Assembly: GCA_021199475.1 (NCBI GenBank)
Contig: JAJQHZ010000028.1
Coordinates: forward strand, 1-37,653
DNA from: Lachnospiraceae bacterium
GTDB taxonomy: Bacteria; Bacillota; Clostridia; Lachnospirales; Lachnospiraceae
Direction of reading: 5' to 3'
Length of the DNA: 37,653 nucleotides
Shown: positions 1 to 37,653 of the stretch, piece after piece
Layout: each line of letters opens with the position of its first letter
How positions within the stretch are numbered: the first letter of the stretch is position 1
Translations under genes and position numbers: made by a program
The notes under the pieces: generated by a model
What the model saw: only the letters and a program-made list of their open reading frames with translations
Databases searched by the model: none
Told to the model about the DNA's origin: nothing

Positions 1-460
1 AAACAACAAACCACAATAGTTCTTAAACTTCATCCCCACCCCGTGAATAGTAACGTTTTTTCGTGTATAATCACAGGGAAAAGCAGTGAAGTATTTCCAC
101 ATTTGTCCGCATTCTTTATAAGGGCTTTGCAACGGATGTGAAAACCTGTTTGAACTGGCACACATTCTTCATATATCCCGATGCCGGAATTCCGTTCTGC
201 AGTGCATCGTCCGCGAAATATGAAAAAGAAGGAGCCCTTGTACGAAATTACATGCCAGGTGACAATGTTTTGGTTATTTTGCCTATAATACCGGCATGTT
301 TTCGGAACAAATCCGGAAATTTTCCTCAATTCGTATCATTCACATTTGTGTTTCACTGTTTTTCGCTCATGATTTTATGCTGACATGATACCAGAGAAAC
401 GACAATATTTCTTGTTTTATATACAGAAAAAATAACACAAAATCCAGAAAGGGGAACGCT
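1..460. other. Non-coding region upstream of the first AraC gene
   Basis: I see no convincing gene here. The open frames on either strand lack ribosome binding sites and recognisable domains. A TATAAT at 284-289 with GTGACA at 259-264 (19 bp spacing) is a possible plus-strand promoter, but it lies about 170 bp before the AraC start, so the link is weak. The window edge hides whatever lies to the left. Confidence 0.4.
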
Positions 461-1417
461 ATGGCGATAGATTTGGAAGAGAAGAAGGTTCATGGTACGG
501 ATTATTTCCCTTTTGAGTGCTACGGCGCACAGGCCGAATCCAACCGTTTTGTGGTAACCTATCACTGGCACCGGCAGACGGAAATCATCTGCGTCAATCA
601 GGGAGAACTCATCCTGATGGTTGAAGGCGAGACACACATCGGACATGCCGGAGATATTTTCTTTATCAATCCGAAGCAGATGCATCAGCTGATTCTCGAG
701 CAGCAAAACAGCTCGTACTTTTCCTTTGTCTTTGATCCGGAATGGCTGGATTTCAAGCAGGCTGACTACATTCAGCACACGATTCTGGATCCCTTAAAGG
801 AAAAGCTCGGCCTGCCGCTGAAGGTCACCTCCGGGCAGAGCTGCCACCAGATTCTGCTGCGCGACCTGCTTTCCATAAAGCAGATTTATGTCATGCAGCC
901 GGACAGCTACCGCCTGATGATCAAGATCCAGCTGTATAAAATACTGCTCACGCTGGAATCGAACCAGCTCTTCGCCCCCGTGAACTCCGCCATACCCGTC
1001 AACCACACACAGACTACCATCCGTATCCGGGAGCTGACCGACTACATCTCCGACCACTACCAGGAACCTATTTCGCTGGAGCAGGGCGCTGACATCATGC
1101 ACATGTCGCCGAAATATTTCAGTTCCTTTTTTGCAAAAACGTTCCTGGTAACCTTCACGCAATACATCAACCATTACCGGATCGACCAGGCCTGCATTCT
1201 TTTAAAGACCACCGATCTCCCCGTGATGGAGGTCGCCTTTGAGACGGGCTTTGATAATTTCAGCTATTTCATTCGCAAATTTAAAGAAATCAAAGGCTGT
1301 ACGCCCAAGGAATACCGCAAAGAAAAAGCCCCCGTCGCCGGAGAGGACTCTCAGGCGATTGTTGGGGGCTCTGGTGAAGAATTCCGTAAAATCCAGGCTG
1401 TGCTGGAGGAACTCTGA
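461..1417 (+). CDS. AraC-family transcriptional regulator, cupin sensor plus AraC DNA-binding domain
   Basis: This 318-residue protein has the usual two-domain layout. Residues about 20-110 form a cupin-like sugar-sensing domain (HWHRQTEIICVNQGEL, then GDIFFINPKQMHQ). Residues about 190-290 form the paired helix-turn-helix domain, with the typical ending GFDNFSYFIRKFKEIKGCTPKEYRK. The start follows a good ribosome binding site (GAAAGGGG, 447-454). It is convergent with the liv operon and has no co-directional partner here, so its target is unknown. AraC proteins of this type usually activate carbohydrate genes near them; the gene it serves may lie left of the window. The last 30 residues extend past the family domain and are encoded by DNA that can form a hairpin (AGCCCCC 1326-1332 with GGGGGCT 1364-1370). 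Confidence 0.93.
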   Translation: MAIDLEEKKVHGTDYFPFECYGAQAESNRFVVTYHWHRQTEIICVNQGELILMVEGETHIGHAGDIFFINPKQMHQLILEQQNSSYFSFVFDPEWLDFKQADYIQHTILDPLKEKLGLPLKVTSGQSCHQILLRDLLSIKQIYVMQPDSYRLMIKIQLYKILLTLESNQLFAPVNSAIPVNHTQTTIRIRELTDYISDHYQEPISLEQGADIMHMSPKYFSSFFAKTFLVTFTQYINHYRIDQACILLKTTDLPVMEVAFETGFDNFSYFIRKFKEIKGCTPKEYRKEKAPVAGEDSQAIVGGSGEEFRKIQAVLEEL

Positions 1418-1529
1418 TTCCTCATAGGATGATATTCACGGATTTCTGTGTGCTTCGGTCTACGCTGCCGCTTCGATTCGCGTCAAACGAGCACCACTGG
1501 CGTTCAGCGCCTCCCGAAATCCTATCATC
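1407..1529. other. Inverted repeats between convergent araC-like gene and livF
   Basis: GATGATA (1428-1434) pairs with TATCATC (1523-1529), and GGATTTC (1440-1446) pairs with GAAATCC (1516-1522). Together they give a 14-bp stem with a 5-nt bulge that encloses about 70 nt. A smaller hairpin, GAGGAA/TTCCTC, spans the AraC stop codon (1407-1424). Neither strand has a clear T-tract, so this is not a textbook terminator. It may still end or stabilise both converging transcripts. Confidence 0.45.
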
Positions 1530-2226
1530 ACTTCCCAAGATAAGCGGCGCGCACCTTCTCGTCCGCGAGCAGATCGGCGCCGCTGCCGGTCATGGTGATG
1601 CGGCCGGTCTCGAGCACGTAGCCGACGTCCGCGGTGCGAAGCGCCATGTTCGCGTTCTGCTCGATCAGCAGGATGGTCACGCCGTCCTTGTGGATCTCGC
1701 GGATAATGTTGAAAATTTCCTGCACGATCAGAGGCGCCAGGCCGAGGGACGGCTCGTCCATCATCAGCAGCTTCGGGCGGCTCATCAGCGCACGCGCCAC
1801 GGCCAGCATCTGCTGCTCGCCGCCGGAAAGCGTGCCGCCAGCCTGCCAGCTGCGTTCCTTCAGACGGGGGAACAGGCTGTAGACCCATTCCAGATCGTCA
1901 TTCAGGCTGTCCTTGCGCATATAAGCACCGACTTTCAGATTCTCCAGCACGGTAAGGCTCGGGAAAATCCTGCGGCCTTCCGGCACCAGCGTGATACCTT
2001 TGGATACAATGACATCCGTATCCTGTCCGGTAATGTTCTCCCCATTGAAGGTGATCGAACCGGATGCAGGCTTTTCCAGCGATACGATGGAACGCAGGGT
2101 CGTGGATTTGCCCGCACCGTTCGCTCCGATCAGCGTGACAATGCTGTTCTCGGGTACCTCAAAGCTGATTCCCTTCACGGCTTCGATCCCGCCGTAATTC
2201 ACTTTCAGATTCTCTACTTTAAGCAT
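1528..2226 (-). CDS. livF: Branched-chain amino acid ABC transporter ATP-binding protein LivF
   Basis: This is the second ATPase of the LIV/HAAT importer, which powers uptake of leucine, isoleucine, valine or related amino acids at the inner face of the membrane. The 232 residues show Walker A GANGAGKS (34-41), the ABC signature LSGGE (133-137), Walker B LLMMDE (153-158) and the LivF-type run EPSLGLAPL. It is the last gene of the livKHMGF operon and overlaps the end of livG. I chose the ATG at 2226; an in-frame GTG at 2232 is an equal alternative. The GGGGGTGAG stretch just upstream serves as the ribosome binding site. Confidence 0.96.
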   Translation of the reverse strand: MLKVENLKVNYGGIEAVKGISFEVPENSIVTLIGANGAGKSTTLRSIVSLEKPASGSITFNGENITGQDTDVIVSKGITLVPEGRRIFPSLTVLENLKVGAYMRKDSLNDDLEWVYSLFPRLKERSWQAGGTLSGGEQQMLAVARALMSRPKLLMMDEPSLGLAPLIVQEIFNIIREIHKDGVTILLIEQNANMALRTADVGYVLETGRITMTGSGADLLADEKVRAAYLGK

Positions 2227-3061
2227 CCTCACTCACCCCCAGATATGCCTCGATGACGCGCGGATCGTTCTGTACCACTTCCGGCGTTCCTTCCATGATC
2301 AGTTTTCCGAAATCCAGCACATACACGCGGTCGGAAATCTGCATGACAAGATCCATATGGTGCTCGATCATGAAGATCGTCATATCATACTGGTCGCGGA
2401 TCTGGCTGATAAAGTCCGCCAGCTCCTGTGTCTCCTGCGGATTCATGCCCGCCGCAGGCTCGTCGAGCAGCAGAAGCTTCGGCTCGGTCGCCAGCGCTCG
2501 CGCGATCTCCAGACGGCGCTGGATACCGTAAGGCAGCGATCCGGCGATTTCATCCTTTAAATGCGCCAGATTCTGCATCTCCAGAAGCTCCAGCGCTTCC
2601 TTTCTCATCCGCTGCTCCTCCGCATGATTCAGGCGGAAGGTCGCGGTGAACAGGTTCTGCTTTGCGCGCATATGCTTCGCGATCAGCACGTTCTCAAATA
2701 CAGTCATGGAGCTGAACAGGCGGATATTCTGGAACGTACGGGCGATCCCGGCATGGGTAATCTTATCCGGGGTCTGCACCAGCCGCTTTGAATACTTTCC
2801 GGCGTTCTCTCCTTTGTAAGTCTTTTTCATTTTGCCGTGCGGATAGCTCTCCACGATCTCCTTTCCGCAGAATTCCACACGGCCGTTGGTCGGCTCATAT
2901 ACGCCGGTAATGCAGTTAAACGCGGTCGTCTTTCCGGCACCGTTCGGCCCGATCAGAGCGACGATCTCATGTTCATTCACCTCGATAGAGAGGTTGTCGA
3001 CCGCCACCACGCCGCCGAACTGCATGGTGATGTCTTCCGCCCGAAGGATGTTCGTACTCAT
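2219..3061 (-). CDS. livG: Branched-chain amino acid ABC transporter ATP-binding protein LivG
   Basis: This is the first ATPase of the LIV importer and pairs with LivF. Walker A is GPNGAGKT (38-45), the Q-loop region is TFQNIRLF, the signature is the LivG-type LPYGIQRRLEIARAL instead of LSGGQ, and Walker B is LLLLDEP. At 280 residues it is longer than the usual ~255: about 25 extra residues (roughly 68-100, rich in Lys and Tyr) lie between Walker A and the Q-loop. The start at 3061 has AAGGAGG upstream and overlaps the livM stop in an ATGA arrangement, so translational coupling is likely. A longer open frame upstream reads into livM and was rejected. Confidence 0.96.
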   Translation of the reverse strand: MSTNILRAEDITMQFGGVVAVDNLSIEVNEHEIVALIGPNGAGKTTAFNCITGVYEPTNGRVEFCGKEIVESYPHGKMKKTYKGENAGKYSKRLVQTPDKITHAGIARTFQNIRLFSSMTVFENVLIAKHMRAKQNLFTATFRLNHAEEQRMRKEALELLEMQNLAHLKDEIAGSLPYGIQRRLEIARALATEPKLLLLDEPAAGMNPQETQELADFISQIRDQYDMTIFMIEHHMDLVMQISDRVYVLDFGKLIMEGTPEVVQNDPRVIEAYLGVSEDA

Positions 3062-4137
3062 TGTGCGGCCTCCTTCCCGGCATTCTTTTTCGCCTTTTTC
3101 TTTTGCCACCAGTCATACACGCGGGCAGGCGAGAATTCCTTATCGCCCATGATGCCCTTGCGGTAAAACAGCACCACCACCATCACGATGACCGCAAAGA
3201 CCACCTTGCGGAATCCACTTCGCAGAAGCGGCACCTTGAAGCTTCCAATGTAAGTCTCCGTATCCAGAAAACGCAGCCACCACTCGGAGCACGCGATGTA
3301 GAGAAACGAAGCCAGACAGCTGCCGGTCACGGAGCCGAGCCCGCCGATGACCACAATCAGAAGAATTTCGTACGTCATGGCTGACTTAAAGGTCGATGCC
3401 TGAATGGAGGTCTGATACATCGCCAGAAGGCCGCCGCCCACTCCCGCGAAAAAGGAGGAGATGCAGAACGACATTCTCTTGTGCTTCGCGAGATTGATAC
3501 CCATTGCCTCCGCCGCAATCTCGTCGTCGCGGATGGCGCGGAACGCACGCCCATAGGAGGAATTGATCACCAGCACGATCACCGCGATGCAGATACCGCA
3601 GACAATCAGCGGGAACAGTGTTGAATTAAAGGTCGGGAATTTACGCAGCAGGTTCGAACCGTTCGTAATCACGCCCAGCTTGTCCCACTGGAAGATTGCA
3701 CGAATAATCTCGGCAAAGCCAAGCGTCGCGATCGCCAGATAATCACTTTTCAACCGCAATACCGGAAGTCCGATCAGCCAGGCAAAAAGCGCTGCCACTG
3801 CCCCTGCCGCAATCAGGCCCACAAACACCGGCACCGCAAACTGGATCAGGCCGCCGTCATAATACTGGTAGACAGAAGCTCGTTCCGCCACCGGAATGGT
3901 CAGAACGCCGTATGTATACGCGCCGATCAGCATAAAGCCCGCCTGTCCAAGAGAGAACAGACCGGTAAAGCCGTTCAGCAGGTTCATAGACACTGCCACG
4001 AGCGCGTAAATGCAGCTCTTTTTCAGTACCGTCAGCGCAATGTGCGTCGACGGGAGGATCTGCTCCAGGATCACAACAAACCCGCACAGTGCTACGAGGA
4101 GCACGGCGGAAATAATCGTGTTTGTTTTCTTACTCAT
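3058..4137 (-). CDS. livM: Branched-chain amino acid ABC transporter permease LivM
   Basis: This is one of two integral membrane subunits of the LIV importer (359 residues, about ten hydrophobic segments). The N-terminal half carries the family run AVSMNLLNGFTGLFSLGQAGFMLIGAY. The loop that contacts the ATPase is GRAFRAIRDDEIAAEAMGIN, the EAA-like motif typical of LivM. The C-terminus is Lys-rich and cytoplasmic (WWQKKKAKKNAGKE). The start at 4137 has AGGAGGG a few bases upstream. The gene lies 15 bp after livH and overlaps livG by 4 bp. Confidence 0.96.
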   Translation of the reverse strand: MSKKTNTIISAVLLVALCGFVVILEQILPSTHIALTVLKKSCIYALVAVSMNLLNGFTGLFSLGQAGFMLIGAYTYGVLTIPVAERASVYQYYDGGLIQFAVPVFVGLIAAGAVAALFAWLIGLPVLRLKSDYLAIATLGFAEIIRAIFQWDKLGVITNGSNLLRKFPTFNSTLFPLIVCGICIAVIVLVINSSYGRAFRAIRDDEIAAEAMGINLAKHKRMSFCISSFFAGVGGGLLAMYQTSIQASTFKSAMTYEILLIVVIGGLGSVTGSCLASFLYIACSEWWLRFLDTETYIGSFKVPLLRSGFRKVVFAVIVMVVVLFYRKGIMGDKEFSPARVYDWWQKKKAKKNAGKEAAQ

Positions 4138-4152
4138 CTCATCGCCCTCCTC

Positions 4153-5037
4153 TCAGACCTTATCTGTGGCTTTTTCGCCAAACAGACCAGTCGGTTTTAC
4201 AAGAAGGACAATAATAAGCAGGGCAAACGTAAACGCATCGGAGAACGTCGTCCAGCCGAGTCCTTTGATAATGTTTTCACAGATACCGATAATAAACGCT
4301 CCGATCACCGCGCCCGGGATGGATCCGATGCCGCCGAACACGGCCGCCACAAATGCCTTCAGGCCCGGCATCGCGCCGGACGTCGGCACTACGGACGGAT
4401 AGTTTGTGAAATACAGAAGCGCTCCGACCGCCGCCAGGAACGAGCCGATCATAAAGGTCGTGCTGATGACGGAATTGATCTTGATTCCCATCAGACGGCT
4501 TGTCTCAAAGTCATCCGACACCGCACGCATCGCCATACCAATCTTGGTGTGGTTGATCAGCTGCATCAGCACAATTACCAGAACAATCGTCAGGATTGGC
4601 GTCACCACTGTCACGACCTTGGTCGTTGCACTGCCGATTTTAATTGTATCGGAAATCACCGGAATCGACGGCACGACCTGTGCCAGACCGCCGGTTATAT
4701 ACAATGCCAGGTTCTGCAGCAGATAGGAAACACCGATTGCCGAGATCATGACCGACATACGCGGCGCATTGCGCAGCGGCTTATACGCCACACGCTCTAC
4801 CGCAAAGCCCAGGATCACCGTCGCCACGATCGTCAGCGGAATCGATACATACAGCGGAAAAGACGCCGACGCATACACGAGCACCAGCGCGGCCACCATA
4901 AAGATATCGCCGTGGGCAAAGTTGATCAGCCTCAGGATGCCGTACACCATCGTGTAGCCGATAGCGATCAGGGCATACTGCCCGCCAACCGAGATTCCGG
5001 CCAGCAGGTATGGCAGGTTTTTGTTAATAAAATCCAT
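4153..5037 (-). CDS. livH: Branched-chain amino acid ABC transporter permease LivH
   Basis: This is the second membrane subunit of the LIV importer (294 residues, about eight membrane segments). Family landmarks are GGQYALIAIGYTMVYGILRLINFAHGD near the N-terminus and the cytoplasmic coupling loop GMAMRAVSDDFETSRLMGI. The last third contains the conserved KAFVAAVFGGIGSIPGAV region. The start at 5037 follows AAAGGGGAA. It lies 205 bp downstream of livK, separated by a chain of hairpins, so it is probably translated from a less abundant part of the same transcript. Confidence 0.96.
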   Translation of the reverse strand: MDFINKNLPYLLAGISVGGQYALIAIGYTMVYGILRLINFAHGDIFMVAALVLVYASASFPLYVSIPLTIVATVILGFAVERVAYKPLRNAPRMSVMISAIGVSYLLQNLALYITGGLAQVVPSIPVISDTIKIGSATTKVVTVVTPILTIVLVIVLMQLINHTKIGMAMRAVSDDFETSRLMGIKINSVISTTFMIGSFLAAVGALLYFTNYPSVVPTSGAMPGLKAFVAAVFGGIGSIPGAVIGAFIIGICENIIKGLGWTTFSDAFTFALLIIVLLVKPTGLFGEKATDKV

Positions 5038-5060
5038 GGAAATTTTCCCCTTTACATAAA

Positions 5061-5085
5061 GGAGGCTGCAGCTCGTGCAGCCTCC
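5061..5085 (-). terminator. Strong hairpin between livK and livH (partial terminator or mRNA stabiliser)
   Basis: A perfect 10-bp stem (GGAGGCTGCA at 5061-5070, TGCAGCCTCC at 5076-5085) closes a 5-nt loop. On the minus strand it is followed only by CTTTATG, too weak a T-tract for full termination. Such hairpins after a binding-protein gene often let the binding protein be made in excess of the permeases. Confidence 0.6.
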
Positions 5086-5111
5086 CTGCGATTATCTGTG
5101 GTAAGGAGGAA

Positions 5112-5223
5112 CCCGCTTGCGGGAGGATACCCTCGCCGGGCGGCATCCCATCCAGAAAGCGGGTGGGATAGACCTTGCCACCTACGCACCTGCCTTCGCC
5201 ATCGGCGATTTTATTGCAGGTGC
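5112..5223. repeat. Modular hairpin repeat between livK and livH (copy 1 of a dispersed family)
   Basis: Three further hairpins follow each other: CCCGC/GCGGG (5112-5123), a 9-bp stem 5145-5153 with 5161-5169, and GCACCTGC (5186-5193) with GCAGGTGC (5216-5223) enclosing TCGCC/GGCGA. The block CCTCGCCGGGCGGCAT (5131-5146) recurs at 12724-12739. The hairpin that follows it recurs near 12.74, 16.62 and 25.43 kb with compensating base changes. Confidence 0.65.
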
Positions 5224-5242
5224 TCCATCATCTATAACGTGT

Positions 5243-6400
5243 TTACTGTACGCCCTGCTCCGCTACGAAATCCCATGCAACGGTCTCGGTGTTCGCAACC
5301 TTTACATAAGCGGTGTCGCGGTTCGCATCGCCGTTCTCAGACTCGAAGGAGATCTCACCGGTCACGCCCGAGTAGGTCGTATCCCAGAGTGCTTCGTTCA
5401 CTGCTGCCGCATCGGTGGAACCAGCGTTCTTGAGTGCCTCAAGAGCGGTATAATATGCGTCATAACCCATGGCTGTAACTGCTGCTACGGTGTCGTCGCC
5501 GCCATTGTTTGCCAGTCTGGTGCTGTCCGCGTTGATCCACTCTTTGATATTTGCATCAAACTCTTCGTTCGCGCCTTCCTGATAGAAGGTCGTTACATAT
5601 ACGGAAAGATCCGTTCCCTCTGCTGCGTTCAGGATGACGTTGGAATCCCAGGTATCGCCAGCCAGAAGCGGAACCTCTACGCCCTGAGAAGAAGCGGTCG
5701 CGATGATCAGCTGCGCTGCCTCAGTCGAGGTCGGAGCAAAGATAACGTCTACGCCCTCGTTGATGGCTGTTGTGATATAAGAAGTAAAGTCCGCAGTGCC
5801 CTCCGGGAAGGTATCAGAAATCACTTCGCCGCCAAGCTCTGTGAATGCCTGCTCAAAGTAATAGCCAAGTCCTACCGAGTAGTCGTCGCCGAGCTTTGTC
5901 AGCACATACGCCTTTGTCGCCTCAAAGTTCTCAGACGCAAAGTTTGCAAGAACCGTGCCCTGGAACGGATCCAGGAAGCAGATACGGAAATAATGGGTAT
6001 TTCCTTCAGTTACCTGCGGGTTCGTGCAGGTAACACCGATGACCGGAATGCCTGCGTCTGCAAAAATATCAGATGCTGCGATGGATACGCCGGAGCCATA
6101 AGAGCCAAGCACAACGGATACGCCGTTGCTTACCAGCTCAGAAGCCGCGGTCGGAGCCTTCTCCGTCGAAGACTCATTGTCTACGATCACAAGCTCTACA
6201 TCATACTCCACACCGTCGATCTCCACGGTCGGGGTCTCTTCGTTCGCGTACTGGATGCCCAGAGTCTCCTGCTTTCCGCCTGCACCATTGTCTCCGGATG
6301 CCGGCTCGAACACACCGATCTTCACGGTCTCCGCGGATGCCGTCGCTACGCAGGACAGGCACATTGTCGCACAGATCAGAGCTGCAGCTAATTTTTTCAT
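5243..6400 (-). CDS. livK: Branched-chain amino acid-binding protein LivK (periplasmic-binding-protein type 1)
   Basis: This is the extracellular substrate-binding subunit of the LIV importer (385 residues). After a signal peptide, the mature region opens with ETVKIGVFEPASGDNGAGGKQ. It contains LVIVDNESSTEKAPTAASEL and the GSYGSGVSIAASDIFADAGIPVIGVT region typical of Leu/Ile/Val/amide-binding proteins. The N-terminus MKKLAAALICATMCLSCVATASA fits a type I signal peptidase site (ASA before ET); CLSC is a poor lipobox. Most Gram-positive ABC binding proteins are lipoproteins, so this is unusual. AGGAGG lies 9 nt before the start at 6400. It is the first and probably most expressed gene of the operon. 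Confidence 0.95.
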   Translation of the reverse strand: MKKLAAALICATMCLSCVATASAETVKIGVFEPASGDNGAGGKQETLGIQYANEETPTVEIDGVEYDVELVIVDNESSTEKAPTAASELVSNGVSVVLGSYGSGVSIAASDIFADAGIPVIGVTCTNPQVTEGNTHYFRICFLDPFQGTVLANFASENFEATKAYVLTKLGDDYSVGLGYYFEQAFTELGGEVISDTFPEGTADFTSYITTAINEGVDVIFAPTSTEAAQLIIATASSQGVEVPLLAGDTWDSNVILNAAEGTDLSVYVTTFYQEGANEEFDANIKEWINADSTRLANNGGDDTVAAVTAMGYDAYYTALEALKNAGSTDAAAVNEALWDTTYSGVTGEISFESENGDANRDTAYVKVANTETVAWDFVAEQGVQ

Positions 6401-6549
6401 AGTTCATTTCCTCCTCTTTCTTTATTAAATTGTGTACGCGGATCTATGTAAATCACCCGCAGCTGCGCTGCGTATCCGCGTGCGGGCACAGGCATATTTA
6501 CCTGCCCGGATTATCATTGATCCTGCCTTACCGGCAAAGACCAAATCTG
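6401..6549 (-). promoter_or_regulatory. Folded 5' leader of the liv operon
   Basis: The roughly 150-nt leader contains three overlapping stems: A, ACGCGGAT (6436-6443) with ATCCGCGT (6474-6481); B, CCCGCA (6456-6461) with TGCGGG (6481-6486); C, GGGCACAGG (6484-6492) with CCTGCCC (6501-6507). B competes with C directly, and B interleaves with A. Alternative folds before livK are what a leader regulator would need, but I recognise no known riboswitch here. Confidence 0.4.
6425..6517 (-). CDS. Possible 30-codon leader ORF upstream of livK
   Basis: The frame runs from ATG at 6517 to TAA at 6425 and spans all the leader stems. Its start is preceded by a weak GGCAGGA. The peptide begins MIIRAGKYACAR and ends SAYTI; it has four Ile and one Leu, with no run of branched-chain codons, so classical amino acid attenuation is not supported. 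It could be translated by chance of sequence. Confidence is low. Confidence 0.2.
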   Translation of the reverse strand: MIIRAGKYACARTRIRSAAAGDLHRSAYTI

Positions 6550-6555
6550 TTCCCT

Positions 6556-6584
6556 ATTTTATACCTTTTATGTCCGTATGGCAA
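6556..6584 (-). promoter_or_regulatory. Promoter of the livKHMGF operon
   Basis: Reading the minus strand, -35 TTGCCA (6579-6584) and -10 TAAAAT (6556-6561) are separated by 17 bp. Transcription would start near 6549, giving a leader of about 150 nt before livK. Confidence 0.65.
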
Positions 6585-6667
6585 GGACTTTTGTCTTTTT
6601 TTTGAAGAATCAAATCATCCTGACATCGATACTCACTGAGAAAGCTATGCCCGTCTTCAAAAACTAT

Positions 6668-7891
6668 CTATATCATCCAGATTGGGACAATATAGTTTTG
6701 AGAATTGATCGCGGAAAGCTCCGGGCGCATACAAAGCACGGCGCCGGTTCCGCGGGGAACCGTGCCTTTGTCCAGTATGGAAAAGGTTCCCACCAGTTCG
6801 CTGCCCGGATTCACGGATCGTTTAATCTCCAGCGGATGCAGCTGGCCGTCACTCTCCATCACCAGATCAATCTCATTGCTGCTCTTGTCACGATAGTACC
6901 AGAGCAGGCATTCCTGCGCATTGTTCTGAAAACTCTTCAAAATTTCCGACACCACATAATTTTCCAAAATAGAACCGTTGATCGCTCCGTTCTGCAGAAT
7001 ATCCGGGGAACTATAGCGGGTCAGATACGCAACCAATCCCGTATCAAAGAAATACATCTTCGGTGTTTTCACTGTCCTTTTCAGAAGATTGTTGGAATAA
7101 GGTCTCAGATAAAAAATGATATCAGACTTTTCCAACACCTGCAGCCAGCGTTTGGCGGTATCGTCTGATACGCCCACATCCTGCGCAATATCATGAATAT
7201 TCAGCATTTGCCCGGCTCTGCAGGCCGCCGCACGAACGAAGTCCTGAAACAGAAGCTTATCTGTCAAAGCCACCAGTTCGCTGACGTCCCGATCTATATA
7301 GGTTTGTAAATAGCTGGAATAAAATACATCACGGTCTGTAAATTTTCCACTGACATATCCGGGAAGAGACCCTTTCCAGATTCGTTGATAGATTCCCTCC
7401 AGATTGACCGGTGCGCCTGTATTTTTACGAATTTTCAAAGCCTTTAAATCCACTGAAAAAGGCATACACGCTCCCGAACCGTAAACCTCATGTGCAGACA
7501 GACCTGGCATGTGCAGCAGAGCGGTTCGCCCTGCCAATGACTCCTGTGCAAGCTCCATCATATGAAATGCCTGAGAGCCGGTCAGCCAGAAAGAACCTGG
7601 AGCTGCGCCATTATCAATAGCAATTTTAATATAAGAAAAAAGCTCAGGCGCATACTGTATTTCATCAATCAAAACCGGCAAATCGTGCATCTGCAGGAAA
7701 AGAGCCGGGTCATGCCTGGCCAGCTTCCGCTCTTCCATATCATCCAGTGTCACATAATTTCGCTCACCGGACATCAGTTTCCGCAGTACCGTAGTCTTCC
7801 CAACCTGACGTGGTCCGGTGATCAATAAACAGGCATACTCCTGAGAAAGGGCAAGGATTTTACTTTCTATATCTCTTTTAATATAATTCAT
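6668..7891 (-). CDS. AAA-type ATP-binding protein with C-terminal DUF4143
   Basis: This 407-residue protein has Walker A GPRQVGKTT (about 26-34), Walker B PVLIDEIQYAP and the sensor-like WLTGSQAFHMM in its AAA_14 N-terminal half. The second half is a DUF4143 region (winged-helix and nuclease-like, with NEIDLVMESDGQLHPLEIK). Such proteins are very common single genes in clostridia and archaea; their role is not settled. The nuclease-like motif (E-D-x-EIK pattern) is intact, as is the ATPase. The start at 7891 has GGAGGG upstream. It is not part of the liv operon, because a separate promoter precedes it and the liv promoter lies beyond its stop. Confidence 0.9.
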   Translation of the reverse strand: MNYIKRDIESKILALSQEYACLLITGPRQVGKTTVLRKLMSGERNYVTLDDMEERKLARHDPALFLQMHDLPVLIDEIQYAPELFSYIKIAIDNGAAPGSFWLTGSQAFHMMELAQESLAGRTALLHMPGLSAHEVYGSGACMPFSVDLKALKIRKNTGAPVNLEGIYQRIWKGSLPGYVSGKFTDRDVFYSSYLQTYIDRDVSELVALTDKLLFQDFVRAAACRAGQMLNIHDIAQDVGVSDDTAKRWLQVLEKSDIIFYLRPYSNNLLKRTVKTPKMYFFDTGLVAYLTRYSSPDILQNGAINGSILENYVVSEILKSFQNNAQECLLWYYRDKSSNEIDLVMESDGQLHPLEIKRSVNPGSELVGTFSILDKGTVPRGTGAVLCMRPELSAINSQNYIVPIWMI

Positions 7892-7929
7892 CTGTCGCCC
7901 TCCTTCCGGCTAATGTGAGATTCAATCTT

Positions 7930-7957
7930 ATTTTAGCCCGGATCTCGATTTTGTCAA
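7930..7957 (-). promoter_or_regulatory. Promoter of the AAA/DUF4143 gene
   Basis: On the minus strand a perfect -35 TTGACA (7952-7957) and -10 TAAAAT (7930-7935) are 16 bp apart, placing the transcript start about 32 bp before the ATG at 7891. Confidence 0.7.
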
Positions 7958-8016
7958 GGATGACATATGAATTAGCCATTATTTTACTCAACCAGTTTAT
8001 GGAGGGCCTTAACCTG

Positions 8017-8067
8017 AAAAAGTACCTGAAAAACCTTACTCCACATCAGAGAGGTCGAATCAGGTAC
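8017..8067 (-). terminator. Possible terminator at the end of the carbohydrate operon
   Basis: TCAGGTAC (8060-8067) pairs with GTACCTGA (8022-8029), with five T residues following on the minus strand (complement of 8017-8021). The 30-nt loop is long for an intrinsic terminator, so support is moderate. Confidence 0.4.
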
Positions 8068-8110
8068 GATCCGGTCGGTTTCCATTCTCATTCTATGTCG
8101 GCAGCTTTCC

Positions 8111-9340
8111 TTAATCCGCCATAATGATCGCATTCAGGTAAAACGGCACCACTGCATCCTGCGCTTCCACCAGCCGCACTTCCACCCGGTGAATCCCTTT
8201 TGGCATGTGCTCGGTAACTGTCAGAAGCTCCAGTTTATCCCCCCAGGTCTCATCAAAGTTTGCGTCCAGCAGTTTCCGCGTCGCAGGGTCTCCATCCACG
8301 ATGACCTCCGCGATTGGCGCAAAATGAGAAGTGCCATCCGCCGCAGAAGGTCTTACCGAACGCCGGAACTGCACAGCCACACCGGTTCCCTCCAGTTCAA
8401 ATGTCATATGCGCTCTCTGTGCGGAAGCTTCCCAGCCGTTTTTAAAACTGTCCGTAATATCACTCTGCGGACGCAGATCAGCCGTGAAGCCTTCCGCCTC
8501 TGCAGGAGTATAATTCCTGTTGTTGTAACGTACACTGAGCTCATACGTGTTCGCTGTCAAAGGAGCAGGCTGTACATCTGTTGCAGGAACCATGCTTTTG
8601 CTGTCATTCTGGCTCTGCTCAACACAATTCGAACCATTTCCCGCATGTTCAATATGGCCTTCCATCGGGTTTCCCTCTCCCGCCTCTGCAAGTGTTTTCA
8701 CCCGCACCGTTTCCAGATAATACGTGATCACTGATGCCACCAGCTCATGTCCGGCATCGTTCGGATGCAGGTCGTCCGGCGTGATCTCACGGTTCGGAAT
8801 GCGCCCGGCGAGCAGCTCCGGATAAATCGAGCTCTGCATGCTGACACCCGGCAGACCGTAATGCCGTCCCACCTTTGCATGCTGCAGCTGCGCGCTCGCT
8901 CCGTTGTCATAACAGACATTGTGAATCAATATCACAGCAGGAGCGCATTCATTGAAAAGAACCCGTCTGACCAGGCCCTCATAGGTCTCAAGGAAATGCT
9001 CCGTACTCTCGTCATTGACTGAAAACTCAATGAATACGACATCCGGCTTATACTGTAACAGATGTTCCTCCGCTCTCGCCGCACCATACTGCGAATCTGT
9101 CGCTCCGATGCCGGCATTCACATATGTGAAATCCGCTTTCGGGAACGTCTCCTTCCACCAGGAGTACACGCGATACGCGTAACAGGTCTGCGGCGTACTC
9201 GAAAGTGAACCATTGGTAATGGACCCCCCGATAAAGCCGACCGTCAGTTTATCTCCCGCGGCCGCGCGCCGCATCACCGCCTTAAGGCGTTCCTCATTTC
9301 CGCGGTTTACGATTCCTGCTTCTCTGTTGATGTCGTACAT
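8111..9340 (-). CDS. SGNH/GDSL-family esterase with C-terminal beta domain
   Basis: This is a likely carbohydrate O-acetyl esterase of 409 residues. Block I is GFIGGSITNGS with Ser40, block II is NAGIGATDSQYG, block III is SVND (107-110) and block V is DDLHPND with Asp190 and His192. All SGNH catalytic residues are therefore present. Residues about 265-409 form a beta-rich domain often found on such esterases. Between them, residues about 212-250 (GEGNPMEGHIEHAGN and on) are low-complexity and polar and look like an insertion. There is no signal peptide, so it acts in the cytoplasm. GAGGGAGAAG precedes the start. It is the last gene of the sugar ABC operon and probably deacetylates imported oligosaccharides. 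Confidence 0.88.
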   Translation of the reverse strand: MYDINREAGIVNRGNEERLKAVMRRAAAGDKLTVGFIGGSITNGSLSSTPQTCYAYRVYSWWKETFPKADFTYVNAGIGATDSQYGAARAEEHLLQYKPDVVFIEFSVNDESTEHFLETYEGLVRRVLFNECAPAVILIHNVCYDNGASAQLQHAKVGRHYGLPGVSMQSSIYPELLAGRIPNREITPDDLHPNDAGHELVASVITYYLETVRVKTLAEAGEGNPMEGHIEHAGNGSNCVEQSQNDSKSMVPATDVQPAPLTANTYELSVRYNNRNYTPAEAEGFTADLRPQSDITDSFKNGWEASAQRAHMTFELEGTGVAVQFRRSVRPSAADGTSHFAPIAEVIVDGDPATRKLLDANFDETWGDKLELLTVTEHMPKGIHRVEVRLVEAQDAVVPFYLNAIIMAD

Positions 9341-9439
9341 AATTCTTCTCCCTCTTAATGCAGAAATAATCGAGCATGGATTTTGGCGGCAGTTGATCCA
9401 GTCCTCCCGATCAGGCAGCCGCCAAATTATTCAAAAATA

Positions 9440-10630
9440 TCACCACGAAATCTTCAGCGAATCAATATAACCCGCCAGCTCCTCCGCCATTTCTTCTGCC
9501 TCCGGTATCCGGATGTGTCCCGGCGTCCCGGCTCCGTTCCTTTTATAAAGGAAATGATGAACCTTCGGGTCGTTCAGAGCACTGCATACCGAATCGATCG
9601 CGAGATCCCAGCTTTTATCATGCTCCAGAATGGTCGTCGCCAGGATTACCTCCGCTTCCGGATACAGCTCCCGGATCCGGCGAACAAACGCGCCATAGCA
9701 CTCCCGCCAGTGCGCGGCCTGCGCGCCTTCATAATCTTCCTTCATAAAATCATAAGGATGGCTGTCATTCTGCCCCACCGCGATGACCACGACCTGCGGC
9801 GTCCAGAGCGAAAAATCCCATGGCTTGATCACGCCGAGCGCCGGGCTGTAGCGGAGCTTGTCATATACACTCTCCATTCCGACATAATCCGTATCATTGT
9901 ACCAGCCAATGCCGTCAATGAGCGCAACACCGCCCTGCGCAATGTCGTGAATCTCGGCATTCAGCTTCCGTGCCGTGATCCACGAATACGAATACCAGCT
10001 GTTCGACAGCTCCCCATTGTGCCATTCCGGATCCGGCTTCCCCACATAGTCCACCGCCTCGGATACCTCACCGGCAGAGACGCTGTCGCCATAGACCTCG
10101 ATTCGCCGCTCTGGCTTCGGCGGACACGGCAGCAGTTCCATCACGCCCCGGATTTCTATTCCGTGCAGGGTAAATGTATGGCAGGAGTCCATCCGTTTGA
10201 ACAGCAGCAGGCTGTGCTCGCCCGGCGCAAGGTTCTCTGCAACCGTATAGGTCTGCCGCTCCGTATTTTCAATCCGAAGCTTCCCCTGCTCTCCATCCAG
10301 AATATAGCCCAGATAGTTGTCGCAATACGCATTTTTGTTCGTCACAGTCACAAGCACGGCAGCGTCCGTACCTGAATCGACTTCTGCACGGTCAGCGCCG
10401 TCCACGCACGAATCGGCTTCCACACGGTCAGCGCCGCCCACGCATGAGTCGGCTCCCGCACGGTCAGCGCCGCCCACACACGAATCGGCTTCCGCGCGGT
10501 CAGCGCCGCCCTGTACGGTAAAACGCAGCGCGACACTGCTGCACGGAAAGACAAACACCGGTGCTGTCGGCTCCTCAAAATCGATCCTGCCGCTGTACTG
10601 CAGCAGCTCATGATCCGGTGAAATATACAT
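9440..10630 (-). CDS. SGNH hydrolase resembling CE2 acetyl esterases, with an in-frame tandem repeat
   Basis: The 396 residues follow the CE2 acetyl-xylan esterase plan: an N-terminal jelly-roll-like domain, then a GDSL domain with VYGDSVSAGE (Ser183), AVGQND and GHIRIPEAEEMAEEL (His372). The expected role is removal of acetyl groups from oligosaccharides inside the cell, since no signal peptide is present. Residues 42-89 are four 12-residue repeats (key pattern GADRxEADSCVx), each encoded by 36 bp, inserted in a loop of the N-terminal domain. The start at 10630 follows GAAGGAA. It sits between the permease genes and the second SGNH gene, all in one orientation. Confidence 0.87.
   Translation of the reverse strand: MYISPDHELLQYSGRIDFEEPTAPVFVFPCSSVALRFTVQGGADRAEADSCVGGADRAGADSCVGGADRVEADSCVDGADRAEVDSGTDAAVLVTVTNKNAYCDNYLGYILDGEQGKLRIENTERQTYTVAENLAPGEHSLLLFKRMDSCHTFTLHGIEIRGVMELLPCPPKPERRIEVYGDSVSAGEVSEAVDYVGKPDPEWHNGELSNSWYSYSWITARKLNAEIHDIAQGGVALIDGIGWYNDTDYVGMESVYDKLRYSPALGVIKPWDFSLWTPQVVVIAVGQNDSHPYDFMKEDYEGAQAAHWRECYGAFVRRIRELYPEAEVILATTILEHDKSWDLAIDSVCSALNDPKVHHFLYKRNGAGTPGHIRIPEAEEMAEELAGYIDSLKISW
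10377..10512. repeat. Four tandem 36-bp repeats inside the CE2-like esterase gene
   Basis: The 12-mer CGGTCAGCGCCG occurs at 10389, 10425, 10461 and 10497, an exact 36-bp period. Copies differ by only a few bases, which points to recent amplification. The period keeps the reading frame. Confidence 0.92.
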
Positions 10631-10652
10631 GATGTAGTTCCTTCTCTTTCAT

Positions 10653-10720
10653 TAACTGTTCCGTACCTTCACAGTTACGTTTTCATACGTAACTCGCAGC
10701 AAGTGCGAGGTACTGTCCTG
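10653..10720. repeat. Two small dispersed hairpin repeats between permease and esterase genes
   Basis: TAACTGT (10653-10659) pairs with ACAGTTA (10671-10677); a near copy lies at 17594-17620. Next, CTCGCA (10693-10698) pairs with TGCGAG (10704-10709) inside a 37-nt block (10684-10720) that matches 32548-32584 at 32 positions. A weaker relative lies near 17514-17550. Confidence 0.7.
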
Positions 10721-10758
10721 AAAAGTTACCTTTTTCATATTCAACTGCTCCGGCTTCC

Positions 10759-11607
10759 TCAGCCTTTCACCGATCCGGCGGTCAGGCCGCTGTAAATCTG
10801 ATCCTGACAGAAGATAAACAGGATCAGAGCAGGCAGAAGCGAGATGATTACGCCCGCGCAGATCAGGTTGTACTGGCTTCCCAACGGACCTACGAACGTG
10901 TAGAGCGAGGTCGCCATCGTCCCCAGCTTCGTCTTATCCTGCAGATACAGGTTTGCCGAATAGTATTCGTTATAGGTACCCACGCCCTTTAAGATGCAGG
11001 CGGTCACAATCGCAGGCTTTAAAAGCGGCAAATGAATCTTGTAGAAAATCGTGAAAAACGAAGCTCCGTCCACGATCGCCGACTCATCCAGCGAGATATC
11101 GATGTTCTCGAAAAACTGTATGTAGATGTAGATTGAAATAACATCGGTGCCGCACATCATGATAATGTAGCCGTACAGCCTATTGATAAAATGCAGATTA
11201 TACATAATCTCATACAAAGATACCTGCATCGCAACGCCGGGAAGCAGAGACGCAAACAGGAACAGGTTCCGGATCAGATTGTTGAACGGGAACTTGAAAC
11301 GGTTCAGCACATACGCCAGCTGTGTGCCGATAAAAACGGACGCAACCAGCACACAGGCCACGATGAGTACGGAATTGAGAAACGCCCGCCCCATGTTTGC
11401 TTTCTGAAACGCCTGGATAAAATTGTCAAAATTCAGCCAGCTCTCCGGCAGTGTCATAACATTTGTCTGCGCATATTCCGTATCGGTCTTAAACGCGGTG
11501 ATCACACAGGAGACAACCGGGAGAAGCGCAACAAACGAGAAAAACACCAGTGAAAAATATTTCAGGAAGGTCAAAACAGCCCCTTCCGCTTTTTTTGCTG
11601 CAGTCAT
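10759..11607 (-). CDS. Sugar ABC transporter permease, MalG/CUT1 type
   Basis: This is the second membrane subunit of a CUT1-family oligosaccharide importer (282 residues, six membrane segments). The EAA coupling loop is DESAIVDGASFFTIFYKIHLPLLKPAI, about residues 180-206. The C-terminus QDQIYSGLTAGSVKG is the standard MalG-type ending. AAAGGAGG lies upstream of the start at 11607, 15 bp after the preceding permease gene. No sugar ABC ATPase is encoded here; such transporters commonly share one MsmX-like ATPase encoded elsewhere. Confidence 0.95.
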   Translation of the reverse strand: MTAAKKAEGAVLTFLKYFSLVFFSFVALLPVVSCVITAFKTDTEYAQTNVMTLPESWLNFDNFIQAFQKANMGRAFLNSVLIVACVLVASVFIGTQLAYVLNRFKFPFNNLIRNLFLFASLLPGVAMQVSLYEIMYNLHFINRLYGYIIMMCGTDVISIYIYIQFFENIDISLDESAIVDGASFFTIFYKIHLPLLKPAIVTACILKGVGTYNEYYSANLYLQDKTKLGTMATSLYTFVGPLGSQYNLICAGVIISLLPALILFIFCQDQIYSGLTAGSVKG

Positions 11608-11622
11608 TTTCCATCGCCTCCT

Positions 11623-12672
11623 TTACCTGTTCTGCTCCGGCAGCGCGGATGTGCTGCTTTTGCTTTCCATTGCCTTCGCTCTGTGCTTTGCAGCACGAGC
11701 CGCCTGTCTGTCGCGTTTTTTCGCAGCGTTCGGATCTTCATCCTCGCTGCTTCGGAACACATACTTAAAGAACAGATTCTGCAGCAGAGTCGCAAACAGG
11801 ATGATCACCAGCAGAACCACCGCCATCGCGCTTGCCAGACCAACCTTCTGCTGTGTATGCGCAATCTCATGCATGACCACAAAATAAGTCGCTGTGCCGT
11901 TCGCACCGCTTGTGATGACATAGGACGGTTCAAACGCGCTTAAGGAGCCTGTGATGGAAAGAATCACATTCAGTGTGACGATCGTGCTGATGCTTGGGAG
12001 GATCACATAACGGAACTGCTGGAATTTATTCGCGCCATCCAGCTCCGCTGCCTCGTAAAGCGTATTATCTACAGACATGATCGCACCGATGAACAATACC
12101 ATGTTCTGTCCAAAGTAGCGCCACACGGAGGTTGCCACCAGAGAAATGTTATTAATTCTCTGGTCACGCAGCCAGTATGGGAGATTCTCCAGGTCAAATC
12201 CGCACCACTGAAGCACGGTATCAAACACATAGCCTCTGGTGTAGAAAAATTTGAAAATAAAACCGATCGCGATACCATTGATCAGATAAGGGAAGAACAT
12301 ACATCCTTTGAAAAGCTTTCCACCCTTTACCTTAAAGCTTAAGATTGTCGCCAGATAGAGAGCAAGCGCCAGCTGCACGATCGATCCGCCCATATAATAA
12401 AGGCTGAGCTTCAATGCACCGAAGCAGTCGTCTCTCTGGAATACGCGGATATAGTTCTTAATTCCAACCCAGGTCCGCTCTCCTATGTATTTCATATTGT
12501 AAAAACTGAAATTTACCATCTCGCCAAACGGCAGGTAGGTAAATATAAAAAGGAGCAAAAGCGGAATCGTCATAAATGAGATCATCACCAGCACCTGCTG
12601 GCCATCCCTGCTATGCAGCCACTCCTTGAATGTCCGTTTTTTCTTTTTCTTTACAGCCACTGTCCCCGCCAC
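11623..12672 (-). CDS. Sugar ABC transporter permease, MalF/CUT1 type (GTG start)
   Basis: This is the first membrane subunit of the importer (349 residues, six membrane segments). The EAA loop is YEAAELDGANKFQQFRYVILPSIS. The C-terminal tail is Lys/Arg-rich and cytoplasmic. I place the start at the GTG at 12672, because AAAGGAGG lies 6 nt upstream and the protein then begins with the usual short basic cytoplasmic N-terminus. A longer open frame back to 12849 would translate the hairpin repeat between the genes and has no domain support. It is followed by the MalG-type permease and two esterases. Confidence 0.92.
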   Translation of the reverse strand: MAGTVAVKKKKKRTFKEWLHSRDGQQVLVMISFMTIPLLLLFIFTYLPFGEMVNFSFYNMKYIGERTWVGIKNYIRVFQRDDCFGALKLSLYYMGGSIVQLALALYLATILSFKVKGGKLFKGCMFFPYLINGIAIGFIFKFFYTRGYVFDTVLQWCGFDLENLPYWLRDQRINNISLVATSVWRYFGQNMVLFIGAIMSVDNTLYEAAELDGANKFQQFRYVILPSISTIVTLNVILSITGSLSAFEPSYVITSGANGTATYFVVMHEIAHTQQKVGLASAMAVVLLVIILFATLLQNLFFKYVFRSSEDEDPNAAKKRDRQAARAAKHRAKAMESKSSTSALPEQNR

Positions 12673-12705
12673 AGAAATCCTCCTTTCCAAAGTGCCGCCC
12701 CAAAT

Positions 12706-12785
12706 CATGGCGGCACAGCCTGCCCTCGCCGGGCGGCATTCTCGCCCTGCGGGCGGAATATCCGCCGAACGCATGTGAAAGGGCG
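12706..12785. repeat. Modular hairpin repeat downstream of the sugar-binding protein gene (copy 2)
   Basis: The block CCTCGCCGGGCGGCAT (12724-12739) is shared with 5131-5146. The hairpin after it pairs ATTC (12738-12741) and CGCCC (12743-12747) with GGGCG (12751-12755) and GAAT (12756-12759), with one bulged base. Copy 3 at 16.62 kb has its bulge at the same place. The trailing GGGCGTTTCC also occurs in the radical SAM and GT8 gene inserts. Confidence 0.7.
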
Positions 12786-12791
12786 TTTCCC

Positions 12792-12824
12792 AAAATGAGC
12801 CAGAGAGGAAACCCCTCTGGCTCA
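12792..12824 (-). terminator. Terminator-like hairpin after the sugar-binding protein gene
   Basis: TGAGCCAGAG (12796-12805) pairs perfectly with CTCTGGCTCA (12815-12824), extended by GG/CC. On the minus strand TTTTGGG follows. The short T-tract suggests partial termination, leaving permease expression below that of the binding protein, as in the liv operon. Confidence 0.6.
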
Positions 12825-12895
12825 CATTTTTGAACGGTTTTCCGTTCATTTCCGTTCATCCGTGCCGCTCCACATACAGGAGAGGCCTCTTTATC

Positions 12896-14254
12896 TTAGT
12901 ACGTAGTCGTCTCGATTCCAAGATAATCCTGTGCGTCATTCCATGCCGCGGTCCAGTCTTCCATGATCTCATCGAACGTCTTATCGCCCGTGAACGCAGA
13001 CTCTACGATTCCCTGAACCTTGCTGTTGCCGCCAGCGTTGAAGGACAGCTCAGACTCAGCGTTGATATCGTCAAGGAGCGTCTCCTCGCCTTCCAGTGCA
13101 GCCACATCCGTCAGCAGTACGCAGCCGTCAAATGCGGAGTATACTTCCGGCATTTCTCCGGTCTTGTCAACCGGATAGCCGCCTTCCAGCTCACACCATC
13201 CGGACTCTTCGGTCATCCATTTCACGAAGATCAGAGAAGCAGTGATGTTTGTGTCAGAGCTGTTTACGTTGATCGCGTAGTTGTAATCGCCGCCAGCGCT
13301 CACATACTGTGTGCCGTCTACGGTGATCGGGAACGGCATGTAGCCGATGTCATCGCCGTTGTCGCCGGCTTCTACCATCTGGATATAAGCCCAGGAGCCA
13401 AGTACCATGCAGCCGATCTCGCCGTTGTTGATCATGCTCTTGCAGCCTTCCCAGTCGGTCGTGGTGTAGTCGTCCTCGATGAGGCCGTTTGCAGTCGCGT
13501 CATAGAGAATCTTGTATACATTGTAAGCGCCTGTGCCGTCGCCCGGGTCTGAGAACGGATCCGAATCATGCGCAAACTTCTGATTCATGTAGGTGTCGTC
13601 GCCGTCTGATACAATGCCAACATAAGCATCCCATGCTCCCATAGTCCAGCCTGCCGCGTAGTTCGTATAAAGCGGGATCGCATCGGTGTTGTCCGCGATC
13701 GCCTGCAGAGCTGCGATAAACTCATCCGGCGTCGTCGGGGTCTCTGTAATACCAGCCTCCTCGAAGACTGCCTTATTGTAAACGATGCCCTGCGCGTTGC
13801 CCATGTACGGAATACCATAGCTCTGGCCGCCATAAGAATATGCGTCAGCGAAATTGATCAGCTCGCTCATCTCTTCCGTCGTGCCATAAGAATAGAAATA
13901 GGTCGGCAGCTCATCCGCGTCGATCGCCGGGATGAACATGATGTCGCCCCAGTCGCCCGTGGACAGACGAAGCAGAGAATCCTCCGCATAGTCTGTAACA
14001 CCCTCTGTGGTAACGGTGATGTTCGGATATACTTCATTAAACGCAGCGATCAGCTCTGCCATCGTGCCGTCTTCCTCACGGTCGGTCTTGTGATGGATGA
14101 ACTTGATGGAAGCTTCCAGATCCGTATAGTCCTCGCCAAGTACGATGTCTGCATATGCCGGAATGCTGCTGTCCTCCTCAGCAGATGCAACCATAGACAG
14201 AGACGCTGCCATGGAAACCGCCATTACAACAGCAAGCGCTTTCTTTAATTTCAT
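12896..14254 (-). CDS. Sugar ABC transporter substrate-binding protein (CUT1, family 1)
   Basis: This is the extracellular oligosaccharide-binding subunit, 452 residues. Its N-terminus MKLKKALAVVMAVSMAASLS ends in VASA before EED, a signal peptidase I site with no lipobox Cys. The mature region has the family motif IKFIHHKTDREEDGTMAELIAAFNEVYP and VYNKAVFEEAGITETPTTPDEF, the hinge typical of extracellular solute-binding protein family 1. AAGGAGG precedes the start at 14254. It is first in the operon; its promoter faces the divergent AraC gene. The lack of a lipid anchor repeats what is seen in LivK. A glycan ligand is inferred from the neighbours; the exact sugar is unknown. Confidence 0.94.
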   Translation of the reverse strand: MKLKKALAVVMAVSMAASLSMVASAEEDSSIPAYADIVLGEDYTDLEASIKFIHHKTDREEDGTMAELIAAFNEVYPNITVTTEGVTDYAEDSLLRLSTGDWGDIMFIPAIDADELPTYFYSYGTTEEMSELINFADAYSYGGQSYGIPYMGNAQGIVYNKAVFEEAGITETPTTPDEFIAALQAIADNTDAIPLYTNYAAGWTMGAWDAYVGIVSDGDDTYMNQKFAHDSDPFSDPGDGTGAYNVYKILYDATANGLIEDDYTTTDWEGCKSMINNGEIGCMVLGSWAYIQMVEAGDNGDDIGYMPFPITVDGTQYVSAGGDYNYAINVNSSDTNITASLIFVKWMTEESGWCELEGGYPVDKTGEMPEVYSAFDGCVLLTDVAALEGEETLLDDINAESELSFNAGGNSKVQGIVESAFTGDKTFDEIMEDWTAAWNDAQDYLGIETTTY

Positions 14255-14299
14255 AGTGTTATCCTCCTTATTTGAAATCTGTTTTGGTAACGTAGTCCT

Positions 14300-14327
14300 A
14301 TTATAGGAATTTCTTTCATTTTGTACA
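14300..14327 (-). promoter_or_regulatory. Promoter of the sugar ABC/esterase operon
   Basis: On the minus strand -10 TATAAT (14300-14305) is perfect and -35 TGTACA (14322-14327) is poor, 16 bp apart. A weak -35 next to direct repeats is what an activator-dependent promoter looks like. Confidence 0.65.
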
Positions 14328-14361
14328 TCATTCATTTTTGGCTTTTTATCATTCGTTTTTG
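14327..14361. promoter_or_regulatory. Direct repeats spaced 21 bp: likely AraC binding site
   Basis: ATCATTCATTTTTG (14327-14340) and ATCATTCGTTTTTG (14348-14361) match at 13 of 14 positions and are exactly 21 bp apart, two helical turns. They touch the -35 box of the sugar operon, the position used by AraC-family activators. The adjacent AraC gene is the natural candidate. Confidence 0.6.
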
Positions 14362-14491
14362 TTTTTCACGTCATTTTATATGTTTTTTACAAATTTATGG
14401 TTGGGTTTTTGTTCATATTATCCTATATTTTTCATCGTCAGAGATTAAATTAATCTATTTCAGTTAATTTAGTTACTTAAAATTACTTTCC

Positions 14492-14520
14492 TTGTTTTCC
14501 TGCGGAAATGACTGTATAAT
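14492..14520 (+). promoter_or_regulatory. Promoter of the divergent AraC gene
   Basis: -35 TTGTTT (14492-14497) and a perfect -10 TATAAT (14515-14520) are 17 bp apart; the gene starts at 14565 after the ribosome binding site AGAGGAGA. Confidence 0.7.
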
Positions 14521-14564
14521 AAAAAAAGAACCTGTCGGACATATTATAGAGGAGAACGGCGCGG

Positions 14565-15509
14565 ATGGATACAGCAAATCAGAGCATGAACCCATTAGAG
14601 GAAGCTCAGGAAACATTTTTACACTTTGAATCAGTCCAGTCATACTTTGAGAAAGAGCATTGGTTTCTGAATGAACATATGCCTGGTATGTACTATGGGG
14701 GAAGGTTCCGGCTGAATTCTTCTACACAGCTCCGTTCCGATTCTCTCCCCGGTTTTCTGCTTCTCTATGTTTTTGCCGGAAGCGGTACACTGATCTGGCA
14801 GGGCAGTTCCATGTTTCTGTCAGAAAGAGACATTCTGTTTCTCAACTGCGAGAGCGGGGAGCCTCTTCAGTTTCGGATTGCGCCGCCCCAGATGGACTGT
14901 GCCATGTTTTTTCTGCGGAAGGACGAAGCTGCAGCCTATTATGATCTTCTGGGCTCACAGGCACCCCAACTGCTTACGCAGCCGCCTTCTTCTGATATCG
15001 AGTACGCAGTCCGTCAGCTTCTGGGGCTTATCCCGATCCGTTCCTCGCTTGGCTCCGTCGCCGCTTCAAAATGGATTGTCAGCATACTTTCCGAGCTCTG
15101 CAGCCTGATCCTGACGGATAAACGGACCGCAGAATTTGTCCCGGACTACATCAGGGAAATGAAAGAGACCTTTGACCTGTCTTATCAGGCCCCCTTTCAT
15201 CTGGAGGAGTTTGAGATCCGGTTTTCCATCCGAAAGGAGCGGCTTTGCCGGGAATTCTCTCATTATTACGGAATGCCGCCGCTCCGCTACCTGAACGCGC
15301 GCCGCATAGAAGCAGCCAAAGATCTGCTGCTTTCCACCAATATGCGTGTTTACGAGGTCGGCAACGCGGTGGGAATCGAAAACACAAACCACTTTATTAA
15401 TCTGTTCAAAAAAAGCACCGGGTTGACCCCCATGCTTTTTAAAAAGAACGCTCCGGCAACGGTATGCGGGCTGCACTCTCCCCATAAACCAGATGCCCGT
15501 CCGCAGTAA
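14565..15509 (+). CDS. AraC-family regulator of the adjacent sugar operon
   Basis: This 314-residue protein has a divergent cupin-like N-terminal sensor (about 45-125) and a C-terminal AraC domain (about 200-297) ending GNAVGIENTNHFINLFKKSTGLTPMLFKKN. It is divergent from the sugar-binding protein gene and shares a 310-bp region with two direct repeats, so it is probably the activator of that operon. Such proteins sense the imported sugar or a derivative. The last ~15 residues run past the domain, and the final 71 bp overlap the 3' end of the LacI gene on the other strand. Confidence 0.93.
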   Translation: MDTANQSMNPLEEAQETFLHFESVQSYFEKEHWFLNEHMPGMYYGGRFRLNSSTQLRSDSLPGFLLLYVFAGSGTLIWQGSSMFLSERDILFLNCESGEPLQFRIAPPQMDCAMFFLRKDEAAAYYDLLGSQAPQLLTQPPSSDIEYAVRQLLGLIPIRSSLGSVAASKWIVSILSELCSLILTDKRTAEFVPDYIREMKETFDLSYQAPFHLEEFEIRFSIRKERLCREFSHYYGMPPLRYLNARRIEAAKDLLLSTNMRVYEVGNAVGIENTNHFINLFKKSTGLTPMLFKKNAPATVCGLHSPHKPDARPQ

Positions 15510-16479
15510 AGATTCCGGGCTGATAACCTGCATCTTCAATTTTACATATCAGCTTTTCGAGGGCTTTCGCCACCATCGCTTTACTGTTTGGCTCATAGGT
15601 CGTGATCGCCGTCCGGCAAAGCCAGGGGTAAAGAAAATTGTCAAAGCCGACAACAGAAATATCCCGCGGGACATACAGTCCGCGTTCTTCCAGAATGTGG
15701 ATCATGGTGGCCGCTGTCAGATCGCAATTGCATACCAGCGCGGTCGGCATTTCTTTCGGAAAACGCCGCATCTGCTCTTCATCCATGTTGCCCGTCTTCG
15801 GATCCCGGTCTCCAATCAGCCAGTCCGGTTCCATCTCCACACCATGCTCAAGCAGAGCATGACGATATCCAAAGTAACGATCCGTAATGCTCTGTGTAGC
15901 AAGCAGATTCCCGACAAACGCAATGCGGCGATGCCCAAGATCAAACAGATGATTGGTCAGCGCATAGGTACCGTGATACCCGTTCGAGATCACGGCGTCG
16001 CAGTCCGGCGTCCCATCATAGAAATCCAGATAAACCACCGGCACCTCGCACTCTTTTTTCAGGTGTTCCAGATATCCTTTCTTAAGCTCTCCGATGATAA
16101 TAATGCCATTCACGCGCTTCTCTACAGAAAGCTTAGGCAAGACCATCTGTTCTTCCGCCTCAGCGGAAACGAGCTCCAGCAGCGTGAAGCTGCCCTCTGC
16201 GACCGCCTTCGTCGTCACATCCTGATACATCTGCCAGTAAAAGGAGTCATATTTTCCGAGAAAGTGCTCCGCGATCAGAATGCCGAAGATATAACTTCGC
16301 ATCTGGCTTTTCTTTTTCACAGCGGACGGCGTCTGATACCCCATTTCTTCTGCGATTTCCTTAATCTTCGCGCGCATTTCCCGGCTAACGCCCTTTTTAT
16401 CAGAAAGTGCTTTAGACACGGTTACCGTACTGACGCCGACCCGTGCGGCAATATCAGAAAGCTTTACTGTTTTCGACAT
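15439..16479 (-). CDS. LacI-family transcriptional regulator
   Basis: The 346-residue protein has a LacI helix-turn-helix at 6-30 (VKLSDIAARVGVSTVTVSKAL) and a periplasmic-binding-protein-like effector domain. The latter carries the dimer and ligand-pocket runs GIIIIGELKKGYLEHL, HRRIAFVGNL and DISVVGFDNFLYPWLC. The family is best known for sugar-responsive repression. The start at 16479 gives the normal N-terminus and follows GGGGTG; the longer frame upstream lacks support. It is convergent with the AraC gene, and both could act on the sugar operon. No clear promoter precedes it, so it may be read through from the genes upstream. Confidence 0.93.
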   Translation of the reverse strand: MSKTVKLSDIAARVGVSTVTVSKALSDKKGVSREMRAKIKEIAEEMGYQTPSAVKKKSQMRSYIFGILIAEHFLGKYDSFYWQMYQDVTTKAVAEGSFTLLELVSAEAEEQMVLPKLSVEKRVNGIIIIGELKKGYLEHLKKECEVPVVYLDFYDGTPDCDAVISNGYHGTYALTNHLFDLGHRRIAFVGNLLATQSITDRYFGYRHALLEHGVEMEPDWLIGDRDPKTGNMDEEQMRRFPKEMPTALVCNCDLTAATMIHILEERGLYVPRDISVVGFDNFLYPWLCRTAITTYEPNSKAMVAKALEKLICKIEDAGYQPGIFTADGHLVYGESAARIPLPERSF

Positions 16480-16540
16480 TTTTTCACCCCGATTCTCCGC
16501 AGAGCCGCCCCGTGACTCATTCCCCGAGCGCTGCTCTAAC

Positions 16541-16678
16541 ACAAAGCGCTTTCAGCGTGAGCAGTGCGGCCTGCACTCGCCGGGTTTTGCCCCCAATCTC
16601 TGATTGTGGGGCGTGGGCATCCCCGCCCCTTTGGGCGGGATATCCACCGAGTCCTATTGATGGGACGTCTCCATATAA
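16541..16678. repeat. Modular hairpin repeat upstream of the LacI gene (copy 3)
   Basis: Two stems follow the block CTCGCCGGG (16576-16584). The first is GCCCC+CAATC with GATTG+GGGGC (16589-16612, one bulged base). The second is ATCC+CGCCC with GGGCG+GGAT (16619-16641). The first stem and its flanks are almost identical to the reverse complement of 25455-25478. The repeat runs into the last codons of the gene at 16654-17469. Confidence 0.75.
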
Positions 16679-17469
16679 GCCAAAATTTCTCTGAACATTG
16701 TGAGCGCGAGGTCCTCATTTTTAACAGAAAGCGGAATCCCCACAATTACATCAATCCCATCCGGATACCAGTTCATCTCCTTTAGCCACCCTTCCTCTCT
16801 GGAAAGGCGGATCCCGGCCAGAATTTTTTTGCCGGCATTGGAGTCCGGATCCTCCTCCATCTCATACTCATCGTCACTTTCCTGCACTGTCACATAAACC
16901 AGATCGTCCTCATTCAAAGCGGCAATTTCTTCCTCGGTCAGGCAATCTTCCAGATTCTCCATATAATCCAGTGCTGCCATAGAAAGGAAAAAATCGTTGT
17001 CTGCGAAAAACAGATCGACCTCCTGTGCCGTAAACAGGGTTACGATCGTCTCCACACTGCTTGTATTAAAGGAGTCTTCCGAATTGGCGTCCACATTGAC
17101 CGAGCGGTTCGCGCTGACCACGTATCGGGAGGAATCGACCCCGTTTTCCTCCAGGAAATCTGAAAAATACGTCTCCTCGTATTCCTCATTTCCCTCCTCC
17201 GATGCATTCACCGCGAGAATGTTGAGCGCAGTTTCCTGGGTCGTCACATAATTATAGATAAAATAGAGTCCCACAGCAACAATTACCACCGCCGCCAGCA
17301 GTTTTTTTCCGTAATATTCCCCGAAAAACTCACGTTTTTCTTTTCCGTGCAGCGCAGCCATCTGCTCCCGGCCGCTCTTTACCTCCCGCTGCTGATAAAT
17401 GCTGGCGTTCTCATCCAGCGCGCCTTTGAATTTTTCCGCATTTTCCGTGTGATTGTGTAATTCTTCCAT
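16654..17469 (-). CDS. Membrane-anchored protein of unknown function
   Basis: I do not recognise a family. The 271-residue protein has a basic cytoplasmic N-terminus, one membrane helix at about 56-75 (LLAAVVIVAVGLYFIYNYV) and an acidic extracellular part. That part has NILAVNASEEGNEEYEETYFSDFLEENG and VDLFFADNDFFLSMAALDYMENLEDCLTEEE, which resembles the fold pattern of solute-binding proteins, but this is only an impression. The start at 17469 has AAAGGGGA about 12 nt upstream. Its 3' end lies inside a hairpin repeat, so the last residues (ETSHQ) may be repeat-derived. It sits between the radical SAM and LacI genes in the same orientation. Confidence 0.75.
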   Translation of the reverse strand: MEELHNHTENAEKFKGALDENASIYQQREVKSGREQMAALHGKEKREFFGEYYGKKLLAAVVIVAVGLYFIYNYVTTQETALNILAVNASEEGNEEYEETYFSDFLEENGVDSSRYVVSANRSVNVDANSEDSFNTSSVETIVTLFTAQEVDLFFADNDFFLSMAALDYMENLEDCLTEEEIAALNEDDLVYVTVQESDDEYEMEEDPDSNAGKKILAGIRLSREEGWLKEMNWYPDGIDVIVGIPLSVKNEDLALTMFREILAYMETSHQ

Positions 17470-17513
17470 GAACCATCCGTTCCCCTTTCTGATGGAATCT
17501 CCCACAGCAGCTG

Positions 17514-17620
17514 CTCTGTACCTTCGCGGCAAATGCGAAGTGCCATCCCAAGCAGTCATCTCCCCCCACACACTTTCCACACGAACTTCTTCCGTAACTG
17601 TTCAGAATCTTCACAGTTAC
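17514..17620. repeat. Dispersed small hairpins between the radical SAM gene and the unknown gene
   Basis: CTTCGC and GCGAAG (17527-17546 region) pair around GGCAAAT and match the CTCGCA hairpin family of 10693 and 32557 with a changed but still paired stem. GTAACTGT (17594-17601) pairs with ACAGTTAC (17613-17620), a close copy of 10653-10677. Confidence 0.6.
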
Positions 17621-17635
17621 CTTCTTCCCTCATAT

Positions 17636-18790
17636 TCATAAGCCCGTTTTCGTTACTCCCGTCCCGTCAAACGCCGGGATAAAGCACGCGGATGCGGTCG
17701 CCCCTTCCTGATAAAATCCCTGTGTGACCCCGATCGCAACCGCGTAATCCAGAAGCCGCTCATACTCGCGGCGCGTCACCGGACGGGCGAGAACCGGATC
17801 CGGACTTTCCGGCTGCCCCGGCGGCATGTACTGATTCATGAGACTGATATAAATCTGATCGCCAAAGGTCTCATGCAGCCAGGACACGACCCGCTTTGCC
17901 TCGCGCACATGCCCCGGAAGCAGCAAATGGCGAACCATCACGCCCGCCCTCATCAAGCCTTCTCCTGCACGGTTCAAACACATAGCGCTCTTCCCATCGT
18001 CCGCAGACTCCGCAGCCTCAAGGTCGTCCCCTTCAAACTGCGGCCACGGCTGCTGGCGCACCATCTCCCGAATCGCCTCTTTCGCGACCTCCGGATAATC
18101 TTCCGCACAAGAATACAATTTTGCCAGCTCCGGATCCAGATATTTCAGATCCGGCAGATAGATATCCACCAGCCCCTCCAGCATTCGCAGCGTTTCCACC
18201 GTCTCGTAACCGCTGCTGTTCCAGACAATCGGCAGAGATAACCCCTCTTCTTTCGCCCGCCGCAGCGCAGTACAGACCTGCGGTACATAATGGCTAGCTG
18301 TCACCAGATTGATATTGACCGCCCCTTGTGCCTGAAGCTCCAGAAAAATCTCCGCCAGGCGTTCGACCGGAATCTCCGTTCCGATACCGCCATGAGAAAT
18401 CTCCCGGTTCTGGCAAAACACACATCCCAGCGGACACCCGGAAAAAAACACAGCGCCAGAGCCGCTCAAACGCGCAGCGTTTTTTGCATGGGCGGCTCGT
18501 CCTGCCGCCGAGCCCTGGCGAGGGGGCGTTTCCTCTGCGCCGCTCAAACGCGCAGCGTTTTTTGCATGAGCGGCTCGTCCTGCCGCCGAGCCCTGGCGAG
18601 GGGGCATTTCCTCTGCGCCGGAGGTACCGGAAATGCAGGGCTCCTCCCAGAAATGCAGCGCCGCGCGCGCCACCCGGATTTTATCATCCGCATGGCAGCC
18701 CCCTTTTTGTCCGTTTTCGCGGTCCGCACCGCATTTTCGCGGGCAGAGAGTACAGCCATTTCTTTCCCGCGCACCGCTCTTGTAAACCAT
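17636..18790 (-). CDS. Radical SAM protein, putative pyruvate-formate-lyase-activating-like (COG1313), with a 52-residue repeat insert
   Basis: This is a cytoplasmic iron-sulfur enzyme. The radical SAM motif is GCPLGCVFC (Cys119, 123, 126). Ahead of it is the family's Cys-rich N-terminus CTLCPRKCGADR with Cys32. The conserved run ARAALHFWEEPCISG should join directly to GSGAVFFSG. Instead about 52 residues (56-107) intervene: two copies of a 26-residue unit (key parts PPRQGSAAGR and AHAKNAARLS). Both functional blocks flanking the insert are intact, so the protein may still work. I chose the second ATG (18790), 6 nt after AAGGAAGG; the first ATG at 18796 touches it. It lies 12 bp after the EamA gene. 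The substrate protein is unknown. Confidence 0.88.
   Translation of the reverse strand: MVYKSGARERNGCTLCPRKCGADRENGQKGGCHADDKIRVARAALHFWEEPCISGTSGAEEMPPRQGSAAGRAAHAKNAARLSGAEETPPRQGSAAGRAAHAKNAARLSGSGAVFFSGCPLGCVFCQNREISHGGIGTEIPVERLAEIFLELQAQGAVNINLVTASHYVPQVCTALRRAKEEGLSLPIVWNSSGYETVETLRMLEGLVDIYLPDLKYLDPELAKLYSCAEDYPEVAKEAIREMVRQQPWPQFEGDDLEAAESADDGKSAMCLNRAGEGLMRAGVMVRHLLLPGHVREAKRVVSWLHETFGDQIYISLMNQYMPPGQPESPDPVLARPVTRREYERLLDYAVAIGVTQGFYQEGATASACFIPAFDGTGVTKTGL
18463..18618. repeat. Two tandem 78-bp repeats inside the radical SAM gene
   Basis: The units start at 18463 and 18541 and differ at very few bases. Each holds a hairpin (AAACGC/GCGTTT around GCA) and the block TCCTGCCGCCGAGCCCTGGC followed by GAGGGGGC. 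Almost the same block occurs at 32908-32942 inside a glycosyltransferase gene. Confidence 0.93.
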
Positions 18791-18802
18791 ATTCATCCTT
18801 CC

Positions 18803-19699
18803 TTACCGCTCCGGCACCGCGAGCACAAACACGGTCGCGATGATCAGCACAAACCCCAGCAGATCAATTGCGACAAACGTTTCCTTCATCCACAAAACGG
18901 AAAATACGGTCGCTGCCACCGGCTCGATACACGCATACAGCCCTGCCTGCACCGGCCCGATCAGGCGCACACTGTTCAGATAAAGGGAAAAGCTGGTCAT
19001 GGTCCCAAATACAACAATAATCAGCAGCACGCCAATCAACTCAGCATCAATCGGGGGCATATGATTCCACGGCTGCATCAGATCCGACAACACCACGCCG
19101 CCGATCAGCATTCCCCACGCCAGGACCAGGGGCGGTGCAAACTGCTCCAGCAGCCGTCTTGGCTTTACCGTATAAATCACCAGCGCCACTGCGGAGAGAA
19201 GCCCCATGCCAAGCGCCCGCCCGGACAGAGCGAGCGAGCCAGGATTCCCATGCGTCGCGATCAGAAAGATTCCGCAAAGCGCCAGCAGCACCGCAAGCAC
19301 TTCCTTTTTCTTCGGCCGCTGCCTTTCTGAAATACACACATAAACCACGGTCATCGCCGGTCCGAGGTACTGAATCACCGTCGCGGTCCCGGCATTCGAC
19401 CACTCAATTGTCTGAAAATACGAATACTGGCAGAGCATCATGCCCGCAATCGCGTAGATCAGGATGTCCTTTGCATTGCGCGCCTCGCTCCATACCGAAA
19501 CCGCCTTTCTCCGATCGCGGATCAGAAAATACAGCAGAAGCAGCGTTCCCGCGCTCATCAGGCGGATCGGCACCAGCCAGGTCGCCGTCACATCCTTCTC
19601 CTGAAACAGATACTGTCCGCACACTCCGGAGACGCCCCAGAGCATTCCGCCCGTCAGCGCACACAAAATTCCGGTCATTCTTATTTTTCTCGAGTCCAT
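18803..19699 (-). CDS. EamA/DMT-family transporter
   Basis: This is a ten-helix membrane transporter (298 residues) with two EamA repeats. The first begins ILCALTGGMLWGVSGVCGQYLF and the second includes LGMGLLSAVALVIYTVKPRRLL and GLYACIEPVAATVFSVLWMKE, the standard EamA ending. Drug/metabolite-type exporters of this family move amino acids, nucleosides or other small metabolites; the substrate cannot be predicted. AGGAGA lies before the start at 19699. It shares direction with the next EamA gene (133 bp upstream) and the radical SAM gene. Confidence 0.93.
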   Translation of the reverse strand: MDSRKIRMTGILCALTGGMLWGVSGVCGQYLFQEKDVTATWLVPIRLMSAGTLLLLYFLIRDRRKAVSVWSEARNAKDILIYAIAGMMLCQYSYFQTIEWSNAGTATVIQYLGPAMTVVYVCISERQRPKKKEVLAVLLALCGIFLIATHGNPGSLALSGRALGMGLLSAVALVIYTVKPRRLLEQFAPPLVLAWGMLIGGVVLSDLMQPWNHMPPIDAELIGVLLIIVVFGTMTSFSLYLNSVRLIGPVQAGLYACIEPVAATVFSVLWMKETFVAIDLLGFVLIIATVFVLAVPER

Positions 19700-19831
19700 T
19701 TGGGATTCTCCTGTTTTTATATCCTGTCACCCGGCTGTCGGTATCATCTAATACAAACACCCTTCGTCAATGCTGCGTCTCCTGTCTGCGAGCCAGAACC
19801 CAGTCACTTTGACTGCATTGCCGCCGTCTGC

Positions 19832-20914
19832 TCATTTTCGCACTTGTCCATGCACCCGATCCGGCAGCTGTGCCAGGATAATTGCCAGAAACATCAGCAC
19901 ACAGCCAAACAATTCCTTCCCGCTCAGGCTTTGCCCGAGAATCAGCCAGCCGGACAGCACGGATACCACGGATTCCAGACTTAAAATCAGGGAGGCGACT
20001 GTCGGGTCCATCCCTTTTTGCCCCACAATCTGGAGGGTGTACGCGACACCGCAGGAAAGCACGCCCGCATAACCGATCGGCAGCCAGTCCTGTGCCACAG
20101 CCTCGATGGTCGGCGTCTCAAAAATCAGCATTCCGACTCCGGAAAGAAGGCCGCAGACAAAAAACTGAATGCAGGACATCCGCACGCCGTCCACTTTGGG
20201 AGAAAAATAATCAATCACCAGAATATGTATCGCAAACACAGCCGCGCAAAGCAATACCAGCAAGTCCCCAAATCCGACCGAAAACCCCTCCGTAATACAC
20301 AGAAGATAAAGTCCCGCCACCGCCAGCAGCACGCTGACCCAGATTTTTGCACCCGCCCGCTGCCCGCGAAAGCAGTTAAAAACGGGCACCAGAATAATAT
20401 ACATGGCAGTAATAAAGCCGGCTTTGCCGACCGAAGTGTACTGAATCCCAATCTGCTGCAGATTGCTTGCGACACAAAGCGCGATCCCACAGCAAATGCC
20501 GCCGCAAAGAAGCGTCCGATTTCCGAACCAGCGACTTCTTTTTACGATGGCCGGCCGTTCTGCTTCTGCGCCGACTCTTTCTTCCATATGCTGAACCGAA
20601 GCTCCCGACGGCGATATTTGAGTTGAATCTGCTTCATCCAGTACCTGACCGCTATCCCGACCGTCCCGTGCTTTTGTATTTGCATTCGTTTCATCATCCA
20701 GTTCCTGAGCGCTATCCCTGCCATCCCGTGCTTTCAGCCGGTCCAGCAGCGCAATACACGGAATCAGCACTGCGCCTCCGATCATACAGCGCGTAAAGCT
20801 GAATGTAAATGGCCCCACATAATCCATCCCAACACTCTGCGCCACAAACGCAACGCCCCAGATGGTGGCCGTCAATAATAGTAACAGAGGATTGCGCAAT
20901 GATGTCTTTTTCAT
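19832..20914 (-). CDS. EamA/DMT-family transporter with a repeat-bearing loop insert
   Basis: This is a second ten-helix transporter (360 residues; relatives are usually near 300). The first helices are LLLLTATIWGVAFVAQSVGMDYVG and FSFTRCMIGGAVLIP. The second EamA repeat carries HILVIDYFSPKVDG and ILSLESVVSVLSGWLILGQ. Between helices 2 and 3, a cytoplasmic-type loop of about 65 residues (61-128) holds two 20-residue units starting KARDGRDS. This loop explains most of the excess length. The start at 20914 follows GGGAG; an in-frame ATG at 20926 has no ribosome binding site. It is not closely similar to the neighbouring EamA protein. Confidence 0.92.
   Translation of the reverse strand: MKKTSLRNPLLLLLTATIWGVAFVAQSVGMDYVGPFTFSFTRCMIGGAVLIPCIALLDRLKARDGRDSAQELDDETNANTKARDGRDSGQVLDEADSTQISPSGASVQHMEERVGAEAERPAIVKRSRWFGNRTLLCGGICCGIALCVASNLQQIGIQYTSVGKAGFITAMYIILVPVFNCFRGQRAGAKIWVSVLLAVAGLYLLCITEGFSVGFGDLLVLLCAAVFAIHILVIDYFSPKVDGVRMSCIQFFVCGLLSGVGMLIFETPTIEAVAQDWLPIGYAGVLSCGVAYTLQIVGQKGMDPTVASLILSLESVVSVLSGWLILGQSLSGKELFGCVLMFLAIILAQLPDRVHGQVRK
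20635..20754. repeat. Two tandem 60-bp repeats inside the second EamA gene
   Basis: GCTATCCC recurs at 20651 and 20711, and most of the surrounding 44 bases match (CATCCAGT.CCTGA and CCCGTGCTTT). The 60-bp period preserves frame. The copies have diverged more than those in the radical SAM gene. Confidence 0.8.
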
Positions 20915-20927
20915 GATGTCTCCCATG

Positions 20928-20972
20928 TTTTTTCTTAAGAATGATTTTTCTTAAAATGTTTTTCTTAAAATG
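20928..20972. repeat. Three short direct repeats upstream of the second EamA gene
   Basis: TTTCTTAAGA (20931) and two copies of TTTCTTAAAATG (20947 and 20961) stand 16 and 14 bp apart. They lie just before the EamA gene and could be regulatory or simple slippage; nothing else is recognisable in 20928-21072. Confidence 0.5.
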
Positions 20973-21072
20973 TCTTCTCAACAAATTCTCTATAAAAGAA
21001 AAGAATACCGCTTTTCATAATGCTCCAAAAGCAAGCTGTTATTCGCGCGACAGATGGTGCAGGATAAGAGAC

Positions 21073-21618
21073 TTAGGGCATTTCACTACAATTCCCCAAC
21101 TCCAGCCCGCGCCCGTCCAGCGCCGCATAGGACAGCGTGTCGCCCCGGTAGCAGAGTTTCAGAGAAAAGAACGGTGCCCCCTCAAGCAAAAGCTTCAGGA
21201 AAATCCGGTCTCCTTCCCAGAGATTCAGATCCAGAAGCTCATCCTTTGGCACCCATGCAAGCTCCCCTTCCGCACAGAAAGGTACCTCTGCCGGTTCTTC
21301 CATCCCAGCTGTTTTTCCTGCTCCCTCATCGGTCCCAGGATACGGTGCCGTGTAGACGCAGATGTATTCCTGCGGCCAGCCCTCAGAGGCAAAGGTGACG
21401 ATTCCCCGGAACTCCCAATGGGTAAGTGTCAGCCCGGTCTCTTCGCGCACCTCGCGCAGCAGGCACTCCTCCGGGCTCTCGCCTTCCTCAAAATGCCCGC
21501 CAACTCCGATCCATTTTCCTTTATTTACATCCTTATCCTTGCGAACGCGATGCAGCATCAGGTACTTTCCGTCCTTTTCAATGTAGCACAGCGTCGTAAG
21601 CGGTGATTTATTCTCCAT
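21073..21618 (-). CDS. Nudix hydrolase, 8-oxo-dGTPase-like
   Basis: This is a 181-residue cytoplasmic pyrophosphohydrolase. The Nudix box is complete: GGHFEEGESPEECLLREVREETGL, about residues 40-63, with the REVREE metal-binding glutamates. The N-terminus (TTLCYIEKDGKYLMLHRVRKDKDVNKGKWIGVGGHFE) matches the MutT/8-oxo-dGTP diphosphatase group. The loop PGTDEGAGKTAGMEEPAEVP (about 95-114) seems longer than in relatives. GGAGGAAC precedes the start at 21618. It follows the CCA-adding enzyme by 13 bp, so the two are probably co-transcribed, a common clostridial pairing of housekeeping functions. Confidence 0.93.
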   Translation of the reverse strand: MENKSPLTTLCYIEKDGKYLMLHRVRKDKDVNKGKWIGVGGHFEEGESPEECLLREVREETGLTLTHWEFRGIVTFASEGWPQEYICVYTAPYPGTDEGAGKTAGMEEPAEVPFCAEGELAWVPKDELLDLNLWEGDRIFLKLLLEGAPFFSLKLCYRGDTLSYAALDGRGLELGNCSEMP

Positions 21619-21631
21619 TGTTCCTCCAGCC

Positions 21632-22993
21632 TCAATCCGCCTGCTTTCGCGAAGCTTTATCAGCCAATTCCCGGCTTCGCTCCAGGAGGTACTCCTTCCG
21701 GTTGCGCTCCGGGAACTCCAGCACCTCCATCAAAAGCAGATGCAAAGTCTCTCCAATCTTTGGTCCCGGCTTCCAGCCATCCGCAATCAGGTCGCTGCCG
21801 GATAGCGCCAGCTCCTTCAGCGACAGACAATCGCCATGAAGCTTCACATCCTGCCAGATATGCCCGACTTCCTTTAAATAGTCCAGCTTCGCGCCAATCA
21901 CATCCGGGTGCTGCGCCAGCACGTCCGAGCGCTTCACCTGCAAAAACTGTTCAAACAGCCGCGGTCCGCCGATCTCATATGCAGTCCGCCGGACATCATG
22001 GGCATTCAGCTTCGGGTAACGGGAATGATTGCGCACCAGCGTGCAGACATTCTCGATCGTTTCATTGTCGAACTTCAACCGTTTCATAATCTGCCGGGCA
22101 ATCTCAGCACTGTGTGCCGCATGTCCATGAAAATGATCGATTCCGGCCTCATCCGTCTCAAACACCTCCGGTTTCCCCATATCATGGAACAGCATCGTCA
22201 GGCGCAATCCCTTATCCGCCGGAATGTTCTGCATCGCGACCAGCGTATGCTCCCCGGTCGAATATGCGTGATGCGGATTGTTCTGCCGCTGCGCCATAAT
22301 CCGGTCAAATTCCGGCATGACCACCGCCGTAATCCCGCACTCATACGCCAGCCGGAACCAGTGCGGACGCGGCGAGACAAGCAGCCGCACAAGCTCCGCC
22401 TGAATCCGCTCTGCACTCACCTGCTTCAGCGTGTGTGCCAGCTCATAAATCGATCCCCGGACACTGTCTGTCAGCTGAAATCCCAGCTGCGCAGCAAACC
22501 GCACCGCGCGGAGCATCCGCAGCGCATCCTCCCCAAACCGTTCCGCGGAATGTCCCACACACCGGATGACCTTGTCCTGCAAATCCTTCCGCCCGCCAAA
22601 CAGATCCACGAGGCCGCTTTCATCCGAATACGCCATCGCGTTAATCGTAAAATCCCGGCGTTTCAGATCCTCCTCAAGGCTGGACGTAAACGTGACCTGT
22701 TTCGGATGCCGCCCATCCTCATATTCCCCGTCAATCCGGTAGGTTGTGACCTCAAATCGTTCCCGGTCCTGCATCACCGTCACCGTGCCATGCCGTATGC
22801 CCGTATCGATCGTGCGCGAAAACAGCTGCTTCACCTGTGCGGGAGAGGCAGAGGTCGTAATGTCCCAGTCCTCCGGCGTACGCCCGAGAAGCGAATCCCT
22901 CACACAGCCGCCCACCACGTAAGCCTCGTATCCATTTTCATGCAAAACCCGAAGAATCTGTTCCGCTTTCTGCGGAATCTCAATGATTGCCAT
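21632..22993 (-). CDS. cca: CCA-adding tRNA nucleotidyltransferase
   Basis: This enzyme adds or repairs the 3' CCA of tRNAs in the cytoplasm. The class II head domain has VGGCVRDSLLG (27-37), the metal-binding EDWDITT (Asp42, Asp44) and KRRDFTINAMAY. The neck and RNA-binding regions follow (RFGEDALRMLRAVRFAAQLGF). An HD domain is present (LFHDMGKP, and HAAHSAEIARQIMKRLKF). At 453 residues it has the usual length of the HD-containing type. The start at 22993 gives the normal N-terminus; an ATG at 23014 is possible, and neither has an ideal ribosome binding site. It is divergent from the lipoprotein gene. Confidence 0.95.
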   Translation of the reverse strand: MAIIEIPQKAEQILRVLHENGYEAYVVGGCVRDSLLGRTPEDWDITTSASPAQVKQLFSRTIDTGIRHGTVTVMQDRERFEVTTYRIDGEYEDGRHPKQVTFTSSLEEDLKRRDFTINAMAYSDESGLVDLFGGRKDLQDKVIRCVGHSAERFGEDALRMLRAVRFAAQLGFQLTDSVRGSIYELAHTLKQVSAERIQAELVRLLVSPRPHWFRLAYECGITAVVMPEFDRIMAQRQNNPHHAYSTGEHTLVAMQNIPADKGLRLTMLFHDMGKPEVFETDEAGIDHFHGHAAHSAEIARQIMKRLKFDNETIENVCTLVRNHSRYPKLNAHDVRRTAYEIGGPRLFEQFLQVKRSDVLAQHPDVIGAKLDYLKEVGHIWQDVKLHGDCLSLKELALSGSDLIADGWKPGPKIGETLHLLLMEVLEFPERNRKEYLLERSRELADKASRKQAD

Positions 22994-23147
22994 GCCGTCA
23001 CACTTTCCTGCCATATTTTTGCGGTCTACACTGTCTGGAATGCAAGCATAGCATTCCTGACCTTCATTTCCTGTATCATATCACACCCTTCTTTTTCTGA
23101 AAAGTCAAAAGTGAAAAAACTGTGACAGCTCAAAAATTCTGTTTACT

Positions 23148-23217
23148 TTGACAATTTTCAATGATATAGTACAAATAAATGTTTTTGTCACATGGCAAAC
23201 ACATAATTGGATATAAT
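23148..23217 (+). promoter_or_regulatory. Promoter region of the trigger-factor-like lipoprotein gene
   Basis: A perfect -35 TTGACA (23148-23153) with TACAAA (23170-23175) at 16 bp is one candidate. A good TATAAT (23212-23217) lies closer to the gene but lacks a -35 at normal spacing (TTGTCA is 21 bp away). Confidence 0.5.
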
Positions 23218-23258
23218 CAGGTGATTGCCTGACCGAGCATAAAAGGAGGTTTTTCATT

Positions 23259-24641
23259 ATGAAAAGAAAATATTGCATGATACTTTTAGGACTGACCGCA
23301 GTGCTGACGCTGACCGCCTGCCAAAGCAGCGATGACAGCAGTGATTCCAGTGATTCGGCCGTGACCGAGACGGAAGCAGCCGAAGAAGACACGGAAGCAG
23401 CCGAAGAGGATACTGAGGAAGAGACAGAGGCCGGCCTCGCTGCCATCACGCCTTCCGAGTATCTGGTGGAAAACGTATCCGATTACATCACAGTTGGCGA
23501 TCTGGACGGACTCGAGGTCACACAGTATACCTATGAAGTTACGGATGAGACGGTTCAGGAAGAAATCGATTATATGCTGGAGGATTATACCGAGGAGGTC
23601 GAGGTCGACCGCGCCGCACAGGCTGGTGATACTGTTTACGTAACACTGACCAGCACCGTAGAAGATTCCGATGTCTCTTATATTGAAGACACCTATTTCT
23701 ACATCGGCGACGCAGATTACGGTGAAGAATTCGATGAAGCCCTGATCGGCGCATCCGCCGGCGACACCGTGACTTTCAGTATTTCTTATGATGAAGAGGA
23801 CGGGAATGAACTCCTGATCGACGAGGAATGGATTGAGCAGACCGTCGACTTTGAAGCGGAGATCGAATCTGTCTGCGAGACCACCGAGGTAGAATACACG
23901 GACGAATTCATAGCCGAGAATTCCAATGGCTATTCCACGATTGAGGAATTCGAGACCGCCATGAAGGAATACCTTGAGGATCAGGCCGAAGAGCAAAGCT
24001 ACTCCGATATGCTGGAGGATCTGATTGCAGCGGCTTTGGACAACTGCGAAATCACGAGCATCCCGGATGACCTCTATGACACCTGCTATGACGAGATTGT
24101 TTCGGATTATGGCTATTTCCTGGATACGGACGATATCGATGAGATTCTCGAAGCGTATGATATGACGGAGGATGAGCTGGACGAAGAAGCGCAGGATCTT
24201 GCGGCACGCCGCCTTCTGATCAGCTATATCTGCGAAGAAAATGACATTGATATTACAGAAGAGGAATATGTCGCGTATGTCGAGCAGTATGCTGAGTACT
24301 ACGGCTACGACACCGCGCAGGAATACGAGGATGATATGACGCGCTCCTACCTGGTATGGAGCCTGTACGAGTCCGAAGCCGGCGCAATCCTTTACGATTC
24401 CGCGGAAGTCACCGTCGAGGCCTATGATGATTCTTTGCTTGAGGAGGATTATCTGGAGGAGGAGTCCGATACCGATGAGGAGGTTTTTGACGCGGACGCT
24501 GAAGACGAGGATGAAACCGATGAGGAAATCTTCGATGCGGACGCTGAGGAAGAAACGGAAGCAGCCGGTGGCAATGCAGACGCCGAAGAGGCTGCCGCTG
24601 ATGCAGAAGAAAGCATCACAGAGGCGGAGAGCGAGGAATAA
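23259..24641 (+). CDS. Acidic trigger-factor-like lipoprotein, putative extracellular foldase
   Basis: The 460-residue protein has a lipoprotein signal MKRKYCMILLGLTAVLTLTAC with Cys21, so it is anchored outside the membrane. A Ser/Asp/Glu linker (22-58) contains two EAAEEDT units. Residues about 115-195 look like the FKBP-type peptidyl-prolyl isomerase domain of trigger factor (AGDTVYVTLTS, DEALIGASAGDTVTF). About 215-385 resembles the trigger factor C-terminal chaperone arms. The tail (400-460) is again almost all Glu/Asp/Ala. The whole protein is extremely acidic. It probably helps fold exported proteins. AAAAGGAGG precedes the start. A large frame on the opposite strand is a composition artefact. 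Confidence 0.88.
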   Translation: MKRKYCMILLGLTAVLTLTACQSSDDSSDSSDSAVTETEAAEEDTEAAEEDTEEETEAGLAAITPSEYLVENVSDYITVGDLDGLEVTQYTYEVTDETVQEEIDYMLEDYTEEVEVDRAAQAGDTVYVTLTSTVEDSDVSYIEDTYFYIGDADYGEEFDEALIGASAGDTVTFSISYDEEDGNELLIDEEWIEQTVDFEAEIESVCETTEVEYTDEFIAENSNGYSTIEEFETAMKEYLEDQAEEQSYSDMLEDLIAAALDNCEITSIPDDLYDTCYDEIVSDYGYFLDTDDIDEILEAYDMTEDELDEEAQDLAARRLLISYICEENDIDITEEEYVAYVEQYAEYYGYDTAQEYEDDMTRSYLVWSLYESEAGAILYDSAEVTVEAYDDSLLEEDYLEEESDTDEEVFDADAEDEDETDEEIFDADAEEETEAAGGNADAEEAAADAEESITEAESEE

Positions 24642-24644
24642 ACT

Positions 24645-24850
24645 CATATCCGGAAGGTTTCTCCTTAGCTAGTACATCGTCTTCCAAATAGCTCGACTTT
24701 AGACGCAGGATGAATTTTCATATGCGAGGCGGAAGAAGGAGGCGTAGCGGTGGCTACGTCGACTGATGACAACGAAGCAGATGGAAATTCAGACAAGTAT
24801 AAAGTCGAGATAATTTGGAGACGAGGTACTAGCTGCTGCGAAAGGATATG
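24645..24850 (+). ncRNA. Large structured RNA-like element (about 205 nt) of unknown identity
   Basis: Nested complementary arms fold the whole stretch into one long branched hairpin. CATATCC (24645-24651) pairs with GGATATG (24844-24850). AGCTAGTAC (24667-24675), TCGTCT (24677-24682), CCAAAT (24684-24689) and CTCGACTTTA (24692-24701) pair in order with GTACTAGCT (24826-24834), AGACGA (24819-24824), ATTTGG (24813-24818) and TAAAGTCGAG (24800-24809). GAATTTTCAT (24712-24721) pairs with ATGGAAATTC (24781-24790). CGTAGC/GCTACG (24743-24758) forms the tip, and purine-rich loops remain. I cannot assign it to a known RNA class. It could be a non-coding RNA or a mobile palindromic element, and may end the lipoprotein transcript. 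Confidence 0.6.
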
Positions 24851-24855
24851 TGTCC

Positions 24856-24981
24856 GAAATGGAATCCTGTAGAAAAAAGAGGTACGGGATTCCACAGGAC
24901 CATTTCACACGAGTGCTAAGGAAGGGCGGGGCTGCAGTCGATGGAAATGTGGGAAAGATATGAAAAAGATTTCCGCATTTC
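24856..24981. other. Further hairpins between the RNA-like element and the cold-shock promoter
   Basis: GAAATGGAATCC (24856-24867) pairs with GGATTCC (24887-24893) and CCATTTC (24900-24906), interrupted by ACAGGA. A second stem pairs GAAATGTGGGAAA (24944-24956) with TTTCCGCATTTC (24970-24981), ending 2 bp before the csp -35 box. I see no gene in this stretch. Confidence 0.5.
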
Positions 24982-24983
24982 TC

Positions 24984-25011
24984 TTGACAGCCTAACAGAT
25001 TGTGCTATAAT
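24984..25011 (+). promoter_or_regulatory. Strong promoter of the cold-shock gene
   Basis: Perfect -35 TTGACA (24984-24989) and perfect -10 TATAAT (25006-25011, preceded by TGC) are 16 bp apart. Transcription would start near 25018, giving a leader of about 130 nt. Confidence 0.8.
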
Positions 25012-25040
25012 GGACGTTGCTTAAGGATTGACAGGATAAG

Positions 25041-25109
25041 ATTTCACTAGCTGTTATAGATTATGAAATGATACCCCTTGTAGTCTATAACAGTTAGTGA
25101 AATTTTTTT
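25041..25109 (+). terminator. Intrinsic terminator inside the cold-shock gene leader
   Basis: A 20-bp stem with one G-T wobble (25041-25060 with 25084-25103) and a 23-nt loop is followed directly by a run of T (25103-25109). This is a canonical intrinsic terminator placed between the csp promoter and its ribosome binding site at 25138, where it would cut most transcripts to about 90 nt unless it is overridden. Confidence 0.82.
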
Positions 25110-25150
25110 CCGGTCATAAGCTCAAAGCAATATATTTAGGAGGTACCATC

Positions 25151-25351
25151 ATGAACAAAGGTACAGTAAAATGGTTCAACGCAGAAAAAGGTTATGGCTT
25201 TATTACAGGCGAGAACGGATCTGATGTATTCGTACATTTTTCTGCAATCCAGGGCGAAGGCTTCAAGACCCTCGAAGAAGGACAGGCAGTTTCTTATGAT
25301 TTGACAGAAGGCGCTCGCGGAATGCAGGCTGCTAACGTGGTAAAGCTTTAA
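25151..25351 (+). CDS. Cold-shock protein, CspA family
   Basis: This is a 66-residue single cold-shock domain that binds single-stranded RNA and DNA and works as an RNA chaperone. RNP1 KGYGFI (13-18) and RNP2 VFVHF (26-30) are both intact. The length is standard. AGGAGG (25138-25143) precedes the ATG at 25151; a longer in-frame ORF from 25097 starts inside the leader terminator and was rejected. The gene is monocistronic, with its own promoter and a strong terminator after it. The terminator hairpin in its leader suggests expression depends on read-through or refolding. Confidence 0.97.
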
Positions 25352-25366
25352 GAAAATATGTGTGCC

Positions 25367-25403
25367 AAAAAACCGCCGTTCATACGAACGGCGGTTTTTC
25401 TTT
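25367..25403 (+). terminator. Intrinsic terminator of the cold-shock gene
   Basis: AACCGCCGTTC (25371-25381) pairs perfectly with GAACGGCGGTT (25386-25396) around ATAC. It is preceded by an A-run and followed by TTTTTCTTT. Confidence 0.93.
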
Positions 25404-25410
25404 GATGCGC

Positions 25411-25500
25411 AGGGCCGGGCAAGGCATATCCCATGCGAAGCGTGGGATGCCCGCGCCCCACAATCGGAGATTGGGGGCATAACCCGGCGAGGTTGTATTG
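25411..25500. repeat. Modular hairpin repeat (copy 4, inverted) after the cold-shock gene
   Basis: In reverse orientation it has the same order as copy 3: CTCGCCGGGTT, the stem GCCCC+CAATC/GATTG+GGGGC (25455-25478) and then a 9-bp stem (25428-25436 with 25440-25448). The second stem has different bases from copies 1-3 but keeps pairing. TGCGGC/GCCGCA (25499-25514) follows. Confidence 0.75.
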
Positions 25501-25529
25501 CGGCTAAAGCCGCACCCGGCCCGCGCGGG

Positions 25530-25562
25530 CGAGTAGGAGTTCGGCCAGCCGTCTCCTACTCG
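25530..25562 (-). terminator. Hairpin after the flavodoxin gene
   Basis: CGAGTAGGAG (25530-25539) pairs perfectly with CTCCTACTCG (25553-25562), 13 bp beyond the flavodoxin stop on the minus strand. There is no T-tract, so it may stabilise the 3' end or work with other factors. Confidence 0.5.
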
Positions 25563-25574
25563 ATTTCAACATTA

Positions 25575-25997
25575 TCAAAGCAGCTTTGCCAGCTTTTCGC
25601 CAAGTGCATTCAATGCCTGCTCCGCCTCGTCATCCGGAGCATCCGCGCAGATCACACCCTCATCGTCTACAACCGTTGCGCCTGCCTTCTGCATGCGCTC
25701 TACCCAGCTGCGCATCCACTCTCCGTCTCCCCAGCCATAAGAGCCGAATAGTCCAATCGTTTTACCGCTCACATTCTTCTCCAGCTCTGCGACAAAGGGT
25801 TCCACAATGGTTTCCTCAAGTTCCTCATCGCCCATTGCCGGACACCCAAGCGCAAACACCTTGTCATCCGCCAGGTCTGACGGCGAAATATCCTCCATAG
25901 AAATTGCTTTTGCATCCCCTGCGCCCTTGACAATTGTCTCCGCCATGGACTCCGTGTTGCCTGAGCCGCTCCAAAATACTACCTTTAATTCTGCCAT
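25575..25997 (-). CDS. Short-chain flavodoxin
   Basis: This is a 140-residue FMN-binding electron carrier. The phosphate loop WSGSGNTESMA (9-19) is the clostridial version of the flavodoxin signature. FALGCPAMGDEELEE and LFGSYGWGDGEWMRSW are the two loops that hold the isoalloxazine ring. The start at 25997 follows GAGGAGG; the longer frame upstream runs into repeats. It is the last gene in a DUF2325-DUF3793-flavodoxin run. Flavodoxin commonly replaces ferredoxin under iron limitation, which agrees with the metal-type operators found at the head of the run. Confidence 0.95.
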   Translation of the reverse strand: MAELKVVFWSGSGNTESMAETIVKGAGDAKAISMEDISPSDLADDKVFALGCPAMGDEELEETIVEPFVAELEKNVSGKTIGLFGSYGWGDGEWMRSWVERMQKAGATVVDDEGVICADAPDDEAEQALNALGEKLAKLL

Positions 25998-26027
25998 TTC
26001 TAAATTCCTCCTCGTTATGGTTTTATG

Positions 26028-26159
26028 GAAGCCTCGCCATACTAAATTGCGCTTTCGCGCAATGGCTCGGCCTGCGTCCACGATTTGCTCCGCAAATCAC
26101 GGACATAGTTTGGAAAGCCTCGTCATGCAAATTGTGCCCTCGCACAATGGCTCGGCCTG
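26028..26159. repeat. Duplicated hairpin repeat between DUF3793 and flavodoxin genes
   Basis: Two copies (26028-26074 and 26112-26159) share GCCTCG.CAT and AATGGCTCGGCCTG. Their hairpins are ATTGCGC/GCGCAAT (26046-26063) and ATTGTGC/GCACAAT (26131-26148): a C-G pair in one is a T-A pair in the other. A third stem between them pairs GTCC..GATTTGC with GCAAATC..GGAC (26076-26104). Confidence 0.85.
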
Positions 26160-26176
26160 ATTCCCTACATCTCTTC

Positions 26177-26767
26177 TCAGAATTCATAAGCCAGGGTCGT
26201 CCGTAAACTTTTCCAGATATCCGGAATCCGCATTCCCTGACCGCACAGCTCCAGCGCCTTTTCTCTTACGCGCGCATAAAGCTCAAAAATTTGATTCGCA
26301 TATGCAACGTCATCGTACACCTTCCAGTATCCGGATTGTTTAAAATTCTGTCCGTTATTCTCGACAAAACCCTTTACATCGCCCAGCGGGTAACCGAGAA
26401 ACACACCCATTTCATGAGGGAAACCGCCGCCAGTCTGCTTATAGCTTCGGAAGCGCACGGCCAGTCTTACAAGCGCTTCCTCCAGTTCATTTCCCCCATA
26501 TTCCAGGCTGTATCCGCACTCTCTTAAATACTGCCTGACTTCTGGTTCCTGCAGCAAAACCCCCAATTTTTCCGGTTCGAAGAGAAGCCAGTAATCCTTC
26601 TCTGCAGAAGTATACAACCGACGCGTACAGAGATTTGTACCGTTCAGCACATGGGCAAGAACATTCTGACTGCCTGTTTCAACAATCAAAAGGTTAGACG
26701 GCTTCACCCCGGCAATCACCGGAGCACACTGCTGTCCAAGTACCTGTCCGATTGCTTCTGTTCCCAT
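26177..26767 (-). CDS. DUF3793 family protein
   Basis: This 196-residue cytoplasmic protein of unknown biochemical role is recognised by the family runs APVIAGVKPSNLLIVE near the N-terminus, RFRSYKQTGGGFPHEMGVFLGYPLGDVKGF in the middle, and FKQSGYWKVYDDVAYANQIFELYARVRE. DUF3793 genes are often found next to flavodoxin, DUF2325 and ferrous-iron transport genes in clostridia, and that layout is present here. The start at 26767 follows GGAGGG; upstream in-frame ATGs lack a ribosome binding site. Its association suggests a part in iron-sparing metabolism, but no catalytic motif is visible. Confidence 0.85.
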   Translation of the reverse strand: MGTEAIGQVLGQQCAPVIAGVKPSNLLIVETGSQNVLAHVLNGTNLCTRRLYTSAEKDYWLLFEPEKLGVLLQEPEVRQYLRECGYSLEYGGNELEEALVRLAVRFRSYKQTGGGFPHEMGVFLGYPLGDVKGFVENNGQNFKQSGYWKVYDDVAYANQIFELYARVREKALELCGQGMRIPDIWKSLRTTLAYEF

Positions 26768-26931
26768 AACCGTCCCTCCGCTTCTTTTGGATTTTTTTTG
26801 TAAAACTCCGTTGATGCATACAGCTGCCATCAACTAAATCAGCGGACATTCCCCGCCGCAGACAAACCCAGTCAGTCCATATGTTCATCGAGCGGATGGC
26901 GGCACGGAAGCCGACCGAACGCGCCGTAAAA
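26768..26931. other. Spacer between DUF3793 and DUF2325 with a partial duplication
   Basis: No gene is visible. The segment around 26877-26900 (CAGTCCATATGTTCATCGAG) resembles the 3' end of DUF2325 at 26935-26956 (CAGCCCATATGCTCACTGAG), suggesting a small local duplication of that gene end. A T/A-rich run sits near 26789. Confidence 0.35.
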
Positions 26932-27213
26932 TCAGCCCATATGCTCACTGAGCAGATCCTGCAGTGCCGTCGCGCTGCTCGAATGGCAGCGAAGCACCGG
27001 AATCTGATTCCGCTTTGCTTCCTGCAGTGTACTTCTCACCATCTTATGAGATACAGTATTGACAAATAAAATAAACATATCCGGATTGCCCAGCTTTTTT
27101 CGAATTGCCCCATTTTCCTTTGCAAAAACCTTGGCCTTACATCCATAGTCCCGGCAGATTCCCTCGTACTGACAAACCATTCCCTCGTTACCGCCTATAA
27201 TCACAACACTCAT
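26932..27213 (-). CDS. DUF2325 domain protein
   Basis: This 93-residue protein matches the DUF2325 pattern: SVVIIGGNEGMVCQYEGICRDYGC at the start, PDMFILFVNTVSHKMVRSTLQEAK in the middle and IPVLRCHSSSATALQDLL at the end. The predicted fold is a small alternating alpha/beta domain. Function is unknown; the family is repeatedly found with DUF3793 and flavodoxin. AGGAGGAAC lies before the start at 27213. A longer in-frame ORF to 27300 begins without a ribosome binding site and reads through an operator-like palindrome, so it was not used. It is first in its operon, about 220 nt after the promoter. Confidence 0.85.
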   Translation of the reverse strand: MSVVIIGGNEGMVCQYEGICRDYGCKAKVFAKENGAIRKKLGNPDMFILFVNTVSHKMVRSTLQEAKRNQIPVLRCHSSSATALQDLLSEHMG

Positions 27214-27225
27214 AGGTTCCTCCTG

Positions 27226-27241
27226 GTTAGAATTTTCTAAC
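27226..27241. promoter_or_regulatory. Operator-like palindrome GTTAG-N6-CTAAC (copy near the ribosome binding site)
   Basis: GTTAG, six bases, CTAAC; in this copy the stem extends to GTTAGAA/TTCTAAC. It lies 13 bp from the DUF2325 start codon. The same half-sites and spacing recur at 27417-27432. Confidence 0.5.
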
Positions 27242-27251
27242 TCATGAATCT

Positions 27252-27296
27252 GGAACAGCGTCATTCCACTCGCAATAAACCAGTCTACGCTGTTCC
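27252..27296 (-). promoter_or_regulatory. Hairpin in the DUF2325 leader
   Basis: GGAACAGCGT (27252-27261) and ACGCTGTTCC (27287-27296) form a perfect 10-bp stem around a 25-nt loop, within the roughly 220-nt leader. A smaller stem GTCGCT/AGCGAC follows near 27348-27364. I recognise no known riboswitch. Confidence 0.4.
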
Positions 27297-27416
27297 CCAT
27301 TTCGTTTCTGTTTCTATTTTGTCTTCATCTTCTATTTCGTCTTCGTCGCTCCCGAAGCGACACCGATGCCGCTATGGTAAGTTTTGTTTAACTCTGATGG
27401 TATATTTAAAACTTTT

Positions 27417-27462
27417 GTTAGTCCTTGCTAACTACTATAGCATCCCTGATGCCAATTGTCAA
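27417..27462 (-). promoter_or_regulatory. Promoter of the DUF2325-DUF3793-flavodoxin operon with overlapping operator
   Basis: On the minus strand a perfect -35 TTGACA (27457-27462) and -10 TATAGT (27434-27439) are 17 bp apart. The palindrome GTTAG-N6-CTAAC (27417-27432) begins just after the -10 and covers the start point, a position suited to repression. The half-sites resemble those of DtxR/IdeR-type metal repressors, which is an inference. Confidence 0.65.
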
Positions 27463-27465
27463 TAA

Positions 27466-27498
27466 GAAAAAAACGGAATCCTGCCAAAAGGATTCCGT
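27466..27498 (-). terminator. Intrinsic terminator of the epimerase gene
   Basis: ACGGAATCCT (27473-27482) pairs perfectly with AGGATTCCGT (27489-27498). On the minus strand it is followed by seven T residues. It lies only a few bases before the DUF2325 promoter. Confidence 0.92.
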
Positions 27499-27568
27499 CT
27501 TCCAAATTTGCAAACATGATATCACCTTGGAGCATAAGCTTTCATCATGAATCATCCTGTTCTCTGCC

Positions 27569-28798
27569 TTACTTTCCCAGCCTTCGGATAACCTCCATGC
27601 ACATCCGGCCGTTGTGGTACGGGCACTTCCACGGCTGCACAATCGGCAGTTCCATCGGCGAATGGTCCGCGTTTACATTTTCGAACCACTCTGAGCCCTC
27701 GCGCGGATCCACAAAATAGGAGCAGATGTAGCCCCAGATATCCTTCGCCGCGTCGAGATATTTCTCCGCGTCCGAAGACGCCCCGGCTCTTGTGGTGCCC
27801 TCTGCGCTCAGGGATGCGCCGCCGGTCTTTTTCTGCCATGCGTTCACAAAGCCTACGATGGATTCCGCCTGAATCCACCAGACGCGCTTTGTATCATCAG
27901 CGCCATTCTCCGCCTCATTCAGAACCGAGTGATCCTGGTAAGCCCGCGCATAAATATGCTCTGCTATCGCTTCCGTTATCGGTGCCAGCTGCTCCGTATA
28001 GAGCGGATTGTCCAGCACCTCCAGCCCGCGGTCCATCAGCCATGAGGTCTCAATGTCATGCCCATAGGAGTACAGGTCAATCAGCGAATTCCAGGTACGG
28101 TCGAAAAACACCTCCTGTCGCCCCTTTTCCGGATTGTAAACCTTCTGGGCAAACAGATCCATCATGAATTCCAGCCGCTCTGCCGTATAGCTGTGATGCG
28201 TCACACGATAGAGCTCCGTATATGCCTCAAACACATGGAGAAGTGTATTCATCGTTTTTTCCGCCAGCACCCCGTTCTCTGAAAGCTTTTCATTCGATAC
28301 CGGTCGAAAATAACGGTCAAACGCCTCCAGATATCCATACTCGTCCGTACATTTCTCTTCGATCACATCCTGCAGGCCAAACGCAATCGAAAGCGCCTCC
28401 TGATTCTTCGTCGCGTCATAATAAGAGGACAGAGCATAAATCGCAAATGCCTGATTGTACGTGTGCTTCGTTGTGTCGTCCGGCTTTCCGTCATACGTCA
28501 CTGACCAGTACACGCCGCCCTGATCCCGGTCCAGACAGCGGTCACGCAGAAAATAATACGCATGATCCGCACACTCCCGCAGATTTTCCTCGCCCAGAAG
28601 CAGATACGCATTTGAGAAAAACCACAAAATCCGGCTGTTCAGAATGCAGCCCTTCTCATATTTTTTATTCAGCTCCAGATCATATCCCATATAGCCATAA
28701 AACCCGCCGAATTCCTCGTCCTTCAGCGCGGACCAGAACGGAATCAGCTTTCCTCTGAGGTGCTCCTCCACTTCCTTCACAAACATCTGTGTATCCAT
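27569..28798 (-). CDS. N-acylglucosamine 2-epimerase family enzyme, probable cellobiose/mannobiose 2-epimerase
   Basis: This is a 409-residue cytoplasmic sugar epimerase with an alpha/alpha barrel. Motifs seen: GGFYGYMGYD, KHTYNQAFAIYALSSYY (about 111-127), SYGHDIETSWL, VWWIQAESIVGF and the C-terminal KCPYHNGRMCME, the His-bearing active-site pieces of cellobiose 2-epimerases. Such enzymes convert the reducing-end glucose of beta-linked disaccharides to mannose, as in mannan or cellulose-derived oligosaccharide use. Between INAW-like helix and EKYLDAA, about 17 residues (GGASLSAEGTTRAGASS) look inserted. I use the ATG at 28798, 9 nt from GGAAGG; an ATG at 28804 is also possible. It has its own promoter and terminator. 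Confidence 0.9.
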   Translation of the reverse strand: MDTQMFVKEVEEHLRGKLIPFWSALKDEEFGGFYGYMGYDLELNKKYEKGCILNSRILWFFSNAYLLLGEENLRECADHAYYFLRDRCLDRDQGGVYWSVTYDGKPDDTTKHTYNQAFAIYALSSYYDATKNQEALSIAFGLQDVIEEKCTDEYGYLEAFDRYFRPVSNEKLSENGVLAEKTMNTLLHVFEAYTELYRVTHHSYTAERLEFMMDLFAQKVYNPEKGRQEVFFDRTWNSLIDLYSYGHDIETSWLMDRGLEVLDNPLYTEQLAPITEAIAEHIYARAYQDHSVLNEAENGADDTKRVWWIQAESIVGFVNAWQKKTGGASLSAEGTTRAGASSDAEKYLDAAKDIWGYICSYFVDPREGSEWFENVNADHSPMELPIVQPWKCPYHNGRMCMEVIRRLGK

Positions 28799-28916
28799 AC
28801 CCATTTTCCTTCCTTTCCCATCTGATAATCATCTTTTTCGGTTTTCATGCATCCCTTTTTTCCGGCTGCGTCCTGATAACCTTCCAATGGCATGAAACGG
28901 CTTTGCTTTCTTTCGA

Positions 28917-28945
28917 ATTATACATGGTCATTTCCATATGTACAA
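28917..28945 (-). promoter_or_regulatory. Promoter of the epimerase gene
   Basis: On the minus strand -35 TTGTAC (28940-28945) and a perfect -10 TATAAT (28917-28922) are 17 bp apart. ATGG and CCAT half-sites lie within the spacer and could be a small operator. Confidence 0.65.
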
Positions 28946-28988
28946 GCGTTTTCTTTCTTCAAATTTCGCAGATTTTTTGCGCATACAC

Positions 28989-29017
28989 TTGCAAAACAAG
29001 CCACAGTTGATTATACT
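28989..29017 (+). promoter_or_regulatory. Promoter of the cyclophilin gene
   Basis: -35 TTGCAA (28989-28994) and -10 TATACT (29012-29017) are 17 bp apart. The leader to 29203 is about 180 nt. Confidence 0.65.
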
Positions 29018-29107
29018 GTAAACACTTCGTCAACAGCCAGACCCATATCATAAGAATTTGGGATCCGACGAGTTTTTGCATGCGGTGGTGCAGCGAAATC
29101 CCCGAAT

Positions 29108-29148
29108 GGTGATACTCTGCAAAGTGCAGGTGATATCCTGCAAAGCAC
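29108..29148 (+). repeat. Tandem 21-nt duplication in the cyclophilin leader
   Basis: GGTGATACTCTGCAAAGTGC (29108) is followed directly by GGTGATATCCTGCAAAGCAC (29129). Four of twenty bases differ. No gene is visible in 28799-29202 beyond the two promoters and this duplication. Confidence 0.75.
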
Positions 29149-29202
29149 TCAGGCAAACAAATTTGCGAAAGATTGAACGATTATAAGAAAGGAATTCCAG
29201 CT

Positions 29203-29724
29203 ATGGCACAAAATCCAATTGTAACAATTACCATGGAGAACGGTGATGTGATGAAGGCGGAGCTGTATCCGCAGATTGCCCCGAACTCCGTCAACAATTT
29301 TATCAGCCTTGTAAAAAAAGGCTTCTACGACGGTCTGATTTTCCATCGCGTCATCAGTGGATTCATGATTCAGGGCGGCTGCCCGGACGGCACGGGGATG
29401 GGCGGACCTGGATACTCCATCAAGGGCGAATTCGCACAGAACGGCTTCGTCAATCAGCTGAAGCATGAACCCGGTGTCCTCTCTATGGCGCGCTCCATGC
29501 ATCCGAATTCGGCTGGAAGCCAGTTCTTCCTGATGCATAAGGCCGCGCCGCACCTTGATGGCGCATACGCGGCATTTGGCAAAATCACTGAGGGCATGGA
29601 TATCGTTGATAAAATCGCCCAGACGCCGACCGATTTCCGCGACCGGCCGCTGACTCCGCAGAGAATCGCATCGATGACGGTCGAAACATTCGGCGTAGAT
29701 TATCCAGAGCCGGAAAAAATGTGA
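29203..29724 (+). CDS. Cyclophilin-type peptidyl-prolyl cis-trans isomerase
   Basis: This is a 173-residue cytoplasmic prolyl isomerase (no signal peptide). The active-site runs are present: GLIFHRVISGFMIQGGCPDGTGMGGPGY (catalytic Arg in FHRV), GVLSMARSMHPNSAGSQFFLM and LDGAYAAFGKITEGMDIVDKI. This is the short bacterial cyclophilin type. AAAGGAATTCC precedes the ATG at 29203; the in-frame ATG at 29173 has no ribosome binding site. The gene stands alone with its own promoter and terminator. Confidence 0.96.
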   Translation: MAQNPIVTITMENGDVMKAELYPQIAPNSVNNFISLVKKGFYDGLIFHRVISGFMIQGGCPDGTGMGGPGYSIKGEFAQNGFVNQLKHEPGVLSMARSMHPNSAGSQFFLMHKAAPHLDGAYAAFGKITEGMDIVDKIAQTPTDFRDRPLTPQRIASMTVETFGVDYPEPEKM

Positions 29725-29793
29725 TCCTGTCGGCATACCTGCGAAGGCCGAAGCCATCCGCGATATTACAACACCCTATACGGTGACCGTATT

Positions 29794-29824
29794 CGAGGCA
29801 GGATCTCTCCTGCCTCGTTTTCTT
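29794..29824 (+). terminator. Intrinsic terminator of the cyclophilin gene
   Basis: CGAGGCAGGA (29794-29803) pairs perfectly with TCCTGCCTCG (29808-29817) around TCTC and is followed by TTTTCTT. Confidence 0.92.
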
Positions 29825-29959
29825 CTGCATCGGCAACCGCAAGCCGGATTCCCTATTTACCTTGTACCACTATTCCCGGATTAGCTGGTTCTGAATTGCC
29901 CTTCTCCGTCTTTTCTTGCTTATCCCTCATTTTTCCCAGAAAACGATGCTCCGCAGGCC

Positions 29960-30385
29960 TCATTCCTCTCGCTGCCCATCTTCTTCTATGTCTCCGGTTA
30001 CCTCGTTCTCACGGAAAACAGTTTCCGGACAGCTGTCGCTGGCTGCATCCGTTTTCTCAACCACTTTTGTATCGCCCTCCAAAGAAACAGCCTCTGCATC
30101 GCCGACTTCCGTCTCCGCTTCCTCCTCACGCTCCCCGGCATCGCTCTCCAGCGAACTCTCTTCCTGCGCGCCGTCCTCTTTTTTCATATTCTGCTTATAC
30201 AGATTCCATGCAGCAAAGCCAATCAGTGCCGCGCCGCCAACTACAAACAGCAGAGCAAACACTGCAAATACCTGTGGGTTTTCCTCCGTCTCGCCAAGTC
30301 CCTGATACAGCTGCCAGGCCGTATACAGAAGGTACACGCCCGCCGCCACATACAATCCCATACGCAAATTATTTTTATCCGACAT
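29960..30385 (-). CDS. Small two-helix membrane protein with acidic tail, unknown function
   Basis: The 141 residues begin MSDKNNLRMGLYVAAGVYLLYTAWQ and hold two membrane helices, about 10-28 and 40-62, joined by GLGETEENPQ. The C-terminal half is a Glu-rich, low-complexity cytoplasmic or external tail (from about 70). No family is recognised; many Firmicutes carry similar short two-helix proteins. The start at 30385 has AAAGGA 5 nt upstream; the ATG two codons earlier touches it. It follows the aldose epimerase gene across a tandem-repeat spacer and is the last gene of that run. Confidence 0.75.
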   Translation of the reverse strand: MSDKNNLRMGLYVAAGVYLLYTAWQLYQGLGETEENPQVFAVFALLFVVGGAALIGFAAWNLYKQNMKKEDGAQEESSLESDAGEREEEAETEVGDAEAVSLEGDTKVVEKTDAASDSCPETVFRENEVTGDIEEDGQREE

Positions 30386-30433
30386 CGTCATCCTTTCCTA
30401 TCTGGAATTTCCGCCATCATCAAATCTTATCAT

Positions 30434-30556
30434 TCCAGAATTATTCTCGTCCTGAATGTTCAACTGTCTCTGAATTATTCTTTCCAGAAATTATTCTATC
30501 CGGAAATTGCTCCATCCGGAAATTGCTTCCTCCAAAATTTGCTCCATCCAGAACCC
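30434..30556. repeat. Degenerate tandem array with a 16-bp period
   Basis: Units starting CC(A/G)GAAATT recur at 30484, 30500, 30516, 30532 and 30548, an exact 16-bp period (for example CCGGAAATTGCTCCAT). Looser units with GAATTATTC extend back to about 30434. The array fills most of the gap between the aldose epimerase and the two-helix protein. 16 is not a multiple of three, consistent with a non-coding location. Confidence 0.8.
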
Positions 30557-30562
30557 AAACCG

Positions 30563-31468
30563 CTACTCCTCTATGGTCACGGTCCATGTATTTGTGTAAG
30601 TCTTTCCTCCGTCCAGTCCAATCAGATCCGACTGACATGACAGATCCTCCACAATCCCGTCTCGCGACGGCAGCGAGGTCCACGGCTCCACGCAGACATA
30701 CAGCGCTTCCTTTTTAATCGCATGCCAGAAGCCAACATACGCAAAGTCCGGATAATGAACCGTCACACTGCGGTGCCCCCGGTCGCTCGCGATTTTTACC
30801 CTCTTCGGCGCATGCTTCAGCACGACCGCGTCATGGTCAAACAGATCGTGGTGCAGCGGGATTCTCCGATCATTCTCCAACGTATACGGCCGATCCTCCC
30901 CGGTCAGAAAACAGGCGTCGGTAAACCCAACCCGATACGGATGCGACGGCCGGTCGAACTCAAGATAATAATCCTCAAAGCTCAGTCCCTCCTCCATCGG
31001 CACCCGGAAGCCCGGATGTCCGCCAACGCCGAAATACATGCGGGATGCCCCGGTATTTTCCACCGAATTGGTAATCACAAGGGAGCTGCCCTTCAAGGCG
31101 TAGGTGATCCGATAGATAAAATCAAACGGGTACTGCTCTTTTGTCTGCTCATTGCTCACCAGGCAAAACGTCATGCATGGCTCCTGTGCGGCCGAAGTCT
31201 CCGCCTGGCAGCCCGGCGTCTCCGCCACCAGCGTGCTGTACTTGATCAGCCCGTGTATTTTCATATGATACTCGTTCCCGTTCAGGGAAAAAGTCCCATC
31301 CGTCAGCCGCGCGATGTAGGGAAATAAATTCGGCGCCTTCCCGCTCCAGATGTCCGGATCCCCCTGCCAGAGATACTCTGTACCGCCCGCACTTTTGATC
31401 GACTGTAGCTGAGCTCCAGCATCACTGGCCGTCACCGTCAAAAATCCATTTTGAATTGTATGATCCAT
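30563..31468 (-). CDS. Aldose 1-epimerase family protein (LacX-like)
   Basis: The 301-residue cytoplasmic enzyme probably interconverts alpha and beta anomers of a hexose or a sugar phosphate. Family signs: YLWQGDPDIWSGKAPNLFPYIARLTDGTF, then MKIHGLIKYS (HGL motif) and the catalytic-region FGVGGHPGFRVPMEEG. A conserved WTSLPSRDG near the end gives the last active-site segment. The stretch ETPGCQAETSAAQEP (about 82-96) appears to be extra compared with relatives. GAGGAGGAAC lies before the start at 31468. It follows the acyltransferase gene by 139 bp in the same direction. The sugar handled is not predictable. Confidence 0.9.
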   Translation of the reverse strand: MDHTIQNGFLTVTASDAGAQLQSIKSAGGTEYLWQGDPDIWSGKAPNLFPYIARLTDGTFSLNGNEYHMKIHGLIKYSTLVAETPGCQAETSAAQEPCMTFCLVSNEQTKEQYPFDFIYRITYALKGSSLVITNSVENTGASRMYFGVGGHPGFRVPMEEGLSFEDYYLEFDRPSHPYRVGFTDACFLTGEDRPYTLENDRRIPLHHDLFDHDAVVLKHAPKRVKIASDRGHRSVTVHYPDFAYVGFWHAIKKEALYVCVEPWTSLPSRDGIVEDLSCQSDLIGLDGGKTYTNTWTVTIEE

Positions 31469-31607
31469 GATTGTTCCTCCTCGCTCTCATTAGTGTATAC
31501 ATATTCCCTCCGCCTCAATCTCCATCCACTCAAATTCTATTATAATCAATTTGGCTCGAAGGGCAACTGCTTTTTTGGTTATTGGGGAAGAACCGGGGCC
31601 GAATCAT

Positions 31608-32480
31608 TCACAGCGCAGTTTCTTCATGCGGAATCCATCCTGCAATATCATCGGTCTTAAAATCATATGTAAGTGTTTTTCCATAGGCCCGCTCATAGGC
31701 AGCCACTTTTTGCTGATAATCCTGCCGCATCATTTCATGGCTGTTCTCCCTGGCGCTTTTTTCCGGGTCCGGATAAATGGGTTTGAGAATATGCATCACA
31801 TACCGGGTTTTGTGGAATTCTTCATTTTCCCTGCCTGGCAGATCCCGGATCTCTACAAAGCAGGAAATAACCGGAACATGGTTGACCGCCGCATAATAAT
31901 ACGCGCCCCGTTTGGGCGGGCGGGGTTTCCGGTAGTGAAACCACATCTCCTGCTCCGGGTAAATCAGAATCGCATCCCCACGCCTTAACCGTTCCCGGAT
32001 CATAGGGCCGAAATGCTTGCGCAGATACTCGGAATGATTCACCAGCGGAATGATGTCCTCGTGGTTCATCAGAAAACCAATCCACCCTTTCATGGCAAGA
32101 TTCGTCTCCTGACTGACGATAAACAGCCGCCGATAGCCAGCCCGGTTCATTGCCTTCCGCACCGCCGTGTTATCCAGAGGGCTGAAATGATTGCTGGTGA
32201 CAATCGCACCGCCATGAATCTCTTTCATATTTTCCAGCCCCTCAATCCTGGTATCCCGATTCAGCCACCAGGTAGCTGTGTCTGTCAGCGCCCGCGCACA
32301 GACATTGCAGAACCGATATCCGAAGGTCTTATAATTATCCAGATAATGCCGGGCAATCTTCTCCCGCTCTTCTCCGGACAAAACCGGATCGCCCGTCTCC
32401 ACTTTACAGTTCAGATCTCCCCTCTCGGTGGCCGATTTCATATTGGCAATGACCTGTTCTTTGTTTCCGCCGATCAGCAT
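31608..32480 (-). CDS. PlsC-like acyltransferase
   Basis: This is a 290-residue 1-acyl-glycerol-3-phosphate acyltransferase-like protein. The catalytic motif is NHFSPLD (HxxxxD), followed by the acceptor-site FIVSQETN and YPEQEMW, the equivalent of the EGT block. No membrane helix is clear at the N-terminus, unlike classical PlsC. It would transfer a fatty acyl group to a glycerolipid or glycan acceptor at the membrane. The start follows GAGGAG. It sits between GT8 and aldose epimerase genes. A second acyltransferase of a different subtype lies upstream in the same run. Confidence 0.85.
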   Translation of the reverse strand: MLIGGNKEQVIANMKSATERGDLNCKVETGDPVLSGEEREKIARHYLDNYKTFGYRFCNVCARALTDTATWWLNRDTRIEGLENMKEIHGGAIVTSNHFSPLDNTAVRKAMNRAGYRRLFIVSQETNLAMKGWIGFLMNHEDIIPLVNHSEYLRKHFGPMIRERLRRGDAILIYPEQEMWFHYRKPRPPKRGAYYYAAVNHVPVISCFVEIRDLPGRENEEFHKTRYVMHILKPIYPDPEKSARENSHEMMRQDYQQKVAAYERAYGKTLTYDFKTDDIAGWIPHEETAL

Positions 32481-32547
32481 ATACGAATGTTCTCCTCTAT
32501 TTTTATCGATTTACACGTCCGAATGTTGTCTTTACGCGATATCCTTT

Positions 32548-32584
32548 CATACGTATCCCGCAGCAGGTGCGAGGTACGGTTCTG
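32548..32584. repeat. Dispersed hairpin repeat, second copy
   Basis: This 37-nt block matches 10684-10720 at 32 positions. Its core is a stem of CCGCA with TGCGAG-type pairing around GCAGG, and it abuts the 3' end of the GT8 gene. Confidence 0.75.
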
Positions 32585-32586
32585 CA

Positions 32587-33651
32587 TCATTCCATCTTTC
32601 CTAAGTTTTCGCATACGCGTATGCGTTCCCCTTTCTCATACATCCTGCGAAAGGTCACTTCCTGGCTGCATACTCTGGGTCCTTTTGCGATCATATTTTC
32701 CAGGCAGGTCTGGTCCGATTTCTTCTGTTCCTCCGAATAGTTTTCCTTAAACCGCACGATATCCGGATAAAACGGGGATTTTTTCGCGCAGTCCCAGAAA
32801 TACTCCTCATACGGGATGTCGTCGTAGCACCAGGGCTTCTGGAAGAGATTGTAATGAATCAGTTGTGGAAGGGCAGCCTTGTGCGAAGCACAATTCAGTT
32901 GGCTGCCCGTTCTGCCGCCGAACATTGTGAGGGGGCGTTTCCCGTTCTGCAGCACTTCCGCTCCTTTTCCGCCCATCGGCGGCATGGCGTCCCACGTCTC
33001 ATCCAGATAAACAATTTTACCGCTGCACATCGCGTTGATGTAATCCTGGTCAGGAGCAAGACAGTCGAAGTGAAAGGTATGCAGCAGCCAAAGGAAATGG
33101 TCACAGAAGCCCACTTCCCGCATCTTTTTCAAATTCATCAGCAGAATGCCGGAATTGACATACTCATCAATCGGCACACCGACCGCGTTTTCCACATACT
33201 CCACCAGCTGGGGAACCGGCGTGATGGAGCGGTCCGCACAGGCTCCAATAATATTGTCTCCCAGCTCCACCCGGTACAATTCCGAAATATCACCGGGCAC
33301 CACAATGTCACTGTCCAGATAAATGCCCTTATCATACTCAGGAAACCGGTCCGCGATAAACAGTCGGAAATAAATCGTCAATGTAAAATAATCACACCGC
33401 AGCCGGTTTTCCGTCCGGTCGGTAATGCCTGCCAGCTCTTTTTCCATAGAGACAAAACGAATTTCAAACGGCGCGCGCACACCGGCGGCAATCTTATCCT
33501 GGCTCTCTTTCGCTAAATCCTGATGCAGGACAATGATTTGATATCGATATGCTTCGGACGCGTGCTCCTCCATCGAGCGGATGGCGCAGTCCATCCATGG
33601 AGCATAACTCTCATCAGTTGTAAAAAAAATGGGGATAATAGTCTGTTCCAT
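32587..33651 (-). CDS. GT8 family glycosyltransferase with a repeat-derived insert
   Basis: This is a 354-residue nucleotide-sugar glycosyltransferase of family 8. The N-terminus IIPIFFTTDESYAPWMDCAIRS, the DxD motif YLDSDIVV (Asp113, Asp115) and VNSGILLMNLKKMRE are diagnostic. The C-terminal active-site run HYNLFQKPW is at about 266-274. Just before it, residues about 237-262 (GKRPLTMFGGRTGSQLN and on) have no counterpart in the family and are encoded by DNA matching the 78-bp repeat of the radical SAM gene. GAGGAGG precedes the start. It follows another GT8 gene by 74 bp and probably adds sugars to a cell-envelope glycolipid or polymer. Confidence 0.9.
   Translation of the reverse strand: MEQTIIPIFFTTDESYAPWMDCAIRSMEEHASEAYRYQIIVLHQDLAKESQDKIAAGVRAPFEIRFVSMEKELAGITDRTENRLRCDYFTLTIYFRLFIADRFPEYDKGIYLDSDIVVPGDISELYRVELGDNIIGACADRSITPVPQLVEYVENAVGVPIDEYVNSGILLMNLKKMREVGFCDHFLWLLHTFHFDCLAPDQDYINAMCSGKIVYLDETWDAMPPMGGKGAEVLQNGKRPLTMFGGRTGSQLNCASHKAALPQLIHYNLFQKPWCYDDIPYEEYFWDCAKKSPFYPDIVRFKENYSEEQKKSDQTCLENMIAKGPRVCSQEVTFRRMYEKGERIRVCENLGKME
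32885..32950. repeat. In-frame repeat copy inside the GT8 gene
   Basis: A hairpin TTGTGC/GCACAA around GAA (32879-32893) is followed by CTGCCGCCGAACATTG and GAGGGGGCGTTTCC (to 32942). The block 32908-32942 aligns with 18498-18533 of the radical SAM gene with few differences and one single-base indel. Confidence 0.82.
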
Positions 33652-33725
33652 TGGTACCTCCTCACAATACAATTCGCTGCCTCAATGCATGTAACAGCGT
33701 TTTCAGTCGCAGCGGTTCCGCGTCT

Positions 33726-34550
33726 TCATCTCAACTCCGCCATAACAGCAGTATATTCCTGCAAAATATCATCATATTCGTGCAGCTTCAGCTTTTCATG
33801 CACCTGTTCAATCTGCCAGGGCTTTACCGTCAGCGTATGCAGCCACGGGAAAAAGCGGAAGCTCGTCGTAAAATGCTGAAATACCGTACCTTTATGAAGT
33901 CTGCGCTGCTCGTTATAAACCCTGCTGCAAAGCTTTTTCTTATCAGCCAGCTTATTGAGCGCGGACTGATCCGGCATAAACATCTTTTTTTCCCTGCAAA
34001 GGGTGCGGCACCGCGCAAACAGGCCCGTTTCCCGAATGCGTGCCAGATTCAGAAGCAGAACACCGGAATTCATATAATCCATATGAAACAGGCTCTTCCG
34101 GAAAAACCATTTTCCATAATAATCAGGGACACCGGCCAGCTCAGAATCCGATAATTCCTGATCATAAAAATCGCCAAAATCCTTTCTGCAAACGACATCA
34201 TTGTCCAGATACAGGATTCGATCCGGCAGCTCCGGCACCTGATCCGCATAAAGGCGCAGCATACAGCAGGGCGTGAAGCGCGTCTCCATGTTCGCCAGCG
34301 GCGGTTCGGCACAAAACAGCCCGGTGGCATCAATTCGGACGGCAGAGCTCTGCTCATTCTGCTTTTTGAGACGGTTGTCCAGATAGCGGATGGTTCCCTG
34401 AGAAACCGGCGAAATCTGCCCCCTCTCAAGCTTCAGATCCATCGTCATCACAAATATGTGTAAGGGCTCCGAAACAGCCTTCAGCAATGACAGAACCGAA
34501 ATCACCAGTCCATCCTCTATATTTTTATCTCCGCAATACAGGATATTCAT
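33726..34550 (-). CDS. GT8 family glycosyltransferase
   Basis: This is a 274-residue glycosyltransferase. MNILYCGDKNIEDGLVISVLSLLK is the nucleotide-binding start; the metal site is YLDNDVVC (a DND version of DxD); MNSGVLLLNLARIRETG follows. The end HFTTSFRFFPWLHTLTVKPWQIEQ carries the family's late FFP...VKPW segment. It is shorter than the downstream GT8 protein, and the two share only family-level similarity. The start at 34550 follows AGAAGGAG; the long open frame upstream runs into the acyltransferase gene. Two GT8 enzymes in tandem suggest successive sugar additions. Confidence 0.9.
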   Translation of the reverse strand: MNILYCGDKNIEDGLVISVLSLLKAVSEPLHIFVMTMDLKLERGQISPVSQGTIRYLDNRLKKQNEQSSAVRIDATGLFCAEPPLANMETRFTPCCMLRLYADQVPELPDRILYLDNDVVCRKDFGDFYDQELSDSELAGVPDYYGKWFFRKSLFHMDYMNSGVLLLNLARIRETGLFARCRTLCREKKMFMPDQSALNKLADKKKLCSRVYNEQRRLHKGTVFQHFTTSFRFFPWLHTLTVKPWQIEQVHEKLKLHEYDDILQEYTAVMAELR

Positions 34551-34629
34551 GAATTCATCTCCTTCTATTGTCAGGTATCTGCAAAGCAAATGCACGATGC
34601 CGACCGCGCCAGCCTGCACCAGAAGATTC

Positions 34630-35415
34630 TCACATGGTGCCGTTCTCTTTTTGATACCGGATGTATTCACAGGTTCTTTCCCGGCTGCGCGACTCCATGC
34701 AGGCGTAAACCCTGTCATGCAGCTCCATCTGCTGTTTCCGTTTATTCTTGCCCGGTTCCGCAAAAAACGGACCGTCTATATAAACGACTATCCTGGGTCT
34801 TCTTCCATGCTTCCGCTTCTGGTAGGTAGTCGTCATGCAAAAGGCCGGCACATGGTACAACACCGGGAATCGAAATGCCGTGGCCGGAAAAGGCCGGATG
34901 AACGTACACCAGGGCCAGACATGCGCTTCCGGATAAATGACAATGCAGCGCTTTTTCTCCACATGATACCGGACTGCCTCCATGAATTGTTTCATCTGCC
35001 CCATGGAATCCGGTATAAACAAACCGCCCAGCATAGGGAGAAGCTTCCCAATTACCGGAATCCCCAGGTTCGACGGACTGGCAATCGCACTTATCCGCAT
35101 AGGAAAGCAATACAGAACCGGACCAAATACGTCCCCCATGGGCTGTGTGTGGTTTCCGTACAGAAAGCAGCCTGTTTTTCTGGCCTCCTTGAGCACTTTC
35201 CGGTTTTTCACATGGATACGCAGCACAACTTTGCCATAAACCAGCGCAACGATCACCGCCACACCGTAAAGCACCGCAGAAATCAGGCGATAAAATAAGT
35301 TTTTGTGTATCCAGCGATAATCATCCGGCAGCGATTCATCCTGACGGGCGCTCTTTACAAAATCATCTGTATAATCATGATAATAGCAGGTGGTTCCCCT
35401 CTTCTTCTCACTCAT
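34630..35415 (-). CDS. Membrane-associated acyltransferase (PlsC-like)
   Basis: The 261-residue protein has an N-terminal membrane helix (NLFYRLISAVLYGVAVIVALVYG, about 40-62) and then the acyltransferase block GNHTQPMGD, a variant in which Asp lies one residue farther from His than in HxxxxD. The next blocks are GIPVIGKLLPMLGGLFIP and YPEAHVWPW. This pattern is seen in a group of clostridial acyltransferases of unknown acceptor. The start at 35415 gives MSEKKRG; an in-frame ATG at 35433 with AGGA upstream is also plausible. It is first in the run of envelope-related genes and is preceded by a good promoter. Confidence 0.82.
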   Translation of the reverse strand: MSEKKRGTTCYYHDYTDDFVKSARQDESLPDDYRWIHKNLFYRLISAVLYGVAVIVALVYGKVVLRIHVKNRKVLKEARKTGCFLYGNHTQPMGDVFGPVLYCFPMRISAIASPSNLGIPVIGKLLPMLGGLFIPDSMGQMKQFMEAVRYHVEKKRCIVIYPEAHVWPWCTFIRPFPATAFRFPVLYHVPAFCMTTTYQKRKHGRRPRIVVYIDGPFFAEPGKNKRKQQMELHDRVYACMESRSRERTCEYIRYQKENGTM

Positions 35416-35494
35416 CTGTCTGATCTTCCCCACTCATTTTTGCATCCTGCCCTCTTTATCATTGCTGCATTCTTTCACCTTTATAATCATACAG

Positions 35495-35539
35495 AATATA
35501 GCGCACTTATTAGCACCCGTCAAGTCCAGCTGCTAATAA
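35495..35539 (-). promoter_or_regulatory. Promoter of the acyltransferase/GT8 run, with a 9-bp inverted repeat over the -35
   Basis: On the minus strand -35 TTGACG (35518-35523) and -10 TATATT (35495-35500) are 17 bp apart. TTATTAGCA (35507-35515) and TGCTAATAA (35531-35539) form a perfect 9-bp inverted repeat with a 15-bp centre that contains the -35 box. A repressor bound there would block the promoter. Confidence 0.62.
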
Positions 35540-35579
35540 TTAATATTTATTTTAGATTTGAGTGCCTCCGTAAAGTAAT

Positions 35580-36935
35580 TCACAGCTTCCGATATACTGT
35601 GATATACATCGTGGTGAAGCAAGCCAGGCCGCCGATCAGATTGGAAACAGGTTCCGCAAGGAAGACACCGTCAGTGCCAAGGCCCATAACCATGGGCAGG
35701 AATATCGTCAGCGGAACAACAATCACAACCTTTCGCAGAATCGAGAAAAACACAGCTCGTTTCGCTTTTCCAAGCCCTACAAAGGTAGATTGGCCCATGA
35801 ATTGCAGACTCATAAATACAAAGCCCATAAAATAAATCCGCAATGCCCTCGATCCAAGCTCTATTGTCTGGGCATCACTTGAAAAGATTCGGATGAAGGC
35901 GGTTGGAAATACTTCAATGATAAGCCACATAAACGCCGTGTAGACGATCCCGGTTATCGCCATAAAGTGGATGCCTTCCTTTACCCTGTCAGGCCGTTTC
36001 GCCCCATAATTATATCCAAGCACCGGCTGACCGCCGCTGCTGATGCCCGTCACCGGCAGCGTGGCCATCTCGCGGACGCTGTTGATAATGGTCATGATTC
36101 CAACATACAGGTCGCCGCCATAATTCTGCAGGGTTACATTGCATACGATTTGAACCAGGCAGTTTGTCGCCTGCTGCATAAAGCCGCTCACCCCCAGCCC
36201 CAAAACGCGGGTGACCGTTCGGCGTCTCAGCTTCATATAACGCATCTTAAGGGTCATAGTTGTTTTTCCGGCAATCAAAAAATGCATTACCCAGACTGCG
36301 GAAACACATTGACTGATGACCGTTGCCAATGCAGCGCCTTCTACTCCCATGGAAAGGCCAAAGATAAAAACAGGGTCAAGGATCAGGTTCAGAACCGCAC
36401 CAATAATGGTTGTCCACATGGCGGTCCTCGGAAACCCAAGGGAGCTGATAAACCCATTCATACCCGTGACGATCATAGAAAAAAGGACTCCGAACAGGTA
36501 TGTGCGCAGATATCGTTCCGCATAAACAATTGTAGCATCGCTTGCGCCAAACAGGTAAAGCACAGGAACCCTGAATGCATAACAGAACATCATAATGATC
36601 ACAGATGTCATCAGAATCATCGTAAAAACATTCCCCATGATCTCCCTTGCTTTTTCTTCATTCCCGGCCCCTCTCTCTATGGAAAATAAAGGCGCGCCGC
36701 CGGTTCCGAACAGATTGGCAAATGCCAGAATCAATGTAGTAATCGGAAACGTAATCCCCACTCCCGTCAGGGCGAGGCTTCCCACTTCCGGCAGATGTCC
36801 GATGTAGATTCGGTCGACAATATTATATAAAAGCTGTACCAGCTGAGCAATAGTCAGCGGCACAGCCTGAGCTGTTATGTTTGTCCAGACCTTTCCAACA
36901 GAAAAGTCTCGCTGCGATTCCGATTCCTTTCTCAT
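35580..36935 (-). CDS. MATE family efflux transporter
   Basis: This is a 451-residue transporter with about twelve membrane segments in two MatE halves. The first half has PLTIAQLVQLLYNIVDRIYIGHLPEVGSLALTGVGITFPI and the family's AFANLFGTGGAPLFSIERGAGNEEKA; the second half begins near FMQQATNCLVQIV. Such proteins export drugs or metabolites using Na+ or H+ gradients. GGAGGAATC precedes the start at 36935. The genes upstream are a broken HxlR regulator and an fpg fragment; HxlR/MarR-type regulators often sit next to MATE genes, so this gene may have lost its control. Confidence 0.95.
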   Translation of the reverse strand: MRKESESQRDFSVGKVWTNITAQAVPLTIAQLVQLLYNIVDRIYIGHLPEVGSLALTGVGITFPITTLILAFANLFGTGGAPLFSIERGAGNEEKAREIMGNVFTMILMTSVIIMMFCYAFRVPVLYLFGASDATIVYAERYLRTYLFGVLFSMIVTGMNGFISSLGFPRTAMWTTIIGAVLNLILDPVFIFGLSMGVEGAALATVISQCVSAVWVMHFLIAGKTTMTLKMRYMKLRRRTVTRVLGLGVSGFMQQATNCLVQIVCNVTLQNYGGDLYVGIMTIINSVREMATLPVTGISSGGQPVLGYNYGAKRPDRVKEGIHFMAITGIVYTAFMWLIIEVFPTAFIRIFSSDAQTIELGSRALRIYFMGFVFMSLQFMGQSTFVGLGKAKRAVFFSILRKVVIVVPLTIFLPMVMGLGTDGVFLAEPVSNLIGGLACFTTMYITVYRKL

Positions 36936-36948
36936 ATTGATTCCTCCA

Positions 36949-37008
36949 GACTTGTATTTGCAGCTCTATTATCCGTTTTATTGTTTCCACCTCTGGTAAT
37001 TCCGGCAT
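36949..37008 (-). pseudogene. Remnant of the 5' end of fpg/mutM (formamidopyrimidine-DNA glycosylase)
   Basis: The frame starting at ATG 37008 reads MPELPEVETIKRIIELQIQ, the near-invariant N-terminus of Fpg. The Pro2 and Glu3 catalytic residues are present. Similarity stops after about 19 codons, and the DNA runs straight into the ribosome binding site of the MATE gene. The rest of the glycosylase (about 250 codons) is absent. It starts 6 bp after the HxlR stop. This is a deletion scar, not a functional gene. Confidence 0.75.
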
Positions 37009-37013
37009 GGCTG

Positions 37014-37250
37014 TCACTGCCTTTCCAAACTTTCCTTATAAGCCGTCCCCCACGCCTCCATAGCGTCAAGGATCGGATTCATTGACTCACCCAATTCACT
37101 GAGAGAATACTCTACTCTCAGCGGAACCTCAGCAAAAACAGTACGAATCACAATCCCATCCTCTTCCATAGACCGCAGGCTGTCTGTCAAGACCTTCTGG
37201 CTGATTCCTTCCAAATCGCGCCGCAGTTCATTAAATTTGAGTATTACACT
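37014..37250 (-). pseudogene. HxlR-family regulator lacking its N-terminus
   Basis: The frame reads FNELRRDLEGISQKVLTDSLRSMEEDGIV, then VPLRVEYSLSELGESMNPILDAMEAWG, the C-terminal two-thirds of an HxlR winged-helix regulator. The expected first part, with the redox Cys and GGKWK helix, is missing: upstream of about 37250 the sequence belongs to a DUF1848 gene on the other strand. The open frame continues to 37376, but those residues are unrelated. It may still give a truncated product but probably cannot bind DNA normally. Confidence 0.72.
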
Positions 37251-37588
37251 CGAATTATAATGCAGCATGCCATCAAAATCAACAGAATGAGCTGGCACCG
37301 GATGTCGTTGATCTGATCGGGTTCTGTACAAAAAATCCTGCGCCGATGTTTCCATATATGAATCATCTTGCTCCATACGGGCAATACTGGTTTGTTACCA
37401 TTACGCCATATGGAAAAGATATAGAGCCAAATGTACCGGAAAAAGAAAAAGTGATGGAGAGTTTTCGCAAACTCTCCAATATCGTCGGTGTTGATTCTGT
37501 GGGCTGGAGGTATGACCCGATCCTGATTTCGGATGCTCTGTGTAAAAATGTTCTGTTTTCAATCTGTTACCGACAACCTGGAATATAA
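37240..37588 (+). pseudogene. DUF1848 family gene remnant, frameshifted and missing its N-terminus
   Basis: The strands read LAPDVVDLIGFCTKNPAPM, ITPYGKDIEPNVPEKEKV and GWRYDPILISD, diagnostic runs of DUF1848 (a predicted iron-sulfur, radical-SAM-like family). Similarity runs from about 37282 to 37534. A short stretch in another frame before it (from about 37240, RIIMQHAIKIN) also resembles the family, so a frameshift lies near 37280. After 37534 similarity is lost. About 40 N-terminal residues and the C-terminal half are absent. The head abuts the HxlR fragment. Confidence 0.7.
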
Positions 37589-37653
37589 TCATTCGTCTGG
37601 CTGTTGGCCATCATGCGCTTTCCACATGCACTCTGTCAATTTCAATTCTGAAA
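37589..37653. other. Window end
   Basis: Nothing recognisable in the last 65 bases; possibly more of the decayed DUF1848 locus. Confidence 0.3.

Follow-up and report, generated by a model that had tools for sequence, protein, structure and literature searches.

Why should the same short stretch of DNA lie in frame inside the genes of two unrelated enzymes, and be read there in different frames? The question is raised by the window, i.e., the whole 37,653-nucleotide stretch of a Lachnospiraceae contig that was analysed, in which an earlier note had pointed out that a radical SAM gene contains two tandem 78-bp units and a glycosyltransferase family 8 (GT8) gene a related block, likening both to the palindromic elements of Rickettsia. 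The following features are concerned:

17636..18796, minus strand: radical SAM host gene (PF04055), 386 aa including the insert
18536..18613, minus strand: element copy 1, 78 nt = 26 codons, the 5' copy within the radical SAM gene
18458..18535, minus strand: element copy 2, 78 nt, in tandem with copy 1 in the radical SAM gene
32587..33672, minus strand: GT8 host gene (PF01501), 361 aa, TTG start
32870..32944, minus strand: element copy 3, in the GT8 gene, 75 nt = 25 codons

The two tandem units are present in the radical SAM gene as had been reported, with 97% identity and a period of 78. The GT8 block is also there, but the extent given for it (32908-32942) was too short, the whole element being 32870-32944. 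With a covariance model of the repeat, the cores scored 90.2 bits (copy 1, 18536-18611), 93.8 bits (copy 2, 18458-18533) and 74.4 bits (copy 3, 32870-32942). The frame of copy 3 is indeed one base off that of copies 1 and 2, as seen from ETPPRQGSAAGRAAHAKNAARL in the radical SAM gene and GKRPLTMFGGRTGSQLNCASHKAAL in the GT8 gene, and the inner stems AAACGC/GCGTTT and TTGTGC/GCACAA were both found as described.

The repeat is by no means unique to these two sites. In the source genome (G000), a draft of 3.8 Mb in 165 contigs, a search with the 78-nt unit of the kind proposed in the note returned 17 BLAST matches at E ≤ 1e-3, among them the three window copies, and a covariance model seeded with these 17 own-genome copies gave 26 matches at E ≤ 1e-4 (56 with the limit relaxed to E ≤ 1), which places the window repeat beyond chance. 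Across the genus, the per-genome counts sum to 820 matches, in 23 of 47 genomes at E ≤ 1e-4; carrying genomes have from 1 to 85 matches, with at least 19 in 16 of them, and 24 of the 47 have none. All the genomes are drafts, and many or all of them are metagenome-derived. The working set for the rest of the analysis comprised 159 copies, 25 of the 26 from the source genome (C133, at locus L038, was left out) and 134 from relatives, which were sampled as 100 stretches around the best-scoring listed copies of copy-rich genomes, so that decayed copies are under-represented among the 134. Spread via phages, plasmids or viruses was considered and dropped, as phages gave no match for window 18400-18700, plasmids none for a 78-base query and viral contigs none for an exact pattern.

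The copies lie mostly within genes. Open frames of at least 150 codons enclose 140 of the 159, 86 of these 140 sharing one frame, and 19 copies are outside such frames. Since the longest open frame may be on the wrong strand, a frame call based on codon usage was added; this conservative procedure gave confident calls for 65 of the 159 copies, 56 of them in the majority frame. The length of confidently coding, stop-free copies is 1 mod 3 in 55 of 56 cases, compared with 84 of the other 103, many of which may be coding too. Copies of 76 nt have on average 4.5 of the six frames open, against 3.1 in base shuffles. The commonest predicted passenger, ETPPRxxSAAxRAxxxENASRLxGA, is hydrophilic and has about 26 residues. 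As the ETPPRxxSAAxR peptide recurs in many proteins, one might think of a conserved protein motif or shared domain instead of a DNA element. Nevertheless, the genes of GT8, SpoIVB and a Gfo/Idh oxidoreductase use the repeat in other frames, which by itself refutes this explanation; besides, homologues lack exactly the insert and the 19 copies mentioned above fall outside the 150-codon frames. We give a protein motif practically no chance.

The hosts identified with family models are diverse: radical SAM, GT8, AAA ATPase, SpoIVB, Gfo/Idh, helicase, antiporter subunit, BadF-type activase, HemB, GH3, GH2, macro domain, HflX, PheT, lipoamide dehydrogenase and heavy-metal P-type ATPase. Judging from their domains, PurL, MurF (Mur ligase) and DapL appear to be further hosts, and one more may be Lon, its partial sequence scoring 431.5 bits, under the cut-off of 608. 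Several proteins are well recognized by their family models with the insert in place, such as HemB (468 bits, cut-off 297), PheT (520, cut-off 402.65), HflX (400.9, cut-off 216.75) and SpoIVB (328.8, cut-off 305.25). In pairs of orthologues that are both filled, the flanks show a pN/pS of 0.08 (15 pooled pairs). Hosts such as PheT are generally essential. Their essentiality and the conserved flanks suggest that the insert-bearing proteins are functional.

Alignment of the host proteins with orthologues, which the earlier note had proposed as a check, revealed clean insert-absent forms. In PheT, 26 extra residues are found at one site (FPED|AEVG) in G009, G017 and G020, whereas in 30 of 30 aligned homologues FPED (FPDD in one) is followed directly by the residues downstream of the site. 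The insert is absent from all 120 listed homologues, none of which has TPP in the region. We also observed that the PheT insert is common to three loci at this one site (L202 in G009, L206 in G020 and L215 in G017) and absent from P0243, a protein 95% identical to that of G009; loss, recombination or repeated insertion at a single site are the alternatives for this pattern. For GT8, the 25 residues are missing in 36 of the 38 nearest aligned homologues (the best 38 of 120 listed) and two carry them; GKRPL in the homologue P0028 is perhaps a remnant. No distant orthologue carrying the insert, which the earlier note had named as a refuting outcome, appeared among the 38 aligned GT8 homologues or the 120 listed PheT homologues. 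The HemB copy of the source genome is nested and has 39 residues, being also present in P0123 (98% identical), and the HemB of G011 (P0127) has a 26-residue copy in the same loop, apparently from an independent insertion. This loop is short in 20 of 25 aligned HemB homologues, and three have other expansions. As to the radical SAM loop, among 26 genus orthologues, grouped by eye, 14 are short, six have element-like inserts and six have other expansions (4 of 30 loci gave no protein in the motif search and were left out), and the insert is decayed in relatives. The radical SAM protein of the window (17636-18796, minus strand) has in addition a second expansion (EGDDLEAAESADDGKSAMCLNRAGE); many relatives have a short loop at this place, and in several element-carrying ones its length varies.

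Comparison of filled and empty sites at the DNA level defines the inserted unit. Each site was counted once, and tandem and self comparisons, the repetitive-gene pair L275/L212 and the decayed radical SAM pair L194/L159 were left out. At 10 of the 12 distinct sites, the filled allele is longer by the core plus 2 nt than that of an insert-free relative of 80–97% identity. Examples of these junctions are CCGCCTCA-AT-[core]-GATCAG against the empty CCGCCTCAGATCAG, GACGCT-GT-[core]-GATAAT against GACGCTGATGAT, and GGTGAA-GA-[core]-CAGGTA against GGTGAACAG. One of the ten sites is −2 against a second, more distant relative, and the two odd sites are −1 and +3 relative to the core. In our reading, the unit measures 78 nt, has two variable leading bases (often RT) and is inserted without target duplication.

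These alignments bear directly on whether the repeat is a classical MITE, i.e., an element with terminal inverted repeats that is moved by a DDE transposase and duplicates its target. A two-base target duplication had been hinted at by the early copies and by the flanking dinucleotides over all copies, which match in 36 of 159 cases compared with 17.4 in shuffles (maximum 30), and they also match at the two sites of odd length (GA/GA and AT/AT). At the ten core-plus-2 sites, though, they match in none, so that the duplication was overturned by the empty-site alignment and the overall excess is ascribed to base bias. Moreover, GGAAACG at one terminus and GCGGCGCT at the other do not form an inverted repeat and do not pair, the stems being internal. 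We thus consider a MITE very unlikely.

The unit is a double hairpin of 78 nt, or 26 codons, formed by the two variable bases and a core whose length is 76 nt in 124 of the 159 copies. The first hairpin has conserved mismatches. In the second, the inner stem is conserved and the outer one diverges widely among copies yet keeps pairing. In 127 distinct sequences, 97.2% of the cells pair, compared with 84.8% in shuffles, and 322 cells are changed on both sides, compared with 75; these figures come from an alignment fitted to the model, and the 17 own copies aligned without model fitting give the same covariation picture. Slid controls had only 28–37% pairing. The outer stem exists in 62 distinct versions and is perfectly Watson-Crick in 101 of the 127 sequences, with 238 two-sided cells against 10 wobbles and 25 mismatches. 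Both G.T (10) and A.C (15) cells are rare in it, so neither strand is favoured as RNA. In the first hairpin, G.T cells (23) exceed A.C cells (4), an excess that may partly reflect the RNA scoring used for finding copies. Two pairs of orthologous copies have undergone compensatory changes in place (L192/L227 and L220/L240). As DNA folding of single copies, compared with shuffles, is weak for the radical SAM copies and moderate for the GT8 copy (z from −0.6 to −2.9 for six strands), the structural claim rests on covariation. Mobile elements with two hairpins occur also in the mitochondria of fungi; the likeness would lie in the two hairpins and in mobility, and the difference in the organelle.

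The repeat belongs to a catalogued family. The curated gathering threshold of the Rfam family RF02987 (GA-cis), 34.7 bits, is passed by two of the three copies in the window, one tandem copy (copy 2 region, plus strand 18455-18537, 40.7 bits) and the GT8 copy (plus strand 32866-32946, 41.0 bits), and the source genome has at least ten matches at E ≤ 1e-5. The earlier note knew of no clostridial equivalent; the sequence family, at least, was already in Rfam as GA-cis. On in-frame palindromes in Lachnospiraceae or Clostridia, no report was found in the accessible parts of the openly licensed literature. In the same accessible literature, the sole mention of GA-cis is in one table of the Rfam 15 paper. 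The Rfam strand is opposite to the majority reading frame of the element. Across the family Lachnospiraceae, 29 of 397 sampled genomes, and 26 of 334 genera, have RF02987 matches, whose number per genome had an upper limit in this search; copies from other genera score up to 95 bits.

In those other genera, GA-cis occupies a different position. A copy was taken to be in a leader if it is followed within 40 nt by an ATG that opens at least 80 codons. Of the 29 copies from other genera, 20 satisfy this on the Rfam strand against 24% at random (three on the opposite strand), and GGAGG is found at the 5' end of 22 of the 29. In this genus, the figures are 20 of 158 against 14% at random (24 on the opposite strand), and none of the 158 has the 5' GGAGG. 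In other genera, 15 of the 29 copies lie inside some open frame of at least 150 codons. The leader test being positive elsewhere and not here, the element would have shifted from the leader position into coding sequence, and we infer descent from GA-cis leader elements in that direction. It was also observed that the 20 copies ahead of start codons in other genera are 1–33 nt away from them, and that GA-cis is sometimes in tandem there with a period of 86–88 (L345, L349 and the 29 loci); in those genera it is possibly a portable ribosome-binding site or a leader regulator.

All this raises the question of whether GA-cis could be a functional regulatory RNA of each mRNA, whose presence in coding sequence is selected rather than selfish. 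The Rfam match of the window copies, the placement just ahead of start codons in other genera, as expected for a leader regulator, the strong covariation of the stems and the compensatory changes in orthologous copies are all in its favour. So is the slow divergence of the insert in 16 filled orthologue pairs, 15 of which were pooled because one has stops in the flanks: pS is 0.266 and pN 0.020 in the flanks, against 0.024 and 0.033 in the insert. Likewise, 17 site clusters differ by 8.2% in the flanks, 2.0% at paired element positions and 5.9% at unpaired ones, while random copy pairs differ by 22% and 30% at paired and unpaired positions, respectively. Taken as they stand, these figures point to conservation of the insert as nucleic acid rather than as protein. 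However, we take the slow divergence only as a lead, because copies were selected by high score, the pairs are not independent (some share loci), and the radical SAM insert is decayed in relatives. Against a regulatory RNA also stand the loss of the leader position and of GGAGG in this genus, the majority frame on the strand opposite to that of Rfam, the outer stem favouring no RNA strand, and the absence of an evident common theme among the host genes. On balance, we think that a regulatory role for each copy is improbable.

Evidence of movement comes from the copies themselves. Identical cores are found at different sites, L223:1208 and L223:3896 in G017 and L237:1148 in G007, and both L223 sites are empty in relatives. 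Copies cluster modestly. In G017, left-end matches form five pairs within 120 nt where 0.12 are expected, six pairs at 121–2000 nt (1.7 expected; random maximum 9), and 10 at 2–10 kb against 7.3 expected, so there is no excess at the latter distance. The 26 copies of the source genome form one pair within 120 nt, five at 121–2000 nt and none at 2–10 kb. Tandem arrays with a period of 78 are found at several loci (L230, L247 and L267).

Regarding the mobilising enzyme, three families were considered as linked candidates and rejected, as their presence does not explain copy number and all three are absent from G010. The Y1 family (PF01797) is found in 24 of 47 genomes, 10 of the 16 copy-rich ones (at least 19 copies) and 14 of the other 31; reverse transcriptases (PF00078) in 31 of 47, with a slight lean to the copy-rich genomes (13 of 16, against 18 of 31); and IS110 (PF02371) in 23 of 47, 9 of 16 and 14 of 31, respectively. 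G010 is about 100% complete and has 39 copies, yet no member of any of these families was detected in it at the thresholds applied. A larger element sharing the left end was likewise rejected for the source genome, where the 21 left-end matches (at most one mismatch) are all at element copies, 20 strong ones and a weak one (C149, E 0.0017). HUH enzymes act on hairpins and insert without target duplication, which would fit a Y1 (RAYT) transposase acting on a REP-like palindrome. We nonetheless consider this unlikely in view of the distribution of PF01797, its absence from G010 and the lack of a larger element with a matching left end in the source genome; a Y1 enzyme may have since been lost from the carrying genomes.

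Taking all the evidence together, we think it very probable that the repeat is a short, non-autonomous, mobile double-hairpin element, translated in host proteins, which belongs to the GA-cis family and has taken up a new niche. The two adjacent hairpins would be inserted precisely and without duplicating the target, sometimes near the parent copy: in the same gene, in the same gene cluster or head to tail. Copies landing in protein loops would survive and, on translation, add some 26 hydrophilic residues as a passenger, given that the unit has 78 nt, or a length differing from it by a multiple of three, and is mostly without stop codons. Movement might proceed via a folded DNA strand and some enzyme, or via strand switching associated with replication; for such a DNA-hairpin route, we see the chances as about even. 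A dedicated transposase that is still active seems to us rather doubtful. Because the arms of the outer stem change together without strand preference, the hairpins may be kept at the DNA level. A more far-reaching proposal, tentative and in our opinion somewhat unlikely as a whole, is that the arms template one another or the folded DNA strand transposes, that hairpins are maintained as DNA after insertion, and that in this one genus a former leader GA-cis has become a translated mobile element with no need of a dedicated transposase.

How does this element compare with known systems? The Rickettsia palindromic elements (RPE) are also short palindromic repeats found in frame in unrelated protein genes and in intergenic regions, and their mobilising enzyme is unknown, according to the available parts of PMC2229807 and PMC10969869. 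They differ in belonging to another phylum and in their length, 105–146 bp compared with 78 nt here; in the same parts of PMC2229807, they are given 12-bp terminal inverted repeats, whereas the present element has two adjacent hairpins and no such repeats. The available text of PMC2229807 also has a title on protein-coding palindromes of Wolbachia in its reference list. The likeness to RPE put forward in the earlier note is supported: the inserts are palindromic and mobile, they lie in frame in conserved genes of unrelated proteins, and orthologues without them exist, so that in its behaviour the element would work like RPE. With GA-cis it shares sequence and structure; the difference is that the catalogue entry for GA-cis is an sRNA of the opposite strand and that elsewhere GA-cis precedes start codons with GGAGG, while here it is mostly intragenic. 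The 107-bp Correia, YPAL, ERIC and RU repeats, which are small and have open frames that can be fused to those of other sequences, are mainly intergenic and mostly have inverted repeats and target duplications, as far as the available text of PMC2229807 goes; the present element has neither of the latter features. According to the same text, several bacteria have small repeats fused in frame, and wide spread through conserved protein genes has been described for Rickettsia.

We think that the value of this case lies in offering a parallel to Rickettsia in another phylum, in which 820 matches in one genus, empty sites at the DNA level and core-enzyme hosts make insertion, tolerance and mobility accessible to direct tests. 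A further suggestion from this case is that a small-RNA family of Rfam can act as a mobile DNA element and that covariation by itself need not imply an RNA function.

Other repeats are found in the same genome. A second dispersed repeat occurs twice in the window, at 16575-16655 (minus strand) and 25444-25491 (plus strand), and has 31 own-genome matches; of 24 copies scanned, 13 lie in an open frame of 150 codons or longer. The element in hemB contains an in-frame piece of this second repeat (G000 C62:18194-18227). A third repeat, at L035:1548-1610 (G000 C123:56528-56590) and also at L033 and L037, has 41 own-genome matches and is nested inside 127-nt versions of the element; among 16 copies scanned, 7 are within open frames of at least 150 codons. 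At 26044-26079 and 26129-26164 of the window there are two copies, 85 nt apart, of yet another palindromic repeat (AAATTGYGC...GCRCAATGGCTCGGCCTG). A cspA thermoregulator RNA (RF01766, 82.2 bits, cut-off 78) was matched at 25013-25400 on the plus strand, over a cold-shock-like gene, and 36-nt tandem repeats are located at 10349-10492, inside a predicted open frame.
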